A stretch of 64,000 bases of DNA from Deltaproteobacteria bacterium. GTDB taxonomy: Bacteria > Myxococcota_A > Polyangia > Polyangiales > Polyangiaceae. The notes under the pieces were generated by a model. The model saw only the letters and a list, made by a program, of their open reading frames with translations, searched no databases and was not told the DNA's origin. The number at the start of each line of letters is the position of its first letter. Within the stretch, counting starts at the first letter, position 1. The stretch lies in contig JACRCQ010000025.1 of NCBI GenBank assembly GCA_016218915.1, forward strand, positions 62,001 through 126,000. The letters run 5' to 3'. This document shows, one piece after another, positions 1 to 64,000 of this stretch. A program made the translations under genes and the position numbers.

Positions 1-1
1 G

Positions 2-337
2 CTCATGACGATCGCGCCGGTGCGTGCGATCCGCGGCAACACGGATCGGGAGCCGTGGGCGCAGCGGATGCCGGACAGCATCGAGGTGGAGGTCGAAGAC
101 ACCAGGATTCTGGTCGTGCACGATGCGCAGGCGGTGCGAGGCGGATGGATGGGCACGCGATGCGCGTCCGTGGTGTGCGGGCACTCGCATCAGCCCTTGA
201 TGGAGGAATGCGACGGCGTGCTGTTCTTCAACCCGGGCAGCGCGGGGCCGCGCAGGTTTTCGCTACCGGTATCGGTGGGCAAGCTGTACGTGGAAGGCGC
301 GCGGGTGCGCGGCAAGATCCTGATCGTGCGGCCGTAG
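2..337 (+). CDS. Metallophosphoesterase, YfcE/MJ0936-like, C-terminal part
   Basis: The 3' end of a calcineurin-like phosphoesterase gene that begins before the window. The visible residues carry the family's late motifs: GNTD near the start, a VHD metal-ligand segment, CGHSHQP (the GHTH-type motif) and FNPGSAGPRR. These are typical of the small YfcE/MJ0936 phosphodiesterases, which use two metals in the cytoplasm; the substrate cannot be told. The reading frame is open through base 2, so the first ATG at 5 is internal. It ends 22 bp from the stop of the next, convergent gene. Confidence 0.85.
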   Translation, partial: LMTIAPVRAIRGNTDREPWAQRMPDSIEVEVEDTRILVVHDAQAVRGGWMGTRCASVVCGHSHQPLMEECDGVLFFNPGSAGPRRFSLPVSVGKLYVEGARVRGKILIVRP

Positions 338-359
338 GGCCGCGGCCTCGGGGGAAGAG

Positions 360-1493
360 TCAGTTCTGCGGAGCCGCGTACTTGGCGCCCATGCAGTTCG
401 GGGCCGAGGAGCAGTCCGTGTCGTCGCAGTCGATCTTGGCGTCGTTGTCGTTGTCGAGCCCGTCCGAGCAGTCGATCTCGTAGGGGATGCCGTACTTGGT
501 TCCAAAGCAGCCCGGCTGCCCTGCGCAGTCGCCGTCCGAGCAGTCGGTCTGGCCGTCGCCGTCGTTGTCCTTGCCGTCGGAGCAGTCGGTCTCGTACGGG
601 ATGCCGTACTTGATCCCGCCGCAGTTCGGCGAGCCCGCGCAATCCGGATCCGCACAGTCGATCTTGCCGTCGCTGTCGTTGTCCGTGTTGTCGTCACACA
701 CGCTCTCGTAGGGGATGCCGTACTTGGTTCCCTGGCACGTGACGTTCGACGTGCAGTCCGTGTCGGCGCAGTCGATCTTGCCGTCGCCGTCGTTGTCGAC
801 GTTGTCGCCGCAATCGCCCTCGTAGGGGATGCCGTACTTGGTGCCGCCGCAGCTCGGCGAGGTCACGCAATCCGGATCCGCGCAGTCGACCTTGCCGTCG
901 CCGTCGTTGTCCAGATCGTCGTCGCAGATCGACTCGTAGGGGATGCCGTACTTGACGCCGCACTTCGAGGTGCAGTCGCTGTCGCCGCAGTCCTTGGCGC
1001 CGTCGTAGTCGTTGTCGATTCCGTCGCCGCAGATCTCCTTGAGCGCGTACAGCGAGAAGGTCGTGGTGGTCCCGACCTTGCGCAGCTTGAGCGTGGTGCT
1101 CGTGAGCGTGTACGCGTAGCGAATCACGGTGACGCCATCGTCGAGCAGGAAGCGAAGATAGTTGGTGGAGCCGCCGTGCGTGAACTTGTACGTGCCCGAC
1201 AGCAGCGCGTCCTTGTCCCTGACCTTCGCCTCGAACGTCTTGTCCGAGTTGATCATCAGGAACAGCAGATCACCCTTGTCCCCCTTGTTCTCGTAGGTGC
1301 CCTGGGGATGGGAGATCGCGTCGGCCTTGGCTGCCGTGTCCTCGGTCTCGGTTGCGCCGTCGTCCGCGGTGCCGTCACCGGTCTGGTCCGACGGGGTTCC
1401 GCCTTCGCCGCCGCACGCGCCGAGCGTGAGCGCCACACCCATGGCGATCGAAGCAGCAGCACCGGTCTTCCACCACTCACGCCTGAAATGCAT
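360..1493 (-). CDS. Lipoprotein with tandem Asp/Cys-rich 38-aa repeats
   Basis: Predicted exported lipoprotein of 377 aa from the chosen start. The signal peptide ends in TLGAC, followed by a Ser/Thr/Asp-rich linker. A central domain of about 100 residues is unrecognised. The C-terminal half is a tandem array of 38-residue units of the form KYGIPYE-x2-C-D-x3-DNDxDGKxDCxDxDC: a leading partial copy, five full copies, then a short tail. The DNDGDGK loops resemble thrombospondin type 3 or dockerin-like calcium-binding loops, with paired cysteines. The start at 1493 gives a normal signal peptide. However, an ATG at 1565 has a good Shine-Dalgarno (GGAGGG, 8 nt upstream) and would add 24 residues. 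Function is unknown; calcium-stabilised surface display is an inference. Confidence 0.85.
   Translation of the reverse strand: MHFRREWWKTGAAASIAMGVALTLGACGGEGGTPSDQTGDGTADDGATETEDTAAKADAISHPQGTYENKGDKGDLLFLMINSDKTFEAKVRDKDALLSGTYKFTHGGSTNYLRFLLDDGVTVIRYAYTLTSTTLKLRKVGTTTTFSLYALKEICGDGIDNDYDGAKDCGDSDCTSKCGVKYGIPYESICDDDLDNDGDGKVDCADPDCVTSPSCGGTKYGIPYEGDCGDNVDNDGDGKIDCADTDCTSNVTCQGTKYGIPYESVCDDNTDNDSDGKIDCADPDCAGSPNCGGIKYGIPYETDCSDGKDNDGDGQTDCSDGDCAGQPGCFGTKYGIPYEIDCSDGLDNDNDAKIDCDDTDCSSAPNCMGAKYAAPQN
366..960. repeat. 114-bp in-frame tandem repeat array
   Basis: The conserved segment GGGATGCCGTACTTG recurs at exact 114-bp spacing (near 485, 599, 713, 827 and 941). These are the DNA copies behind the 38-residue protein repeats. 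Copies differ mostly at third positions and in the Cys-adjacent residues, so the array looks old and under selection rather than freshly expanded. Confidence 0.9.
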
Positions 1494-1819
1494 GGGGCGC
1501 TGCTTGCGGTCGAGCCGTCGGCAGCAGTCATCCAGGAAGGCAAGAAGCAGCTTGGCTTGTTCCATCACTCGATCCCTCCACAAAGAGCGCCGGCATGGCG
1601 CGCACTCCGATCAGGCGCGTTGCGTCGAACGGAAACGGCATTCTAGACGGGAATCCACCCACAAGGGAAGACTCTGGTGACGCGGTAGCTGGAATCTGTT
1701 GCAGCGGGCTGCCGGCTCCAGGCTGCAGGCGTCGGGACCGGACCGATCCCCGGAGTCACAGCGAGTTGGATACGTCGATGTCGCTGAAGCCTGTAGCCTG
1801 ATGCCTGAAGCCTCTCCAG
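1494..1819. other. Intergenic stretch with an imperfect inverted repeat
   Basis: No gene is supported here. The stretch holds the possible upstream start (1565) and Shine-Dalgarno of the repeat lipoprotein and most of an inverted-repeat element, described separately. No rho-independent terminator with a T-run is visible. Confidence 0.5.
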
Positions 1820-1823
1820 CTAC
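1685..1823. repeat. Imperfect inverted repeat built from CAGGC/GCCTG units
   Basis: The outer arms GTAGCTGGA (1685-1693) and TCCAGCTAC (1815-1823) are exact reverse complements. The inner arms are GGCTCCAGGCTGCAGGC (1714-1730) and a GCCTG-rich arm (1789-1812) that pairs with it apart from one extra 7-bp unit. The element overlaps the stop codon of the downstream-ending glycosyltransferase gene: its TAG is part of the outer arm. It looks like a small dispersed palindromic or MITE-like repeat. It could also form a hairpin at the transcript end, although no T-run follows. Confidence 0.6.
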
Positions 1824-2902
1824 AAAACCCCCGCCGCAGCCCTGTCCAGCAAACCCTCCAAGCCGGCGAACAGCTCCTTGTTGCCGTCCTGCTGGTAGCC
1901 AGCAAGCTTCTCCTCGTATTTCGGGAGCTTTTCGATGAAATCGAACACCGCGGAGGCGTCGTCCAGCGTGTCGCACGCCCGTCCAAACCCCTCGAGCTCC
2001 AGGTACCGCACGTTCATCACCTGCTCGAACTGGTGACCTATCGGCACTCCCAGCATCGGCTTGTGAAGGTAGACCGCCTCACCCATCAGGGTGAAGCCGC
2101 CGCCGGCGATGACCGCCCGGGCCGAGGCTAGATCCTCGATGAACGTCTTCTCGCTGAAGGGACGGTAGTGCAGGTTGCCCTCCACCTGCTCCTCTTTGAT
2201 CTCACGCCTCATGCCGTAGATCCGGCATTCAAGCCCGGTGCGCGCCAGCGTGTCGGCCAGCGTGCCGTAGCCTTCGCCGGTCTGGTAGATGAGCAGGTGC
2301 TCGCCCTTGGAACGCTTGGCCTGCAGGATCTCGGGTCGCAGGATGGGCGGATACAGGGAGGTGTCCGACTTGCGGATCGTCGGACGGAAGAACGTGGTGA
2401 TCATGTAGTGGTTGCAGAACGGCAGCTTGCTCTTGACGAACGCGCGGGTGATCTGGAAGTCGGCATCCAGGCCGCTGACGATCTCGGGCGGGTGCTCGCA
2501 GCGGTTGATGATCTGCATGTTGTCGATCGAGATCACCGGCAGACCGTGGGTCTTTCCGAACAGGTAGGTCCACGACTCGAAGTCCGCGATCACGACTTGC
2601 GGCTCGAACTCGCCGATCAGGTGGAAGTAGGCCTGGATGTTCTGCGGCACTCCGCTGATGCCAGCCAGCACGTTGGACCACAAGGTCTTGCCGCGCTTCA
2701 CGCGGTTCTCCTCGTAGATCATGTGCAGGCCGTGGATGCGGTCCACCTTGTCCGGGCCAAAGCGCTTCGTCAGGAAGTCGCACGCCCGGCTCGACGCCAT
2801 GATGTCGATCTCATGCCCCTGGGAGAGGAGGTACTCGATCACCACGCGCGAACGCATGGCGTGCCCCATCCCCTCGCCCACCACTCCGTAGAGGATCTTC
2901 AT
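1820..2902 (-). CDS. Glycosyltransferase, MJ1255/VC2487 family (GT28-like)
   Basis: Cytoplasmic GT-B-fold glycosyltransferase of 360 aa, close to the usual family length. The N-terminus MKILYGVVGEGMGHAMRS is the Gly-rich loop typical of MurG/UGT-like enzymes. The C-terminal half has the nucleotide-sugar-binding signature AGGGFTLMGEAVYLHKPML followed by GHQFEQVMN. Donor and acceptor are not predictable, but envelope glycolipid or polysaccharide synthesis is likely. The gene stands alone on the minus strand, 55 bp from the next gene upstream. Its stop codon lies inside the inverted-repeat element at 1685-1823, so the extreme C-terminus may have been set by that element. Confidence 0.88.
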   Translation of the reverse strand: MKILYGVVGEGMGHAMRSRVVIEYLLSQGHEIDIMASSRACDFLTKRFGPDKVDRIHGLHMIYEENRVKRGKTLWSNVLAGISGVPQNIQAYFHLIGEFEPQVVIADFESWTYLFGKTHGLPVISIDNMQIINRCEHPPEIVSGLDADFQITRAFVKSKLPFCNHYMITTFFRPTIRKSDTSLYPPILRPEILQAKRSKGEHLLIYQTGEGYGTLADTLARTGLECRIYGMRREIKEEQVEGNLHYRPFSEKTFIEDLASARAVIAGGGFTLMGEAVYLHKPMLGVPIGHQFEQVMNVRYLELEGFGRACDTLDDASAVFDFIEKLPKYEEKLAGYQQDGNKELFAGLEGLLDRAAAGVL

Positions 2903-2957
2903 GGAGGGGAATCATACACAACCGCCTCTCGATCGCCACCGGCGCGACAGCGGATCC

Positions 2958-4277
2958 TCAGGGCTGGATGTTGATGACCGCGCTCATGCCGTAGTGATCC
3001 GAGAGCGGAACAGTCGACGGTCCCGCATCGCCGTCGCCTCCGTCCGGAGCCGGCGCAGGCGTCACAGCCACCGTTGCGCCGGTGAATCTTCGCTGCGCGC
3101 TCTTGACCTCGGAGGTCGCGATGTTCTTGAGGAAGATGTGGTCGATCCAGGAGTTGGGGCCGCCCGCAGCCAGGTAGTTGTCCTCTTTGCCGCAGTAGGT
3201 GCACTTCGACTTGTAGTCGGCCGGCACTGCCTCAGGATACTTGTTCGACAGCAGGAGATACTCCGGGACTCCTTCTTTCTCGATCCCGGACTCCTTGATC
3301 TCTGGGCCGGAGTTGAAGTCGCCCAGGATGATCGCTCTACCCGACGGCGTCTTGGCATCCACGTAGGCGACGATCTTCTGCATCTGGAGCATCAGCTCGT
3401 TCTCCCAGCCCCGGTAGTCGGTCTGGCCGTTGCCGTAGTCGCCCGTGTACGGGAAGGCGATCTGGGTGAAGATCGGGCTCGTGTGGTTGCAGTAGACGTC
3501 GATCGATGCGCCGTTCGGAATCCTGGCGGTGGCACGCACCACGGCGCGGCGATTCCAGGTGCCGGGGAGCACGTGCTGCTCGGGATTCTCCAGGGGGAAC
3601 TTGGACAGCAGGATCAATCCAGACATGCCATCGAACGCGAGCCCTGCCTTGGGGTCGGTCTTGCACTTGGTGCCTATCTGCTTGATCGTGTCGGTCGGCA
3701 GCAAAGGCGCTGCGCAGCCGTAGCACTTCTTGTCTTCCGCCGTGCCCAGAAGCAGGGCTACGGCTTCGGTCTGGCAGAGCTGCACCGCACACATGGTGCT
3801 GACCGCAGTCCCCTCGTCGCTGCCCGGTATCGACGAGCAGTTCTTGGCGATGCACGCCATGACCGCGTCCAGCTTGGTGGATTGCTCGGTTGCTGCGCAG
3901 GGCGGCGTGTCGGGCGTCGGCGGAGTCACGCCATTCTGGTCCGTCGGATCGTCGACCTTGGTGTCGAGGTTGTCCTTGAACATCACGGAGTAGGGGAGCT
4001 TCGCCTTGACACCGGCGATGATCAAATCCTTGTCGCTGTCGCGCCACGCTTCCTGGATGCACAGGATGTCCGTCTCCGTGGAGGCGATCGCATCGATGAT
4101 CGGCTGGCGCCGTTCGTTCTCGTAGGGCGAGAACGAGCCTGCCAGGTACAGGTTGAAGGTATCGACCGTGATCTGCTGGGCGCTTGGCCCTGCTTCTGCA
4201 GGGTTCGGGGCGTCGCTGCTGCTGCTGCAGCTGACAGCAAGCAAGGACACGGCGGCGATCATAAGCTTCGGCGACAT
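2958..4277 (-). CDS. Endonuclease/exonuclease/phosphatase-fold lipoprotein
   Basis: Predicted lipoprotein (LLAVSC lipobox) of 439 aa with an endonuclease/exonuclease/phosphatase (DNase I/sphingomyelinase-like) fold. Recognisable motifs, in order, are FNLYLAG near the mature N-terminus, ILCIQEAW with the catalytic Glu, CNHTSP, ILGDFNSG (Asp-Phe-Asn) and the terminal LSDHYGMSA with the Ser-Asp-His triad end. A Cys-rich insertion around residues 135-215 is unusual and suggests extracytoplasmic disulfides. The start at 4277 is chosen because AGGAGG lies 6 nt upstream; an ATG 7 codons earlier lacks this. The activity could be on phospholipids, nucleic acids or phosphoinositides, and the sequence alone does not say which. 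Confidence 0.85.
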   Translation of the reverse strand: MSPKLMIAAVSLLAVSCSSSSDAPNPAEAGPSAQQITVDTFNLYLAGSFSPYENERRQPIIDAIASTETDILCIQEAWRDSDKDLIIAGVKAKLPYSVMFKDNLDTKVDDPTDQNGVTPPTPDTPPCAATEQSTKLDAVMACIAKNCSSIPGSDEGTAVSTMCAVQLCQTEAVALLLGTAEDKKCYGCAAPLLPTDTIKQIGTKCKTDPKAGLAFDGMSGLILLSKFPLENPEQHVLPGTWNRRAVVRATARIPNGASIDVYCNHTSPIFTQIAFPYTGDYGNGQTDYRGWENELMLQMQKIVAYVDAKTPSGRAIILGDFNSGPEIKESGIEKEGVPEYLLLSNKYPEAVPADYKSKCTYCGKEDNYLAAGGPNSWIDHIFLKNIATSEVKSAQRRFTGATVAVTPAPAPDGGDGDAGPSTVPLSDHYGMSAVINIQP

Positions 4278-4324
4278 GGAGACCTCCTGCGCGGACACTT
4301 GGTGCTAGCACGGTGACAACGGGA

Positions 4325-4347
4325 GGGCATGGGGTCTGGCCATGCCC
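4325..4347. promoter_or_regulatory. Inverted repeat in divergent promoter region
   Basis: GGGCATGG and CCATGCCC form a perfect 8-bp inverted repeat around a 7-nt loop, between two divergent genes. It overlaps the most upstream possible ATG (4342) of the PEP-utilizing enzyme. This supports the later GTG start and a role as an operator or leader hairpin. Confidence 0.35.
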
Positions 4348-4440
4348 CTGGGAGCCCCGGGACAAGAGACGCCCTTCCTTGAATTCTCCGTGAATGCTCC
4401 ACCGTTTGCGGACGGCACGCGTGGTACGTCTTGTAGAATC

Positions 4441-7092
4441 GTGAGCGCTCCGTTCATCCACCTCCGCTCGATCGACGCCCTGGCGGCAACGCCGGGGTTG
4501 GCTGGGGCGCAGCGGATCGGCGGTAAAGGTGCGCGGCTCGTGTGGCTTACCCGCCATGGCTTCGAAATCCCGCGCGGATGGGCGCTGGATGCAGAGCACT
4601 TCAGGCAGCTCGTCCTCAAACGCCTGCCCAAGGGATACGCTCCGCAGCATCTGCTGCAACGCGTCGGCGCCCAGGACGCGCTCCAAGCCATGGCGCTCGC
4701 GCGCGACGCGATCCTCGCTGAGCCGATGGACAGCGCCTTGGCCGATGAGCTCGGCGCACTCTGGGAGCAGGTCGCCCAGGACGCTCCCTGGGGGCTCGCG
4801 GTCCGATCGAGCGCGACGTGCGAGGACGACGAGCTGACCGCGATGGCAGGGCTGGCTTCCACGGTCCTGGGTGTGCGAGGGCGCGAAGGGCTCATCGACG
4901 CTGTGCGCCGGGTCTGGGCGAGCGCGATGCTTCCCCGGGCGCTGGGACACCTCGCGTCGCGCGGCGTGACCGACCTCGCCATGGCGGTCGTGGTCCAAGT
5001 CGTCGCGCAGGCGGATGCCTCAGGCGTGATGTTCACCCGTCCACCCCCCGGTGTGGATGCTTCCGTGTGGGCTGCAGACGAGCGCCTGGTGAACGCCACG
5101 CTCGGGCTTGGGGCACCGGTGGCCAACGGCGCGGTCTCGCCGGACATGATCCGTTTTGCAGCGCGTACGGGCGAGCTGCGCGGCATGACGATCGCGCGCA
5201 AGCACAGGGCGCTGGTCGTGGACGAAAGCGGCTCGACCTTCGTGGATGTGCCGGCGGCACGCGCCGCGGAGCCTGCGCTCTCCGCGCTCGCGCTCGAGCG
5301 GCTCGCTGCGATCGCGGATCGGCTCGAGTCCATCGATCCAGCGGCCCACGACGTGGAGTTCGTGATCGAGCGCGACAGGGTGCTGATCGTGCAATCGCGT
5401 CCGGTGGTCGGCGCCGGCTTCCCGGAAGGGGGAGATGCGGACACGGTCTGGTCGCGGGCGAACGTGGGCGAAGCGTTGCCGGGCGTTGCCACGCCGCTGA
5501 CCTGGTCCGTGGCCCGGGGGTTCTCGGAGCGGGGATTTCGCCAGGCGTTCGGCTCGCTCGGCTGCAAGGTGCCAGTGGGTGCGACGCTGGTGGCCAACGT
5601 GCACGGGCGTTTCTACCTGAACCTCACGCAGTTCATGCGCATTGCAGCGCAGGTGCCTGGGCTCGATCCGCGCACGCTCACGCAGCTGGGCGGGGGCAAT
5701 GGCACCTCGGTGCTCGAGAACCAGGTCACCGGCGTGTCGCGCTCGGGCTTCTACCTGCGGCTTCCGGTCACGGCATCGCGTCTGGCGGCCGAGCAGCTCA
5801 CGCTCGCGCGCAGGCTCGAGAGCCACGCGCGCAAGATGACATCCAAGCTTCGCGCCCGGAGGGAGCGCGACATCAATCGGCTGTCGGACAAGGAGCTGGC
5901 CGCGGAGCTGCGAGAGGTCGTGCGCGATCTCGAGGTCACGGGCACGCTGATGCTCGCATGCGCATCAGCGTCTCTTGCCGGACACCTTGCGCTCAAGACG
6001 TGGATCTCGCTGGTTGCCAATGGCGAAGCCGAGCGGATCACGCAGGTGGTCTGCGCGGGCATGGCGGAGCTGGAGAGCGCGCGCCCGGGCCGGGCCATTG
6101 CCGACATCGCGGCGCTCGCGCGTCATGACCCCGAGATCGCTACCGGGATCAGCGCCGGAAGGTTCAAGAAGCTGTCCGACCTTCCATCAGGCCCGGTGCA
6201 GCGCGCGCTCACACGGTTCTTCGATCAGTTCGGGGATCGGGCCCTGCGCGAAGCCGAGCTGTCTGCGCCTCGCTGGCGAGAAGACCATGCGCAGGTCTTT
6301 GCCATGATCGCGTCGTCGCTGCGCAAGCCGGCCAATGACACGGACAGCTCGCTTCACCGGGCAGGAGCAGCCTCTGACGAGCAGATGGCGCAGCTCGCAA
6401 AGAAGATCTCGAGACCTGCGATGGCCGTGCTTCGCACGCTTCTGGGGCAGGCGAGACGCACCACGCAGATGCGCGAGCGCATGCGCGCCTGGGTCACACG
6501 CTGCCTCGGCGAGATCCGCATCGTCGCCTTGGAGATCGACCAGCGGCTGCTGCGTGCGGAGCGGTCACCGAGCCCGGGCGCGGTGTTCTTCTGCACGGTC
6601 GACGAGCTGATCGGCGCGCTGGAATCGGGGCATGTGGAGCTCGGACATGTGGTGCGGCTCCGAAGAGCCGAGCACGCCCGCGACGAGTCCCGTCCGGATG
6701 CGCCCGTCACCTTCGTGGGAACGCCGCCCTCCGTGGTCCTTCCACCCGTGAGCGGCAATGGCACGCTCCACGGGCTTCCTGCCTGCTCGGGCGTGGTGGA
6801 AGGGACGGTCCACGTGCTGACCGCAGGGCGCGAGCTCGAAGAGGAGATGCGCCCTGGCGAGATCCTGGTCGCGCGCACCACCGACGTCGCGCTCACCCCA
6901 TTGTTCCTGGTGGCAGCCGGCGTGATCACCGAGCTCGGGGGTCCGCTGTCGCACGCTGCGCTGGTCGCCCGGGAATACGGCGTGCCCACGGTCGTCAACG
7001 TGGCAGGGGCAACCGTGGCCTTGCGCAACGGAGAGCGCGTGCGCGTCGACGGAACCCATGGCACGATCGAGCGCATTGCAGCGCAAGGGTGA
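4441..7092 (+). CDS. PEP-utilizing enzyme, rifampin-phosphotransferase/PEP-synthase-like
   Basis: Large cytoplasmic phosphotransferase, about 883 aa from GTG 4441 or 916 aa from ATG 4342. The N-terminal ATP-grasp domain (PPDK_N) starts with RIGGKGARL and includes VRSSATCED. A long helical middle follows. The C-terminal swivelling His domain has GGPLSHAALVAREYGVP, whose His (about 871 in the longer numbering) should carry the phosphate. There is no PEP-binding TIM barrel after the His domain. That is the arrangement of rifampin phosphotransferase-like proteins rather than true PEP synthase; the acceptor is unknown. GTG 4441 is preferred because homology begins just after it (IHLRSIDALAATPGL) and the upstream bases form a hairpin and a TAGAAT-like box. 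The next gene starts 1 bp after the stop. Confidence 0.85.
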   Translation: MSAPFIHLRSIDALAATPGLAGAQRIGGKGARLVWLTRHGFEIPRGWALDAEHFRQLVLKRLPKGYAPQHLLQRVGAQDALQAMALARDAILAEPMDSALADELGALWEQVAQDAPWGLAVRSSATCEDDELTAMAGLASTVLGVRGREGLIDAVRRVWASAMLPRALGHLASRGVTDLAMAVVVQVVAQADASGVMFTRPPPGVDASVWAADERLVNATLGLGAPVANGAVSPDMIRFAARTGELRGMTIARKHRALVVDESGSTFVDVPAARAAEPALSALALERLAAIADRLESIDPAAHDVEFVIERDRVLIVQSRPVVGAGFPEGGDADTVWSRANVGEALPGVATPLTWSVARGFSERGFRQAFGSLGCKVPVGATLVANVHGRFYLNLTQFMRIAAQVPGLDPRTLTQLGGGNGTSVLENQVTGVSRSGFYLRLPVTASRLAAEQLTLARRLESHARKMTSKLRARRERDINRLSDKELAAELREVVRDLEVTGTLMLACASASLAGHLALKTWISLVANGEAERITQVVCAGMAELESARPGRAIADIAALARHDPEIATGISAGRFKKLSDLPSGPVQRALTRFFDQFGDRALREAELSAPRWREDHAQVFAMIASSLRKPANDTDSSLHRAGAASDEQMAQLAKKISRPAMAVLRTLLGQARRTTQMRERMRAWVTRCLGEIRIVALEIDQRLLRAERSPSPGAVFFCTVDELIGALESGHVELGHVVRLRRAEHARDESRPDAPVTFVGTPPSVVLPPVSGNGTLHGLPACSGVVEGTVHVLTAGRELEEEMRPGEILVARTTDVALTPLFLVAAGVITELGGPLSHAALVAREYGVPTVVNVAGATVALRNGERVRVDGTHGTIERIAAQG

Positions 7093-7093
7093 C

Positions 7094-8014
7094 ATGGCGC
7101 GATCGAGAAGATGGGTCGTCGATGACAAGTCCCCGCGAGATCTGGCGGGCGTTGTAGCAGCCATGGGCTGCGAGCCCGAGGCGATTGCGCACGGACGTGT
7201 GTTCATCGGACGAAAGCGGGCGACCGACGCGGCCCGGCGAATGCGCGGGGGCGAAGTAGTCGAGGTGTTCCTCGCGACCGCACCGGAATCGAAGCCTGCC
7301 GCAATCCTGCTGGGCCGACGTGGCGGAATGGTGGCCATGCTCAAGCCGGCCGGAATGCCCACCGTGCCGGATCACCGGGGAAGCACCGGGAGCCTGCAGG
7401 CAGCCGTGGCGGAGCTTGAAGGGCTCCGGGATCCGGACGCCGTGCATCCCTCCTCCAGGCTCGACCTGGAGGTCAGCGGCGTCGTGGTGTTCGCGCTCGA
7501 TTCCAAGGCCAGAACCCTGCTTCGCGAGGCGCGCGAGCAAGGAAGCTACACCCGTCATTACGTCGCAATCTCCCAGCAAGCCCCAGCGCCTGCTCAGGGC
7601 CTGATCGAGCTGCCGATCGGAAGAGCACCGGATCCGCGCCGACGATGCGTGGGAGGAAAGGACCCTGCTGCGAGCACGACGCACTATCGCGTTGCAGCGA
7701 AGACCGATCGAGGGGCGCTGCTCGCCGTGGAACCGATCACCGGGCGCACGCACCAGATTCGGGTCCACCTTGCGCACCTGGGAGCGCCGCTGCTGGGCGA
7801 CGCTCTGTACGGAGGACCGCGCACGATCGTGCAGGCGTCAGGGGCGGTGACGTCCATGTCGCGAGTGGCCCTCCACGCTGCGTGGGTTCGCATCGGACTG
7901 GGCGACGGCGAGACCTGGACCGTGCAAGCCCCGGTGCCTGGGGAGCTCGAATCGTTGTGGCAATCGGTCGGAGGGAGCGCGGCGGATTGGGAAGATGCGC
8001 TGCGCAGGAGGTGA
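7094..8014 (+). CDS. RluA-family RNA pseudouridine synthase
   Basis: Converts uridine to pseudouridine in rRNA or tRNA. Of the 306 aa, the catalytic domain carries KPAGMPTVPD, the catalytic motif HPSSRLDLEVSG (an RLD variant of HRLDxxTSG; the Asp is the nucleophile) and GRTHQIRVHLAHLGAPLLGDALYG. A weak N-terminal region of about 80 residues could be an S4-like RNA-binding domain. The start at 7094 sits 1 bp after the preceding stop, pointing to translational coupling with the PEP-utilizing enzyme. Which RNA site is modified cannot be told. Confidence 0.9.
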   Translation: MARSRRWVVDDKSPRDLAGVVAAMGCEPEAIAHGRVFIGRKRATDAARRMRGGEVVEVFLATAPESKPAAILLGRRGGMVAMLKPAGMPTVPDHRGSTGSLQAAVAELEGLRDPDAVHPSSRLDLEVSGVVVFALDSKARTLLREAREQGSYTRHYVAISQQAPAPAQGLIELPIGRAPDPRRRCVGGKDPAASTTHYRVAAKTDRGALLAVEPITGRTHQIRVHLAHLGAPLLGDALYGGPRTIVQASGAVTSMSRVALHAAWVRIGLGDGETWTVQAPVPGELESLWQSVGGSAADWEDALRRR

Positions 8015-8017
8015 GCC

Positions 8018-9337
8018 GTGACACATCGGAGCCTGACGATCATCGGACTGCTCGTTGTGGGATTGGGGGTGTCGTGCGGAAGCAGCGACGCAGGGGAAGC
8101 GCCGCTGACGCCGGCTCAGGACGCTTCGACCGAGGCAGGGGGAGCCGCAGGGGCCGCAGGGGCTGCCGGCAATGCTGGAGTCGCTGGAGCTGCGGCAAGT
8201 GCGGGCCAGGCCGGCGCGACCGGATGCCCTGCCTCCTTGCCCGCTGCTGTCGCGTTCGACAACAACGGCTCCCAGTCGTGGCTGCAGATCCAGGGCGATC
8301 CTCCTGGGTCTGACATCGGCACATTCGATCCTTCGGTCCGCAAGGCGATCGACGGCACGATCGTGATGAGCTACTCGAGCGTCAACCTCGCTCGCAACAA
8401 GATCCACACGCGCATCGCGGTCTCGACCGATGGGGTCACGTTCACCTACGCGGCGAGCGCGAACTCGGCGCAGGAGAACGTCGACGTTCCCGCGGACAAC
8501 GACCCGGATTGCCCGGCAGGGACCTGCAAAGGGGCGAACATCGACCATGAGACCTCTGCGCTCCTGGAGGACCCCGGCGATCCGGACACCTCCGCGCGTT
8601 GGAAGGTCTTCACCCACAGCTACGTGATCCTCAAGAATCCGCAGGATCCCAACACGCCAGTGCTCAGGTACGCCTACGGCGACATCAGCGTCGCGACCGC
8701 GCCAGCGCCTTCAGGCCCCTGGTCCGCGCCGTCGCCCGCGATCGGGTGGAAGTCTGCATCTCCAATCTCGTCCAAAGCGCAGACGCTCCTATCTGACCTC
8801 GACGGTATGCAGGATTGCGTGGCGGGGTCCGAGCCCTCGGCTGCGATCGATCCCGCGACCGGCGCCTTGGAGCTCGCGTTCGGTTGCGTCTTCATGGACA
8901 AAGGGGTCGCGTCGATCCGGGTCGAGCTCGTACGCTCGACGGATCATGGCAAGACGTGGGCGCTCGCGCATCGATTGTTGGAGGCCAGCGATTCGGTGTG
9001 TCTTGGAGAGACGGAGCCCCAGATGAATGCGGCGCACCTGTTCGATCGCGGTGGGAGCCGCTACTTGATAGCAACGCCTGCGGGGCCGGTGACGTTCCCT
9101 GGAGGGGGCAAGGGAGCGGCCTATCGCGGATGCTTCGTCTTTCGTCGCACGGACAACGGCATAGAGCGCGATGGCGCAGGTGCGCCGATCGTCTACGGGC
9201 GCATCGATCCGGGCGCAGGCGTCTTCTCCGGTGCGTGCTCGGACATTCCCAATGGCGGGTATGTCGTCTCCGCGCTCTCGGACACTGCACCGAGCCTGTT
9301 CCGGATGTACGGGCCCGTGGCAAAGGAGCTGCCGTAG
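8018..9337 (+). CDS. BNR/sialidase-like lipoprotein with Gly-Ala linker
   Basis: Exported lipoprotein of 439 aa. The signal peptide ends GLGVSC, followed by a linker rich in AGGAAGAAGAAG-type sequence, then a domain with features of five-bladed beta-propeller glycosidases and BNR proteins: IGTFDPSVRKAIDGT, TRIAVSTDGVTF, VRSTDHGKTWAL. The two S/T-x-D-x-G-x-T/W boxes support a carbohydrate-binding or hydrolysing propeller. No catalytic triad was assigned. The GTG start has AGGAGG 6-7 nt upstream, overlapping the end of the pseudouridine synthase gene. The next gene starts 2 bp after the stop, so the four genes from 4441 to 10932 look co-transcribed. Confidence 0.8.
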   Translation: MTHRSLTIIGLLVVGLGVSCGSSDAGEAPLTPAQDASTEAGGAAGAAGAAGNAGVAGAAASAGQAGATGCPASLPAAVAFDNNGSQSWLQIQGDPPGSDIGTFDPSVRKAIDGTIVMSYSSVNLARNKIHTRIAVSTDGVTFTYAASANSAQENVDVPADNDPDCPAGTCKGANIDHETSALLEDPGDPDTSARWKVFTHSYVILKNPQDPNTPVLRYAYGDISVATAPAPSGPWSAPSPAIGWKSASPISSKAQTLLSDLDGMQDCVAGSEPSAAIDPATGALELAFGCVFMDKGVASIRVELVRSTDHGKTWALAHRLLEASDSVCLGETEPQMNAAHLFDRGGSRYLIATPAGPVTFPGGGKGAAYRGCFVFRRTDNGIERDGAGAPIVYGRIDPGAGVFSGACSDIPNGGYVVSALSDTAPSLFRMYGPVAKELP

Positions 9338-9339
9338 GC

Positions 9340-10932
9340 ATGGCGGACCACTTGTGCGAGACCTGCGAAGCCCCGACCACGCCCGACGCGGCGCGGTGCG
9401 AGGTCTGCGTCGGCTTCGATGCTGTCGGAGCTGCGGTCCCTGCGGGGGTAGAGGCGCGCGCGTTCCTATGTCAGGTGTGCGGGGCACCGGGTTGCGTGCT
9501 TCCCGGCCAGCCTCCCCCTGGCTGCGCCGTGTGCGGCAAGGAGATCGAGCTCGCCCCGAGAAACATAGCCTTTCAGCCTGTGCCCGTGCAGCATGACCCT
9601 GGATGGAGCCTCCGTGCAGAGGGGCGTCGCCAGAGGCTCAAGTCCCAGCAGCACGGGCGCAAGGGTTCCTTCTACGATCTAACCGCGGTTCCTCCGGGGC
9701 TGGAGGAGCTGCACCAGGCCGGAACGCACGATGCGAAAGTGGGAGCGCTGCTGGCGCGGGCCTTTGCCGATGCACGCAAGGCTCTTCCATCCCAGCGCGC
9801 CCGCGTGGATGGTGGCGGATATCGCGAGCACGCTGGACAGCTGACAGCACCTCCGATGCTCCAGAAGACGCTGATCTGGATCGCGAGCCGGGCTGTATCG
9901 CTCTACGCCCATCTGAAGGCTCCGACCCGGGCACGACCCTTTGTCGAGCAGGCCTTGGTTCTCGTGTCTGATCCCGGGCTCCGCAATCTTGCGCTGTGCC
10001 AGCTTGCCGGGTTGGCACGGGGAGCCGGCGCCTTCAACGAAGCGGAGCAATGGCTCGGGGCATGCGCCCCTGAGCCTGTGGACGTCGAGCTCGACTCTGC
10101 GTGGCGCGTGATCCGCTGCCATCTTCTCGCGGATCGAGGGAGCTGGGCGGCGGTGACCGAGACCCTGGGAGCGAGCATCGACGACATCCCGGCGAGCCTC
10201 CAGCACTACGTGGCAATGGGGCTCCTGCGGATTGCGTCGCACGAGAATCAATCACGCATGGATTCCGCAGACAAGGAGTTCCTGCGGCTCAACGAGATCG
10301 CCCTGGATGCCGACATCGAGGATTGCCTGCTGCGCGAGCCCAGGCTGGACATCTGCCGCGACGTGATCCGGCGCTATCGCGACGAGCTCGTGCGCAAGGA
10401 AGCAGAGCACCGCAAGGCCGAGCTGCGCCTGGGGCTGATCGCTGGCGCTGCTGGGATCGCCGCGCTCCTGCTCTGCCCCCTCATCGTGTGGTCCGGGCGC
10501 TCGACCACGCTCTCCTGCGATCGGCCCGAGCCACCAAGCGCTTCGTCGCAGCCGCAATGCACCATCATGCGCAGCATTGCCGGCTCCGAGGTGGAGCGGC
10601 TCGACGTGCAAGACCTGCGGGGGGCAGAGGTCCTCGAGTCGGGAAGCAGCAACAAGCGCAACTACACGATCGAGCTGACGCATGGCCGCGGCAAGATGGA
10701 GCTGACGCCGAGCTCGTGTCAGCGATGCGGGGGAGAGACCCGGGGGCGGGCGCAGCGGATCAACGCGTATCTCAAGGACCCGGCAGTCCGGTCGCTTCGA
10801 GAGACTTCGAGCGACCTGGGAGCGACACTCCTCGGAGTCGTGATGGGGTTCGGAGCGCTCGGCCTGCTAGCCTACGCCCTCCTGAAGGTAGCCCACTCGC
10901 TGACCGGACGTCCTTCTTCGAGCTCGGACTGA
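9340..10932 (+). CDS. Zinc-ribbon membrane protein of unknown function
   Basis: A 530-aa protein. The N-terminus has a likely zinc ribbon: CETCEAPTTPDAARCEVC, then CQVCGAPGC and CAVCGK. A helical, TPR-like region follows (about 150-340), then a transmembrane helix near 370-390 (LGLIAGAAGIAALLLCPLIV), an extracytoplasmic domain containing a CQRCGGE pair, and a second helix near the C-terminus (GVVMGFGALGLLAYALL). The topology places the ribbon in the cytoplasm and the 110-residue loop outside. The start at 9340 is the first Met after the preceding stop and begins the Cys-rich domain. I do not recognise the family. Confidence 0.75.
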   Translation: MADHLCETCEAPTTPDAARCEVCVGFDAVGAAVPAGVEARAFLCQVCGAPGCVLPGQPPPGCAVCGKEIELAPRNIAFQPVPVQHDPGWSLRAEGRRQRLKSQQHGRKGSFYDLTAVPPGLEELHQAGTHDAKVGALLARAFADARKALPSQRARVDGGGYREHAGQLTAPPMLQKTLIWIASRAVSLYAHLKAPTRARPFVEQALVLVSDPGLRNLALCQLAGLARGAGAFNEAEQWLGACAPEPVDVELDSAWRVIRCHLLADRGSWAAVTETLGASIDDIPASLQHYVAMGLLRIASHENQSRMDSADKEFLRLNEIALDADIEDCLLREPRLDICRDVIRRYRDELVRKEAEHRKAELRLGLIAGAAGIAALLLCPLIVWSGRSTTLSCDRPEPPSASSQPQCTIMRSIAGSEVERLDVQDLRGAEVLESGSSNKRNYTIELTHGRGKMELTPSSCQRCGGETRGRAQRINAYLKDPAVRSLRETSSDLGATLLGVVMGFGALGLLAYALLKVAHSLTGRPSSSSD

Positions 10933-10935
10933 ACC

Positions 10936-12042
10936 TCAACGATCCTTGAGAATGTCGGCCTGGCCAGTGCCGAGGTAGGGGTGCTTGACCGGCGCACGCA
11001 CCATCCCATCCCATCCAGACCCGAACAGAATCGACCTCACCGGATCGAGATACAGCCCATTTTCGCGATGATCCTTGAGGTCGGCCTTGGAGAAGCTCGT
11101 TCCGTCGTACAGCGCCCCATCGCCAAAGGTCATCAAGGCGAACAGGTCCCCTCGCGCCGTGCTGGTGCCCACTGCGCTCTGCACGTCGAAGAACAGAGGG
11201 ACCTTCTGCACGGTCGCGCGAAGCGAGGCAAGGTCAACCTTCACCGCGAATCGCTGGGTGAACACCCACAAGGCGTTGCTGCGCGACGAGTACCATCCCG
11301 AGACCCAGGTCGAGCTGAGGACTTCCGCCGGGATGCCGGTCACGTTGAGGTCGCGGAATGCGCCTGCCGAATAGGCCATGATCCGCCCGTGGGCGCCCAC
11401 GAGGTACACCGTGTTGCTCGCGTCGGTTCCGACATAGACCACATCGATTCCGCCCGATGGATAACGCTGCATCGTCCATGCGTCGCCGTCGCGCGTGTAC
11501 ATCGCCCGCTGACGCCCTGCGAACGTGACCCGCGCCGCCGATGCCAAGACCGCGCCGCTGAGGTCCTCCCCATCGAGCGCTGGAGCAAGTCCGTATTCCC
11601 AATCCGTGCCGTTGAATCGCGCGTAGGTGCCAGAGGTCCCTGTCACCGCGATCAGGGCTGAAGCGCCTGTCCCACGCACCTGGCATGCGATGGGGTGCTC
11701 CGGCCCGCGCGTCTGGGTGACCTGGTGCGAGCGTGTGATGCGGAAGATCTTGCCGCTGCCTGCGGCCACGATCACGTCCGCGTTGTCCCCGCACAGCACG
11801 GTCGCCCGCACGCGCTCGGGAAGATCCGGGAAGTCGCGCCCTGCCATAGGAGAGGCTGCAACCGCGGCAGGCGGCGTGCCTGTCGTCGCAGCTGGCGGCG
11901 TAGGCTTGCCTTTTGCCGGCGGAGTCGAAGGGGGACGAGGCTGCTGCGGGGGCGGCTTGGGAGGATCCGCGGATGCAACCTGGGGCGAGGCGCAGGCCGT
12001 GGTGATAGCGAGGGCGAGAAGCAAGAGGCGGATGCTACGCAT
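10936..12042 (-). CDS. Lipoprotein with Pro-rich linker and propeller-like domain
   Basis: Exported protein of 368 aa. The signal ALAITTAC is followed by a Pro/Thr-rich linker (about 25-70), then a repetitive beta-rich domain with segments such as NADVIVAAGSGKIFRITR, ASALIAVTGTSGTYARFN and NTVYLVGAHGRIMAYSAG. These look like beta-propeller blades of the kind found in Kelch- or NHL-like lipoproteins. No catalytic motif is visible. It ends 3 bp from the stop of the convergent zinc-ribbon gene. Its function is unknown. Confidence 0.75.
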   Translation of the reverse strand: MRSIRLLLLALAITTACASPQVASADPPKPPPQQPRPPSTPPAKGKPTPPAATTGTPPAAVAASPMAGRDFPDLPERVRATVLCGDNADVIVAAGSGKIFRITRSHQVTQTRGPEHPIACQVRGTGASALIAVTGTSGTYARFNGTDWEYGLAPALDGEDLSGAVLASAARVTFAGRQRAMYTRDGDAWTMQRYPSGGIDVVYVGTDASNTVYLVGAHGRIMAYSAGAFRDLNVTGIPAEVLSSTWVSGWYSSRSNALWVFTQRFAVKVDLASLRATVQKVPLFFDVQSAVGTSTARGDLFALMTFGDGALYDGTSFSKADLKDHRENGLYLDPVRSILFGSGWDGMVRAPVKHPYLGTGQADILKDR

Positions 12043-12087
12043 GGGGCAAGGGTACGATGAAGCACGCGGCAGGGCAATGCGCCGCGC

Positions 12088-12861
12088 TCAGCGGATCGGC
12101 CCTGGCCGGAAGCGCTTCACGGGCTTGACGAACGACAGCAAATCCATGTCCTGCGTGTGGTAGCCGTCGGTCCAGTTGTTGATGATCAGCGGCCGGTGCT
12201 CCGGCGTGGATCGATCCGAAACCACGCCTACGTGCTCGATGCCCGCTCGGTCCGGGAACGTGTCGAGGAACACGATGTCTCCAGGCTTCCAGTCCGCATA
12301 GCCTGAAGGGTCCGCGTCGGTGACCGCAGGGGCAACAGGACGCGCCTCGAACTTGTACTCGAACAGCGGGATCATGTTGCGCACGCGACGGTGGTCGATG
12401 CTCGTGTCCGGGCGATCCACCCATGGGTACACCCGCGTGCGCCGCACGATGTCCTCGTGGACTTCCTTCTGCAGATCGATCCCGGCGTTTCGCATGGCGC
12501 GCACGACGACATCCGTGCACACGCCCATGGTGCGCGGCACGTCACCTCCGGGATAGGGGAGCGTGACGTACGCGCTCTTGTAGGGGTCTGCGTTGAGCGC
12601 GGCCTTGCGTGCCCCCCGCGTCGTGTCGAGCTGGTCGTCGATCCCGTCGCCGTCCGTGTCCTTGGCAGCGCGCGTGCCAGGCGCAGGGCACAGGCTCCTG
12701 AGCTCTGCGTGGGAGTCGTATTCCGGGTAGATCCCCTTGTCCGTGCACGCGGGCTGGGGCGCAGTCCCCGCGTCTTCCGCGCGAAGCCTGGGCGGCGCCG
12801 CGAACACGATCGCTCCAGCTACCAGTGCCGCAGGGATCAACCAGACGAGGCGAGAGCGCAT
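12088..12861 (-). CDS. DUF1287 secreted protein (YijF-like)
   Basis: A 257-aa exported protein: signal peptide (LVWLIPAALVAGAIVFA), a short calcium-loop-like stretch KDTDGDGIDDQLD, then a complete DUF1287 domain. Family landmarks are GGDVPRTMGVCTDVVVRAMR with the conserved Cys, DTSIDHRRVRNM, WKPGDIVFLDT, HVGVVSDRS and IINNW. The Cys-His pattern is like NlpC/P60-type papain-fold hydrolases, so a cell-wall or amide hydrolase role is an inference; the family is uncharacterised. The start at 12861 is chosen because it begins the signal peptide. The upstream frame is shadow sequence of the neighbouring gene. Confidence 0.85.
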   Translation of the reverse strand: MRSRLVWLIPAALVAGAIVFAAPPRLRAEDAGTAPQPACTDKGIYPEYDSHAELRSLCPAPGTRAAKDTDGDGIDDQLDTTRGARKAALNADPYKSAYVTLPYPGGDVPRTMGVCTDVVVRAMRNAGIDLQKEVHEDIVRRTRVYPWVDRPDTSIDHRRVRNMIPLFEYKFEARPVAPAVTDADPSGYADWKPGDIVFLDTFPDRAGIEHVGVVSDRSTPEHRPLIINNWTDGYHTQDMDLLSFVKPVKRFRPGPIR

Positions 12862-12917
12862 CTTCGAGGTCCTACGCGCGGAAGTCCGGTTTTGTTCCCG
12901 GCAAGTCCCACGGGCTG

Positions 12918-14162
12918 TCACGTGCAGTTCTGGTTGCGGCACCGCTTGTCGCCGCCACCCACGTCGCAGCACCAGCCGGAGCCACAGCATTCCTTGGAGT
13001 CGACGCACGATGCACCCCAGTTGCCGCAGCAGATCTTCCCGAGGGAAGTCGTGCCGCACACGTAGGGAGAGCAGCATGTCTGTGCCGAGCAGGGTTGACG
13101 CTTCGGCGTGCAATCCACGCAGGTACCGCCTTGGCAGACGGTGGGCGAAAGGCAACCCGACCCGCCGCAGCACGGAAAGCCGCCAACCCCGCACACGCAT
13201 TTCCCGAACAGGCAGCCCAGTCCAGCGTCGCACCCGTTGCCAGCGCAGCACGGCTGGCTTTCACCGCCGCATGGCTCACAGACCGACGCGTCGCATTCGA
13301 GCCCTGCGTTGCACCCCCCCGCACAACACGCCTGGCCATTGCCGCCACAGCTAACGCACGAGCCGCCCTGGCACACGTGGTTGGCGCCGCAGCCGGTGCC
13401 ATCTGGCAACGGGTTCTGGGTGCAACTGCCTGAGGAACAACCCGCGGAGTTGCAGGCGTCCCCTGTGCAAGCGTTCGGGCAGGAGCCACAGTGGCTCTCG
13501 TCTACCGCGAGATCGGCCTCGCAGCCGTTGGCTTCGTCGCCGTCGCAATCGTCCCAACCGGCCTCGCAGCTCTGGATCGTGCACACGTTGCCCGAACAGG
13601 TGGTGCTGGCATGGCTGCGCTTGCACTCGCACTCGCACTGGTTGTCCACCCCGCCTGCTCCGCACGCCTGCCCCGCAGGACATTCGCCGCAATCGATCGC
13701 GAGGCCGCAGGTGTCGGACACGTAGCCGCAGCTCGCGCCGAGCTGTGCGCAGGTCTTGGCCACACAGCTGCCGGTGCCGCACTGGTTCGGACCTCCGCCG
13801 CCGCAGGTCTCGCCCGACTTGCAGTCACCGCACGCTGTGATCCAGCCGCAGCCGTCCGGTGCCGATCCGCACGTGGCTCCCAGCTGCGCGCAGGTCTTGG
13901 GCATGCATCCGCTCGCATCGCTGAAGCTGTCCAGGTCCCCGTCCGGACCGTCTGGCGTGCTGCCGCCAGTGGCGCCATCCTTCTTTCCCAGTTGCTCTGG
14001 CGGGCCGACGTACTCGTCGAAGTTGACGGCACACGCGCCGATGGCGCAAAGGGCGGCAAGAGCGAGGCCCCTGCCCAACGCGCGGGCGACGCTGCGCGGT
14101 CGATCGCGACAGGCGGGCCGTGAAATCGGCCCTGGTTGCCGCGAACGTGGAGCGCCGAGCAT
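12918..14162 (-). CDS. Cys-rich lipoprotein
   Basis: Predicted 414-aa lipoprotein (ALCAIGAC lipobox) whose mature part is dominated by short cysteine modules: KTCAQLGATCG twice, CGGGGPNQCG, CCAGGCNAG, CCGGSGC and a terminal CCDVGGGDKRCRNQNC. Such EGF- or dickkopf-like Cys-rich surface lipoproteins are abundant in Myxococcota. The gaps between paired cysteines suggest a disulfide-rich rod. Ligand and function are unknown. The start at 14162 is the nearest Met giving a plausible, though long and Arg-rich, signal peptide. It is immediately upstream of the DUF1287 gene on the same strand. Confidence 0.8.
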   Translation of the reverse strand: MLGAPRSRQPGPISRPACRDRPRSVARALGRGLALAALCAIGACAVNFDEYVGPPEQLGKKDGATGGSTPDGPDGDLDSFSDASGCMPKTCAQLGATCGSAPDGCGWITACGDCKSGETCGGGGPNQCGTGSCVAKTCAQLGASCGYVSDTCGLAIDCGECPAGQACGAGGVDNQCECECKRSHASTTCSGNVCTIQSCEAGWDDCDGDEANGCEADLAVDESHCGSCPNACTGDACNSAGCSSGSCTQNPLPDGTGCGANHVCQGGSCVSCGGNGQACCAGGCNAGLECDASVCEPCGGESQPCCAGNGCDAGLGCLFGKCVCGVGGFPCCGGSGCLSPTVCQGGTCVDCTPKRQPCSAQTCCSPYVCGTTSLGKICCGNWGASCVDSKECCGSGWCCDVGGGDKRCRNQNCT

Positions 14163-14329
14163 GCAATCAGCATACGCGTTGAACGATGCGTGCTCAAGCG
14201 GGAGGGCGAATCCCGAAACCGGGGGCAAGTCCGGCCCGCACCTCGTCTCCATCGATGCGCTTCCCAGCCTTGGCTTCTGCGAGGGAGTCCTTCAGCTATC
14301 CAATTCGCAAGGGGCGATCATGCTGGTTT

Positions 14330-14451
14330 CTACAGGTCCGGTTCACGACCCTTCGGGGCGTCCCAGACGGCGACGGTCATGACGACGGGTTCGCTCAGCG
14401 ATCGATCTGGTCGGCCTGCTCGCGGGCCGGGGCTGCCAGCCGCGTCTTCAC
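14330..14451 (-). pseudogene. RelE/ParE-like toxin remnant with internal deletion
   Basis: The GTG start at 14451 overlaps the antitoxin stop by 4 bp (GTGA), as in intact type II modules. Eighteen codons (VKTRLAAPAREQADQIDR) match the usual toxin N-terminus, then a TGA follows. Directly after it, in another frame, comes VVMTVAVWDAPKGREPDL and a stop. This is the characteristic toxin C-terminus, in which a VLAVW-x-A-x-x-GRGP-like ending is normal. About 55-60 central codons are missing, so the toxin cannot be functional. Confidence 0.7.
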
Positions 14452-14690
14452 GAGCGACCCAGAAGTTCCTTCACGAAGTCTTCTGCATCAACGTGGTCAC
14501 CCGCACGGGCAGCGGCGATCCCCTTGTCGATCGCATGATGCAGTGCCGCACGTTCGGCATCGTCGAACCCGTCGTCGTTCTCCATCCGACCATCCACCGG
14601 CTGCTAGTAGACCACCTCCCCCTCGGGCAAGTCGGTGGGCTCGTCGAGCACGAGGCGGCCATTGTGGACGTGGGCCTTGAGCGGTTGCAT
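14448..14690 (-). pseudogene. Antitoxin gene interrupted by an in-frame amber codon
   Basis: The reading frame begins MQPLKAHVHNGRLVLDEP and continues TDLPEGEVVY, the standard N-terminus of a widespread small antitoxin family (NGRLVLDEPTDLPEG). A TAG at 14604-14606 sits where the family normally has a hydrophobic residue such as Leu. The same frame then continues QPVDGRMENDDGFDDAERAA to the expected C-terminus DAEDFVKELLGRS. A single TTG-to-TAG change is the simplest explanation. A short GAGG lies 4-5 nt before the ATG. Internal reinitiation at Met 14585 is possible but would lack the N-terminal domain. Confidence 0.7.
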
Positions 14691-14824
14691 CGCCTCAAAA
14701 TGTAGTGCGAGCGGGGCATGAGGGCAAGCTTGGCCGAACCGCGGCGCGACAACCGTGCGCGCATGTTCAAGCGCTCTTCCGCCGAACCGGTGGCCCCCCC
14801 GCCCCGGCCAGCCCGCCATCCGGT

Positions 14825-14980
14825 CGCACCGTCATCGCCCGCTGCCCGCATCATGTCTGGAATCTGGACCTGACCACGGTCCCGATCGCCGCTGGGTTCT
14901 TGTCTACCTGGTTTCCCTTCGCGCTGCCCCAGTGATCGCCGTTCTACTGGTGGAACCTCCTGATCGTCGACCTCTGCCCA
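14825..14980 (+). pseudogene. Integrase/transposase (rve DDE core) remnant
   Basis: The frame reads RTVIARCPHHVWNLDLTTVP, then about 16 residues to FPFALPQ, a TGA, and in the same frame SPFYWWNLLIVDL. This matches the start of the integrase catalytic core of a common transposase family: pattern RPNHVWxxDxTxVP, then PF-x-WW-x4-VD. The DLTTVP Asp would be the first catalytic Asp. Neither the N-terminal DNA-binding part nor the rest of the core is recognisable. A faint RPHLHGERAPND segment in another frame near 14990 may be the C-terminal RPH motif after a frameshift. Confidence 0.5.
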
Positions 14981-15143
14981 CGAACGACGTTCGCCCGCAT
15001 CTCCACGGCGAGAGGGCGCCCAATGACCCCCTTCGAATCCCTGGTCGACTCTCCAACGGTGCTCTTGAGGGGGTATTGGACTATCATTATGCGCGGCCTA
15101 AACTCAATGGGCCACTGCACCGGACGGGCGTGCGGTATTGTGC

Positions 15144-16271
15144 TCAAGGCAGCCGGGAATTGAAACGCGTGAGCGGACCATCTCGTCGCACCCCATGCAT
15201 GTTCCAGTAGTAGCTCAACGCGCCCGAGTCCCAGTCCCAACAGGCCGCATCGCCTGCGCCATCCAACGCACAGCACAAAGAACCCATGCAAGATAGACTT
15301 CGAGTGCTCGTTATGCCGGGAACCTCGACCGCCCTCCAGGGCTCAGTGTGCTTCTGGGGTCTGCGCCAGCAGTAAGCGCGTCCCCGTTCGTCTGATGCAC
15401 AGCCAAGGTTCCGACCTACTGCCAGTGCCTTGACAGACCCGATGCCCTCAATTCGAACAGTCGGCTCCTCCACGCCATCGCCCCAACACACGATCTTCAT
15501 GTCATCTGCACCGCATCCGAATGCAGCCTCCCCTACTTCCACTTGTCGGAACGGGCTTCCGTGCGGGACCTTGTAGGCCGCCCAGTTGCTGATGCGCAGT
15601 TTCTTGAGATGCCTGAAACGAATGGCGTTGCTGAAGTCGGCTGTCCAGCAGTGAACTTCTCCCTCAGGTCCGAGTGAACATCCCGCATCAGAGGACATCC
15701 GAAAGCTGGAGACTCGCCACGGCATTGTGGTCCACGTCGGATACTCATCACGACGACATTGCAGTGAGTCTCCACCCTGAGCGCATCGCCACCGGTCACC
15801 CAGCGCCAAGCGATTAGCGCCGGGGGGCACGTCCACCGCTGTCGAGCTAGTGCCCTCCCCCGGCCAACAGATCGGTCCACGCTCCGATTCACCACAGAAC
15901 CCGTTCCACGACGAAGCGACGTTGAGCCAATTGCCGCTGTCGACTACCGGTCGGCGCGCCGTGTCCCCCATGATCCAACAACCGAAGTCGGAGAGTCCAG
16001 CACGCACACAGACACCTATTCGCAGCACCAAGACTTGATCGCGCGACGCGGGCGGGATCAAGGGCGAACTGTCCGCGCAGGACGGTCCCGTATTTGGAAG
16101 TTCGAGTGAACCCGATGTTGATGAATGGCTCAACACGTCGCGGTCCGATATCGGGGGTTCTGCGTCCGTTTCTGGCGCGCCCCTCACCTTGCCGCAGCCG
16201 GAACTTCCAGAAATGGCGAATGCGATTGCCATGACGATGCTGGACGGCTTGTGCGTTGGGCGTCGTTTCAT
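15144..16271 (-). CDS. RCC1-like repeat lipoprotein
   Basis: A 375-aa predicted lipoprotein (signal ending SGSSGC, an unusual lipobox with Ser before Gly) with repeated RCC1-type blades: VKALAVGRNLGCASDERGR then AYCW; MSSDAGCSLGPEGEVHCW; VEVGEAAFGCGADDMKIVCW; and others. The Cys-x9-12-CW spacing recurs in each blade, giving a seven-blade-like propeller with disulfides. Base composition is visibly less GC-rich than the neighbours, and it borders the decayed integrase, so recent acquisition is plausible. The start at 16271 begins the signal peptide; upstream frame is open but lacks a signal. Confidence 0.7.
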   Translation of the reverse strand: MKRRPTHKPSSIVMAIAFAISGSSGCGKVRGAPETDAEPPISDRDVLSHSSTSGSLELPNTGPSCADSSPLIPPASRDQVLVLRIGVCVRAGLSDFGCWIMGDTARRPVVDSGNWLNVASSWNGFCGESERGPICWPGEGTSSTAVDVPPGANRLALGDRWRCAQGGDSLQCRRDEYPTWTTMPWRVSSFRMSSDAGCSLGPEGEVHCWTADFSNAIRFRHLKKLRISNWAAYKVPHGSPFRQVEVGEAAFGCGADDMKIVCWGDGVEEPTVRIEGIGSVKALAVGRNLGCASDERGRAYCWRRPQKHTEPWRAVEVPGITSTRSLSCMGSLCCALDGAGDAACWDWDSGALSYYWNMHGVRRDGPLTRFNSRLP

Positions 16272-16576
16272 GGTCCGTTGGCGGGATCGCCGATGTCCTC
16301 CCTTGCACTGTTCGTCCGCGTAGTTCATACGGTGCAGAGTCTGTTGTGCGTCATCCGGAGGCAGAGGGTGGTGCGAGGCACACTCGTCCTTCGGAGCAGG
16401 GGGTGGCTTCGCCCCTTGCTTCCTGCACTTGGAGTACGCTGCACTGTAGCGTGCTACCCCTTCCACCCACAAGCCTGCACCCTGTGCACATACGCGTGTT
16501 TCCAGCCTTCTCTCCTATTCACGTAATCTGTGAAAGCAGTCCATTGGAGGTTCGCTGGGCAAGCAAGGAGGACGCG
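16272..16576. other. Intergenic stretch, no supported gene
   Basis: I see no convincing coding sequence. A hairpin-like AGCAGGGG/CCCCTTGCT pair lies near 16396-16421 without a T-run on either strand. The stretch separates divergent genes and should hold both promoters. It is somewhat less GC-rich than the average. Confidence 0.4.
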
Positions 16577-16795
16577 ATGTCGGAGTCCGACCGTGGCGTT
16601 GTTCTTGGCGTTGGGGTGGTGGGTCTGCTGCTCGCGATCAGCCCATTCGTCTCTGGACGCCGATCGGTGGCGGTGGCACGGGTCGGGAACGATGGACCGG
16701 CAGTTTCTCCGATCGCGCGCGCACCTCGGAGCCCTCGGGGCTGCTGCCATGCTGTGCGCGTTCGGCGTGATCGCCTCGACCGTCGCGTCCGCTGA
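16577..16795 (+). CDS. Possible small membrane protein
   Basis: A 72-codon frame starting MSESDRGVVLGVGVVGLLLA with one hydrophobic helix. Its ATG is preceded at ideal spacing by AAGGAGG, one of the best Shine-Dalgarno sites in the window. It overlaps the next gene's start by about 100 bp in a different frame, and its second half is Arg-rich and looks like shadow sequence. It is either a genuine short leader or membrane peptide, or a frame whose true product is shorter. No homolog is recognised. Confidence 0.35.
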   Translation: MSESDRGVVLGVGVVGLLLAISPFVSGRRSVAVARVGNDGPAVSPIARAPRSPRGCCHAVRVRRDRLDRRVR

Positions 16796-17360
16796 CCCGC
16801 CGCGCGCTCCGGCTTGGAGCCCGGCTCCCAGCGGAGACCAGGTCATGAGCAGGCCTGATCCCCCTGCGATCCGCGCCTCGGATCAGTACGTCATGACCTT
16901 CCGCTACAACGCCGGCAAGGTGAGCCTCGTCAAGGTCCGCCGCGTCCACCTGCCTCAGCCCCGCACCACGCCCCGCAACGCAGGACGCTTTGCTCTCGAG
17001 ATGCTGAGCGGACCCACCCTCGTCGAGCGCGTTCGGTTCGATTTCCCACTCATCGGCGCAGATGAGCTCGCTGGGCAGCCGCGTCAGCACAACGCCCCTC
17101 CGCGCTTCGAGACCAGGGCTGTGGTCACCTACGACGTGATGGCCCCGGATTCGCCCAGAATCTCCAGAGCCCGCCTGGTCGATCGGGCAACCGCGCGCAT
17201 CATCCCGATCGCGTGGCCGCCGGATCAGAAAGCGGACGCCGGGGCCGATGCAGCGAGAATCCCGGCAGAGGTGGGCTCAGACGCAGGACCGCAGGAAACC
17301 GCGGACAGCACCGCTTCTGACGCGGCCTCACCAGGCTACGACGCACCGCAGCCAAAGTAG
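16692..17360 (+). CDS. Secreted protein of unknown function
   Basis: A 222-aa exported protein. Arg-containing N-region, hydrophobic core (LGALGAAAMLCAFGVIAS) and an ASA-D cleavage site indicate a Sec signal peptide. The mature part has a conserved-looking beta-rich segment (YVMTFRYNAGKVSLVKVRRV) and a C-terminal low-complexity Ala/Asp/Ser tail. No lipobox or catalytic motif is seen. The start at 16692 is the Met that gives a normal signal peptide. The neighbouring propeller/phosphoesterase gene begins 55 bp downstream. Confidence 0.65.
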   Translation: MDRQFLRSRAHLGALGAAAMLCAFGVIASTVASADPPRAPAWSPAPSGDQVMSRPDPPAIRASDQYVMTFRYNAGKVSLVKVRRVHLPQPRTTPRNAGRFALEMLSGPTLVERVRFDFPLIGADELAGQPRQHNAPPRFETRAVVTYDVMAPDSPRISRARLVDRATARIIPIAWPPDQKADAGADAARIPAEVGSDAGPQETADSTASDAASPGYDAPQPK

Positions 17361-17415
17361 AATCCGCGGCGTTGATCACTCGCGGTCCTGCTCTGCTCGG
17401 CTAATATGACCGGCC

Positions 17416-20157
17416 ATGAAGCTTCGTGCGTTCGGCGCATCGGGGATGGTCTTGGGGTTGTTCGGGCTCCTGGCTTCTTGCGGCTCGGATGACGCTTCCA
17501 CGAATCCGGTCTCCACCGGCGGCTCTGCGGGCGCCGCGGGTGCGGCCGGGCAGGCAGGCTCAGCGGACGGCGGGCTGACGCCGCAAGGGCTGATGGATAC
17601 GCTCTACGCGGTCCGCTCGTGCGCGCTGATGTGCGACCCGGAGTGCGAGGAGAAGACCAAAGCCTACGACTGCCCCACGATGCACCCCTGGAACGAGCTG
17701 CCGCACGAGACCGATCCTGCGAAGTGCGGCACCTGGGATGGCACGACCTACCCCACGCCCGTGGCTGGCAAGTGCACTGCATCCGATGCAACCGGCGATG
17801 CGACAGCAAAAACCACGGTGAGCGGCAACCCTGTGATCCTGCCCGATGGACGTCGCGTCAAGCCCGCAGGGCACTGGAAGGCTTTCCTCGACACGGATCT
17901 CGAAGGGACCTTCCCGTTCTCCGCGCTCTGGGTGCCAGGGACCGGGTACGTGATCGTCAGCGACGACGGGTACGACGACCACGCCCTTCGCGTGATCGAC
18001 ACGGCCAAGCTCGCAGCCGACCAGGATCCCACGGTGTCGTATGTGAAGTTCCCGTCCCCGTCGGGCCTCAACTACGGCCTGGCGCTCGCCCCGGATGGAA
18101 CGGTCTACGCCGCGAGCGAGAAGACCGCGTCGGCCGTGCTCGCATTCTCCTTTGACAAGGCCACAGGCAAGCTCACACGAAACGAAGCCAAGGACGTCAA
18201 GCTGGAGAATGCGGCGGCCGGTGACACCTTCCCGATGGGGATCGACGTATCGAGCGATGGCAAGTACGTGATTGCTGCGCAGGTCAAGCAGAACACCGCG
18301 CTGGTCTACAGCCTGGAGAGCGCGACCTACGGCGAGAAGATCGGCGCCTTCGCGGTGGGAGACAGCGATCAGTTCGCAGCCATGTTCGACCCTGCGCACC
18401 CGGACATCGCCTACGTGACCGTGTGGAACAAGCATGTGGTGGTGGAGATCAACCTTGCCACCAAAAAGACCCGCACGTTTGCCACAGGACGCGAGCCCGA
18501 GGAGATGGTGATCCTCGACGACAGCTACATGGCCGTGGCCGAGTCCCTCGGGGATCAGGTCGCCATCATCGATCGCGCTGCAGGCACGGTTGCCTCAACC
18601 ATCCCGATCGACCCGTCCATCACCCAGCACGGCACCTCTCCCACGACGCTCGCGTACGACAAGGCGAACCAACGCTTGTACGCGACGCTCGCGACCATCA
18701 ACGGCGTGGCCGTGTGGGATGTCACGCCATCCACGGGCCCCGGCTCGCCGCCGACCTTCCAGTCCGCGGGCTTCCTTCCCACCCTGTGGTGGCCCACGGA
18801 TGTGGTCGTGGCAGGGCCGACCGAGCCGAATCCCGGCTCGTTGGTGATCATCTCAGGCAAGGGTGTGGGCGGTGGACCTGTGACCGACGACAACGGACCG
18901 GGCATCGGCCGGCAGATGCACGGCGGCGTGCAGTACCTTCCCTTCCCGGATGCGTCGATGCTCGCCACGCAGACAGCGGTGTTCGAGGAGACGCGCTCCG
19001 TCCAGAAGCTCGCGGGCAACAGCGAGGTCACCTGTCCGGGAGCGGACTACGACTTCCCGATCCCCAAGACGAACACCGAGGGGCCGAGCAAGCAGATCGA
19101 TCACATCATCTACATCGTGCGCGAGAACAAGACCTACGACGCGGTGATGGGCGACATCGCAGGGGCGGATGGCGATCCGAACCTGGTGCTGATCCCGGGC
19201 AAGATGGAGGAAGCGTTCGGCAACACGCGTCAGATCGCGAAGAGCTTCTCGCACGGCGACAACTTCTACCATGACGCCGAGCAGTCCATTCAGGGTCACT
19301 ACTGGACCGTCTTTGGCCGCACGTCGGACTACACGGAGCGAACGTGGCTGTCGACCTGGGGACGGGGCACGCGAGCCGAAGGGAGCTTCCCGTTCCAGGG
19401 CGTGATCGATGCGACCTGGCCGATGGAGGGGGGAATCTTCAGCTGGCTGAAGGCGAACAACATCTCCTTTGACAACATGGGAGAGAACCTGAACCTGATC
19501 TCGCGCGACAAGAGCTACGGGCAGCTGGGAATCGTGGATCCTGGAAAGACCCGGCCAGACACGCAGGATGCCTGCTACGTCGCCGGGCGTGCGCGCGTGC
19601 TGTGCGATCTCAAGACCTTCACCTACACGTGGCTGGTCAACGACCACACTCTCGGAGGAGAGCCGGGCAAGCCGAACCCCGGGCTGATGATCTCGGTCAA
19701 CGACGAAGCCACGGGGATGATCGTGGATGCGCTTTCCCACAGCCCGCTGTGGAAGAGCAGCCTGGTGGTGGTGATCGAAGACGACCCGCAGACCGGAAGG
19801 GATCACGTGGACACGCACCGGTCGATCATGGTCATGGCCTCGCCTTGGGTGCGTCGCGGCTACGTGAGCCACGGCCACTACGACCCGGCCTCGCTGCACA
19901 AGCTCTTCTCACACATCCTGGGGCTGCCCTACAACAACGACATGGTCGCCAACGCGGCCGTGCCTTTCGACCTGTTCACGTCCACGCCCGACTACACGCC
20001 GTTCACGTACAAGCCCAGGACCTGGACCGACATGTCGTGCAACCCCACGAGCGGGGCCACTGCGGTGGAAGCGCAGGCGTGGCACTGGGACTGGGACGAG
20101 GTCGACGATCAACCCGGCCTCTCCGAGCAGATTTGGAGTATGTTCCATCCGAAGTGA
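17416..20157 (+). CDS. Beta-propeller plus phosphoesterase-family lipoprotein
   Basis: A 913-aa lipoprotein (LLASC, then a GSAGAAGAAGQAG linker). Residues about 140-520 form a YVTN/SMP-30-like beta-propeller with repeats such as YGLALAPDGTVYAAS, MGIDVSSDGKYVIAAQ and EEMVILDDSYMAVAES. From about 555 a phosphoesterase (alkaline phosphatase superfamily, phospholipase C/AcpA-like) domain follows: IDHIIYIVRENKTYD with the metal-binding Glu-Asn, SFSHGDNFYHDAEQSIQGHYW, LVVVIEDDPQTGRDHVDTHRS and SLHKLFSHILGLP. The domain combination suggests an outer-surface phosphatase or phospholipase; the metal ligands appear intact. A long Cys-containing N-terminal segment (60-130) is unassigned. Confidence 0.85.
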   Translation: MKLRAFGASGMVLGLFGLLASCGSDDASTNPVSTGGSAGAAGAAGQAGSADGGLTPQGLMDTLYAVRSCALMCDPECEEKTKAYDCPTMHPWNELPHETDPAKCGTWDGTTYPTPVAGKCTASDATGDATAKTTVSGNPVILPDGRRVKPAGHWKAFLDTDLEGTFPFSALWVPGTGYVIVSDDGYDDHALRVIDTAKLAADQDPTVSYVKFPSPSGLNYGLALAPDGTVYAASEKTASAVLAFSFDKATGKLTRNEAKDVKLENAAAGDTFPMGIDVSSDGKYVIAAQVKQNTALVYSLESATYGEKIGAFAVGDSDQFAAMFDPAHPDIAYVTVWNKHVVVEINLATKKTRTFATGREPEEMVILDDSYMAVAESLGDQVAIIDRAAGTVASTIPIDPSITQHGTSPTTLAYDKANQRLYATLATINGVAVWDVTPSTGPGSPPTFQSAGFLPTLWWPTDVVVAGPTEPNPGSLVIISGKGVGGGPVTDDNGPGIGRQMHGGVQYLPFPDASMLATQTAVFEETRSVQKLAGNSEVTCPGADYDFPIPKTNTEGPSKQIDHIIYIVRENKTYDAVMGDIAGADGDPNLVLIPGKMEEAFGNTRQIAKSFSHGDNFYHDAEQSIQGHYWTVFGRTSDYTERTWLSTWGRGTRAEGSFPFQGVIDATWPMEGGIFSWLKANNISFDNMGENLNLISRDKSYGQLGIVDPGKTRPDTQDACYVAGRARVLCDLKTFTYTWLVNDHTLGGEPGKPNPGLMISVNDEATGMIVDALSHSPLWKSSLVVVIEDDPQTGRDHVDTHRSIMVMASPWVRRGYVSHGHYDPASLHKLFSHILGLPYNNDMVANAAVPFDLFTSTPDYTPFTYKPRTWTDMSCNPTSGATAVEAQAWHWDWDEVDDQPGLSEQIWSMFHPK

Positions 20158-20191
20158 GATGAAGTAGCGAGCCTTCGGAAGGAGGGGTGGC

Positions 20192-21010
20192 ATGCGAGCT
20201 TCCACCTGCCTGATCCTGACAGTCTGCCTGTGCTGGAGTGGAGCGTCCCTTGCTGATGGCGCAGCGAGCCCAATGCCGCTGGACGATCCTCCTGCGCAGG
20301 GCGGGGCAGAGGTGCCGCTCAAGCTGGAGATCGACAAGTCCAAGGTTGACTTGAAAGGGCACAAGCTCGAAGCCAGGGCCACGCGCGAGCTGAGCAAGAT
20401 CGAGATCAAGGTGCTGGGCGAATCGGGCGCGGTGCTCGCGCAGCAGGAGCACGGCTTCGCAGGCACTCCGGCCGGTACCGTGCTGGAGGTCACCTGGACG
20501 CCGTCGAGCGAGGAGACCGTGGCGCGCATCGAGCTGATCGCCCGCGACCTGCAGCGCAACTGGGTCGGCGTGGCCCTGATTCCGTGGTCTGTGTCGATCC
20601 CGCACCAGGATGTCAACTTCAAGACCGGCTCAGCCGACATCCAAGACAGCGAGAAGGCGAAGCTGGAGGCGAGCTACACCAAGGTCACGGAGATCCTGTC
20701 CAAGCACCAGGACCTGGGCACGATCACGCTGTTCATCGCTGGGCACACGGACACGGTCGGACGAAGCGAGGACAATCTGCGTCTGTCGCTTCGTCGCGCG
20801 CAGGCGATCTCCGCATGGTTCCGCAAGCGGGGGCTGACGCTTCCCATTGCCTACGAGGGTTTTGGGGAGTCGTCGCTGCTGGTCAAGACCGCGGACAACG
20901 TGGATGAAGCTCGCAATCGAAGGGTCGACTACATTCTCTCGCTCGACGAGCCGGTGTTCAAGACGACCGGGTTCAAGCCGAGCTGGAAGAGGTTGACGAC
21001 CGCGCCGTAA
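20192..21010 (+). CDS. OmpA-family protein
   Basis: Periplasmic/outer-membrane protein of 272 aa. It has a signal peptide, an N-terminal beta domain of about 120 residues, and a C-terminal OmpA-like peptidoglycan-binding domain (about 140-255) with FKTGSADIQDSEKAKL, FIAGHTDTVGRSEDNLRLSLRRAQA and EARNRRVDYIL, which contain the Asp and Arg that bind diaminopimelate. AGGAGG lies about 7 nt before the ATG. It is 34 bp after the propeller/phosphoesterase gene and 26 bp before the next lipoprotein, so the three may be co-transcribed. Confidence 0.9.
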   Translation: MRASTCLILTVCLCWSGASLADGAASPMPLDDPPAQGGAEVPLKLEIDKSKVDLKGHKLEARATRELSKIEIKVLGESGAVLAQQEHGFAGTPAGTVLEVTWTPSSEETVARIELIARDLQRNWVGVALIPWSVSIPHQDVNFKTGSADIQDSEKAKLEASYTKVTEILSKHQDLGTITLFIAGHTDTVGRSEDNLRLSLRRAQAISAWFRKRGLTLPIAYEGFGESSLLVKTADNVDEARNRRVDYILSLDEPVFKTTGFKPSWKRLTTAP

Positions 21011-21036
21011 TTGGGCGCTGGTAGCAAGGTTGCATC

Positions 21037-21879
21037 ATGCACCGGTCCAAGAGAGCCATGCACAGCTGGGTCGCGTCCGTGGCTGTCCTGGCCATCGGAT
21101 GTGCGAGGCAGACTTCCCCTTCGCCGTCCGAGGCAGGCGTTGCTTCGGCGCCTGCGGTCGCTTCAGCAGCTCCTTCTGCCAGCGCAGCCCCGGACGAGAT
21201 TTCGCTGCGCCTGGTTGCACGGCGCGACGCTGAGGGCAAGAAGGTCGCTGCCTGGCTGGTTGCCCCCGAGATCGGCTTGGATCTGCGCGTCGCTGAGCTG
21301 AAGCTTCCCCTGGTGTGCCGCATGGACGCCACGCCGGAGGGGGGCGAAGTGACGTGCACTCCGGACGCCCGGATCAAGAAGGCGGTCATCCAGAGCGAAG
21401 ATGCGGGCCATCTGCTCGTGACCAGCGGGGGCAGCAAGCGGTCGATTGCGCTTCCCCCGGGCAGGAGCTGGAAGCTGGCTCCTGCCGAGATCAGCGCACG
21501 GGACATCCCCGAGCTCGCCTGCACTCCCGGGGCAGCGGAGCGGGTCGAGGAGCTGAAGTTCTGGGGACACAATCACATGATCGACGGCAACTACCTGCGC
21601 ATGATGATTCCCCTGGAAAAGCGGGGAGAGGTGCAGGTCATCGAGCTGTTCAGCGAAAAGGGCCCGAACACCCTCTGTCGCTCGGAAGGGACCACGGAGC
21701 AGCGTACGGTGCGTTGCGACAGGGCCAAGGCCTCGTGCAAGGTCGGAGTCGACGGCGAATCGATCGTGTTCGAGTGCGACGGCTCGAGGCCGCACAAGGG
21801 GCGTGTGCTGCTGCCCTGCGGCGCAAAGGGCAAGCTCGTGACCGAGGGGATCTTCGAGCAGACGGTCACGTACTGGTGA
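21037..21879 (+). CDS. Lipoprotein of unknown function
   Basis: A 280-aa predicted lipoprotein (VLAIGC) with a Ser/Ala/Pro-rich linker to residue 52, then an unrecognised domain with five or six cysteines (CRMD, CTPD, ACTP, LCRS, RCDRAKASC, CDGS) that could pair outside the cytoplasm. The second half contains the repeated motif LCRSEGTTEQRTVRC/FECDGSRPHKGRVLLPC. No known domain is recognised. The gene follows the OmpA-like gene closely. Confidence 0.7.
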   Translation: MHRSKRAMHSWVASVAVLAIGCARQTSPSPSEAGVASAPAVASAAPSASAAPDEISLRLVARRDAEGKKVAAWLVAPEIGLDLRVAELKLPLVCRMDATPEGGEVTCTPDARIKKAVIQSEDAGHLLVTSGGSKRSIALPPGRSWKLAPAEISARDIPELACTPGAAERVEELKFWGHNHMIDGNYLRMMIPLEKRGEVQVIELFSEKGPNTLCRSEGTTEQRTVRCDRAKASCKVGVDGESIVFECDGSRPHKGRVLLPCGAKGKLVTEGIFEQTVTYW

Positions 21880-21902
21880 GCGGTAGTGGTATTCTTGCGG
21901 GC

Positions 21903-22037
21903 ATGCAGGAGCCCTACAGGCAGTTCTTCGACAGCCCACCGGAGAAGCTCATCGTGTGGCCCGATGCACGTCCTCGCACGCTCCTGCCGCTGGTGGCTTT
22001 CCTGCTGATCATCGAAGCTTCAGCTTCCCCGCGCTAG
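21903..22037 (+). CDS. Possible 44-aa membrane peptide
   Basis: A short frame MQEPYRQFFDSPPEKLIVWP continuing into one hydrophobic stretch (LLPLVAFLLIIEA). It overlaps the end of the convergent ferredoxin gene by 18 bp. The sequence is not Arg/Pro shadow-like and could be the beginning of a truncated membrane gene. There is no good Shine-Dalgarno. Confidence 0.25.
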   Translation: MQEPYRQFFDSPPEKLIVWPDARPRTLLPLVAFLLIIEASASPR

Positions 22038-23138
22038 ACGCACCTTGATGCCGGTGAGCGCAGTGGCCGGGAGCATCTTGAGGCTCAAGCCCAGAATGCC
22101 TTCCGGCGGCTTGCGGTACGCCGGGTTGACCGCCATCTGCACCGACTGCTCGGTGCAGGCCGGCACGCACAGCCCGCATCCGATGCAGCGTTCCTTGTGG
22201 AAACGATGCTTGCGATCGATCAGCTCGTGCGCGCGCGTGTTGCAGGCTTTCGCGCACTTCATGCAGCTCGTGCACGACGCTTCGTCGACCTGCGCCACGA
22301 AGTGCGATGGCGCGACCAGGGGCATGCCCCCGTAGTCGTTCATCGCTTCCAGCATGTGGCAGCAGCAATCGCAGCAGGTGCAGATCGCGTTGGGGCTCGT
22401 GGGAGACACGTTCCCCGTGAGAAACACGAGCTTCTTCTTCCAGCGATCGTCCACGATCGATCGCATCTCGTCGCGAGACACGAACCGGCCGTCGCCGGAC
22501 TTCACCAGCCCGCGCGCAAGCGAGCCGAAGATCAGGCACCCATCCGCTGGGCTCGATCGCTTGCACTCCTTGCCCCGAAACATCAGCGACTGGCGGCATT
22601 GGCAGACGTTGGCCACTGCCAGATCGTCGTGCGCGCGGATCATCTCCGAGATCAAGTCGACGCTGACCACGTGCTGGTGATTCTCGATCACCTGTTGCAC
22701 CGGGATGTTGCGCACAGCGCGTGTGGGCCTCCAGGTGTATTCGCGCACGTACCCGGTGCGAAAGACGTCGTCGAGCAGCTGGGCGTACTCGCGGTGCCAG
22801 GGCGTGTCCACGCCGCTGATGAGCATGTTCTCGAACATGCCTGGAATCAGGGGGATCAGCGAGTAGGTCCGGCGGATCTCGAGGATCACGCGCTTGTCGG
22901 CCATGGCGCGCACGGTCGGCTCGATGTCGAGCTCGGTTCGGCCTGCGCGCGACGCGATCCAGGACAGAGGGCGCGGCTTGTAGAAGGGAAGATGGACCGC
23001 GATGGCGGCTTCCTCAGGCGTGAACAGGTGGCTGACCAGCCTCACCACCTTGTCGCTCATGGGCGGGCCGAGAAGCCGTACGGAGCTGAAAACGCGAGCG
23101 AGATCGACCTGCGCCGGGTGCGTTGCTGCAACATCCAT
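22020..23138 (-). CDS. 4Fe-4S ferredoxin-domain protein with winged-helix-like N-terminus
   Basis: A 372-aa cytoplasmic iron-sulfur protein. Residues 35-90 resemble a winged helix (LFTPEEAAIAVHLPFYKP ... VRAMADKRVILEI). A Cys region follows: VCQCR (179/181), EC (192), GCLIFG (201). There is then a dense cluster CTCCDCCCH at 253-261, and last two classical 4Fe-4S motifs: CTSCMKCAKAC (289-299) and CIGCGLCVPAC (318-328). Such proteins occur as stand-alone electron carriers or redox sensors. The first, non-classical Cys set could hold an additional cluster. No partner oxidoreductase is adjacent. Confidence 0.85.
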   Translation of the reverse strand: MDVAATHPAQVDLARVFSSVRLLGPPMSDKVVRLVSHLFTPEEAAIAVHLPFYKPRPLSWIASRAGRTELDIEPTVRAMADKRVILEIRRTYSLIPLIPGMFENMLISGVDTPWHREYAQLLDDVFRTGYVREYTWRPTRAVRNIPVQQVIENHQHVVSVDLISEMIRAHDDLAVANVCQCRQSLMFRGKECKRSSPADGCLIFGSLARGLVKSGDGRFVSRDEMRSIVDDRWKKKLVFLTGNVSPTSPNAICTCCDCCCHMLEAMNDYGGMPLVAPSHFVAQVDEASCTSCMKCAKACNTRAHELIDRKHRFHKERCIGCGLCVPACTEQSVQMAVNPAYRKPPEGILGLSLKMLPATALTGIKVRLARGS

Positions 23139-23178
23139 CGGCCGTATCCTACTCGATCGACGGCGCTTCTGGTGGCTT

Positions 23179-24597
23179 TCAGCTCGTCGGCGACAGCACG
23201 ATCGGATAGATGACCGTTACGATCCCCCCTTCCGGCTGTGGGAAGGAAAGCCCGTAAAACGCACGCTCGACGCACTGCACCACTTCGCGATCTCGCAGGT
23301 CTGAGCCTGCGTCGCCGACGGCAGCAACGGATCCGTCCCGGGCGATGACGAACCGCACCGACACGCGCCCTGCGAGCGAAGGATTCGCTCGAAGCCCTTT
23401 CTCGTAGCAGAACCGGAACCTGCCAAAGCTCGCACGCACCACACGCTGGATCGCCTCCGGCGGAAGGCGTCCGCTCACGGTCGATGCTCCGCACAGGCAG
23501 AACACCGGCCCCACCCGGTGCGATCCCGCTCCGAATCCCCGCGAGCTTCCAGTCCCCGCTCCCTGCCCGATCGTCTTGATCCTTCCCAGCCCCAACCCCT
23601 CTCCGCGTCCGCCGCCCCCTTCCCCCACACCCGACAAGCCGAGCCCGCCGCCGCCAAACGAATCTCCAATCGGATCTCCCCACATGGTGCCGAGCGCGCT
23701 CACTGGATCAGCGCCAAGCGACTCGTCTCGTCCCCACGGCGCTGCGGGTGCGAATGGATCACCTCCCGCGCCCGCGTTGAGCAGCCCGATCAAACCGAAC
23801 TCCGCGGCCTGCTGTCTCGCCGTCTTCATCGCGATGTGCGGGTCAGGATTGTCGCGCGGCCCTTTCACGCCCCAGCGACGATCGCGATTGCTGCGAACGA
23901 CAGTGCTTCCCATGGCGCCTTCCTCGCCGATCGCGCGTGTGCCCGAGCCACCTTCCTGCTGGGGGACCGGTGCGACGTACGCTGCCTCGGGCCAGTCCCG
24001 CTCCCGCTCCGCACTTGCTTGCAGGTAGTGCTGTAAGAGCACCAGCTGGTCACGCGCCGCATCCTCGCTGTCCGTCAGCCCCAGAGGCGGAATCATCAGG
24101 ATCGCCCACGCGAGCCACCAGCCGTGCGCAGCCACGGACGCGACCATGGCGAGGATCAGGTACTTCGACTGCGCAATGCCCGGCGTGATCGGAACGCGAG
24201 CTTCAGGCTCGATGACCTCGATCCGCAGGGTGAGCGCGCCGATGGTGATCCAGCCGACGCTGCCCAGCACCAGCGGAAATGTCCGCTCTGCCGCGCTGCC
24301 CACCAGGGGCATCACAGACCTTGGACGCGGCTCGCCCGGCGTGTGAACCAGCCCAGAGGCTGCCTCGGGAATGAGCAGAGTCGGGGCGCTTCCACGCGGC
24401 GCGCGCAGGATCAAGGTGCGCTGCGCGCTCGCGCCCTGCGGCGGAATCACGACATCGACCGATTCCCCATCCCCAATGGAAAACTCCCGTGGGGGCGACA
24501 AGTGGTCCACGCGCAGGACCGTGTCGCCCCACAGCACCGTCACCTCGATGCTGACACGATTGCCTTTGCCCCTGACGGGATTCGCGCGCGTGGACAT
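23179..24597 (-). CDS. TonB-like AgmX/PglI C-terminal domain protein
   Basis: A 472-aa envelope protein. The N-terminus (20-130) has an FHA-like beta pattern without a confident match. A transmembrane helix lies at about 143-165. A long Gly-rich spacer (330-380, GGGGLGLSGVGEGGGGRGEG) follows, and then the AgmX/PglI (TonB-related) domain: VVRASFGRFRFCYEKGLRAN, GRVSVRFVIARDGSVAAV, VVQCVERAFYGLSFPQPEGG. The paired cysteines in FCYEKGL and QCVERAF are typical for this family in myxobacteria. Inferred role: an inner-membrane link to envelope machinery such as gliding or transport. It stands alone on the minus strand. Confidence 0.85.
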   Translation of the reverse strand: MSTRANPVRGKGNRVSIEVTVLWGDTVLRVDHLSPPREFSIGDGESVDVVIPPQGASAQRTLILRAPRGSAPTLLIPEAASGLVHTPGEPRPRSVMPLVGSAAERTFPLVLGSVGWITIGALTLRIEVIEPEARVPITPGIAQSKYLILAMVASVAAHGWWLAWAILMIPPLGLTDSEDAARDQLVLLQHYLQASAERERDWPEAAYVAPVPQQEGGSGTRAIGEEGAMGSTVVRSNRDRRWGVKGPRDNPDPHIAMKTARQQAAEFGLIGLLNAGAGGDPFAPAAPWGRDESLGADPVSALGTMWGDPIGDSFGGGGLGLSGVGEGGGGRGEGLGLGRIKTIGQGAGTGSSRGFGAGSHRVGPVFCLCGASTVSGRLPPEAIQRVVRASFGRFRFCYEKGLRANPSLAGRVSVRFVIARDGSVAAVGDAGSDLRDREVVQCVERAFYGLSFPQPEGGIVTVIYPIVLSPTS

Positions 24598-24761
24598 GCG
24601 TGCGATTCAGGACAACCTCAGGCAGCCGATGTTCCCGGCTTGTCACGGGACGGTCCCACGGTCTAGACAACCCGGGTGCGTCCCTGTGCACTACTTCTGA
24701 CCGCGTGTCTGCCCGTCGTGCCTCTCGCATGCCGGAGCAGCGAGGTTGCACGTGCCAATTG

Positions 24762-25652
24762 ATGCGTAAGCCCGCAACCTCGACGTTCACCGTGCACCTG
24801 GTGCTGCTCGCCGTTCAGGCAGCGTTCGCTTCGCTGTCCGTGGAGGGCAAGGTCGCCATGGGCCCGGTGTTCCAGGTGGATCCGACCGCGCTCGCGATGG
24901 CCCGAATCGCAGGCGGCGCGACCGTCTTCATCGCGCTGGCTCTCTTCACGTCCGGAGGGAGCGTCAGGTCCCTCGCCGACGTGGGCAAGCTTGCAGGGTT
25001 GTCGCTATTGGGCATTGTGCTCAACCAGCTGCTCTTTCTCCGCGGGCTGCGCACGACCACGCCCCTTTCGGCGACCGTGCTGGTGGGCACCATCCCGGTA
25101 TTTGCGGCAGCGGCTTCGGTGCTATTCGGCAGAGAGCGCGCAGGGTGGAAGACCGTCGCTGGCCTTGCCCTGTCCGTGCTCGGAATCGCAGTGCTCGCGA
25201 AGTTTCATCTCCCTGCAGGGGGAGATCTGCTCGTGCTGCTCAACGCCCTGTCCTATGGCATCTACCTGGCACTCGCGCAGCCGATCGTGCAAAGGCTCGG
25301 GGCCCTTCGCTCCATGGCATGGGTATTCGGGCTGGGCTCACTGCTTCTGCTTCCCTGGGGAGGCAGCGCGCTGGTCCACGATGCCCTGCGTTGGTCCGCA
25401 GGAGCGTGGGGCCTGGTGGCCTTCATCGTGATCGTCCCCTCTGTGCTCGCCTACCTCGGCAACACCTGGGCGCTGGCCCGCGCAGCGCCGAGCCAGGTGG
25501 CCGTGTACATCTACCTGCAGCCGCTGCTCGTTGCCGCGCTCGCGCGCATCCAGCTCGGCCACCCCGTGCAGCCGCGCGTGGCCGTGGCCGGCTTGCTCAT
25601 TCTCGCGGGCGTCACCCTTGTGGTCGTGCGCCGCACCCAACCGCGCCCCTGA
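24762..25652 (+). CDS. EamA/DMT-family transporter
   Basis: A 296-aa inner-membrane protein with about ten hydrophobic helices in two repeats, each of the EamA type. The signature TTTPLSATVLVGTIPVFAAA-like helix and RERAGWKTVAGLALSVLGIAVL end the first repeat. APSQVAVYIYLQPLLVAALA ends the second, followed by VAVAGLLILAGVTLVV. Substrate unknown: metabolite or amino-acid export is usual. ATG 24762 is preferred by the start of homology; an upstream ATG at 24729 would add 11 residues. Neither has a strong ribosome-binding site. Confidence 0.85.
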   Translation: MRKPATSTFTVHLVLLAVQAAFASLSVEGKVAMGPVFQVDPTALAMARIAGGATVFIALALFTSGGSVRSLADVGKLAGLSLLGIVLNQLLFLRGLRTTTPLSATVLVGTIPVFAAAASVLFGRERAGWKTVAGLALSVLGIAVLAKFHLPAGGDLLVLLNALSYGIYLALAQPIVQRLGALRSMAWVFGLGSLLLLPWGGSALVHDALRWSAGAWGLVAFIVIVPSVLAYLGNTWALARAAPSQVAVYIYLQPLLVAALARIQLGHPVQPRVAVAGLLILAGVTLVVVRRTQPRP

Positions 25653-25681
25653 TCGATCGCTGCATGCGCGAATCACCCGCC

Positions 25682-27274
25682 TCAGGAGCGCTGCGCAAGG
25701 TCGATCGCGATCGTGGAGGCGAGCTCACCGGCAACTCTCACGCGCTGGCCGTTTCGCTCTGCGACGAGCTTGTGCCCTGTAGCAGACCACCACTGCTCCG
25801 CGCTCTTCTCGGTCCACGGCTCGACCGGACAGGCAAGCAGCGCCTCGCGCATGGCGATCGCACCGGATGGACGCTCTGCCGGGTCCTTGGCGAGCCCTTG
25901 CAGAATCAGCCGCTCGAGCTCTGCAGGGACCGGTATTCCGATGCGCGCTGAGGGGGACTCCGGCTTGGCGTGGAGATGCGCTGCGCAAACCTCGAGCACC
26001 GTGTTGCCGTTGAACACGTGGGTGCCCGTGAGCAGGAAGTAGCCCACGGCCGCGACCGCATACAGGTCGCTCGCGGGAACGAAAGCTGCCGTGTCCCGGA
26101 TGGCCTCAGGCGCCATGTACAACGGAGTGCCGGTCAAGGCTCCAGTCGCCGTGAGCCCGACATCCTCGCCACGCTCGAGGTCCTTGACCAGCCCGAAGTC
26201 GAGCACCTTCACTACGTCCGGAGTGCCGCCGCGCTGGGTGATCATCGCGTTGCCAGGCTTCACATCGCGGTGCACCAGCCCGATGGAGTGCGCCTCAGCG
26301 AGCGATCCGCAGATCTGTTGCAGGATGTGAACCACGCGCCCGGCAGGAAGCGGACCGGTTGCATCGATCAGGTCGTGCAGATCCAGCCCGTCGAGGTACT
26401 CCATCGCGTAGTAGAAGACTCCATCCGGCGTACGGCCGTAGTCGTAGACCGCGACCGTGTTGGGGCTTGCCAGGCGCGCGGTCTGACGCACCTCGCGCTC
26501 GAACCTGGCGATCGCATCCGAGCCCACGCGCGAGGAGGGAAGCAGCTTGATGGCGGTCTCGCGACGCAGCATGGCGTGGGTGGCGCGGAAGACAATCCCC
26601 ATGCCGCCTTCGCCGAGCTTCTCGTGCAGCACGTACTGTCCGAGCCGGCGTGCCTGGCTCACCTCGCGCCGCAAGCCGTAGATGACCCGCGACGCAAGCG
26701 TGGCCACCGCTGAGATCGCCGACAGCCACATCCCCTGATTGATCAGCTGCGCAACCAGCGAGGTGTCGGCCCCGAGCGCCGGGACGCCGGTGTGCCGGAG
26801 CGCGAGCCATGTCGATACGATCGCGACCGCACCTGCAGCTGCGCAAACCCCGAGCGTGCGGTTTCCGCTGCTCGGAATCGCAATGGCCCGGAGCGCAAGG
26901 ATGCACGCGATCGCCAGGGTCGCCTGAAAAGTCCCGACAGCCCCGGGGCTGTGAATGAAGGCCCCCATCAACGCGAGCAAGCCCGAGACGCAGACCGCCA
27001 TGCTGGCGTCGAGGATGGCAAGCCCCTTGGGGCTCAGCTGCACCCGGACCGACACCAACCAGCAGAGTCCAAGGACCGCGGTCGCGACGACGTGGAACAA
27101 GTACGAGAGCTTGGTGATCGCGATCGCGCCCGCATTCGGGCCCATGAAGATGATCGGCAGGATGGCGCTCGCCAGCAGGAAGCCGCCGCTCAGGAAGAAC
27201 CCGACCTTGCCCACGAGCGCGATCCGGTTCTGCAGCAGAGCGCGTGACTGCTCACCCGTGGGATCGTCGGTCAC
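25682..27274 (-). CDS. Membrane Ser/Thr protein kinase
   Basis: A 530-aa kinase with an unusual order. Six predicted transmembrane helices come first (about 22-44, 54-78, 88-106, 115-133, 141-159, 180-198), and the kinase domain follows in the cytoplasm (212-480). Kinase motifs are complete: LGEGGMGIVFRATH, ATP lysine in AIKLLP (243), HRDVKPGN, DFGLVKD and TPLYMAPE. This Hanks-type kinase could sense the membrane or a ligand through its N-terminal block. It ends 30 bp from the convergent transporter gene. There is no adjacent phosphatase. Confidence 0.92.
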   Translation of the reverse strand: MTDDPTGEQSRALLQNRIALVGKVGFFLSGGFLLASAILPIIFMGPNAGAIAITKLSYLFHVVATAVLGLCWLVSVRVQLSPKGLAILDASMAVCVSGLLALMGAFIHSPGAVGTFQATLAIACILALRAIAIPSSGNRTLGVCAAAGAVAIVSTWLALRHTGVPALGADTSLVAQLINQGMWLSAISAVATLASRVIYGLRREVSQARRLGQYVLHEKLGEGGMGIVFRATHAMLRRETAIKLLPSSRVGSDAIARFEREVRQTARLASPNTVAVYDYGRTPDGVFYYAMEYLDGLDLHDLIDATGPLPAGRVVHILQQICGSLAEAHSIGLVHRDVKPGNAMITQRGGTPDVVKVLDFGLVKDLERGEDVGLTATGALTGTPLYMAPEAIRDTAAFVPASDLYAVAAVGYFLLTGTHVFNGNTVLEVCAAHLHAKPESPSARIGIPVPAELERLILQGLAKDPAERPSGAIAMREALLACPVEPWTEKSAEQWWSATGHKLVAERNGQRVRVAGELASTIAIDLAQRS

Positions 27275-27388
27275 CTATTCGATCTCCAGGACCACCATTC
27301 CATCGCCGGTTCGACAAGACCGCGCGCTGCGCGTCAACGGGTTTCTACTCCGGTCGATGGCCTTCGTCCACTACCCCACGGACAGGGC

Positions 27389-28111
27389 TCACCGGCCTCC
27401 CATCGCCCTGCACTCCCACACCGGCCCGCGAGCCGCCATTTGTGCGCATCGGCTGTACGCCTCGACGCCTTCCTTCCACTTGCCCGTGGATTGCAGCGCT
27501 GAGCCGAGCAGCAGCCAAGCCGTCGCATGGGATGGATCCGCCACGGTCGCCGCTCGCGCGCTCTCGATGGCTTCCCGGTACCTCCCTCGCTCCAGCTGCG
27601 CGGTCGCCTGCTTTCTCAGGTCAGCTCCCTGCACCGGGTCAGGCATCGCGTCCTCTTCCTCTTCATCAGGGGCAGCTGCGGCGACTTCATCAGGGGCAGC
27701 CGCCTCAGGCGCGGGGGCGGCAGGGGTAACCTTGGGGACCGTGTCCTGGGCCGTCCCTGCAACCACGGGCCTCGGCTTGTCCGCCAGGGCTGCGGGAGCG
27801 CTCGCAGCGCGGACTTCGACGGCGCTGCCGTGAACGCAGAGAGCGGTCCTCGCCACGCCGAAGATCGCGAACAGGCCTGCGCCTCCAAGGAGCAGCCCGA
27901 CGACCTTGCGCAGCCGCGAGCGTCGAGCCACCTGTTGCGCAGACTCCTGCACCAGGATCGGCTCGTCCTCATCGTCCACCAGGGTCTCCACCACCGGCGG
28001 AGCTGAATCCAGCGGTCCTCGGAAGAACGAGTCCGCGATCGCGTCGTCGCATTCGCCTTCCACCGCGCTCATGCAACCGTTGGCATTCGACTTCGGCTGG
28101 CTCGTGTACAT
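27389..28111 (-). CDS. Membrane-anchored TPR protein
   Basis: A 240-aa protein with a cytoplasmic acidic N-terminus (DDEDEPILVQES), one transmembrane helix at about 70-90 (VVGLLLGGAGLFAIFGVA), a Pro/Ala/Glu linker, and C-terminal TPR-like helices: ATAQLERGRYREAIESARAA and ATAWLLLGSALQSTGKWKEG. It lies on the same strand upstream of the membrane kinase, with 114 bp between them, so it could be a substrate or scaffold of that kinase; this is inference only. Confidence 0.75.
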   Translation of the reverse strand: MYTSQPKSNANGCMSAVEGECDDAIADSFFRGPLDSAPPVVETLVDDEDEPILVQESAQQVARRSRLRKVVGLLLGGAGLFAIFGVARTALCVHGSAVEVRAASAPAALADKPRPVVAGTAQDTVPKVTPAAPAPEAAAPDEVAAAAPDEEEEDAMPDPVQGADLRKQATAQLERGRYREAIESARAATVADPSHATAWLLLGSALQSTGKWKEGVEAYSRCAQMAARGPVWECRAMGGR

Positions 28112-28195
28112 GGCAGGACCTCCGGTGGCTGCGTCTGTCCATGCAGTGCACAGGTCCGCCCGGATCGGCTCACTGCCGCGAAGTTTTGTGGATGC

Positions 28196-29026
28196 CTAGC
28201 CGCCCCAGGGAGCCACTGCGTTCGGATCCGCGGTGCAGTACAGGGGCACTGCGATCCCGGAACGAGGCTCCAACATGACTCTCAGCAGCGAGTCAGCTTC
28301 GGACGGCTCCTGCGCGGACGACACCTCTGCCCGTGTGATCGCGGGTTGCACAGGCATCCATCGCGGCGCCGGACCTGCCATGGGAAGGGAGATCCAGGCT
28401 GGGCATGTTCGGACCGTGCGATGGCGCTCCAACCCGGCCGCATACTCGGTGATGCGCGTGCTCGCATCCGGCGCCCCGACGTGCGTCGTAAAGTAGCAGG
28501 TCGCCCAGAGCGACTCGGCGACCTTGTACGTGTCCCCTGAGTCGATCGCGTCCAGCATCGGCAATGCCCCGTCGACCAGACGACAGGGCGTGCGCTGGAT
28601 CAGCACCTTGACGAAGTGCAGCGCTGCTTCGGCCGGGGTCGGGTACTCCAGGAAGCAGGCGTAGTACGGTCCCCGGCTGTCCGAATCCTGGTGCAGGAAG
28701 GTGCCTCTCGGACAGGTCGGCCGCCCTTTCGCCTTGCATCGGGCCGATCGCGTTCCGTCGGCGCACCGCGGCACGGCGCTGTGGATCGCCCCCCAGTTGT
28801 TCGACGCTGCGCCGGTCCTGCTCCACCCCTTGCCGAACCCGGACTCGTACGAGGCGATGGCCCCGGAGATCTCCACGCGGGTTGGCGTGGGCTCCAGACC
28901 GAGGACTTTCCAGGCTCCGCACAGATGAGCAGTATCAGCCTGGGACGTCGGTGGGGGCGCAGCCTGGACCGCTGGAGCGGTCAGGAGCCCCAGAGCCAAC
29001 ACCAGCCATGAACCGGTTCGTCTCAT
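28196..29026 (-). CDS. Secreted lysozyme-fold-like protein
   Basis: A 276-aa exported protein with a Sec signal (WLVLALGLLTAPAVQA). The domain at 35-200 resembles lytic transglycosylase or glucosaminidase folds: a Glu in the segment ISGAIASYESGFGKGWSRTG, then ASNNWGAIH, and later FLEYPTPAEAALHFVKVL and YKVAESLWATCYFTTHV. It has several Cys (CRLVDG, CKAKGRPTC). Cell-wall hydrolysis of prey or self peptidoglycan is likely but inferred. The start at 29026 begins the signal peptide; ATG 29044 is an alternative. C-terminal residues about 215-276 are unassigned. Confidence 0.7.
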   Translation of the reverse strand: MRRTGSWLVLALGLLTAPAVQAAPPPTSQADTAHLCGAWKVLGLEPTPTRVEISGAIASYESGFGKGWSRTGAASNNWGAIHSAVPRCADGTRSARCKAKGRPTCPRGTFLHQDSDSRGPYYACFLEYPTPAEAALHFVKVLIQRTPCRLVDGALPMLDAIDSGDTYKVAESLWATCYFTTHVGAPDASTRITEYAAGLERHRTVRTCPAWISLPMAGPAPRWMPVQPAITRAEVSSAQEPSEADSLLRVMLEPRSGIAVPLYCTADPNAVAPWGG

Positions 29027-29313
29027 CGTTGCCTGTCCATTCATGGTTCGTGCCCGGCCGTTTGTCCAGTTTCTGCCTGTCGATGGCTCAAGTGCCTGCT
29101 CCGCTTCTGCCCAGAACCCCGCTGCATGTCCGACAATTCCTGAGATCCGAGCCGAGCGTCGAAAAAGGGACCACCCTGGGGATGTCGGAGTTCCAGACAC
29201 CGTGTCGATTCCAGGTCGGACAGGCCCGGCTCCTGCCCCCCCGCGGGTCCCACTCGCATCTGGGGAACTTCGCCCTCCTTGACGAAATCGCCCAATGGTG
29301 ATCCTCTCACGCG

Positions 29314-29796
29314 ATGAGAAACCTCACTGCGTTCGTGCTGGTCTTGGCTGCTCTTGGCGTCGTTGGCTGCTGCAAGGGCAAGAGCTCCTCCTCGGAATCG
29401 TCCCCCCTCTCCACCACCACGCCGATCTCCTCCACCAAGAGCAAGACCGCGCAGTGCAAGGAGATGATCGACGCCATCAATACCAAGGGCAAGACCGTCA
29501 GCAACGCACTCGACAAGTTCGGCAACAGCAAGAAGACCAAGGCTGATTCTGACGCCCTGGCCGCTACGCTCGACACAGCGGCCGACCAGGTCAAGGCGCT
29601 CGATCTGCCGGATCCGACCCTGAAGAGCGCAGCGATCGAGTACCACAACATGCTCGACAAGCTCGCCACCGCTGCAAAGGATGCGAACAGCCCGGTCACG
29701 TCCAAGCGCACCAAGGCGCTCAACGACCTGGACACGGTCATCAAGACCGAGAGCACCATCGTGGACAAGGTCAACATCCACTGCGGCGCGATCTGA
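29314..29796 (+). CDS. Small helical lipoprotein
   Basis: A 160-aa predicted lipoprotein (GVVGCC) with a Ser/Thr-rich linker and an all-helical, Lys/Asp/Ala-rich body: AQCKEMIDAINTKGKTVSNA, SDALAATLDTAADQVKALDL, AIEYHNMLDKLATAAKDA. Two cysteines remain in the body (AQCKE and the terminal HCGAI). No family is recognised. Divergently oriented to the lysozyme-like gene. Confidence 0.7.
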   Translation: MRNLTAFVLVLAALGVVGCCKGKSSSSESSPLSTTTPISSTKSKTAQCKEMIDAINTKGKTVSNALDKFGNSKKTKADSDALAATLDTAADQVKALDLPDPTLKSAAIEYHNMLDKLATAAKDANSPVTSKRTKALNDLDTVIKTESTIVDKVNIHCGAI

Positions 29797-29986
29797 CGAT
29801 CCGTTCCTAGAGCGCTCGCAGCGACTGTGGACCCCAGCTGACGATCGATGCGTCCGCCACCCGGGCGCGGTGGACAGGTGTCCGCCCGCGCTTCGGACGA
29901 ATCGGACGGCGTGACGCTGGCGGCCCGCCACCGGACACTCCATAGCGATCCAACGGGCTCGGCTCTCGGTCCCGTCGGGGGAAGTC

Positions 29987-30610
29987 ATGTTGTCTGCTGC
30001 GCGTGCGATCCGCGGACAGGGTCTCGCCTTGGCCATTGCGACCGTTGGACTTGGCTGCAGCTCGTCGCCGCTCGACGAGGTCGACCCGGAACAGCGTCCA
30101 TGGAGTCTTCCTGAGCCGGGGCTCGCACCGCCCGCTGCAGACCCAGGCCCTTCCGAGCGAAAGCCCTGGCGGGACGATCGGCAGACCTCTCAAGCGCTTC
30201 GAGACGGTGATTCCATGGCTGAGGGCTTGGGAATGCAGGGCGCAGACTATCCGGCGTCGCCCTACGGCTTGAGCTTCACGGCTGTCGGCTTCCTGCTCGA
30301 AGACGGGCCCATCATGCACGCGATGCTGGTTCGATCCGCGGACAGCTGGCCTTTGGCCCTGGGAGTGCGCCCGGTCGAGGACGGAATCGCGCGGTTCCAT
30401 TGGGACCACGTGATGGCGCCTGGGGTGACCTATCACATGGACCTGTTCACCAGCGATGATCCCTTTCCCGAGTGCCACATGCCGCCGCACAGAGCCTGGC
30501 GTGTGCACCTGCCCGAAGCGAGCGCAGACCTGGACGTCTACGCCGAGCGCAGGGATGGCCTCTCGCCCGAAGCCTGCGAGACCTTCAAGAGCGGCGGCGT
30601 GGAACGCTGA
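29987..30610 (+). CDS. Lipoprotein of unknown function
   Basis: A 207-aa predicted lipoprotein (TVGLGC). A linker rich in Pro and charged residues (25-65) precedes a compact domain with VGFLLEDGPIMHAMLVRS, VTYHMDLFTSDD and HRAWRVHLPEASADLDVYAE. No known domain. GGGGAAG lies 5-6 nt before the ATG. It converges on the DUF790 gene with 10 bp between stops. The 190 bp before it contain short inverted repeats (GTGTCCG near 29877, CGGACAC near 29931) of uncertain meaning. Confidence 0.65.
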   Translation: MLSAARAIRGQGLALAIATVGLGCSSSPLDEVDPEQRPWSLPEPGLAPPAADPGPSERKPWRDDRQTSQALRDGDSMAEGLGMQGADYPASPYGLSFTAVGFLLEDGPIMHAMLVRSADSWPLALGVRPVEDGIARFHWDHVMAPGVTYHMDLFTSDDPFPECHMPPHRAWRVHLPEASADLDVYAERRDGLSPEACETFKSGGVER

Positions 30611-30620
30611 GCCGTCCGGC

Positions 30621-31859
30621 TCACCCGGCACGTGCGCAATGCACCTGTACAACTTGCTCTGCGAGACCAATCAGGCTCGCTGGGTCCACGGAGCGTCGAT
30701 ACCGAAGAACGCCGTCGGCTGCGATCTCCTCGTTGCTGCAGGCCAGCGATTCGTCGATGCACACCACGAAACGGTGCAGGCCCGAGGCTCGCAGCGTGGC
30801 GAGCTTTGCGCGCAGGTACTCCGGCGTGTAGTAGCCGACCAGCTCCACCAACACCTTGTCCGGTCCGCGTCGCAGGGCGAAGTCCGGGAAGAAGACCCGC
30901 CTTCCTGCGCGTACGACCTCGGTCTTCCGCTCGATGATCCACTGGGTACCGAGCCTGCGCACGTCGCGGATCAACCTTCGCTCCACCGCGCTGTCGGTCT
31001 CGCGCGGGAGCTTGAACGTCGAAGCGATCGGATCGCCTGCCGACATCGGGACCGAGAGCGTCTCGTTCCTGACCATGCACTTGGCGCGCAGCGCCCAGCC
31101 TGGTGTCACCAGCAGCGCGGGCAGGAAGGTTGCCAGCGCGTGCCCGTAGCGCGTCGTCTGGCGAAACAAGGACATCGGCCCGGACAGGTCGAGCCGGCAA
31201 CCGTCCGGTTCCGGCGTGCAGGTGCAGATCAGGCGCTTGAGGTTCGCATACCGCACGACCGAGCGGACCTGGCTGCGCACCCGCGCCGTCACATGCGTCG
31301 ACCGCATCAGCAGTCCGCGAGCCAGCGCCAGATTGTAGAGCTCCACCACCCGGCTCGGACAAGGCGCGACCTGCGGAGCGACCAGGCGCCTGGCTCCAGG
31401 TCGGTCCGCGTAGGCACCGGCCAGCACGTCGTCCACCGGGATGCACAGGAGCTCTGCGGTCCTGCCAAGGGCCTGTTGCCGCGAGATCCCCGTGGCTGCC
31501 GTCTCGAACAGCACCTGGCGAATCTCGGACGGGCGCGCAGAGGCTACGACCTTGGGAGCCCATATCGATGAGAGCAGCAGGGCAACGCCTCGAAGCGCTG
31601 CAGGGCGAGCGCCCCACGAAACGCCCATGGGTACGAGCCGCGTGTCCATGACCTCTTCGAGCTCCGCCACCGTTCGCCCGACCAGTCCGTCCAACTCCCC
31701 CATCAATGCCCGAACCCAGGGCTCGTCGCGCGAGGTCAACCAGCACGGTATCCCCTCGTCGTATCGGTAGGCGACGCGAAGCAGCGATTCAGGCAGCGAG
31801 ACATTTGCGCCGCACGAAGGCTCGGTCGTCGTCAAGGGTTCCGGTCGTGACGCGCTCAT
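30621..31859 (-). CDS. DUF790/Bax1-type nuclease (XPB partner)
   Basis: A 412-aa cytoplasmic protein of the DUF790 family, the archaeal Bax1 nuclease that works with the XPB helicase. Family landmarks are the hydrophobic helical segment VVELYNLALARGLLMRSTHV (171-190), the block DLSGPMSLFRQTTRYGHALA and LPALL (about 224-250), and the C-terminal PD-(D/E)xK-type nuclease motif: DSAVERR (E293), FFPDFALR (D326), VLVELVGYYTPEYLRAK (E339, K352). The active site appears complete. In Archaea the two genes are usually neighbours. Here an XPB-type helicase lies about 10 kb upstream on the same strand, and both have the same 69-bp element in front. DNA repair by unwinding and incision is the likely role. 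Confidence 0.88.
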   Translation of the reverse strand: MSASRPEPLTTTEPSCGANVSLPESLLRVAYRYDEGIPCWLTSRDEPWVRALMGELDGLVGRTVAELEEVMDTRLVPMGVSWGARPAALRGVALLLSSIWAPKVVASARPSEIRQVLFETAATGISRQQALGRTAELLCIPVDDVLAGAYADRPGARRLVAPQVAPCPSRVVELYNLALARGLLMRSTHVTARVRSQVRSVVRYANLKRLICTCTPEPDGCRLDLSGPMSLFRQTTRYGHALATFLPALLVTPGWALRAKCMVRNETLSVPMSAGDPIASTFKLPRETDSAVERRLIRDVRRLGTQWIIERKTEVVRAGRRVFFPDFALRRGPDKVLVELVGYYTPEYLRAKLATLRASGLHRFVVCIDESLACSNEEIAADGVLRYRRSVDPASLIGLAEQVVQVHCARAG

Positions 31860-31981
31860 GGCTCAGGGCTCTCTCTCCGGGTCGGGGTCGCAGGACCGGC
31901 CGGAATCAGGGGATGACCGTGCCTCGCACCGTGGCGGAAGCAGCGCTGAGCTGTGCGACGTTCGTGCCAGACCGGTACCCA

Positions 31982-32050
31982 GCAAGTTCGCGGGGTTGCG
32001 CCTGACTCGGGGTGGCGGGCGCCACGATCAGGTGGCGGGCCGCCACCTGC
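31982..32050. promoter_or_regulatory. 69-bp palindromic element, copy A (before DUF790)
   Basis: It begins GCAAGTTCGCGGGGTTGCG and contains two palindromes: GTGGCG-GG-CGCCAC (32012-32025) and a perfect 21-bp site with arms CAGGTGGCGG/CCGCCACCTG around one base (32029-32049). It starts 123 bp upstream of the DUF790 ATG. The same element occurs in front of the XPB-type helicase gene in the same orientation relative to transcription. By hand count, 56 of 69 positions are identical. An operator or promoter module shared by both genes is the favoured reading; a dispersed repeat is the alternative. Confidence 0.75.
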
Positions 32051-32085
32051 GAGCCTGACTCCATCGCAGGCGGAGCCAACAGGCG

Positions 32086-33228
32086 TTACTTGCCCAGATA
32101 GGCCTGTACGACCATCTGGTCGAATCGCTGCGTGCCGTCTTCGACTTCCGCGTAGCGCCCGGGTGCGTACGCGCCAGACTCAACTCCGATCTGCTGGCGC
32201 TCGCATGCGTCCCGATCCTGGGCGTTGGTGCGATCCCAGAACTCGAACACATCCTGGGTCGCGCACGGCTTTGCCGGGGACGTGCCGGGTGCGAAGTGGA
32301 TCTCGGCAACGACGCGCGTGGTTCGGCAATCGATGGGCCAGAGGCGATAGGTCAACAGGTAGTCGGGTTGGACGCTGAGCAGCAGATTGGGCCAGAGAAG
32401 GAAGTCGTAGACCTTGCCTCGGTCCACCTCGTCGCGGGCCGCAAGCAGCGGGCGATCGTGGGTCGCTCCGTCCATCGACACCGTCTCGACCCCGGCTGCG
32501 AGCTGCATCGTGCCCCCCTGCCACCTGCCCCGCGTCGGCAGGCTGGCGCTTCTGCCATACGGCGTCAGCCGATTGAGCTCCGGATGCACGTAGGGGAAAT
32601 GGTGCGACTCGGCGAAGTTCTCCGCGAGAAGCTTCCAGTTGGCCCTCACGATGTGCTCGACGCTTCGCGCGCGGACGAGGCTTGCGAGATCGAACCGGGC
32701 GAGCGGCTCAGGTACGGGGGAGAGATATCGCGGCAAGGAAGGGGAATCGCCGGAAGGACGCACGAACACGAAACCTTCCCAGACGCTGGTGGGGAGGCTT
32801 CGGAGAGCGTGGTCCTCTCGACGAAAGTTGCGAAGCTTCATGGTGTGCGGAGCGCCGATCAGCGCGCCCTCCAGAGAGAACGTCCATCCATGGTAGGGGC
32901 ACTGCACGCGTGCGAACCGCCCGCGCTCGCCACGCACGAGCGAGGAGGCGCGATGGGGGCAGACATTGTGGAAGGCGCGCAGCGTGCGGTCCTGGGCGCG
33001 CACGAGCAGCAGCCCCGCGGGGGTTGCATGCGACAGCATCCAGCTGCCTGGCACGGGCAGGTCCTGCTCCCGTGCGACGCATAGCCAGGCCCTATGGAAG
33101 ATGCGTTCCATCTCGAAGGCCAGGACGTCTGGGTTCGCATAGGCGGCGACCGGCAGCAGCCTGGCGCTTGCGAGCGGTCGTCGGACCGCGGCCAGCTCAT
33201 CGGGGGCAAAGGGAAGGCGTGCTTTCAT
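32086..33228 (-). CDS. Rieske-type aromatic-ring/quaternary-amine oxygenase
   Basis: A 380-aa oxygenase alpha-subunit-like protein. The Rieske 2Fe-2S site is C90-x-H92 (NVCPHRA) and C110-x2-H113 (QCPYHGWTF). The mononuclear iron site is NWKLLAENFAESHHFPYVHP, with His210 and His215. The usual bridging Asp position holds Glu207, as in carnitine monooxygenase-type members. A later Asp (DQMVVQAYL) could be the third iron ligand. The enzyme needs an external reductase, which is not seen here. It shares a divergent promoter region with the first putative oxygenase on the plus strand. The substrate is unknown. The start at 33228 is where homology begins. Confidence 0.9.
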   Translation of the reverse strand: MKARLPFAPDELAAVRRPLASARLLPVAAYANPDVLAFEMERIFHRAWLCVAREQDLPVPGSWMLSHATPAGLLLVRAQDRTLRAFHNVCPHRASSLVRGERGRFARVQCPYHGWTFSLEGALIGAPHTMKLRNFRREDHALRSLPTSVWEGFVFVRPSGDSPSLPRYLSPVPEPLARFDLASLVRARSVEHIVRANWKLLAENFAESHHFPYVHPELNRLTPYGRSASLPTRGRWQGGTMQLAAGVETVSMDGATHDRPLLAARDEVDRGKVYDFLLWPNLLLSVQPDYLLTYRLWPIDCRTTRVVAEIHFAPGTSPAKPCATQDVFEFWDRTNAQDRDACERQQIGVESGAYAPGRYAEVEDGTQRFDQMVVQAYLGK

Positions 33229-33328
33229 GGGATGCGGAGCCGATGCGAGCGTAGGGCACCGGGGCGTTCGGTGACAAGGTTCGACATCCCGCCGGCTTGG
33301 CCGAAGGCCGCTCTGGCGGGCAGGCGAC

Positions 33329-33357
33329 TTGACATGCAGTCGCGCCTTTCCCATGAG
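33329..33357 (+). promoter_or_regulatory. Candidate sigma-70 promoter of the oxygenase/ATP-grasp cassette
   Basis: A consensus TTGACA (33329-33334), then 17 bp, then CATGAG, a weak -10. It lies 33 bp before the first plus-strand start. The -35 is perfect but the -10 matches only three of six bases, so this is a candidate and not a firm call. Confidence 0.3.
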
Positions 33358-33389
33358 CTGCGCGTCCAACTCCATCCCCGGCGGAGCGA

Positions 33390-34208
33390 ATGGCCCTGGT
33401 AGGAATCTGGGAACGCCCTTTCATCGACGTCGAGCCGTTCGTGGACACGGCCGCGTTCGATGCCATCCATGAAGAGGTCTGTCTGGCGCTTGCGAACGTG
33501 CAGGTCAGCTACACCGGCGGGAGCCACAAGACCATGGGGATCGTCCCACCGGCGCTGCGTGGCGACGCCTTCGTGGACTACGGGGAGGTGCTGCGCGCCA
33601 TGAGCGACGCGCAGTTCGAGCAGTTCTGCGGGCTGGCCGACGAGCCCGCCGCGATCGACCCGAGGCGACGCGCAGAGCTGGAATTCGGCGAGGAGCGAAG
33701 CCATCCCCTCAGCCGCAGGCAGATGCTCTACCTGAAGTTCCGCTTTGGCGTCTACTTCCCGTGGAAGGTCTACTACGAGCTGGTCCCGAACGCGTTCTGG
33801 AGTGAAAAGAGCTCGTCCGAGGGCAAGGACTTCACCGAAGAAGCCCGGCGGTTGTTCCCCAGAACGGTCTCCTTCGTGCAGTCGCTGCCATTCGAATCCA
33901 TCGGAAGCTGCAAGCTCCTGGGGCTGGAAGCCAATGACCACGGAACGATCCACCGGGACGCGGATCCGGCCGAGAAGCTGACGGTGGACCACTTCATCAC
34001 GTTCTGTCCCCGGGGCGACAAGCGGCTGTATCTGCTCGATGAAGCGGCGAACACGCGAGCGTATGCGCCTTCGCGTGCGTACTGGTTCAACGACTCGGAC
34101 TACCACGGAGTCGAGCCGGACCCCTTCTTCCGTTACTCGATCCGCGTGGATGGGGTCTTTCAGAGGGAATTTCTTGAGAAGCTCCTGAGAATCAACCTGG
34201 GTGACTAG
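33390..34208 (+). CDS. Putative Fe(II) oxygenase, 272 aa (paralog 1)
   Basis: A 272-aa protein that I cannot name from a characterised family but which shows the ligand pattern of double-stranded beta-helix 2OG-Fe(II) oxygenases: TIHRDADP (H188-x-D190), then DYHGVEPDP (H239) followed by FFRYSIRVDG (R248/R252). Highly conserved blocks shared with its paralog at 38339-39157 include RFGVYFPWKV, the LEANDH block and the YHGVEPDP-to-DGVF tail. No transmembrane region. It opens the plus-strand cassette. The next gene starts 54 bp later, which suggests co-transcription. Substrate unknown; a hydroxylase acting on a peptide or amine made by the ATP-grasp ligase is an inference. Confidence 0.7.
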   Translation: MALVGIWERPFIDVEPFVDTAAFDAIHEEVCLALANVQVSYTGGSHKTMGIVPPALRGDAFVDYGEVLRAMSDAQFEQFCGLADEPAAIDPRRRAELEFGEERSHPLSRRQMLYLKFRFGVYFPWKVYYELVPNAFWSEKSSSEGKDFTEEARRLFPRTVSFVQSLPFESIGSCKLLGLEANDHGTIHRDADPAEKLTVDHFITFCPRGDKRLYLLDEAANTRAYAPSRAYWFNDSDYHGVEPDPFFRYSIRVDGVFQREFLEKLLRINLGD

Positions 34209-34262
34209 GATTGTGATGGGCCGGGTCTACCGTTCACGCCCGATCGGCACCATGGGGATGCG

Positions 34263-35129
34263 ATGACAGGTGGTCAGCTGTTGTTGTACAGGTTCGGGTT
34301 TGCGGCGATCGCGACGCTTGCGCTGCTCTTGGTCCACGAGCTGGCGCATCGGTGGATGAGCGCGAAGCGGACGCACCCCCATCCCCCGATCGGACGCCCC
34401 GCAGAGGCGATCCTGTACCTGGGGCAGATGGTCGGCATCTTCATCGTGTCGGGCAACCTGGTCGCTGGCGTCGTCAAAGGTGAAAGCGTCCGATCCGATG
34501 CGATGTGGTTCGCGATCTTCGGCGCGGTTGCGGCGGTTCTGCTCGTAGGGACCGGAGAGCTCGGCGTCAGGCTCCTGCTGCGCTCGAAGCTGACGGCTGA
34601 GGTGCAGAGGGGCAATGTCGCGGCTGGAGTCGCAGCGTCGGGGCACTACGTTGCCACGGCCTTGATCGTGGGAGCCGCTGTGGGCGGCGAGGGCCTGAGC
34701 ATGATCGGCGTCTCGCTCACCTTCTTCGTGCTCGCGATCGTCACGCTGCAGGTCTTCGTGGTCCTGTTCCGGACCCTGACCTCCTACGACGACAGCGAGG
34801 AGATCCTGGCCGAGAATCTGGCAGCCGCCATCAGCTACGCCGGAGTGACGATCGGAATGGGGATCATCATCGGACAAGCGGTGGAAGGGACCTTCACGGG
34901 ATGGGTGCCTTCGCTCAAGGGTTACGCCAAGGCGCTCGTGTACTGCGGCACTCTGTACTTCGTCCGGCAGCTGCTCGTCCAGACCCTCATCGTCCGAGGG
35001 CCCTTGCGGTTGCGCGGCGGCAAGCTCGACGATCTGGTCGGTCGCAAGAGCGACGTGGGCGTGGCGGCGATCGAAGCCGGCGCATACATCGGTGCTGCCA
35101 TCCTGCTGGGGCATGTCCGTGACTTCTGA
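34263..35129 (+). CDS. DUF350 membrane protein (YjfL-like, duplicated)
   Basis: A 288-aa integral membrane protein with about eight hydrophobic helices. Two DUF350-like halves are visible. The second contains LAENLAAAISYAGVTIGMGI and a GQAVEGTF loop, typical of the family; the first contains GNVAAGVAASGHYVATALIV. In enterobacteria a DUF350 protein (YjfL) is encoded beside a glutathionylspermidine-synthase-like ATP-grasp enzyme (YjfC), the same pairing as here. The gene overlaps the ATP-grasp gene by 17 bp, so translation is probably coupled. Biochemical function is unknown; a membrane-stress role is a reasonable guess. Confidence 0.88.
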   Translation: MTGGQLLLYRFGFAAIATLALLLVHELAHRWMSAKRTHPHPPIGRPAEAILYLGQMVGIFIVSGNLVAGVVKGESVRSDAMWFAIFGAVAAVLLVGTGELGVRLLLRSKLTAEVQRGNVAAGVAASGHYVATALIVGAAVGGEGLSMIGVSLTFFVLAIVTLQVFVVLFRTLTSYDDSEEILAENLAAAISYAGVTIGMGIIIGQAVEGTFTGWVPSLKGYAKALVYCGTLYFVRQLLVQTLIVRGPLRLRGGKLDDLVGRKSDVGVAAIEAGAYIGAAILLGHVRDF

Positions 35130-36375
35130 GAACACCTCGAGCTACAACGAATTCGCTGAGCGGCTTGTCCAGGGCGGTGTGCTGCTCGACCCGTGGTACG
35201 AAGGGGAGCCTCGCTTCCAGGGGGAGCCTGTGTACCTCGAGCAGGGCACGGCCAGGGAGCTGTGCACGGCGGCGGAGGAGGTGGCAGGCGTCTACAACGA
35301 GCTGTGCGAGATCTGCGCAGGCCAGCCGGAGCTGATCGACGAGTTCTTCGGGCTGACGCCCTTTCAGAAGCTGATGTGGGCGAGCTCGACCCCTGCCTGG
35401 CACGGGATTGCACGAGCGGACTTCTTCGAGACGCCCGAGGGATTGCGGGTGTGTGAGCTGAACTGCGATACGCCCACGGGCGAAGCCGAAGCGGTTCTGA
35501 CCAATGCACTGGTAGCGGGGAGTGCAGAGGGGGTGGAGGATCCGAACGCGACTCTCGAGCAGCGTTTCTGCGAGATGGTGGACATGCTCGCAGGCGCGAC
35601 GCTCGAGCCTGGGTTCGAGCGCACCGTGGGGCTGGTCTACCCAACGGAGCTGACCGAGGATCTCCCCTTGATCAGGCTCTACCAGCAATGGCTCTCGGCG
35701 CGCGGATGGCGCGTCGTGCTCGGCTCTCCCTACAATCTCAAGCTGGCCAAGGACGGTCGCGCCATGCTCTTCGATGAGCCCTGCAGCGCAATCGTGCGCC
35801 ACTACAAGACGGACTGGTGGGGCGAGCGGGAATCGCCCTGGTTGGACGAAGCTCCCTACGCCGACCAGCAGCCCCTGGACCGTCAGCTTGCGGTGTTGAT
35901 CGAAGCCACCATCGAGAACCGCACGGTGGTCATCAACCCCCTCGGTTCGGTGCTGCCGCAGAACAAGAAGGCCATGGCCTTCATGTGGGAGAACAAGCAC
36001 CTGTTCAGCGAGGCGTCCCAGAGAATCATCGAGCAGCGTGTGCCTGTCACCGCGCGGCTGGAGGCGGTTCACAAGGAGCAGCTTTCGGCGCAGCGCGAGG
36101 ATTGGGTGCTGAAGTCGGACTACGGTGCCGAGGGCAACGAGGTCATCGTTGGACGGCTGGAATCCCAGGAGCTCTGGGACGAGAGTCTCGCGCAGGCTGC
36201 GCCGGGTCGCTGGATCGTGCAGAAGTACTTCCACGCGATCCCGAACGACAAGGGGGAGACGACCAACCTGGGAGTCTATGTCGTGGGCGGGCAGGCGAGC
36301 GGGCTGTACGCGCGAGTCTCGCGCGGTCCAACCAACGAGTACGCAAGGAGTGCGCCGACCCTGGTGCTGCGGTAG
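35113..36375 (+). CDS. Glutathionylspermidine-synthase-like ATP-grasp ligase
   Basis: A 420-aa cytoplasmic enzyme of the YgiC/YjfC family (C-terminal synthetase half of glutathionylspermidine synthase, lacking the amidase domain). Signatures: the family block LRVCELNCDTPTGEAEAVL (about 112-130), TDWWGE, VINPLGSVLPQNKKAMAFMW, then KSDYGAEGNEVIVGR and RWIVQKYFHAIP (ATP and metal binding). The chemistry expected is ATP-dependent amide bond formation between a carboxylate and an amine; the substrates are not known for this subfamily. The start at 35113 is the last Met before homology and overlaps the DUF350 gene. Confidence 0.9.
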   Translation: MSVTSENTSSYNEFAERLVQGGVLLDPWYEGEPRFQGEPVYLEQGTARELCTAAEEVAGVYNELCEICAGQPELIDEFFGLTPFQKLMWASSTPAWHGIARADFFETPEGLRVCELNCDTPTGEAEAVLTNALVAGSAEGVEDPNATLEQRFCEMVDMLAGATLEPGFERTVGLVYPTELTEDLPLIRLYQQWLSARGWRVVLGSPYNLKLAKDGRAMLFDEPCSAIVRHYKTDWWGERESPWLDEAPYADQQPLDRQLAVLIEATIENRTVVINPLGSVLPQNKKAMAFMWENKHLFSEASQRIIEQRVPVTARLEAVHKEQLSAQREDWVLKSDYGAEGNEVIVGRLESQELWDESLAQAAPGRWIVQKYFHAIPNDKGETTNLGVYVVGGQASGLYARVSRGPTNEYARSAPTLVLR

Positions 36376-36381
36376 GTAGCC

Positions 36382-37755
36382 ATGACGACCCCTTATGGGC
36401 CTCCCTTTCGACGTGATCAGTTCTTCCGCTCCGAAGCGCTGGCCGGCGCACGCTGGTGGCAGGACCAGCTACGTGCCAAGTCGAATCCCGTATCGCGACG
36501 TGCCCTGCTGCTGACCGTGGCCCTGGGCGCAGGGATCGTCGCGGTCGGAGGGGTGGGTGTGGCAATCGCCGCTGCGACTTCTGACGACGAGGAGGTCAAG
36601 AAGGAAGACTCCCTCACAGCGCAGAAGGCCCATGGCTGGGACTTCGGCTCGGAGCTGGAGCCCCTGCCCTTCGACCCGTCGACCAGTGGTTCGTTCGACC
36701 CGTCCGTGTGCTCGACGCTGGCGACCGATCTGGCACCGACGCAGCCGCGCCTGCAGCCCTACTACGTACCCACGCTCTTCCAGTCCTTGAGCGCAAAGCC
36801 CACGGGCGAGCTCCCTCCTGGCGCCCCGCGCGCCCTGCCCAGCGTCATGCGCCCTGTGCAAACGCCGGAGATGACCGTGGCCTACGAGCGTGGACGGGCG
36901 CTGGCGTCGCTGATGGCCGCGGCCCCGGCCGGCCGGGCCTTGCTCGTCGATCTGCCGGGCCCGGAGGCCGTCGCATTTGCCGCAGGTCTCGCTGAACGAC
37001 TCGAGCCGGTCTTCCTGTTCGACAATTGGCCTCACCCGAGAGGTGTCGTTGCCTCCCACGTCACCCTGGCCGCGGCCGTGAGCTATCTTCCTCGCTTCCG
37101 GGAAGCGGCAAGCACCCGCTCTCCCCAGGCCCCGCCGGTCTTCGTCCTGGACCGCAATCGCCTCAATCCTTATACCGACGACAGCGAGAAGTTCGACAAT
37201 CGATGTCTGGCGCGGACTCCACCGGTGTCAGGGCTCAAGGCGCTCGGGATCTCGCAGCTTCTGTACGTGTCGTCCAAAGCGGAGACGCAGGAAGGCGACG
37301 ATGTGATCGCGGACCTGGTGGCCTACAGCAACGCAGGCGTGGACGTGAAGACGGTTGCGGCGACGGACTTCCGCGCGGAAGACGCATTGCCGACGCCGGA
37401 TCCGGTGGCGCCAGGTGCCCGGGATGCGGGGGCGCCGATCGCAAAGGGCGGGGCGGTGCACGCCGGTCCGTACTATTACGGCGGATATGGTCACACGCAC
37501 CTTGCGTTCATCCATGCCTACGGCTGGGGAACGCCCGCTGCGCCGTTCCGTACGCCCACGAACGTCTCGCGCGGGTTCGCCTACCGTCCCGTGCCGCGCG
37601 CCACGATCTTCTCGCCCTCCGCCGGAGCGACCAAGTCCAAGCCCGCCGGGTTCGGGCAAGTCAGCACGGTGGTGAACCGCTCTACCGGGCGGGTGGTGGG
37701 CGTCCAGTTCGGACGCAGTGGTTCCTATGGACGCGGCTCCTCGTGGGGTGGATGA
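36382..37755 (+). CDS. Membrane-anchored protein of unknown function
   Basis: A 457-aa protein with a basic N-terminus (FRRDQFFRSEALAGARWW) and one transmembrane helix at about 53-75 (LLTVALGAGIVAVGGVGVAI), so most of the chain is outside the cytoplasm. Residues 120-320 contain YERGRALASLMAAAP and LVDLPGPEAVAFAAG blocks resembling a Rossmann-like domain. The C-terminal 100 residues are Gly/Ser/Tyr-rich (YYYGGYGHTHLAFIHAYGWG) with a terminal RSGSYGRGSSWGG. It may be the local equivalent of the DUF1190-type partners of YgiC-like ligases, but I do not see a firm match. It sits 6 bp after the ligase gene and overlaps the next gene. Confidence 0.65.
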   Translation: MTTPYGPPFRRDQFFRSEALAGARWWQDQLRAKSNPVSRRALLLTVALGAGIVAVGGVGVAIAAATSDDEEVKKEDSLTAQKAHGWDFGSELEPLPFDPSTSGSFDPSVCSTLATDLAPTQPRLQPYYVPTLFQSLSAKPTGELPPGAPRALPSVMRPVQTPEMTVAYERGRALASLMAAAPAGRALLVDLPGPEAVAFAAGLAERLEPVFLFDNWPHPRGVVASHVTLAAAVSYLPRFREAASTRSPQAPPVFVLDRNRLNPYTDDSEKFDNRCLARTPPVSGLKALGISQLLYVSSKAETQEGDDVIADLVAYSNAGVDVKTVAATDFRAEDALPTPDPVAPGARDAGAPIAKGGAVHAGPYYYGGYGHTHLAFIHAYGWGTPAAPFRTPTNVSRGFAYRPVPRATIFSPSAGATKSKPAGFGQVSTVVNRSTGRVVGVQFGRSGSYGRGSSWGG

Positions 37756-38336
37756 CAGCCATGCCGAACAGCCTTTTTGCCATCCAGGTGTTCGTGCGGA
37801 TCCAGCAGGGGATCACCCTGCGCTCCGACTTGCACAGCGTGCTCAGCCGGGCGCCGGAAGCGGCGACCTACGCGCAGAAGCGGGAGTTCTACCAGGCGCT
37901 GGTCAACGTGCTGGTGCCGTGGACCGAGCACTTCGAGCTTGGCAACTGGGACTTCACCGACGACGCGAGCGAGGCGGAGCGAGAGTACGAGAGCTGGTGC
38001 CAGGGGACGCTGGACGATGCACAGCAGTCGCCGCCCACGCCATTCTCCACCGGCTACCGGGACCCGTCGGAGGCGTACTACATGTTCGTGACGATGGTGT
38101 TCCTGCTGCAGACGGGAAGCAACGACGCGAACCTGATGGCACACTACTGCAATGTTCCCGAATTCCACTTGTGGAACAAGCAGACGTTCGCGCGGCTGCT
38201 CCGGGCGATTCCCATGATGAACTTCGTGCACGTGGTGAGCGATGCTGTGTACCTGTGCCCCGGCGACGACATGCGCGGCGTGAGCACCTCCGAGCTTCGA
38301 TCGGAGACGTACAGCTACCTGCGCCAGCTCCGGTAG
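37752..38336 (+). CDS. Unrecognised cytoplasmic protein, 194 aa
   Basis: The ATG overlaps the stop of the previous gene as ATGA, a classic translational-coupling arrangement. The product is compact and helical, with NSLFAIQVFVRIQQGITLRS, PWTEHFELGNWDFTDDASE, MFVTMVFLLQTGSNDANL and MMNFVHVVSDAVYLCPGD as likely conserved segments. It has no signal peptide, transmembrane helix or known motif. Being the last gene of the plus-strand cassette, it converges on the paralogous oxygenase gene with 2 bp between stops. An alternative start at 37761 would remove three residues. Confidence 0.65.
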   Translation: MTAMPNSLFAIQVFVRIQQGITLRSDLHSVLSRAPEAATYAQKREFYQALVNVLVPWTEHFELGNWDFTDDASEAEREYESWCQGTLDDAQQSPPTPFSTGYRDPSEAYYMFVTMVFLLQTGSNDANLMAHYCNVPEFHLWNKQTFARLLRAIPMMNFVHVVSDAVYLCPGDDMRGVSTSELRSETYSYLRQLR

Positions 38337-38338
38337 CT

Positions 38339-39157
38339 TCAGCTGCACAGCTTGCGCCGGAGGCGGGCCACGAACTCCGGCTCGAATACGCCGTCGATCC
38401 GGATCGAGTAACGGAAGTACGGATCCGGCTCCACGCCATGCCAGTCCATGTCGTTGAACCAGTAGATCCGCGACGCCACGTCCACCCGCTCCTCCTGGTC
38501 GTCGTCCGTGAGATAGAATCGCTTGTTGCCCGCCGGGCAGATCGTCATGCAGTGCTCGACCTGCTCGATGCTCCCGGGAGCCGTGTCCTGGTGCAGCGGC
38601 GCGTGATCGTTGGCCTCCAGGCCGAAGATGAGACAACGTCCGATCTCGACGAAGGGCAGGGATCGCAGCAGGGCGACGGTCTTGGGGAAGATCCGCTCGG
38701 CCTCGACGGGGATGGACTTGCCTGCACCCTGGTTCTTGTCTTCCCAGCGCTGGTTCTCGACGAAGTGGTAGACGACCTTCCAGGGGAAGTACACGCCGTA
38801 ACGGTACTTCATGTAGAGGATCTGCCGCTCGTTGAGCGGGTGATCGGTCTCGTCGCCGAAGCTGTACTCTGCCCGGCGATCAGGATCGAACAGGCTGGGA
38901 TCGTCCGCGAGCGACACGAACGCCTCGAACTGCGCCCGGTCGAACTTCGAGATCGTCAGCATGTAGTCCGCGTAGGGGTCGTCCGCGACCGCAGGGGCGA
39001 CGACCTGCATCCACTTCAGGCTCCCGCCCGTGCACGAGACATCGACCTGCGTCAGGCCCAGGCAGATCTCTTCGTGGATCTCCTCGAATGGCACGGGAGC
39101 GAGGAACGGCTCCAGATCGATGTACGGGTATCCCCAGATGCCATGCAGCCTCGCCAT
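38339..39157 (-). CDS. Putative Fe(II) oxygenase, 272 aa (paralog 2)
   Basis: End-to-end homolog of the 33390-34208 product, of identical length. The ligand pattern is kept: PLHQDTAP (H189-x-D191), DWHGVEPDP (H240), YFRYSIRIDGVF (R249). Conserved shared blocks include HPLNERQILYMKYRYGVYFP, LEANDH and ICPAGNKRFYL. It lies on the opposite strand and closes the minus-strand gene run, 32 bp downstream of a 2OG-Fe(II) oxygenase gene. The two copies flank the DUF350/ATP-grasp genes in opposite orientations. Substrate unknown. Confidence 0.7.
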   Translation of the reverse strand: MARLHGIWGYPYIDLEPFLAPVPFEEIHEEICLGLTQVDVSCTGGSLKWMQVVAPAVADDPYADYMLTISKFDRAQFEAFVSLADDPSLFDPDRRAEYSFGDETDHPLNERQILYMKYRYGVYFPWKVVYHFVENQRWEDKNQGAGKSIPVEAERIFPKTVALLRSLPFVEIGRCLIFGLEANDHAPLHQDTAPGSIEQVEHCMTICPAGNKRFYLTDDDQEERVDVASRIYWFNDMDWHGVEPDPYFRYSIRIDGVFEPEFVARLRRKLCS

Positions 39158-39189
39158 GTGCGCCCTCGCGGTGCCTCTGCCCAACGGGC

Positions 39190-39933
39190 CTAGAACCACG
39201 CCTCCCACCGACCCGCAGCCCAGCCGAGGTGCAGACTCGCCGATATCCGGTCCTGATCGCCCTCGAAAGGTTGAATCTGGTGGAGCCGGTAGCTGTCGAA
39301 TACCAGAAGGTCGCCCACGGCATACTCCAGGGTAAGGCTGTCCTTGCCGTCGCCGCACTCCTCTGTGCCCTGCTTCGGGTCCCAGAGCGCGTCCCACAGG
39401 CGCAGCCCGCCGCCCCGCACAGGCGGTTGCAGCATGAGCACGAGGCTGAGCGCGGGCGAGCGGCTCGAGCGCTGGGCGGGGGTGAGCCCCTCGTGGTCGA
39501 AGTGCACCACGCCGCCGGCGTTCGAGACCTCCTTGCCCGCCGGGAACACGTGCACCGCCGCGCCGCACCAGCCCCGCCGAGGCTCGACCCTGCCGCGCAC
39601 CACCGCTGCGGCGAGCTCGATCATGCGCGACTGCAGGCCCGGCGCGTGTCGTTCGACATTCAGATCCGACTCTGCAGCGCAGCGGAAGTACTCTGCCGTT
39701 CGCCCTTGCTCGAGATGCGTGTACCAGGCTCGTCCCAGCGTGAACTGCTCGCCGTCGAAATCCTCCACCCAGCAGCCGCGCCCGTCCTGCACCCCTTTCA
39801 CGTACCGGGCGCAAGCACCCTCGTCCATCGCAGCCTCGATTCGCACCGCCGGGCAGGCTGCAAGCAAGGTCGTCACCGAGGCCTGCGTGGAATCCAGCAG
39901 CTGCGGCAGGCTCAGGACCTCGACATCGCGCAT
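39190..39933 (-). CDS. 2OG-Fe(II) oxygenase superfamily protein
   Basis: A 247-aa protein with a typical prolyl-hydroxylase-like core: VVHFDHEGL (H144-x-D146), a strand GGGLRLWDALWD, AVGDLLVFDSYRLHQIQPF (H218) and DRISASLHLGW (R229 for 2-oxoglutarate). N-terminal residues 1-90 are unassigned. The start at 39933 is the first Met of the homologous region. It is 43 bp downstream of the potassium-channel gene on the same strand, probably in one transcription unit with it. Confidence 0.82.
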   Translation of the reverse strand: MRDVEVLSLPQLLDSTQASVTTLLAACPAVRIEAAMDEGACARYVKGVQDGRGCWVEDFDGEQFTLGRAWYTHLEQGRTAEYFRCAAESDLNVERHAPGLQSRMIELAAAVVRGRVEPRRGWCGAAVHVFPAGKEVSNAGGVVHFDHEGLTPAQRSSRSPALSLVLMLQPPVRGGGLRLWDALWDPKQGTEECGDGKDSLTLEYAVGDLLVFDSYRLHQIQPFEGDQDRISASLHLGWAAGRWEAWF

Positions 39934-39976
39934 GAGACGGAGTCTAACGCAACAACGACCCGTGGCAAGGGGAGCT

Positions 39977-41017
39977 TCAGAGCCTGATTCGCCGGGCCCC
40001 GATCGTGATGATGGAGTCGCCAGCGTGCACCTCGAAGTCGTCTGCAACCCGCAGCAGCGTCTTCTTGTCCCGCCTCACCCCGATCGGTATGTGCTCCAGC
40101 TCGCGGCACCGCGCTGCGACCTCCGAGAAGCGGCTGGCCTTGTCGTACGGCGTCAAGAAGAGCTGCTCGCCCGTGAGATTCGACAGAAGCTCCTCGACGA
40201 CGTCCTGCGCACCGACATTGACCACCTCGCTTCCAAGGAAGTGCGCGTCGAATCTGGAGGTGCACACCACGCGGTCACAGCCTGCCTTGTGCAGCAGCTC
40301 CAGCGTCGATTCGTCGATGCACTCCACGACCGTCCTGGCTTTGTGCTCTCGCCCCTCGATCGCGAGCACGATGGCGACGTTCCGATCGTCCGTGTGCGGG
40401 TCACCCGGATTCTTCGACAGAATCACTGCGTGCGCTGCTTCGTCGACCGAGGCCCGCGACAGCGTATCGTCCCGCGTCGGATTCCCCCTGACGTAGTGGA
40501 CGTGCCGCTGCTCGAGCTCGGGTGGAAGCTCCTCGAGATCCTCGTCGACCAGGATGACGTCGATGTCGTGGCCGAGCGCATTGGCATGCCGAAGCTCGTC
40601 GATGACACGAAGCACCTTGGACAGATTCGGGAAGTTGATGACGATCAGGTGATTGTTGAGCTTCATACCGCCAAGCCCTCTGTGCGCCCTGGTCTTGGCT
40701 TCCACAAGGGCGCTCGCCGCCAGGGACAGCACGTAGCCGAGCAGCCCGATTCCAAAGAGCATGATGGGAACCGCCACAAGGAACCGTCCGCCCGCCGACG
40801 TCGGAAAGAAGTCGCCATAGCCGATCGTCGTGATCGTCACCAGCGCCCACCAGAACGCGTCGGTCCACCCCAGCTCCGGCTTCGCAGCCAGCTCGAAGTA
40901 CAGGAACCCGCTCGCTCCGTAGCAGAGCACCGCAACGAGCAGCGCAACGACACGCAGGTGCGACGGAGGATTGCGCAGCCAGCGCCTGAGGAAGCGGGGG
41001 AACAGCAACGGTATCAT
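39977..41017 (-). CDS. Ion-transport-2/TrkA-N potassium channel
   Basis: A 346-aa membrane protein. TM1 is at about 22-42, a pore loop with the K+ selectivity filter TITTIGYGDFF (64-69) and TM2 at about 77-105. A cytoplasmic RCK/TrkA-N-like domain follows (KLNNHLIVINFPNLSKVLRV ... DVILVDEDLEEL), lacking the canonical GxGxxG, so NAD binding is doubtful. TrkA-C-like residues continue to the end. The start at 41017 overlaps the stop of the nuclease-fold gene (ATGA), showing coupling. Potassium channels of this type are reported near DUF350/ATP-grasp/PspA-linked envelope-stress loci. Confidence 0.9.
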   Translation of the reverse strand: MIPLLFPRFLRRWLRNPPSHLRVVALLVAVLCYGASGFLYFELAAKPELGWTDAFWWALVTITTIGYGDFFPTSAGGRFLVAVPIMLFGIGLLGYVLSLAASALVEAKTRAHRGLGGMKLNNHLIVINFPNLSKVLRVIDELRHANALGHDIDVILVDEDLEELPPELEQRHVHYVRGNPTRDDTLSRASVDEAAHAVILSKNPGDPHTDDRNVAIVLAIEGREHKARTVVECIDESTLELLHKAGCDRVVCTSRFDAHFLGSEVVNVGAQDVVEELLSNLTGEQLFLTPYDKASRFSEVAARCRELEHIPIGVRRDKKTLLRVADDFEVHAGDSIITIGARRIRL

Positions 41018-41592
41018 GGCGCCTCCGCGCGCCACTCGCGCACCAGCAGGTCGGCCCGTCCCGCAACCGACGGCTCGGACCACAGCCCCCGCCGCTCCCC
41101 GCGCGCCGACTGCTGCTCCTGCAGGTACAGGTCCATGGCCTGGAACGGGTAGACCGTGTACACGAGGGCCAGGCCACGACGCACCAGCTCCAGTCCCAGA
41201 TCCTCTTCGTCCACGTAGAGCGTCGCCAGCGCGCGCCCGTACTTGTCCTTGGGGGTCGAGTGGAGAACGACCCGCAACAGCTTGCCCGAAGCCTTGCGCT
41301 CGATGGCCGTGACCGCTTCACGCCCGAAGCGGTCGCTCGGATCCTTGCCTTGCCCGGACGCGAAGGCCTTGATGCCCAATAGGCGAACGGAGACGGTATC
41401 GCCGGAATCGAGCCGCACGAGCACCGTGTCCCCATCCACGACGCTCGCAAGAGACACGATCGCGCCGTTGGTGAGCGCTGGGCCTGCCTGCGTGATCTGC
41501 TGCCGCTGCCTTCGGACCCCCAGCGCGAACCAACCCGAAGCGCTCAACAGCACGAACACCACGACCCAGAACAAGGACACGCGTCGCAACAA
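41014..41592 (-). CDS. Membrane-anchored staphylococcal-nuclease-fold protein
   Basis: A 192-aa protein with an N-terminal transmembrane helix (FWVVVFVLLSASGWFAL) and an SNase-like OB fold: SVVDGDTVLVRL, VSVRLLGIKA, DKYGRALATLYV, ELVRRGLALVY. The catalytic Arg of DKYGRA is present, but the usual DxPE after GI is replaced by KAFASG, so the general-base Glu seems missing. It may bind nucleic acid or act differently. It lies 93 bp downstream of the XPB-type helicase gene and overlaps the channel gene. Confidence 0.82.
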   Translation of the reverse strand: MLRRVSLFWVVVFVLLSASGWFALGVRRQRQQITQAGPALTNGAIVSLASVVDGDTVLVRLDSGDTVSVRLLGIKAFASGQGKDPSDRFGREAVTAIERKASGKLLRVVLHSTPKDKYGRALATLYVDEEDLGLELVRRGLALVYTVYPFQAMDLYLQEQQSARGERRGLWSEPSVAGRADLLVREWRAEAP

Positions 41593-41685
41593 CGGAGCGT
41601 AGATTACTGGGGAATCCCGAGGATTGCCAGGGGTTCTCGCGGGCGGTGGGCGATCACGAGGCTGGCAACGACGAGGCTCCCGGAT

Positions 41686-43053
41686 TCAGGCTGCGAATCG
41701 CCTGCGCCGCGCGCGCGCTCGTTCGTCGTCCAGGGTCCCGGTGGTTGCCAGCTCATAGATGATCGCTCTCTTTCCCGGGCGGGGTCGAAGAACCCGCCCG
41801 ATACGCTGGATGTATTCACGCTTGCCGAGAGCGCCAGCGACCACGATGGCCACGCTCGCATCCGGTACGTCGATCCCTTCGTTGAGCACCCGTGCGGAGA
41901 CCACGGCGCGCACCTTCCCCTGCCCGAACTTCGACAGGATCTCTGCCCGCTCGGCGCGTCCAATCTCCGCTGTGATCACGGGTATCAGATTGTCCAGAGA
42001 GATGTCGTATGCGTGGTCGGCAAGCGCCGTGAAGACCAGCGTCTTGGTGTCCGCATGCCTGCTCAGCAGCCTCGTGGTCAGCGCGCGCTTGGCCTGCGGA
42101 AGCGACGCGATCTTGACAGCCCGCTGGTAGCCGTCAATCGCTTTGCGGCCGTCGGGAATGCGTGCCATGGCCCGCATGAACGTCGCCCAATCCGCGTCAG
42201 GATTGGCTCGCAACCAGGCGCGACGCATCACGGAGAAGTTGGCGTACTCGGTCTCGTACTCTTCGCGCTCCTCGTCGGTGAGCTTCACGCCCAGATAGAC
42301 ACGGTCGTAGTCCGCGAGATAGGTCCCCACCAGATCGCAGACTCCCAGCTCGCAGACCGTGGGTCCCAGCAGGTCCGCCAATCGCTCTGCCCCAGGCGTT
42401 CCGGGGTCAGGCGGTGTCGCCGAGAGCCCCAGCCGCATCGATGCCGGAAGCATCTCCAGAGCCTCGGAGCGCGACCCGCCTTGGAAATGGTGCGCTTCAT
42501 CGACCACCACCAGCTCGAACCTGTCACCCACCCGATCGAGATGCCGCCAGGCGCTCTCGAACGTGATGATCGTGACCTTCTGCAGATCGTTTTCCCCATC
42601 GCCGATCATGCCGATCGGACCGCCGTACCACCGCCCCAGCTCGCGCTGCCACTGGGCCATCAGAGCACGGGTCGGACACAACACCAGGCAGCTCGCCCGC
42701 ACCGATGCCGCAGCAGCGATCGCCACGCGCGTCTTTCCTGCACCTGTGGGCAGCACGACCACGCCTTTGCGTCCAAAGGCGTTCCACGACTGGATCGCCT
42801 CTTCCTGGTAGGGGCGCAGCTCAGGGCGCTGCCACGGTCCGGTCTCCATGCGCAGGTTCGATTCCAGCGCCGAGTCGAGGGTGTGCCCCCGCTCGCGCAG
42901 GGTCGCAACCAGCCGATCGTGCCGGAAGGCCGGGGCCCGCCACAGGCCCGAGCGCTCATCCCAGATGGCATCGGGAATCGCGGGTTCACTGCGTGGCAGC
43001 CCATCGAGCACGATGGTGCCGCGGTCGAATCTCACCAGGACATTGGCATCCAC
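41686..43053 (-). CDS. XPB/Rad25-type DEAH helicase
   Basis: A 455-aa superfamily 2 helicase of the archaeal XPB type. In the chosen numbering: damage-recognition-like N-terminus VDANVLVRFDRGTIVLDGLP, Walker A PTGAGKT (about 102-108), DEAH box at 185-188, LGLSATP motif III, and motif VI QRIGRVLRP. TTG 43098 is a longer alternative start, but it lies inside the palindromic element; GTG 43053 begins the homologous region. It is probably co-transcribed with the nuclease-fold gene and channel downstream. With the DUF790/Bax1-type nuclease it would form a helicase-nuclease pair that unwinds and cuts DNA. Confidence 0.88.
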   Translation of the reverse strand: MDANVLVRFDRGTIVLDGLPRSEPAIPDAIWDERSGLWRAPAFRHDRLVATLRERGHTLDSALESNLRMETGPWQRPELRPYQEEAIQSWNAFGRKGVVVLPTGAGKTRVAIAAAASVRASCLVLCPTRALMAQWQRELGRWYGGPIGMIGDGENDLQKVTIITFESAWRHLDRVGDRFELVVVDEAHHFQGGSRSEALEMLPASMRLGLSATPPDPGTPGAERLADLLGPTVCELGVCDLVGTYLADYDRVYLGVKLTDEEREEYETEYANFSVMRRAWLRANPDADWATFMRAMARIPDGRKAIDGYQRAVKIASLPQAKRALTTRLLSRHADTKTLVFTALADHAYDISLDNLIPVITAEIGRAERAEILSKFGQGKVRAVVSARVLNEGIDVPDASVAIVVAGALGKREYIQRIGRVLRPRPGKRAIIYELATTGTLDDERARARRRRFAA

Positions 43054-43094
43054 GAGCCAGGACCTGTGCGAAGCTCGTGCCTGGATGGCACGAC

Positions 43095-43163
43095 GCAAGT
43101 TCGCGGGGTTGCGTGGGCACAGGGGTGGCGACCGCCAGTTTCAGGTGGCGGACCGCCACCTGC
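43095..43163. promoter_or_regulatory. 69-bp palindromic element, copy B (before XPB-type helicase)
   Basis: Same layout as copy A. GCAAGTTCGCGGGGTTGCG at the gene-proximal end, a TGGCG-AC-CGCCA palindrome (43126-43137), and a perfect 21-bp palindrome with arms CAGGTGGCGG/CCGCCACCTG around A (43142-43162). It lies 42-110 bp before the preferred GTG of the helicase gene and 8 bp from the stop of the upstream small gene. The central bases of both palindromes differ from copy A while the arms are identical, which argues for selection on the arms. Confidence 0.75.
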
Positions 43164-43170
43164 AGGGGTC

Positions 43171-43452
43171 TCACCACGTACCGACGAGTGCCAATCCTGG
43201 CGATCCGCGGCCCACCGACGTCGGCGTGACATGTACGGTGGGCTTTGGCGGCTCCAGCCGGACGCTCCTGGTGTCAGGGGCACGCTCCGAGGTGAACAGG
43301 GCTACGACGATGGAGAGTGCGCCGATCCCCTGCAAGACGCCGTCGCCGACGAGGAGGACCTTGTTCACCGTTTCGTGGTCGCATGCAGTTGCGGTCCCCG
43401 CGCCACACGAGCCACGGTTGGCGAGATCGAACCACGGGCCAACGACGGGCAT
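43171..43452 (-). CDS. Short protein, likely C-terminal fragment of a larger family
   Basis: A 93-aa frame (MPVVGPWFDLANRGSCG ... VNKVLLVGDGVLQGIGALSI ... PTVHVTPTSVGRGSPGLALV). The hydrophobic segment VGDGVLQGIGALSIVVALF and the ending VTPTSVGRG resemble the last third of a myxobacterial membrane-linked family that is normally about twice as long. No matching N-terminal part is visible upstream. It may therefore be a truncated gene. It ends just before the palindromic element of the helicase gene. Confidence 0.45.
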   Translation of the reverse strand: MPVVGPWFDLANRGSCGAGTATACDHETVNKVLLVGDGVLQGIGALSIVVALFTSERAPDTRSVRLEPPKPTVHVTPTSVGRGSPGLALVGTW

Positions 43453-43877
43453 AGAGCCCTCCCGGGATGTGCGATGCAATAGCGGGGCCGCGCGTCTTGT
43501 GTGCGGCCGTTTCGGCCCTGGGGCGTGCGCCCCTCGTGCGCGCTCCGTCGGAATGAGTGCTCGTTCCTTCACAACGAGAGACGGCGCGAGCGTTCCTTCC
43601 GCTTGGACGCAGCGGAATCCTCGTTCGAGCCATGCAAGACCGCATGGTCCGATTGCAGTGTTGCATTCACCTTCATAGAGAGTGAAGTGCCGCGATTGAC
43701 TACATCATAGTAGCAGCACGCACTGAAGCGAATCTGCAGGGTGCTTTCGGGTTGACCCTCTCACGAATCATGTTCAAGCTCTCGCACGTCTTCTCTTACG
43801 GTCGGCGGTGAACAAGCCCGACGGCCACGAGCGTCACCATCCCAAACGACGGTGGGGGGGTGGAAGAAGAGCGCCCG
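43453..43877. other. Intergenic stretch before the GH9 gene
   Basis: No gene is supported. It contains a GGGGCG/CGCCCC hairpin near 43520 and a TTGACT at 43696-43701 followed by the palindrome-like CTACATCATAGTAG, but I could not place a matching -10. The composition is locally less GC-rich (43670-43800). It should contain the promoter of the GH9 gene. Confidence 0.4.
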
Positions 43878-46610
43878 ATGAAGAGCTGGATTTCTGGCGG
43901 AGTCCTCGTTGGACTGACCTTCCTGGCTGGCGGTTGTAGCAGCGGAGAAGACATCTCCGGGGTTGGAACCGAATCAAGCGTGGATACCCCCGGCCCGAGC
44001 GTCGTGAGCCGGCCCAAGGGCGTGAGCAACTTCGGCAGACGCCCGCGGATGACCCATGGCCAAGGCGGAACCGCAGGAGCTGGCACCGGTGGCTCGGGTG
44101 GTAGCGCTGGCAGCGTCCTCGGCGGTTCTGGCGGTAGCGCAGGCGCCGATACCGGGGGGTCTGGTGGCAGCGCAGGAATCCTGGGTCTGTCGATGACCGG
44201 GGCCACGTCCAGCACCGTGACGATCGCATGGGACGGCTCCCAGCCGGCCACCCAAATACGTGTGTATCTGGCGCCGGAGCCTGCAGCGGTGGCCGACGGC
44301 CCCATGCCGGATCAGACTCTGGTCGCTACGCTCGACGCATCTGCCGGCAGCCATACGCTGACCGGACTCTGTGCTGCTGTCGACGTCTTCGTGCGCGTCG
44401 AGCGTGACACCCAGGGCGGCACGCTGCGACAGGACATTCATGCTCGCACCACGGGCGGTCCCAGAGCGACGTTGGACAACCCGGTGCGCGAGGCGCACGG
44501 ATTCGGCCCTCGCGCGCTGCAGATCGTGCTCGCCAATGGCGATGGCGGCAGCTGGCAGTCAGGCGCTTGGAGCATTCACCGCGCCAACGGCGCATCCCTT
44601 CCGATCAGCGGCGTCAATCGTCACAGCATCCCTGTGGGGGCGCCAGACTACAGCGTGGGCTATGGACTCCCCTACAGTGACACGGTGCTCGACGTGGATC
44701 ACCGCATCTACCTGCAGCTCGGAGAAGACCTCGGCTCTCACGACCTTCTGCACGTGCAGGGCCCGGGCGGCGTGGATGTCACGCTGCCCTTCAGCGATCG
44801 ATACCTCGAGACCCCTGTGCTGCAGGTCAACCAGGTGGGGTACAACCCCCGTGCGACCGAGCGATGGGCCTACCTTTCCGGATGGATGGGCGACGGCGGG
44901 TTCGTGCAGCTCGGCGCATTCCCTTCCACTGCGGAAGTGCTGGTAGAGTCGTCCGACGCGGCCCTGCCTCGCCCGTCGGTGATCAGCAACCTTCCCATCA
45001 CGCTGCGCGCTGCGCTCGACCAGGACTCCGGCGGGGAAGTCCGCCAGATCGACCTGTCGACGCTCCCTGCGAGCGAAGGGGCGCGCTACCGGATTCGCGT
45101 GCCGGGCGTCGGAGTCTCGTGGCCGACCGCGGTCAGCGAGAAAGCCGCATTCAAAGCTTTCTACGTGGTGTCACGCGGCGTGTTCCACAACCGCTGGGGC
45201 GCTGACATCGGCGCTGGCCAGAGCAACTGGACGCGGCCGGCCGATCATCAGAGCATCTTCACCGGCGAGATCCAGGATGCCGAGGAGTACTACACCGAGT
45301 CGCAGCCCAAGACCGGGGCGCGGACGCTCATCGGCGGCTATCACGACGCAGGCGACTACGACCAACGGCCGATGCACACGGTGGTGGCAGAGCTTCTGAT
45401 GCGAGCCTACGAGCTTCATCCGGATTCGTTTGCCGACAACCAGCAGACCATTCCGGAAAGCGGAAATGGGATTCCCGACATTCTCGACGAAGCGCTGTGG
45501 GGAGTTGCCGGCTGGGAGCAGCTGCAGGAATCCGACGGTGGAGTACGTCAGGGAGCACAGTCGTGGCGTCACCCTTGGGGCTTCTATCACGCGAACACGG
45601 ACCCGTTGGACTACTACACGCTCGCGCGCAGCGCCGACGTGACCGCCCGTGCCAGCGGGCTTTTCGCCCAGGCTTCGCGGCTGGTCGCGCCCTTCAACCC
45701 GACCCGGGCCCAGGGTCTGCACAGCCGGGCCGTGCAAGCGTGGGGCTACGCTACGGCCAACGGCGCGAACGCGCCCTACCGGCTGTATGCAGCAGGGGAG
45801 CTGTTCCGGCTCACGGCAGATCCGAACTACGACACAGCGTTCCAGCAGGCATGGTCCCAGATCGGCGCCTACGGTGCCTTCAGCAGCTTTGCCAGCGAAG
45901 AGCTCTACATGGGTGACTACATGGGTGGCGGGCGCGCCGTGGCAGACTACCTGCTTGGATACGTAATGAGCGCTGGCGCTTCTCCGAGCCTGGTGAGCAT
46001 CACCCGAACGCAGCTCAAGAGCATGGCAGATGAAGTCGTCACTACCATCCATTCGGAACGAGCCCACCGGACCCCTCGCCCCCTCAACCGTCCGTCAGAT
46101 TGGGGCGGCGCCACCACGACCGCGAAGTACATGGACACCGTCGTTGCCATGCTCCAGCTCGGCGGAAACACCCCGGCCGAGACGCAGGCATACCACAACG
46201 CCTTGAGCCTCGCCGCAGACTGGGTCCTCGGTGGAAACCCCAATGGCTATGTGTACTTCACTGGGCTGGGATCCCGCCACGTGGAAGAGGTCCTGCATCT
46301 GGATTCCCTGTCCTACGCCAAGGAAGGCAAGGGCTCGATCCCCGGGATCCCGGTTTACGGACCGAACGATGATGCGCCGAACGCCGAATACGCTGCACCC
46401 ACGGTTGGAGCGTTCTTCCCAGCATTCAGCGCGCAGCCTCCTGGCATGCGATACGGCGACGTTCGGACGCTGGTGACATGCAACGAGTTCACGGTGTGGG
46501 AGTCGCAAGCGCCTCACACGGAGCTCTTCGCTGCGCTGCTGGGCCCCAAGATGGAGCCTCCGCCGAGCTGGCTGCCAGGCCAGAGCGAAAGCCGCAGCCC
46601 CCTTCCCTGA
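43878..46610 (+). CDS. Glycoside hydrolase family 9 lipoprotein (cellulase-like)
   Basis: A 910-aa lipoprotein (TFLAGGC). A Gly/Ser linker (GGSAGSVLGGSGGSAGADTG) is followed by a fibronectin-like domain (about 95-190), a CelD-type N-terminal Ig-like domain (LQVNQVGYNPRATERW) and the GH9 catalytic barrel (about 430-890). The catalytic base pair is in YHDAGDYD (D490/D493), and the general acid Glu in CNEFTVWESQA near 870. NGIPDILDEALWGV and LGGNPNGYVYFTGLGSR are further family blocks. Predicted beta-1,4-glucan or related hydrolase at the cell surface. A GTG at 43860 would add six residues. Confidence 0.92.
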   Translation: MKSWISGGVLVGLTFLAGGCSSGEDISGVGTESSVDTPGPSVVSRPKGVSNFGRRPRMTHGQGGTAGAGTGGSGGSAGSVLGGSGGSAGADTGGSGGSAGILGLSMTGATSSTVTIAWDGSQPATQIRVYLAPEPAAVADGPMPDQTLVATLDASAGSHTLTGLCAAVDVFVRVERDTQGGTLRQDIHARTTGGPRATLDNPVREAHGFGPRALQIVLANGDGGSWQSGAWSIHRANGASLPISGVNRHSIPVGAPDYSVGYGLPYSDTVLDVDHRIYLQLGEDLGSHDLLHVQGPGGVDVTLPFSDRYLETPVLQVNQVGYNPRATERWAYLSGWMGDGGFVQLGAFPSTAEVLVESSDAALPRPSVISNLPITLRAALDQDSGGEVRQIDLSTLPASEGARYRIRVPGVGVSWPTAVSEKAAFKAFYVVSRGVFHNRWGADIGAGQSNWTRPADHQSIFTGEIQDAEEYYTESQPKTGARTLIGGYHDAGDYDQRPMHTVVAELLMRAYELHPDSFADNQQTIPESGNGIPDILDEALWGVAGWEQLQESDGGVRQGAQSWRHPWGFYHANTDPLDYYTLARSADVTARASGLFAQASRLVAPFNPTRAQGLHSRAVQAWGYATANGANAPYRLYAAGELFRLTADPNYDTAFQQAWSQIGAYGAFSSFASEELYMGDYMGGGRAVADYLLGYVMSAGASPSLVSITRTQLKSMADEVVTTIHSERAHRTPRPLNRPSDWGGATTTAKYMDTVVAMLQLGGNTPAETQAYHNALSLAADWVLGGNPNGYVYFTGLGSRHVEEVLHLDSLSYAKEGKGSIPGIPVYGPNDDAPNAEYAAPTVGAFFPAFSAQPPGMRYGDVRTLVTCNEFTVWESQAPHTELFAALLGPKMEPPPSWLPGQSESRSPLP

Positions 46611-46651
46611 CCCGATCCATCCCAATCCGCTCACCGCAGCGCCTCCTTCAA

Positions 46652-46673
46652 TACGATGGGCCGGCCCATCGTA
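46652..46673. promoter_or_regulatory. Perfect 22-bp palindrome after the GH9 gene
   Basis: TACGATGGGCC followed directly by its exact reverse complement. It lies 42 bp after the GH9 stop and about 150 bp before the DUF3309 start. With no spacer it is best read as an operator for a dimeric regulator; a hairpin terminator would need a loop from the central bases and there is no T-run. Confidence 0.5.
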
Positions 46674-46820
46674 ATGAGACGCGCCCACGCAGCTGCTGCG
46701 CGCAGGTCGCTGCCCTTGCTCCAGCTTCCCTGCCCATCGCGGTGGCGCAGACCAACGTGTCGGGCCCGCGGCATGATGAATGCTCTCAAGGGGGGAGAAT
46801 CGAGCCAAGGAAGACAAATC

Positions 46821-46976
46821 ATGCTGTTGACGATCCTGTTGATTGTGTTGCTGTTCGCGGCGCTGGGGGGGGCTGGATGGGGACACTCCCGGTGGGGTTG
46901 GGCAGGCTGGTCGCCGGCCGGTGTGATCCTTGCGATCCTTGCCGTCCTTTGGCTGACGGGCACGCTGCACACCTAG
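46821..46976 (+). CDS. DUF3309-family small membrane protein
   Basis: A 51-aa hydrophobic protein: MLLTILLIVLLFAALGGAG, a WGHSRWGWAGWSP turn, then VILAILAVLWLTG. This two-helix arrangement with a central W-rich HSR turn is the DUF3309 pattern. AAGGAAG lies about 9 nt before the ATG at 46821. Upstream Met codons in the same frame lead into Arg-rich shadow sequence and are rejected. Function unknown; often stress-related neighbours. Confidence 0.75.
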   Translation: MLLTILLIVLLFAALGGAGWGHSRWGWAGWSPAGVILAILAVLWLTGTLHT

Positions 46977-46987
46977 ACCCAGCGCTG

Positions 46988-48304
46988 ATGAAGCTCTCGC
47001 GGATGCCTGCAACGGCCTGCTCCTGCGTGGCCTTGCTCGCATCCGAGGCGAACGCTGAGCCACCCCGCAAGCAGGATGTCAGCGGAGTCGCTCAGCCGGA
47101 GAGGTTCACCGGAGACCTGCTGCGCTCCGGAGCAGGCGCGCTGCTCTTCGTTCCTCGCGAGCTCGCAAGCCTCCTGTTCTTCACCTCGGGCGCTGCTGTC
47201 GGCATCGTGGAGAACGAGCAGGTCGTGCCGCGCGTGCGGGACTTTCTGTTCTCGAGAGACGGAAGGATCGGGTTCTTCCCTACTCTGTTCGTGGAGACCG
47301 GCTCGTCGTTCAACGTCGGAGGCAGGATGATCGCATCCGCGGACACTGCAGCGACGACGTTGCGTGCTGGCTACGGCGGGCCGGATGCCAACGTGGTCGA
47401 GTCCCGCCTGCGCTTTGCGCGCCTGACCCCAGTCCCCATCGTCTTGTCCTTCGAAGGGATGCACGATCGGCGCACCGGGCTCGGATACCCAGGGATCGGC
47501 CAGGATCCCAGAGGCGATCCGCGCAACCGCTTCGTCTCCACCCTGACCCAGGCGTCCTACCAGGAGCGCCGAGAGCGGGTGATCGCCAGCCTCGGCATAC
47601 GTCCCGTTCGGGACCTCGAAGTCTTCCTCTCGTCGAGCTACTCGCAGCGATTCTCCGACGACGTTTCCGGAGGCGTAGGACCGCGATTCGACGACGTGTT
47701 CGCGCCGGGCTCGGTTCCAGGATGGTCTCGGACCACGCGGCAGGTCTACACCGAGCTTGCCCTGCGACTCGACACACGTGAAGCGCGCGTCGCTCCAGTG
47801 CCGGGGACGCTGATCGAGGGCTACGGTGGAACCTCCCGTGGGGTGAAGCAGGAGCATGGACGCTTCCTGAGAGTGGGAGCCCGCGCTGCCGGATTCATCT
47901 CCGTGTATCGACGCACGAACGTGCTGATCCCCAAGATCGTGATCGACGGAGTGGCGTATTCGTCCGGAGAGCAGGTCCCTTTCAGCGAGCTGGCCCGGCA
48001 GCCCGACTTTCGCGGATTCAATACGCGGCGGGACTTCACGTCCATGGTGCTTTCGCTCGACTATCGGTGGAAGGTCCAACGGTTCGTCGCGGCCAGGCTC
48101 TTTGTCGACGCTGCGACGGTGGCCCCCTCGGCTCGCGACCTGTCGTTGAAGGGAATGCGATACGTGGGAGGTTTCGAGGTCGACCTGTACACCGCCAACA
48201 CCGAGCTCGCTCGCCTCGGCGTGTCCGTCAGCCCGGAGGGCGCGCTGTTCGTGTTCTCGTTCGGCGTTGCACCCCGTTTCGGAGACCGCCAGCACCGGGA
48301 TTGA
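46988..48304 (+). CDS. Outer-membrane beta-barrel (surface-antigen/BamA-like)
   Basis: A 438-aa protein with a weak signal peptide (ACSCVALLASEANA), then an N-terminal helical segment and an alternating beta pattern typical of the Omp85/surface-antigen barrel: GRIGFFPTLFVETGSSFNVG, VESRLRFARLTPVPIVLSFE, RRDFTSMVLSLDYRW, and a C-terminal GALFVFSFGVAPRFG strand. The predicted location is the outer membrane. It lies 11 bp after the DUF3309 gene and 2 bp before the next gene, so the three look like one operon. Confidence 0.75.
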   Translation: MKLSRMPATACSCVALLASEANAEPPRKQDVSGVAQPERFTGDLLRSGAGALLFVPRELASLLFFTSGAAVGIVENEQVVPRVRDFLFSRDGRIGFFPTLFVETGSSFNVGGRMIASADTAATTLRAGYGGPDANVVESRLRFARLTPVPIVLSFEGMHDRRTGLGYPGIGQDPRGDPRNRFVSTLTQASYQERRERVIASLGIRPVRDLEVFLSSSYSQRFSDDVSGGVGPRFDDVFAPGSVPGWSRTTRQVYTELALRLDTREARVAPVPGTLIEGYGGTSRGVKQEHGRFLRVGARAAGFISVYRRTNVLIPKIVIDGVAYSSGEQVPFSELARQPDFRGFNTRRDFTSMVLSLDYRWKVQRFVAARLFVDAATVAPSARDLSLKGMRYVGGFEVDLYTANTELARLGVSVSPEGALFVFSFGVAPRFGDRQHRD

Positions 48305-48306
48305 AC

Positions 48307-49851
48307 ATGACGCGCGCCCTTTCTACCTGCTGTTTCGCCCTCTCGCTCGCCGCGTGCGGCTATCGCCCTGTCCGCTTCGTGGACGCACCTCCCGTCTCGC
48401 ATGCAGACGACGAGTCGCCTGTGCCCATGCCGAAGCCGGACCCGCTCGAGCCCAAGGCCTACCTGGCCGATGTGTATCTTCGAAGACCGATCATGGATGC
48501 CCTGGACGCAGCGCGGATTCCCGATGCAGGGGATGTGAACTCCATCGACGAAGTCCCTGGGTCCTCTTGGTTCGTGGCAGATCGAGCGGGGCGTAGCCGG
48601 CTTTCGGACTATGCAGTGGATGGTCCGCCGCGGTCGCCGCTTCGCGTGACCGGTGGTCTCGGGGCAGACACGCTTTCCATTGCGGATGCCCGCGGGCTGC
48701 CATACCGCATGCGAGCGGACGTGGTCGGCCGACCCGAGATGCGGACGGCCGCTGACGCCATCGCGAGCCGGCTGCTGTGGGCGATCGGGTACATCACGCC
48801 GGAAGTGCATGTGGTCCACATTCGCAGCGAGGACTTCCCTGCGGATCGCGGGCAGGTGGAGCATTGGCTGCAGGTGCACGACCCCAGACAGTCGAGCCAC
48901 AGGATGGCGGCGACCCGTTGGCCGATCGGCACGGACCTTGGGGCTGCATCCGCCACCTTCACGCGTGCAGATGACCCGAACGATCAGGTCCCCCATGTGG
49001 ACCGCAGGACGCTGCGAGGACTGCGCGTGCTCGGGGCCTGGCTGGACTTCAAGACCATGGGCCCGCAGAAGACCCTCGATGCCTACGTCGGGGCGCCGGG
49101 CTGCGGGCATGTCGTGCACTATCTCGCCGGCTTCGAGGACACGCTGGGCGCGGACAAGGTCTCGTCCAAGGTCGCCAAAGGGGCGCTTCACCCTGATTGC
49201 GGAGGCAACCCGTTCTTGAACCTGGTGACGCTGGGCCTGCAGCCTGACCCTCCTCCTTCTGCCATGGAGCGCAAGTACCACGCAATCGGCTCCTTCGAGG
49301 AAGAGGTCCACCCGGAGCGATACCGTCCAGAGCTTCCCCCCTACGAGCCCCTGGATCACACGCTCCCTTCTGACGGATTCTGGGCGAGTCGACGCATGAT
49401 GGGGCTTGGTGAAGAGCAGATCCGATGGGCGGTGGAAGGGGGCGGGTTCACGCAGCGAGGCACTGCGGCGCATCTGGTGCACGTTCTGGAGGTTCGCAGG
49501 AGAGCGGTGGCCGCGTGGTGGACCGCGCAGGTCTCGCCTCTCGTGCTCGAAGGTGTGGAAGGGCTGAGGCTGCAGCTACATGACTACGCGCTCGTGTGGG
49601 GGCTGGCCGCTGCCGGAACGACGTCGTACCGAGCGGAATTCCTGGATGCTCGGGGCGCAGAATCAGGGGCATCGGTTCGCCTCGAACCCCGAACGGCCTG
49701 CTGGGAGATGGAGCTTCCCCAGGGCGCGCTCGCTCCCTACCTCATTGTCAGGATTACGGCGTTGCGCGGCGCCTTTCCGAAGCCGCGCCCCGCCCAATTT
49801 CATCTCATGATCGCGAACGGAAACGCACGTCTTGTGGGCGTGCGGCACTGA
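48307..49851 (+). CDS. Lipoprotein, partner of the barrel protein
   Basis: A 514-aa lipoprotein (LSLAAC). The chain contains the myxobacterial-type segments SIDEVPGSSWFVADRAG, DVVGRPEMRTAADAIASRLL, WAIGYITPEVHVVHIRSEDF, RGLRVLGAWLDFKTMGPQKT and DGFWASRRMMGLGEEQIRWA. I do not recognise a named domain. The immediate adjacency to the barrel gene (2 bp) suggests a shared outer-membrane role. Converges on the next gene with 5 bp between stops. Confidence 0.75.
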   Translation: MTRALSTCCFALSLAACGYRPVRFVDAPPVSHADDESPVPMPKPDPLEPKAYLADVYLRRPIMDALDAARIPDAGDVNSIDEVPGSSWFVADRAGRSRLSDYAVDGPPRSPLRVTGGLGADTLSIADARGLPYRMRADVVGRPEMRTAADAIASRLLWAIGYITPEVHVVHIRSEDFPADRGQVEHWLQVHDPRQSSHRMAATRWPIGTDLGAASATFTRADDPNDQVPHVDRRTLRGLRVLGAWLDFKTMGPQKTLDAYVGAPGCGHVVHYLAGFEDTLGADKVSSKVAKGALHPDCGGNPFLNLVTLGLQPDPPPSAMERKYHAIGSFEEEVHPERYRPELPPYEPLDHTLPSDGFWASRRMMGLGEEQIRWAVEGGGFTQRGTAAHLVHVLEVRRRAVAAWWTAQVSPLVLEGVEGLRLQLHDYALVWGLAAAGTTSYRAEFLDARGAESGASVRLEPRTACWEMELPQGALAPYLIVRITALRGAFPKPRPAQFHLMIANGNARLVGVRH

Positions 49852-49856
49852 GTCGA

Positions 49857-51458
49857 TCAGATCCCTGGCTGGTACAGCGCCGAATACAGGTTCCACAGGT
49901 AGTAGCGCTGGGCCTCCGGCACCGCGCCCAGGTAGTCCTTGCACTTCTGCATCGGATCGATCTGGATGCTAAAGGCCATCCCCTTGGACGTCAGCTTCGC
50001 CGGCAGAGTCCGGACCGCACACACCGCCCGGTACAGCTGCCCGGTCATGATCTGATCGTCGGAGAGGGGGTGCTTGGCGCCTCCTTCGTCAGGCCAGCGG
50101 AACGTGTCCGTATGGATCCGATTCGCCGTCTCCAGCGCCGTCTTGCCGAAGTAGGCGTTGTCCAGCAATCCACTCGCCTTGGTCAGGTGCAGGGTGGTGG
50201 CGATCAGGTGCGCCTCGAACAGGTCCTGATTCGCGGCGTTGAAACCCACGTCATCGAGGTCCACGTACGTGATGTTGCCATTCGCGAGATTCGCGTAGAT
50301 CGAGTACATCACCCGCCACGCGACTCCCTGGTAGGTCAGGGACGCGAATCCCCCTGCAGGGATCGCTACAGGCAGCTCCAGCGCGGCATCCCCCAATCCC
50401 GCATGGAGCAACGCCTGGGCCATGGTCGCATTGGTGTTGAGCGTGTTGCGAACCGGATCCTCCACCCCCTTGTAGTGATAGTGCAGGCTCCAGGGGAACG
50501 GATCGAGGTTGGCATTGGCAAAGCGGTTCCCTCCCACCGTGTAGAGCGGGGCCACCACGTACGGGGGATTGGCTTCGAGCTTGGCGAGGATCTCGGCGTA
50601 CTGCGAGTATCCAGCCTTGAACCAGCCGTTGCCCGTCGTCTCCTGGTGGTAGTAGGCGATGCCGCGATGAAACGCCCGACGGAACCGCTCTTCGCCGCTG
50701 ATGCGATGTGCGAGCGCGAGCGTGTTGAGCGCCCAGGCGCTGGCCCAGCTGCTCGGAGACCCCTCGGGCGGACACGTTCCGTTCCCCCAGGCGTCCCAGC
50801 GTCCACGGAAGTTGTTCCACCCCAGGAACGGCTTCGTGGTCCCATCGAACGGGTCCAGGTACATCGCCCCGCCGAACTCGGTCGCGTTCGCGTGGTCAAT
50901 CACGTGATCGCCAATGTCGATCACCGCATTCCTGCAGTCCGATGCCAATGTCGGGTCAACCGGATCTCCCTCGAAGACGTGCGCGCCGTAGTAGAGTGTC
51001 TCTGCCAGCGGCCCGATCATGTGCCAGCCGTAGATCTTGCTCCAGACGGTGAGCGTCTCCTGGGTCGCACAGTCCTTGGCCGGCGGGTCCTGCACGAAGT
51101 CCTTGGCCGGATCGCCGTCGAGGTAGAGCTGGCGGTAGTCCTTCAGCATCTGGCGCGCGGACGAGGCAATGCCTCGATAGGGAAGCGGAAGCGCGAACTT
51201 CGTTTCCTGGTCGCTCTCCCAGCCAGGGACATCCACCCACGCCGCTTCGCTCGGCGTCGATTCGGGTTCCGTGGTCGTATCCGCAGAGGAAGTGTCGGGA
51301 TGCGAGCTCTCAGGGCTTCCATCCTTCGAGACCGAGCTGTCACCCCCCGCTCCTGCGACCGCCGGATTTGCTTGGACCTGCTCTGACTCGCTGCACGCGA
51401 CCCAGGTCGCAGCGACGAAGATCAAGCCCCCGGGAATCGCGGTCATGGATCTGCGCAT
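49857..51458 (-). CDS. Large lipoprotein, alpha/alpha-toroid-like, unknown
   Basis: A 533-aa lipoprotein (ATWVAC) with an Asp/Ser/Thr linker, then an all-alpha-looking domain with WGNGTCPPEGSPSSWASAWA, ISGEERFRRAFHRGIAYYHQ, WHMIGPLAETLYYGAHVFEG and DVGFNAANQDLFEAHLIATT, which recall alpha/alpha-barrel carbohydrate-active enzymes or epimerases. No catalytic residues were assigned. The start at 51458 has a GAGG about 9 nt upstream and gives a normal signal peptide; Met 51446 is an alternative. Confidence 0.7.
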   Translation of the reverse strand: MRRSMTAIPGGLIFVAATWVACSESEQVQANPAVAGAGGDSSVSKDGSPESSHPDTSSADTTTEPESTPSEAAWVDVPGWESDQETKFALPLPYRGIASSARQMLKDYRQLYLDGDPAKDFVQDPPAKDCATQETLTVWSKIYGWHMIGPLAETLYYGAHVFEGDPVDPTLASDCRNAVIDIGDHVIDHANATEFGGAMYLDPFDGTTKPFLGWNNFRGRWDAWGNGTCPPEGSPSSWASAWALNTLALAHRISGEERFRRAFHRGIAYYHQETTGNGWFKAGYSQYAEILAKLEANPPYVVAPLYTVGGNRFANANLDPFPWSLHYHYKGVEDPVRNTLNTNATMAQALLHAGLGDAALELPVAIPAGGFASLTYQGVAWRVMYSIYANLANGNITYVDLDDVGFNAANQDLFEAHLIATTLHLTKASGLLDNAYFGKTALETANRIHTDTFRWPDEGGAKHPLSDDQIMTGQLYRAVCAVRTLPAKLTSKGMAFSIQIDPMQKCKDYLGAVPEAQRYYLWNLYSALYQPGI

Positions 51459-51583
51459 GGTGGAGGTCCTCGGCAGGGAAGGGGATACGACATGATATCG
51501 TGCTGTGGAATGGACGGCTACTGCCCGGGCCAGGCGAAGCCCGTTGGCTTGCAGCGGCCGAACGCTTCCGATAGCGTGGAAGA

Positions 51584-52183
51584 ATGAGGCTGTGGAAAGC
51601 CGGGCTTGGGCTGCTCCTCTTGTCACCTTCGGCCCTTGCGCAGACGCTGCCCGCCCCCACGCCGACGTCGACCGTGCCCTCCTCGACGTCAGCGGGGCAG
51701 CCAGCGCCCACGGAGCCGCCGCCTCCTCCGCCCAACTGGCGATCGAGCGGACCGACGCAGTGGACGTTCGGGCCTTCGCTCGGGTATCTGGGCCGCCCCA
51801 ACGGCTCGCTGCTGGTCTCCGCTGATCTGACCTTGATACCCAGCCGACAGGGAACGCAGTGGGTGTCGATTGGCACGCGAGCAGCGTTTCCGTCGGACAT
51901 GAGCGCGCTGTGGCTCCCGTACACCGAGGTTGGCCTCTATGCGCTCGCCAATCTTGGAGCAGGACTCACGGTCGCAGCCGGCGGCGGGCAGAAAACCACT
52001 GCGCTTCCGCATCTTTTCGTAGGGGTCCCCTTCGGTCAGGTCGAGGGGACCGCATGGTTCATCGAGCCGTACTACCGCCCCAGCTTCGGCACGCTTCTCG
52101 GGCAGAGCGGCGCGCATCATGAGCTGGGTGTGCTGTTCAAGTTCGGCTATCTGGCACCGCGGCACTTCCGGCTGTGCTGCTGA
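51584..52183 (+). CDS. Predicted outer-membrane protein
   Basis: A 199-aa exported protein: signal (LGLLLLSPSALAQ), a Pro-rich linker with PPPPPP, then a beta-barrel-like pattern (TFGPSLGYLGRPNGSLLVSA, TEVGLYALANLGAGLTVAAG) ending HHELGVLFKFGYLAPRHF. The aromatic-alternating strands suggest an eight-stranded barrel. Divergent from the alpha/alpha lipoprotein gene. Function unknown. Confidence 0.6.
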   Translation: MRLWKAGLGLLLLSPSALAQTLPAPTPTSTVPSSTSAGQPAPTEPPPPPPNWRSSGPTQWTFGPSLGYLGRPNGSLLVSADLTLIPSRQGTQWVSIGTRAAFPSDMSALWLPYTEVGLYALANLGAGLTVAAGGGQKTTALPHLFVGVPFGQVEGTAWFIEPYYRPSFGTLLGQSGAHHELGVLFKFGYLAPRHFRLCC

Positions 52184-52222
52184 CCGGGAAGGGCGCGGCG
52201 CCGCATCGAGGCCATTGCACTG

Positions 52223-53218
52223 CTATCGAGCGTCCAGCACCGCTGCCCCGCGAATCGCACCTGCCTTGACTCGAATCAGCGCTTCATTCGCATCTTCGAG
52301 CGAGAAGCGCTCGGTGTCCGCCCGCACCGGGATCTCCGCTGCCAAGGCGAGGAATTCCCGCGCATCCTGCCGCGTGAAGTTTGCCACGCTCCGCACCGCC
52401 TTCTCCCAGTAGATCTGCTCGTAGCGAAGCGCTGGCAGGTCGGTCATGTGGATCGCATTGACCGCCACGGTCCCGCCCCGATCCAGAAGATCGAGCGCGC
52501 GCCCGATCAGCTCCCCAGCCGGCGCAAAGGTGATCGCTGCATCGAGCAGCACCCCGGGATCGTCGTCCATCCACCCAGCCCATCGCGCGCCCTTTTCCAG
52601 CGCAAGCTTCCTGTGGCTCTCCTTGCGATCAAAGGCAAACACCTCGCATCCCCAGTGCAAGGCCACCTGGATCGCGAGATGGGCGGATGCGCCGAAGCCG
52701 ACCAGCCCTAGCCTCCCTCCAGGACGGATTCCGCTGAGCTTCAGCGACCGATAGCCGATGATCCCCGCACACAGCAGGGGCGCGGCGTCCACAGGCGACA
52801 GCGCGTCAGGCAATGGATAGACGAACCTCTCGTCCGCCACCATGCGCTGCGCATAGCCGCCGTCCACATCGCGGCCCGTGAATCGCGCCCTCGCACAGAG
52901 ATTCTCCTTCCCCGCCCTGCAATGGGAACAACTGCCGCACGCGGAGTGGAGCCACCCGATCCCCACCCTGGCGCCGCGCTGCACCGAGGGGACACCAGGA
53001 CCGGTCTCCAGGACCGTGCCGACCACCTGATGGCCCGGTATGATCGGCAGGGCTGCGCTGACCTCCCCTTCCACGATGTGAAGATCGGTCCTGCACACGC
53101 CGCACGCTTCCACTTGCACGAGGACCTGTCCGGCACCGGGCGCAGGCTCCTTCGCCTCGAAAGGCTCGAGCGGCCGACTGTCCGCCGCTCCTGTCTTCGC
53201 CAGCGTCATGCTCTTCAT
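52223..53218 (-). CDS. Zinc-dependent alcohol dehydrogenase
   Basis: A 331-aa cytoplasmic medium-chain dehydrogenase. Catalytic zinc ligands: the first in ACGVCRTDLH (C42 with T44), then the His-Glu region near PGHQVVG, and a third Cys. Structural zinc: CGSCSHCRAGKENLC. The nucleotide-binding motif is GLVGFGASAHLAIQVA. It resembles the AdhA/AdhP-type zinc alcohol dehydrogenases that reduce aldehydes with NAD(P)H. The start at 53218 is the Met before MTLAKTG; the upstream frame is shadow. The neighbouring genes encode lipoproteins, so no pathway is visible. Confidence 0.9.
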   Translation of the reverse strand: MKSMTLAKTGAADSRPLEPFEAKEPAPGAGQVLVQVEACGVCRTDLHIVEGEVSAALPIIPGHQVVGTVLETGPGVPSVQRGARVGIGWLHSACGSCSHCRAGKENLCARARFTGRDVDGGYAQRMVADERFVYPLPDALSPVDAAPLLCAGIIGYRSLKLSGIRPGGRLGLVGFGASAHLAIQVALHWGCEVFAFDRKESHRKLALEKGARWAGWMDDDPGVLLDAAITFAPAGELIGRALDLLDRGGTVAVNAIHMTDLPALRYEQIYWEKAVRSVANFTRQDAREFLALAAEIPVRADTERFSLEDANEALIRVKAGAIRGAAVLDAR

Positions 53219-53243
53219 GGATCGAATTCTTAGCGCCCCTCGC

Positions 53244-54383
53244 TCAGGGCTGCCAGCGCTTGCCAAGGGCGGTGAACGCATCGCGCAGCAGCGCCAGCTG
53301 CGCGCAGTGGTCAGCCTTGTCGTTGCCTGCATATCCCCGCACGTGAAAGCTGCCGGCCGTGAAGAACTCGACCATCTCCAGCCCCAACGCGTCCTTGCGA
53401 TGGACCGCTTGCGGCTGACCGCCCACGGCTGCGATCAGGTGATGGGCCGTCTCCGTCGTCGAGGCGAAGTCCGGCGGGTCGATCGACGAGTGCGTGACGA
53501 GCATGAATCGCTCGCCTGCGACCGCGCGGCGTGCGTAGTCCACGAACGGTTGAAGCGAGCGATCAAGGCTCTCTGCCAGACGTGGCGCATGCAATCCATC
53601 GATCAGCACCATGGCGTCGAGACGGCCTGCCTCGGGTTGGCCAAGCAGCGCCGAGATGCCTGTGAATCCAGCGCTCCACGCGCTGACAGCGATGTGTCCG
53701 ACGTGCGCCGGCCTGCCGCGGCTCTTGCTGAGCGCGCCCTCGATCTGCAGCACGATCGAGTTGAAAAGCCCTGATCCAGCGAAGAGCGCGCCGTAGGCTT
53801 CGCTCGGGTCCAGGGTCAACGTGTAGAGCACGAGCTTCTGTCCGCTGTGCACGAGCTCCCGAAGCACAGGTGCATCGCCGTGGAAGTGCATCACCAGGTC
53901 GAAGCGGCCAGCAGCGTCGATCGCGCTTTCACGCGGTGCGACGAATCGTCCCTTGCTCAATGACGTCCAGCCGTCGAACGCGCTCGTGTCCACCTCCTGC
54001 GTCGAACATGGGCTGATCCCACCGCGATCGGCGCTCGAAAGCGAGGACTGGAATCCAGGACGCGCTGTCACCCAGCTCGTATGCGTGCCCCTGGGAGATG
54101 AGTCGTATTCGATCGGCCGGTCCGGGTTCAACGGATCGAACAACGTGGTGGGCACTGCCGCAGCCACGGACACCGTTTCAGCCGGCGCTGGAGTCGGGCG
54201 CACTCTGGGTTCCGCCTGACAGCCGAGCGCCAGGCCGAGGCCGAGCGTGCCCGCTGTAAGTGCGGCCAGCACCGTGCCGCGCACCGAGAGGCCAAAGGGT
54301 CGACTGATTGATTCAAGCGTTCTTCGAGACAGAGCTGGGTCCACGCTGTCCCAGCTGCATTCGGCGTACCGCATGCTTCGCAC
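53244..54383 (-). CDS. Alpha/beta-hydrolase-like lipoprotein
   Basis: A 379-aa exported protein (LGLALGC lipobox) with a probable alpha/beta-hydrolase core: strand RFDLVMHFHGD followed by an oxyanion-type HGD, the nucleophile elbow VSAWSAGFTGISALLG (A-x-S-A-G, a GxSxG variant), LDAMVLIDGLHAP with the acid Asp, and a C-terminal FHVRGYAGNDKADHCAQL with the candidate His. Esterase or lipase activity is likely but inferred. The alternative start at 54374 removes three residues. It lies 25 bp upstream of the alcohol-dehydrogenase start. Confidence 0.72.
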   Translation of the reverse strand: MRSMRYAECSWDSVDPALSRRTLESISRPFGLSVRGTVLAALTAGTLGLGLALGCQAEPRVRPTPAPAETVSVAAAVPTTLFDPLNPDRPIEYDSSPRGTHTSWVTARPGFQSSLSSADRGGISPCSTQEVDTSAFDGWTSLSKGRFVAPRESAIDAAGRFDLVMHFHGDAPVLRELVHSGQKLVLYTLTLDPSEAYGALFAGSGLFNSIVLQIEGALSKSRGRPAHVGHIAVSAWSAGFTGISALLGQPEAGRLDAMVLIDGLHAPRLAESLDRSLQPFVDYARRAVAGERFMLVTHSSIDPPDFASTTETAHHLIAAVGGQPQAVHRKDALGLEMVEFFTAGSFHVRGYAGNDKADHCAQLALLRDAFTALGKRWQP

Positions 54384-54478
54384 GCCCAGGCATTGCCTCG
54401 CTCGTCAGCGCTCTTCCTTCGTCTGCATCGAATTGATGGATGCGTCAGGTCATCTCGATGGAGTGCTTGGCCGCAAGG

Positions 54479-55807
54479 TCACGGCAGACAGCAAAGCTGG
54501 ATCGGTCCGGTCGGATCCACCTGCCCTGTCGGCGAGGCGCTGCCGCTCGCAGGGCATGACCCCGAGTTGTGGGTCACCGGAACCATGGCCGTGGCGCTGC
54601 CGGCCGGATTGAAGTTCACCGACGTGCAGTAGTTCTCGATGGCGCTCCCAACCGGAAGCGTGCTGCAATTGTAGTTGTTCCAGAACAGCTGGACCGGGCA
54701 CGGGGTCGACATGCACTCGCACGTTGCGCCTTGCTCCTGTCCGCACTGGCACCCGGTTGCAGTGCAACCCCTGTGATCCACACCGTTGCCGTCGTAGTAC
54801 GTGGTGAGCGCAGTGTACGGCGACTTGCATGCCATGCCGGTCCGGTAGCACAGCCCCTGGCTCCCCTGGATCCTGGGTATGCAGATCTCTGCAGACGACA
54901 CGCACTTGCCGGCCTGGAGCGTATTGAACTGGCACATGCGATGCTTCTGCTCCCAGGACCAGGGCGTGACTTGCGCCACGGCAGCCTTGGGCGCGCACGT
55001 GCCGGCGATCACCTGCTCCGGTGTCTTCATGCAGGCGTTGTAGGTGCTGAGGTAGCCAACGCTCTTGCAGCTCGAGCCGAGCAGGGTCGTCGTCGATGAA
55101 GGCGTGCCGGTGCAGCTCTTGTTGCCCCAGCAGCTTATCTCCGAGGAGCACCCTCCGCCCGTGGGAGAGTCGCAGCTGCACGCGCAATCAGCCGGGGGCT
55201 CCACGAGGTCTGCCTTGTCATACAAGGGAACCGCGGTCTGGAAGCCCGCCGGGCAGTCGGCTGAAGGATCCGCGTCCACGCGCCCTATCCGATATTGGCT
55301 CGTGCTCCATCCTCCGACCGGGGAAGGCACGCATTCGTAATCGGCCTGGCACTTGGGATCTGCACAGTCAATCAGCCCGTCTCCATTGTCGTCGGTGGAG
55401 TTGAGACAGTCCTCAGGCCCGATCGCGCCGCCTGCGCCTGCCTGGCCCGCTGCGCCTCCCTGGCCCGCTGCGCCTCCCTGCCCCGCTGCGCTTCCTGCGC
55501 TGCCCGCTTGTCCCCCAGCTCCGGACTGCCCACCGCTCGATGGCTGCCCTGCGCTGCCCGCTTGTCCGCCCGTACCCGACGCGCCCGCTGGCCCGCCGCC
55601 TGTACCTGCTGTGCCGCCTGTGCCCGCAGCGTGGGTCCCGCCAGCGCCCGCTTGGGAGCTGTCGCCAGACGCGTCGAGCTGGCTGCCGCCTGTGTTCGCA
55701 GCAGCCGGACCGCCCGAGATCTCATCGTTGCTGCCGCAAGCGACAACGAGCGCGACCAGCGGCACCAGGACCAGGGGTCGGAGTGTTCTTCTCATGCTCA
55801 TGGCCAT
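54479..55807 (-). CDS. Cys-rich lipoprotein with Gly/Ala linker
   Basis: A 442-aa lipoprotein (ALVVAC). A long low-complexity linker follows (AGGTHAAGTGGTAGTGGGPA then GGAAGQGGAAGQAGAGGA), then a short calcium-loop-like CLNSTDDNGDGLIDCADPKC similar to the repeat units of the first lipoprotein. The rest is Cys-rich with CACSCDSPTGGGC, SCWGNKSC, CTATGCQCGQEQGATCECMS and a terminal LCCLP. Extracellular, disulfide-rich. Function unknown. Among the three Met candidates (55807, 55801, 55795) the first has a GAGGG upstream. Confidence 0.75.
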   Translation of the reverse strand: MAMSMRRTLRPLVLVPLVALVVACGSNDEISGGPAAANTGGSQLDASGDSSQAGAGGTHAAGTGGTAGTGGGPAGASGTGGQAGSAGQPSSGGQSGAGGQAGSAGSAAGQGGAAGQGGAAGQAGAGGAIGPEDCLNSTDDNGDGLIDCADPKCQADYECVPSPVGGWSTSQYRIGRVDADPSADCPAGFQTAVPLYDKADLVEPPADCACSCDSPTGGGCSSEISCWGNKSCTGTPSSTTTLLGSSCKSVGYLSTYNACMKTPEQVIAGTCAPKAAVAQVTPWSWEQKHRMCQFNTLQAGKCVSSAEICIPRIQGSQGLCYRTGMACKSPYTALTTYYDGNGVDHRGCTATGCQCGQEQGATCECMSTPCPVQLFWNNYNCSTLPVGSAIENYCTSVNFNPAGSATAMVPVTHNSGSCPASGSASPTGQVDPTGPIQLCCLP

Positions 55808-55868
55808 GGTTGGGATCCCTCGCGCCGATCTACGTTGCGGACAGCAGGAACCTCCCTTGATGCTTCTC

Positions 55869-56987
55869 TCAAGGGTCATGCCCTCCCATCAACCCGTCGA
55901 TGATCGCGAATCGGTTCTTGAATCGGGCTCGCGTCGCCGGGTCGCCTGCCCCGCCCCCCAGGTACAGCACGTACGTCTCCGCAAAATCCTCTCGTTGGTT
56001 GGTGAGCCCGTAGCGCGACACCGCTCTGCGGTCAGCCTCGATCGCCGCGTCCCAGCCGGTCCAGAATCGATCCCCCCGCGCCGATGACACCACGTGCCCG
56101 AACTCGTGAGCCGCCGTTTCGTTGAGCTCCTCCTGGGACACGTACTTTCCTTCCCCTCTCAGGAACAGGCTGACCCGCGTTCCGGCATGGTTCGTCACGG
56201 CCGCAATGGTGGAACGCAAGGGGTGCTGCCCTGGATCGATGACGATCTCCCGGATCATCGCAAGGTGCCGAACCGGGATGTTCGATAGCGCCCCGTCGAT
56301 TCGCTCGACAAAGGACCAGTCGTCGCGGAACACCTCCTCCGCAGACACCAGGCTCATCGTGATCCCCCGGAACACCAGGGTGAGCCGGAGCGCAGGCGCG
56401 CTGACCCCAGACTCGAACACGAACTGCCCCATCGGCCGGGCGAGCTTGTACTCACCCTGCGCCATACCCAGCCCCGCAGGAGGCGTCAGCGGCTCGACCG
56501 TCTTCGGATGGAAGGGAAGATTGAGCTCCTCCTCGCTGTCGCGCGTGAGCTTCCAGCCGGACTTGCCCTTCTCGAAGTACAGGGTCAGATATTGCCGCTT
56601 GCCGATGGTCCGCTGGTAGGCCGCATCATCGCACGTGAACACGCGGGACAGGGTGTTGGCCGTGGACGGATCGAATCCCACGCGGCTCAACAGCACGAAG
56701 GCGGCCAGGGGGGGAAGCGATCGGAGAAGATCGCGAACTCTGCGCTGAGCATCGCGGTCCCACGGCCCTGATCCCAATTCCGCGGACAGCTGCTCGACGA
56801 TTCGCCGTGCTGGCGCGAGCTCCGCGTCCATCGCCGCCTGCTCCAGCAGCAGGCTTTCGGACACAGCTTCCCTCAGGCTCTCGATCGCTCTGCCGATCAC
56901 TGCATCTGCGGGCTTTGGCGGCGGCGAGCAGCCTGCGGCCCACCCGAGCAGGCAGACGAATGTCGGCAGCCAACGCATCCACGGCAA
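55869..56987 (-). CDS. Zinc metallopeptidase lipoprotein (anthrax-lethal-factor-like core)
   Basis: A 372-aa lipoprotein (LGWAAGC). An N-terminal helical region (25-110) precedes beta-rich residues 115-260. The zinc site is TAAHEFGHVVSSARGDRF (HExxH), followed by the downstream Glu-bearing helix REDFAETYVLYL. This HExxH...DFAE spacing is that of the M34/ATLF-like peptidases and their bacterial secreted homologs. The metal and catalytic residues are all present. The substrate is unknown. An alternative start at 56978 removes three residues. It overlaps nothing and is upstream of the Cys-rich lipoprotein gene on the same strand. Confidence 0.82.
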   Translation of the reverse strand: MPWMRWLPTFVCLLGWAAGCSPPPKPADAVIGRAIESLREAVSESLLLEQAAMDAELAPARRIVEQLSAELGSGPWDRDAQRRVRDLLRSLPPLAAFVLLSRVGFDPSTANTLSRVFTCDDAAYQRTIGKRQYLTLYFEKGKSGWKLTRDSEEELNLPFHPKTVEPLTPPAGLGMAQGEYKLARPMGQFVFESGVSAPALRLTLVFRGITMSLVSAEEVFRDDWSFVERIDGALSNIPVRHLAMIREIVIDPGQHPLRSTIAAVTNHAGTRVSLFLRGEGKYVSQEELNETAAHEFGHVVSSARGDRFWTGWDAAIEADRRAVSRYGLTNQREDFAETYVLYLGGGAGDPATRARFKNRFAIIDGLMGGHDP

Positions 56988-57087
56988 TCATGTCACCGCG
57001 TGCCGCAAGTTCAAGGCCGCTGGCATGGATGCAGCGATCGCACTTGACAGGGCAGCCATGCTCGCGACTACTCGGTAGGAGCGCTCC

Positions 57088-58155
57088 ATGACGACCTGGA
57101 AGTCGCAGCTCAACCATGATCCCGTTCAGCCGCTCCTGCGCGGCGGCTTTGCTGCCATCTCCCTCTTCGCACGCAGGGACCTGCTGAGCGAGCCAGCAGG
57201 CGCGATCGAGCAGCTGTGGGACTTGCCCGAGGTCCTGAGGATTGTGCGAAAGCAGCGGCCCGACGGATCCTGGAAGCCTGCAGCCGGCAAGCAGGACAAG
57301 TGCCCGGGGGTCAAGTACCCCCTGATCGAGACGTGGCGGAACCTGCGACACCTGGTGGATCAGTACGAGCTGGACCATCGGCACCCTGCGGTCCACAAAG
57401 CCTGCGAGTACGTCTTGTCGTGCCAGACCGCTGAGGGCGACATCCGCGGAATCCTCGCGAACCAGTACGCGCCCTACTACACGGGAGCGTTGCTGTACCT
57501 GCTGATCAAGGCCGGGTACGGCGATGACCCGAGGATCGAGCGGGGAATGCGTTGGCTCCTGGAGGTCCGTCAGGCCGATGGCGGCTGGGTGATCGGAAGC
57601 CCGGGCATGCTGGGCCTGGGCAAGCTCTCCGCGCGCGAGATGAATGACTTGACCTCGAACGGGAAGCGGGAGACCGCGAAGGCCTTTGATCCGTCGCAGC
57701 CCTTCTCTGCCGCTGGCACGGGCATGGCCTTGCGAGCATTCGCGATCAGCCCGCGCTATCGCAAGTCCCCGCAAGCATCGGCCGCGGCCCGGCTGCTCAA
57801 GTCCAAGCTCCTGCGCGAAGACAACTGGAGCTCGTACCAGCACCCGGACAACTGGGTCCGGTTCCAGTTCCCCTTCTGGTGGACCCAGCTGGTCTCTGCA
57901 CTGGACACGCTGTCGCTGATGGGCTGGTCCGCACAGGATTCCGATGTCCGACGCGGCGTCGATTGGCTCGTTGCTCACCAGCAGCCCGACGGCCTGTGGA
58001 AGACTTCCTATTCGAGGATCCACAAGAGCAGCGGCGGCGCAGAGAAGGTGGAGCTACGGCAGTGGATCACGCTGGCGATCTGCCGTGTGCTCAGGAGGCT
58101 GTCCGCAAGCGACGGAGCGGGCACGAGCGCAGGCGCGCCTCCGCAACCCTTGTGA
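57088..58155 (+). CDS. Terpene-cyclase-fold (squalene-cyclase-like) protein
   Basis: A 355-aa soluble protein built of prenyltransferase/squalene-oxidase repeats forming an alpha-alpha toroid. Repeats are visible as RKQRPDGSWKPAAGKQD, CQTAEGDIRGILANQYAP, VRQADGGWVIGSP and AHQQPDGLWKTSYSRIH, i.e. the QxxDGxW motif. The length is about half that of full squalene-hopene cyclases and the catalytic DxDD motif is not seen. It may instead be a degradation- or binding-type toroid protein. TAGGAG lies 8 nt upstream of the ATG. Confidence 0.8.
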   Translation: MTTWKSQLNHDPVQPLLRGGFAAISLFARRDLLSEPAGAIEQLWDLPEVLRIVRKQRPDGSWKPAAGKQDKCPGVKYPLIETWRNLRHLVDQYELDHRHPAVHKACEYVLSCQTAEGDIRGILANQYAPYYTGALLYLLIKAGYGDDPRIERGMRWLLEVRQADGGWVIGSPGMLGLGKLSAREMNDLTSNGKRETAKAFDPSQPFSAAGTGMALRAFAISPRYRKSPQASAAARLLKSKLLREDNWSSYQHPDNWVRFQFPFWWTQLVSALDTLSLMGWSAQDSDVRRGVDWLVAHQQPDGLWKTSYSRIHKSSGGAEKVELRQWITLAICRVLRRLSASDGAGTSAGAPPQPL

Positions 58156-58286
58156 GGCTGGATTGTGCGAAGCGGTCGCCACGAGCCCGGGAGCATTGGC
58201 GATCCCAACAGCCGAGCCGAGGGGCCACAAGAGATCGACGCCAGGGCACTTGATATCGGGCGTAGACTGGGTCAGCCTCCCTGACG

Positions 58287-59051
58287 ATGCGTCGCTGCTC
58301 CTGGATGCCACTGCTCCTCTTGTTCGGCGGGTGCGGTCCGTGCGCCGAGCCGGCCCCTGCCTCCTCGTCCGCACCGGCTGCGACGTCGGCCGTTGCGACG
58401 TCGGACGCTTCGAGCCTGCCTCCTGCCGCATCCAGCGTCCCTTCCACCGCATCGAGCGCAGACCCCGAGTTGCAGGATGAGTTCGGAAAACACAGCGCAG
58501 CCGCGCTCGTCTCAGAGTGCATCGAACGCTCGTGGCTGGGGTACACGTGCAACAACGCCTATGCGGCCGCTGTGCGGCGGTTTCCGTCGGACGCCTCAGT
58601 GATCCGGAGCTTGATGCGCCTGGCAGTGCGCGTGGACGCGGGCAAGCCGCTCGGCGGCGAAGCCGAGGTCACGAGCTTCTGCCTGCCGGAAAAGGGAGAG
58701 GGTGGAGCCTACGCGTGCCTCTACCTTGCAGAAGGAAACACGAGCCCGCGAGGCAAGGCCGCCCACGCCCTGGCATGCAAGGGAGCACCGCCCGAAGGTC
58801 AAGTGCCGATCGCCGGCGGAAGTGCCGCCTGCGATGGCGACAAGCCCGTACGGATCCTGGCGCTGCCCAAGGCCGAAGCGCTGGAGGTGAAGCGGTGTCT
58901 GGCCTGCGGGCACGACCCTTCCCTGTCCATGCGCGAGCTGTCAGGTCTGGCCAGCGCGAAAGCGTGCGCGGCCCTGCGAAAGCGCCTGGGCGCAGCGGAA
59001 GCCGCCTTCGTTGACAAGTCGATTGCACCGCTGTGTCCGCCAGGATCGTGA
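58287..59051 (+). CDS. Lipoprotein of unknown function
   Basis: A 254-aa predicted lipoprotein (LLFGGC) with a Ser/Ala/Pro linker to about 60. The body has Cys at SECIERSWLGYTCNNAYAA, SFCLP, YACLYLA, ACKG, ACDGDKP, RCLACG and ACAALRKR, which may pair outside the cell. No domain recognised. The preceding 130 bp is a plausible promoter region with nothing striking. Confidence 0.65.
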   Translation: MRRCSWMPLLLLFGGCGPCAEPAPASSSAPAATSAVATSDASSLPPAASSVPSTASSADPELQDEFGKHSAAALVSECIERSWLGYTCNNAYAAAVRRFPSDASVIRSLMRLAVRVDAGKPLGGEAEVTSFCLPEKGEGGAYACLYLAEGNTSPRGKAAHALACKGAPPEGQVPIAGGSAACDGDKPVRILALPKAEALEVKRCLACGHDPSLSMRELSGLASAKACAALRKRLGAAEAAFVDKSIAPLCPPGS

Positions 59052-59297
59052 CCGCAGTAGCTCTGCTGCGCAGAAGCAACTCGTCGATCAGCTACGGCGC
59101 GCACGCGTTGCGGTTCATGGGGTGTCTACCCTCGATCGGCAGGATCGATTCCCGCCCGTGGAAGGCGATCACTTGTCGAGTGCCATGCTCGACCTTCCCG
59201 CCCTGTCGATGGGTGCCGCGGAAACGAAAAAAAGTCGATATTAAGCGGCATTCGCCGCTCGATTGAGGTACGAAGGCCGCCGCAGATCGAGACCAGG
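59052..59297. promoter_or_regulatory. Upstream region of the FHA-sigma-54 gene
   Basis: Contains AAAAAAAG, a GATATTA stretch, and a GCGGC-ATTC-GCCGC hairpin at about 59239-59259, immediately upstream of the activator gene. The hairpin and A-run would suit a minus-strand terminator, but no minus-strand gene lies upstream of it. A promoter or leader role for the plus-strand gene is more likely. No sigma-54 -24/-12 box was found with confidence. Confidence 0.3.
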
Positions 59298-60704
59298 ATG
59301 TCGCCGCAGGAAACCCTCGAAGAAGTTGAAACGAACGATTGCGCTCCGACCAAGGTGCGGTTGCTGACGTACGTGCTCCACTACGATGACCTGGCGTCGG
59401 ATCGTTCGACCATCGTTCGGATCGACGGTGGCGGCACGTGGGTCTTGGGACGGACAGAAACGCTGGGCAGCAAAGCGCAGGCTCGTCGAGGGTCGTTCCT
59501 GGTACTGGACCGCTGGGTGTCTGCAGCCCACGCTCGCCTCGTGCCGAAGGGCGACCAGCTGGTGCTCGAGGATGGCCGCAGTCGCAACGGCACGTTCGTC
59601 AACGGCGTCCGCATCAAGGAGCATGCGCTGGCAGACCGGGATCTGATCGAGGTGGGTCACTCCCTGCTCTGCTATCGCGAAGTCGACTGGCACGCCGCGG
59701 ACTGCCTCGGACCGGCGCCGGAGCCGGTGGCCTTTGGTCCCACGCAGACCTACTGTCCGGAAGTGGCGCAGCTCGCTCGCGACCTCGGGCCGATCTCGCT
59801 TTCGCGTGAGCCCGTGTTCGTCTTCGGCGAGACCGGGACAGGCAAGGAAGTCGTGGCGCAGGTGGTGCATCAGCTCAGCGCGCGAGCTGGCGCGCTTCGC
59901 GCAATCGACTGCGGCGCGGTCCCCGAAACCCTCTTCGAGAGCACGTTCTTTGGTCACGAGCGCGGCGCCTTCACCGGTGCCAACCAGCCTCGGCAAGGAG
60001 AATTCACGCTCGCCCACGGCGGAACGTTGTTCCTCGATGAAGTCTCGAACATGCCATGCGCTGCGCAGGCCAAGCTTCTGCGCGTCCTGGAAGACGGCCA
60101 GATCACGCCTGTGGGAGCCTCCCGTGCGCAGCATGTGGACGTGAGGATCGTAGCAGCGACGAACCGTGATCTGTTCGCCGACCCCGGTGGCTTTCGACCC
60201 GATCTCTTTCGCCGGCTCGTGGGATTCGTCGCCCGACCGTGCCCGCTGCGGCTACGGCGTGAGGATCTTGGAGCCTTGAGCGCGCACATCTTGCGCGAAG
60301 CAGGCGTGCGCCGGGCATCCATCCAGGTGCGGGCAGCGCGTGCGCTCTTTTGCGGCTCGTTTCCCGGCAACATCCGCCAGCTGCGTACAGCGCTTCGGAG
60401 CGCAGCGACGCTCGCGAACGGTGAGCCGATCCGGCCCGATCAATTGCCTCCCCTGGACGCGATCACTTCGATGGATGGAGAGGGGCCACCGCCTCCAAGG
60501 CGCGCTCAGGAGCGAGAAGCTTCTGGCTCGCCTCCCGGACCAGAGACCCAGAGCCGGTCGCCGAATCGAGCCAGCATCGAACGCGTCTTGCGCGAGACCC
60601 GGGGGAACATGGTTCGAGCGGCACGCTTGCTCGGGACCAACCCGAAGCAGCTGTACCGATGGATCGACAAGCACGGGATTCGGCTCCAGGAGTTCCGGCT
60701 GTAG
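59298..60704 (+). CDS. FHA-domain sigma-54 transcriptional activator
   Basis: A 468-aa regulator. FHA domain (about 40-125; phosphothreonine-binding, with GSFLVLDRWVSAAHARLV and DGRSRNGTFVNG). A sigma-54 AAA+ domain follows, with Walker A GETGTGKE (177-184), the sigma-54 contact loop GAFTGA (223-228) and Walker B GGTLFLDE (241-248). A C-terminal Fis-type helix-turn-helix (about 430-465, NMVRAARLLGTNPKQLYRWI) completes it. FHA-regulated sigma-54 activators are a myxobacterial speciality: the phosphorylated partner is usually a neighbouring Ser/Thr kinase. One begins 6 bp downstream. Confidence 0.93.
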   Translation: MSPQETLEEVETNDCAPTKVRLLTYVLHYDDLASDRSTIVRIDGGGTWVLGRTETLGSKAQARRGSFLVLDRWVSAAHARLVPKGDQLVLEDGRSRNGTFVNGVRIKEHALADRDLIEVGHSLLCYREVDWHAADCLGPAPEPVAFGPTQTYCPEVAQLARDLGPISLSREPVFVFGETGTGKEVVAQVVHQLSARAGALRAIDCGAVPETLFESTFFGHERGAFTGANQPRQGEFTLAHGGTLFLDEVSNMPCAAQAKLLRVLEDGQITPVGASRAQHVDVRIVAATNRDLFADPGGFRPDLFRRLVGFVARPCPLRLRREDLGALSAHILREAGVRRASIQVRAARALFCGSFPGNIRQLRTALRSAATLANGEPIRPDQLPPLDAITSMDGEGPPPPRRAQEREASGSPPGPETQSRSPNRASIERVLRETRGNMVRAARLLGTNPKQLYRWIDKHGIRLQEFRL

Positions 60705-60710
60705 GTACGC

Positions 60711-63700
60711 ATGCTCGAGCCTGGATCTGGACCCACCGCCGCTCCGCCCGAGGCCCCATCCGGCTGCCTTCCGTCTGGCGTGATGCTCGATCACTTCAAG
60801 ATTCTGCGGATGCTCGGGCGCGGAGGGATGGGCGAAGTCTACCTTGCGCGCGACACCCGTCTTGGGCGCAAAGTCGCGCTCAAGCTCGTTCGCCCGGATG
60901 CGCTCGGCCTCCCCGATGCACAGGATCGATTTCTCTTCGAGGCGACGGCCACGGCCCAGTTCCAGCACCCGAACATCGTAACCGTCTATCATGTAGGCCG
61001 ATACCAGAGTCGCCCCTATCTGGCGCTGGAGCACATCGATGGCAGGACGGTTCGGGAGTGGATGGAGACTGACCGGCTGGCGTTCAAGGAAGCGCTTCGT
61101 GTTGGTCTAGCTGTGGCCGATGCAATGCAAGAGGCCCACCGAAGGAGGATCCTGCACCGTGATCTGAAGCCGGAGAACGTGCTGGTGGGTCGCGACGGGC
61201 GAATCTGCGTCGTCGACTTCGGTCTCGCTCGACCCATCGATCGCGCCGACGACGCCCAGGAGGCTGGCGCCGATGCGGCAGATGAGCGGGGACTGCTGGC
61301 ATCGTATGCGACCCGGGGAGATCGTACACGAGGGACTCCGCGCTACATGGCCCCGGAGCAGTGGCGCCGCGAATCGCTGGGTCCGGGCACGGACATCTGG
61401 GCGCTTGGGATGATGCTCCATGAGCTGGTCGCCGGGCGTCATCCCCTCGAGGACGTCGGCGCCGGCCGGCTGCCACAAATCGTCGCCGGGCCCGAGCCGT
61501 TGCCTCGTTTGGCGCAGGAAGCGCCAGCGGCTTTCATCGACCTCATCGCCGCCTGCGTGAGCAAAGACGCTGCACAGCGCCCTTGTGCCGCGGACGTCGC
61601 CCAGGTCCTTCGCAGCCTGCTCGGAGCTGAGCATCGCGCCCCGGACCTGGAGGAGTCCCCTTTTCGCGGTCTCCTGCCGTTCTCCACTCGAAATGCCGGC
61701 CTGTTCTTCGGAAGAGATGCGGAGATCGCCGCGGTCGTCGAACGGCTGCGCGACGTGCCCGTGCTCCCCATCGTGGGTGGATCCGGGACGGGAAAATCGT
61801 CGTTCGTCATGGCGGGGGTGATACCCAGGCTGCAGGAACGTGGACGCTGGATCGTGATCCGGATGCGTCCTGGCCGGACCCCGTTCGGCGAGCTTGCCAT
61901 GCGCGTGCTGGATGCGTCTTCTTCCGACGGCTCATCGTCACGGCGGGGTGGGCACGAAGCTGCGCGTGAGACCCTGCAAGGGGACGAGGATGCCGACACT
62001 GCCGACGAGACGGCGGAGGAATCGGGTCGGCAATGGGCGAGCTCATTGCTGGATGCGCCGGGGAGGTTGGGTCTGTGGCTCAACGAGATTGCCGAGCGCG
62101 GAGGCGCCCGGGTGCTGCTCTTCGTGGATCAGCTCGAGGAGCTGTACACCCATGTCGAGGACGCGGAGACGAGGCGAGCCTTCATGGAGGCGATCTGCAC
62201 GGCGGCAGACGATGCCACGCTGCCTGTGCGAGTGATATTCGCGCTTCGCGACGACTTTCTCAGCCGGGTCGCCGATTGCGCTGCGGCTCGGGCGGTGCTC
62301 GGGCACGCCACGGTGATGCGAACTCTCGGGGGCGAGGCCCTGCGTGAGACGCTGGTGCGTCCTCTGGAGGCCTTGGGGTATCGCTTCGACCCTGCCGGGC
62401 TGTCCGACGAGATGGCTCGCGCCGTGCAAGGCGACGCAGCGGCGTTGCCCCTTCTGCAATTCGCCGCCGAGATGCTCTGGGAGCGCCGGGATCGCAGCCT
62501 GAAAGTGATTTCGCGTGCGGCCTACACTCGAATCGGTGGCGTTGCGGGTGCGCTCGCCTTCCACGCAGACGGTGTGCTGGCATCGCTGACCCCCGAGCAG
62601 ATCCTGGTGGCCCGCAGCCTGCTGCTTCGCCTGGTGACCTCGGAGAGCACGCGGCGGATCAGCAGCAGGAGTCGCCTTCTGGAGGGGCTCGCCTCCGATG
62701 CGTCGCAGGTCCTCGAGCGACTCGTTGCTTCGCGGCTGCTGGTCGTTCGTAAGCCGCTTCACGGCGGCGACGCAGACGTCGAGCTTGCCCACGAGAGTCT
62801 GGTCCGCACATGGGACAGGCTGCGCCGCTGGACCGAGGAGAGCCGCGAGGAGATCGTCCTGCGCGGAGAGCTCGAGCTGGCAGCGGAGCTCTGGGACAAG
62901 CGCGGTCGCAGGGCGGAGGAAGCCTGGCAAGGCGACGCGGTTCGTGACGTCACGCGTCGGCTGGGCTCCACGCAGCTGTCGGAGCTGGTGCGAGCCTTCC
63001 TTGCGGCCGGCCACACGCGAAGCCTGCAGATCCGAAGGGCCAAGCTTGGAGCCATTTCGGGTGCGTTCATCGTGCTGGCCGCCACGGCTATCGCGCTCGG
63101 ACTGGCCTACACGCGGGCCTCGACCGAGCGCCGCAGAGCCGAGGAAAAGCGCGCAGAAGCACTGCTGGAGAGCGCCAAGACCGACCTCTTTCGCGAGGAC
63201 TTCGTCTCCGCGCGCGGCAAGCTCCGCGCCGCGCTCGAAGTGGCCGCCCCCCCCCAGGCCCATGCCTTGTGGTGGAATCTCGAGCGCAATCCCCTCCAGT
63301 GGCGCGCGCCGCTTCCCGGCTTCGCATCGGTCGTCGATGTGACGCCGGACGGCCATCTCGTCGCAGTCGGTGGCTGGGATGGCGCCGTGTCGCTGTATTC
63401 CAGCGCAGGTCTTCAGACTCGCTGCTTGCGCGACGCGGACGATCCGATCTACGCAGTTGCGATCTCTCCGGACGGGCAACGGGTGGCCGCAGGCACACGG
63501 GCCGGGCCCGTACACCTGTGGAATCTCGATCACCCCGACCACAAAGTGCTCGCCGGCCATTCCGACAAGACGCGAGCGCTGCGATTCAGCTCGGACGGCA
63601 AGCTCCTCGCCACCGGATCGCAGGACACCACCGTACGGCTTTGGGACATCGAAACCGGAGCTGCGCGTGGCACGCTTTCGGGCTCCGTGGGCGACGTCAA

Positions 63701-64000
63701 GGATCTAGCGTTCGGCCCTTCCAATGCCCTGCTTGCATCTGGAAGCCTCGACGGTAGCATCCGCGTCTGGCGCTTGCCTGAAGGAACGCTGCGCAACGAG
63801 TTCCACCACGATGGGCGCATCACGGCGATCGCGTTTGATGATGAGGGCAAGTCGATCGTGTCAGCTTGGCTCGGCGAGACGGTGCGCATCTTCGACGCCT
63901 CCGACGGAACCGCAAGGAAGGTCGAGCCCGTCGGCGTGAGCGTCAAGCGTTTCTTCCGCACCGAGGATGGGCACTTGTCCGCTGCGGGCGTCGACGCCTT
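60711..64000 (+). CDS. Ser/Thr kinase-STAND-WD40 protein (5' part)
   Basis: A very large protein whose frame stays open to the window end (1096 codons seen). Kinase domain (about 25-300): LGRGGMGEVYLA, VALKLV, HRDLKPEN at 149-156, VDFGLARP. A nucleotide-binding STAND NTPase region follows: Walker A GGSGTGKSS at about 356 and Walker B VLLFVDQLEELY near 475. Then a transmembrane-like segment (about 780-800, GAISGAFIVLAATAIALGLA) and WD40 repeats from about 870 (HLVAVGGWDGAVSLYSS, LLATGSQDTTVRLWDIETG, LLASGSLDGSIRVWRL). This order matches kinase-nSTAND1-WD40 sensors found in Myxococcota. The WD40 sensor is presumably outside or in a complex. Adjacent to the FHA-sigma-54 activator and probably its upstream kinase. 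Confidence 0.92.
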   Translation, partial: MLEPGSGPTAAPPEAPSGCLPSGVMLDHFKILRMLGRGGMGEVYLARDTRLGRKVALKLVRPDALGLPDAQDRFLFEATATAQFQHPNIVTVYHVGRYQSRPYLALEHIDGRTVREWMETDRLAFKEALRVGLAVADAMQEAHRRRILHRDLKPENVLVGRDGRICVVDFGLARPIDRADDAQEAGADAADERGLLASYATRGDRTRGTPRYMAPEQWRRESLGPGTDIWALGMMLHELVAGRHPLEDVGAGRLPQIVAGPEPLPRLAQEAPAAFIDLIAACVSKDAAQRPCAADVAQVLRSLLGAEHRAPDLEESPFRGLLPFSTRNAGLFFGRDAEIAAVVERLRDVPVLPIVGGSGTGKSSFVMAGVIPRLQERGRWIVIRMRPGRTPFGELAMRVLDASSSDGSSSRRGGHEAARETLQGDEDADTADETAEESGRQWASSLLDAPGRLGLWLNEIAERGGARVLLFVDQLEELYTHVEDAETRRAFMEAICTAADDATLPVRVIFALRDDFLSRVADCAAARAVLGHATVMRTLGGEALRETLVRPLEALGYRFDPAGLSDEMARAVQGDAAALPLLQFAAEMLWERRDRSLKVISRAAYTRIGGVAGALAFHADGVLASLTPEQILVARSLLLRLVTSESTRRISSRSRLLEGLASDASQVLERLVASRLLVVRKPLHGGDADVELAHESLVRTWDRLRRWTEESREEIVLRGELELAAELWDKRGRRAEEAWQGDAVRDVTRRLGSTQLSELVRAFLAAGHTRSLQIRRAKLGAISGAFIVLAATAIALGLAYTRASTERRRAEEKRAEALLESAKTDLFREDFVSARGKLRAALEVAAPPQAHALWWNLERNPLQWRAPLPGFASVVDVTPDGHLVAVGGWDGAVSLYSSAGLQTRCLRDADDPIYAVAISPDGQRVAAGTRAGPVHLWNLDHPDHKVLAGHSDKTRALRFSSDGKLLATGSQDTTVRLWDIETGAARGTLSGSVGDVKDLAFGPSNALLASGSLDGSIRVWRLPEGTLRNEFHHDGRITAIAFDDEGKSIVSAWLGETVRIFDASDGTARKVEPVGVSVKRFFRTEDGHLSAAGVDA

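Follow-up and report, generated by a model that had tools for sequence, protein, structure and literature searches.

The window considered here is a continuous stretch of 64,000 nucleotides, and the ten genes of interest occupy one compact cassette within it (Table 1), flanked by genes that the first-pass annotation named DUF790 and XPB. The positions and families which that annotation gave for the ten genes are borne out by our gene check and Pfam search. Its description of two of the products as unrecognized holds for U1, which has no Pfam match, and fails for U2, which has no Pfam match of its own and is nevertheless DUF1517-like through its homologues, 12 of 41 of which match PF07466 (DUF1517, best 8.4e-8). 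The operon-like spacing that had been proposed is likewise confirmed: the D350 and LIG genes overlap by 17 bp, ATGA overlaps occur at the U1/U2 and SN/KCH junctions, and two gene runs converge at 38,336/38,339. RIE and OXA are divergent and separated by a gap of approximately 160 bp, in which no sigma-70-like promoter was found, a result to which we attach little weight.

Table 1. Genes of the cassette and the predicted substrate segment, with positions in the window.
Feature	Position	Strand	Description
RIE	32086..33228	-	Rieske non-heme oxygenase alpha subunit, quaternary-amine type by sequence; true start about 33228
OXA	33390..34208	+	2-oxoglutarate/Fe(II) oxygenase by fold and invariant residues; without Pfam family
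D350	34263..35129	+	DUF350 membrane protein, two repeats; PF03994 5.2e-30
LIG	35113..36375	+	Glutathionylspermidine-synthase-like ATP-grasp ligase without amidase domain; PF03738 (GSP_synth) 1.2e-15
U1	36382..37755	+	Predicted membrane-anchored exported protein: RR (Tat-like) signal, alpha/beta core, Gly/Ser tail
U1 C-terminal tail FGRSGSYGRGSSWGG	37708..37752	+	Predicted ligase substrate
U2	37752..38336	+	DUF1517-like; alternative start 37761
OXB	38339..39157	-	OXA paralogue, 53% identity
2OG	39190..39933	-	Prolyl-hydroxylase-like 2OG/Fe(II) oxygenase; weak PF13759 (2OG-FeII_Oxy_5) / PF22814 (WelO5)
KCH	39977..41017	-	K+ channel with RCK/TrkA-N domain; Ion_trans_2 and TrkA_N matches; facultative partner
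SN	41014..41592	-	Membrane-anchored SNase-fold protein; PF00565 1.6e-19

The ligase LIG (420 aa) matches PF03738 above the cut-off with its catalytic residues intact, and its R100, D102, E114 and N116 align with R100, D102, E115 and N117 of YgiC, at an overall identity to the related E. coli ligases of approximately 21%. Only the synthetase domain was matched, and the N-terminal amidase domain of the bifunctional Gsp enzyme is absent. RefSeq names YgiC and YjfC peptide--spermidine ligases, and the passage of PMC12568646 that cites Pederick (2023) describes them as peptide-spermidine ligases; we found no named natural substrate of these widespread ligases in the openly readable literature. The pairing of a DUF350 protein with a YgiC/YjfC-type ligase, as claimed in the first-pass annotation, is upheld by the PF03994 and PF03738 matches, the overlap of the two genes and the YgiC-aligned residues. 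The E. coli loci yjfIJKLM-yjfC and ygiB-ygiC, with their DUF1190 lipoproteins, resemble the cassette in their adjacent genes and in a GSP_synth-type ligase whose catalytic residues are the same, and the yjf locus also encodes a DUF350 protein. Moreover, YjfM and YgiB resemble U1 in being exported partners (export of U1 is predicted) with a GS-rich tail, which in YjfM and YgiB ends in GG. However, the core of the partner in the cassette is U1 instead of DUF1190, a DUF1517-like U2 and four extra oxygenases are present, and PspA, DUF2170 and DUF2491 are missing.

U1 was considered as a possible DUF1190 protein, and this candidate is ruled out by the absence of any such match among 43 U1 homologues. 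In the alignment of these 43 sequences, R39-R40 is nearly invariant ahead of a hydrophobic stretch. The core of U1 is well predicted in the structural model and has no confident fold match in the PDB (Foldseek, VIA), which does not prove a new fold; the final 12 residues have pLDDT values below 50, and the tail is therefore modeled as disordered. In the source genome this tail ends RSGSYGRGSSWGG, and the tail motif occurs in 43 of 53 U1 homologues compared with 2 of approximately 496 other ORFs. The final residue is not always Gly: 49 of the 53 end in G or S, and about half of the homologues lack GG. Ligase partners with unrelated cores carry similar tails, including YjfM (RGGYGRSSSARGHWGG), YgiB (ending SRSMGG) and the partners from Vibrio (RGGWGSSVSSRSSWGG) and Acinetobacter (RGGFGRSGFSFGG); a strict form of the tail pattern misses YgiB and YjfM. 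The likeness is one of residue type: R, G/S, an aromatic and GG. A pairwise blastp test of U1 against YjfM gives only E 0.017. At two distant paralogue loci a ligase is likewise accompanied by a U1-like protein whose last residue is Gly, and a tailed neighbor is lacking at one of the 11 plasmid ligase loci (Azospirillum). These comparisons support well the view that the U1 tail is the LIG substrate, which we consider fairly probable. The amide product of the ligase that the first-pass annotation had invoked would then probably be a protein tail and not a free small molecule.

Most of the ten genes are conserved together well outside the source genome. The core consists of DUF350, LIG, U1 and U2 and is present in at least six phyla; the order D350-LIG-U1-U2 recurs across many phyla, and the oxygenases recur alongside it in Myxococcota. 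Sorangium So ce26 (L028) and Archangium (L030) carry the complete cassette. The core occurs without oxygenases in most lineages, their absence outside Myxococcota being judged from the surroundings of LIG in other phyla together with five individual genomes. The first-pass annotation had staked its reading on conservation of the neighborhood beyond this genome, and that reading survives, since the neighborhood is conserved in other genomes and the distributions of its parts are related. The grouping far exceeds chance. Among 380 myxobacterial genomes, which are phylogenetically non-independent, OXA/OXB occurs in 28, LIG in 36 and both in 26; the joint occurrence (26/28, p 7e-30, subject to that non-independence) often involves unlinked genes. 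The 2OG gene is likewise found in 28 genomes and is shared with OXA/OXB in 26 of 28 (p 1e-35, with the same non-independence), often on separate contigs. LIG and U1, the latter counted from a single-protein search, occur together in 35 of 36 genomes, including unlinked cases such as G135, where they lie on different contigs.

The four oxygenases (RIE, OXA, OXB and 2OG) joined one Myxococcota clade of LIG, in which the oxygenase loci fall (28/32 rows, support 99/98) and D350 lies near LIG in all 29 loci. The cassette is modular, with {D350,LIG}, {OXA,U1,U2,2OG} and {OXB,RIE} as its units. Both the co-occurrence and the single clade tie the four oxygenases to the ligase system, as had been suggested, and their inheritance with the ligase gene set points to protein modification. 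A search for OXA on plasmids found none, and a search for further shared neighbors yielded nothing convincing: Ser/Thr kinases at 16 loci, which belong to a very widespread family, ABC proteins, and housekeeping genes near a U1-less subclade.

The channel and the SNase-fold protein behave differently from these genes. Of 69 family genomes, 11 carry KCH. The gene does not track OXA/OXB, mostly lies elsewhere and is unlinked in most other genomes, and on these grounds KCH and SN were rejected as core parts. SN adjoins KCH in 9 of 10 other loci, and because genus g249 has the order SN-KCH-D350-LIG-U1, the link to the cassette is not dropped altogether; the pair is a facultative partner. The earlier statement that potassium channels are linked to such loci holds in that they are recurrent partners, although KCH and SN stand outside the usual cassette, with linkage to it in one further genus. 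PspA-linked operons of other bacteria combine a SpermGS-ATP-grasp ligase with a K channel, DUF350 and DUF1190 (PMC11237479), and a Rhizobium locus (L150) in our sample carries an ion channel. These operons resemble the cassette in pairing the ligase with DUF350 and an exported partner, and in the channel that some genomes add. However, no oxygenases are described in them, which agrees with the earlier remark that the oxygenases lie outside known versions, and the cassette differs in that its channel is a facultative partner and its ten genes do not include PspA. Such associations, together with the occasional linkage of KCH and SN, would fit a loose envelope-stress neighborhood in which shared regulation or ecology (ion balance, membrane stress, oxygen) brings together separate biochemistries. 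We regard this as very doubtful, because the tight co-occurrence of 2OG with OXA/OXB and of LIG with U1, even when unlinked, suggests a shared pathway.

RIE matches PF00848 (3.6e-42) and PF00355 (5.7e-17) and contains the motifs CxH..CxxH and ENFxESHH..VH, with the 2-His site and a Glu at the bridging place. The closest solved structures are 3n0q, 3vca, 4qup (a demethylase) and 6y8j (carnitine monooxygenase), and its relatives among the glycine betaine, carnitine and stachydrine oxygenases mark it, on sequence, as a quaternary-amine Rieske enzyme; in related loci it is paired with OXB. An HxD...H iron site and a 2OG-binding Arg are present in OXA, OXB and 2OG. In the OXA/OXB family, H188xD190, H239 and R248xS250 are invariant (32 homologues); as a candidate named family, PF05118 (Asp_Arg_Hydrox) was hit by 3 of these 32 sequences, the strongest at E 0.0081. 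A sequence search of the PDB with OXA returned only chance 14-3-3 matches; its AlphaFold2 model (pLDDT 95.9) has a fold that matches 2OG oxygenases (best Z 11.3), and OXA is the only one of the three for which the double-stranded beta-helix was modeled. The 2OG protein has a motif of the type HFD...H...RIS in 13 of 13 sequences. A halogenase function, raised by its weak WelO5 match, is not favored, since the presence of HxD indicates a hydroxylase type.

Taken as a whole, the cassette may modify the tail of an envelope protein, with LIG amidating U1 and the oxygenases extending the modification, a proposal to which we give an even chance. Cytoplasmic LIG would activate the C-terminal carboxylate of the flexible Gly/Ser/Arg/aromatic tail and couple it to an amine; a polyamine is the likeliest choice, an identity that we hold at roughly even odds. 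U1 would be exported through its RR (Tat-like) signal as a membrane-anchored protein beside the DUF350 membrane protein, with U2 as an accessory. Tat export following modification would not be a general rule, given that the YgiB carrier resembles a Sec-type lipoprotein. In the Myxococcota clade, RIE would act on the amine part, and OXA, OXB and 2OG would add hydroxyl groups to the tail or to the amine it carries; in some genomes KCH would tie the output to ion homeostasis. Hypusine (eIF5A) and the modified lysine of EF-P arise when a protein receives an amine that an iron enzyme then hydroxylates. The proposed logic of attachment followed by hydroxylation is the same, although the enzymes are unrelated and the attachment there is to a side chain of a translation factor, whereas here it would be C-terminal and on an envelope protein.

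That the oxygenases act on the U1 conjugate or its parts, and not elsewhere, is possible at slightly less than even likelihood. They may instead work upstream by producing an uncommon amine or acid for LIG to attach to U1. RIE has its closest relatives among oxygenases of free quaternary amines, and {OXB,RIE} is a separate module, kept with D350-LIG at a locus (L031) where OXA, U1 and U2 are not near. However, OXA lies beside U1-U2 in most loci and the tail sequence is changed in the oxygenase-bearing clade, and this agrees, for OXA at any rate, with action on the tail; we consider the upstream role unlikely. The U1 tails of that clade differ from other U1 tails, and this difference may reflect ancestry alone.

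A small-molecule pathway, in which the ligase joins an acid to an amine or amino acid as a free amide that the oxygenases then tailor, has a precedent in the biosynthesis of E-64, which relies on a 2OG oxygenase cooperating with an ATP-grasp enzyme whose structure resembles YgiC/YjfC (PMC12568646). Multiple oxygenases are typical of tailoring, and RIE is of the amine type. However, the E-64 product is a free small molecule, and its cluster, which shares with the cassette a 2OG oxygenase alongside a YgiC/YjfC-like ATP-grasp enzyme, is without a protein partner, DUF350, a Rieske enzyme or U1. LIG is tied to U1 in nearly all of the myxobacterial genomes that carry it, most of the other lineages in the sample give it a tailed partner, and the core dispenses with oxygenases in most lineages. 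A Pfam search of the ten genes revealed no exporter and neither the adenylating amide synthetase nor the amino-acid decarboxylase that characterize an E-64-type cluster. We therefore consider this pathway quite unlikely.

Under the preferred reading of protein-tail modification, a broader generalization can be entertained: an envelope counterpart of hypusination, in which the U1 tail receives a polyamine-like amidation followed by hydroxylation or demethylation through as many as four iron oxygenases, and an RGGFG...GG tail that serves as a general address for the ligase family across phyla on unrelated carriers. We regard this combination as somewhat unlikely. A tail common to otherwise unrelated ligase neighbors in many lineages, E. 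coli K-12 included, provides a testable substrate candidate, and the myxobacterial variant, with four oxygenases and a clear phylogenetic signature, offers a route to a possible new protein modification. If revealed, such a modification could give a function to OXA/OXB, a family without a Pfam model.

The first-pass annotation described a cassette of ten genes between flanks that it named DUF790 and XPB, and this observation is confirmed in the 9.2 Mb myxobacterial genome that hosts the window. The reported overlaps (17 bp for D350/LIG; ATGA at U1/U2 and at SN/KCH) were borne out, as was the convergence of two gene runs, which lie 2 bp apart; the accompanying interpretation is supported in part.

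Genes of the cassette and their positions in the window
Gene	Position	Strand	Product
RIE	32086-33228	-	Rieske oxygenase
OXA	33390-34208	+	2OG/Fe(II) oxygenase, paralogue of OXB (OX family)
D350	34263-35129	+	DUF350 membrane protein
LIG	35113-36375	+	glutathionylspermidine-synthase-like ATP-grasp ligase
U1	36382-37755	+	membrane-anchored exported protein
U2	37752-38336	+	DUF1517-like protein
OXB	38339-39157	-	2OG/Fe(II) oxygenase, paralogue of OXA (OX family)
2OG	39190-39933	-	prolyl-hydroxylase-like 2OG/Fe(II) oxygenase
KCH	39977-41017	-	K+ channel with RCK/TrkA-N domain
SN	41014-41592	-	membrane-anchored SNase-fold protein

A LIG scan with one genome per species yielded 76 loci, against which all window proteins were compared by tblastn. 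D350-LIG-U1-U2 is a core in Myxococcota, Chlorobiota, Bacteroidota, Acidobacteriota, Tectimicrobiota, Ignavibacteriota and Planctomycetota (Kuenenia), with some core loci missing D350 or U2. Beside this core, OXA, OXB and 2OG occur in Myxococcota only, and so does RIE, except for one partial match. The most frequent Myxococcota order is 2OG> <U2-U1-OXA followed by D350-LIG> <OXB-RIE, and the window holds the same parts, rearranged. Thirteen loci of the oxygenase clade have 8 kb or more of sequence on each side: D350 is present in all of them, U1 and U2 in 11, OXA in 10, 2OG in nine, and OXB and RIE in seven. Another 21 LIG loci have flanks of the same length, and none of them carries OXA, OXB or 2OG. 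The cassette behaves as three modules: {D350, LIG}, {OXA, U1, U2, 2OG} and {OXB, RIE}. One subclade (L023, L025, L031, L038, L039, L134) keeps D350-LIG, sometimes with OXB-RIE, and has no U1-U2-OXA nearby; several of its loci adjoin the same housekeeping genes.

Co-occurrence was counted across 380 Myxococcota genomes of at least 85% completeness: 28 carry the OX family, 36 carry LIG and 28 carry 2OG. OX is found with LIG in 26 genomes (Fisher p 7e-30) and with 2OG in 26 (p 1e-35), both values ignoring shared ancestry. Because 2OG is often distant from the remaining cassette (60 kb in one genome, on other contigs in several), its tie to the cassette is more than physical. Of the 36 genomes with LIG, 35 have strong U1 matches, and in genome G135 U1 survives on a different contig from LIG. 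Nearly every OX genome carries two copies, OXA and OXB. In the LIG tree, all oxygenase-bearing loci fall within one Myxococcota clade, which is supported at 99/98 and has 32 rows, 28 of them with OX. The labels change 5 times in this tree vs 22.7 times in shuffles, which is most simply explained by a single recruitment of the oxygenases.

All four oxygenases look catalytically intact. OXA and OXB belong to no Pfam family, and H188xD190, H239, R248 and S250 (OXA numbering) are invariant in 32 homologues. The OXA model (pLDDT 95.9) is a double-stranded beta-helix, the best fold matches of which are 2OG oxygenases and related nonheme hydroxylases (7v4m, Z 11.3, rmsd 2.8 over 148; PHD2, Z about 10.9). 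The HxD...H...RxS/T motif of 2OG is present in 13/13 sequences. The nearest relatives of RIE are oxygenases of quaternary amines, and its bridging place holds Glu, as in aligned carnitine and demethylase-type enzymes.

Within the glutathionylspermidine synthase family, LIG represents the synthetase half; it is about 21% identical to E. coli YgiC, with which R100, D102, E114 and N116 align (R100, D102, E115, N117). In the fungal ATP-grasp enzyme Cp1B, R139, D141, E163 and N165 are proposed to make an acyl phosphate (PMC12568646); we paired these with the LIG/YgiC set by pattern rather than by computed alignment. The RefSeq name of YgiC and YjfC, peptide--spermidine ligases, fits Pederick 2023 as PMC12568646 cites it. 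A distant GSP_synth-like ligase, 25% identical to LIG, adjoins a U1-like protein whose tail is Gly-rich (L141 7352-9690, L145 8595-10987); it is the third gene of this type in the window's genome. In E. coli MG1655 (L147 3422-5435), ygiC is followed by convergent ygiD, annotated 4,5-DOPA dioxygenase extradiol, and thus also adjoins a nonheme iron oxygenase gene. On an Acinetobacter plasmid (L155 3501-6008), the ligase is followed after about 300 bp by a Rieske-type oxygenase gene, possibly by coincidence, since its product shares only 28% identity with RIE across some 100 residues.

U1 has a predicted Tat-like export signal: R39-R40 is nearly invariant ahead of a hydrophobic stretch, the U1 of locus L179 has RRDLLKG, and that of some phyla has a lipobox-like Cys. 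The U1 core is well modelled and has no confident match among solved structures; the last 12 residues are disordered in the model, and the C-terminus is RSGSYGRGSSWGG. A tail-type motif lies within the last 32 residues of 43/53 U1 homologues vs 2 of about 496 other ORFs, a background from which seven other U1 or U1-like copies were taken out by eye. In E. coli, the DUF1190 partners of YjfC and YgiC end similarly (YjfM, ...SRGGYGRSSSARGHWGG; YgiB, ...TRGGFGESV...SSRSMGG), as do plasmid neighbours of YgiC-like ligases in Vibrio (SRGGWGSSVSSRSSWGG), Sulfitobacter (SRGGFGRSGGSRGFGG), Acinetobacter (RGGFGRSGFSFGG), Rhizobium (ARQGFGGRSSFSFGG), Deinococcus (SRGGLTSTARGALSSGG) and others; the Azospirillum plasmid ligase locus has no such tailed neighbour. 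Two distant LIG relatives (25% identical; G000:C10, G322) adjoin U1-like proteins ending GGGG and RGGFGG. Since the same tail type occurs on different carriers beside the same enzyme, we regard the U1 tail as the best candidate for the ligase substrate. LIG would activate the carboxylate of this tail with ATP and then join an amine, for which polyamines are plausible because the window's genome has several matches to the Spermine_synth family, itself broad. The logic of the proposed scheme, oxygenases included, resembles that of hypusine and EF-P modification. In the oxygenase clade, the tail sequence GS[FL]GR has become mostly GSWNR or GSWTR (13/23 vs 1/31 others), and a VPV hairpin sequence is present in 14/23 vs 0/31; the window's own tail is intermediate (GSYGR, no VPV). 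These changes are consistent with the oxygenases acting on the tail, and ancestry could explain them too.

The first-pass annotation also linked potassium channels to such loci, which is supported as a facultative link. KCH and SN are a separate conserved pair (SN adjoins KCH in 9/10 other loci) that usually lies apart from LIG and whose distribution does not track that of OX. The genus g249 (L178, L179) has an oxygenase-free SN-KCH-D350-LIG-U1 run on one strand, where the pair is linked to the ligase independently; ion channels also adjoin the ligase in Rhizobium and Deinococcus, and a K channel has been described in such ligase operons (PMC11237479). A Sulfitobacter plasmid (L151 5352-6257) has another channel kind, of the bestrophin family, beside its ligase-DUF1190 pair.

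The cassette is of a known kind, DUF350/peptide-amine-ligase, and what is new here is the carrier protein and the four recruited oxygenases; the function that we propose can be tested. Oxygenase-free paralogous copies from outside the oxygenase clade occur in Sorangium So ce26 (L055) and in the window's own genome (L125, on G000:C16), where a second D350-LIG-U1-U2, its ligase 50% identical, is a natural internal control.
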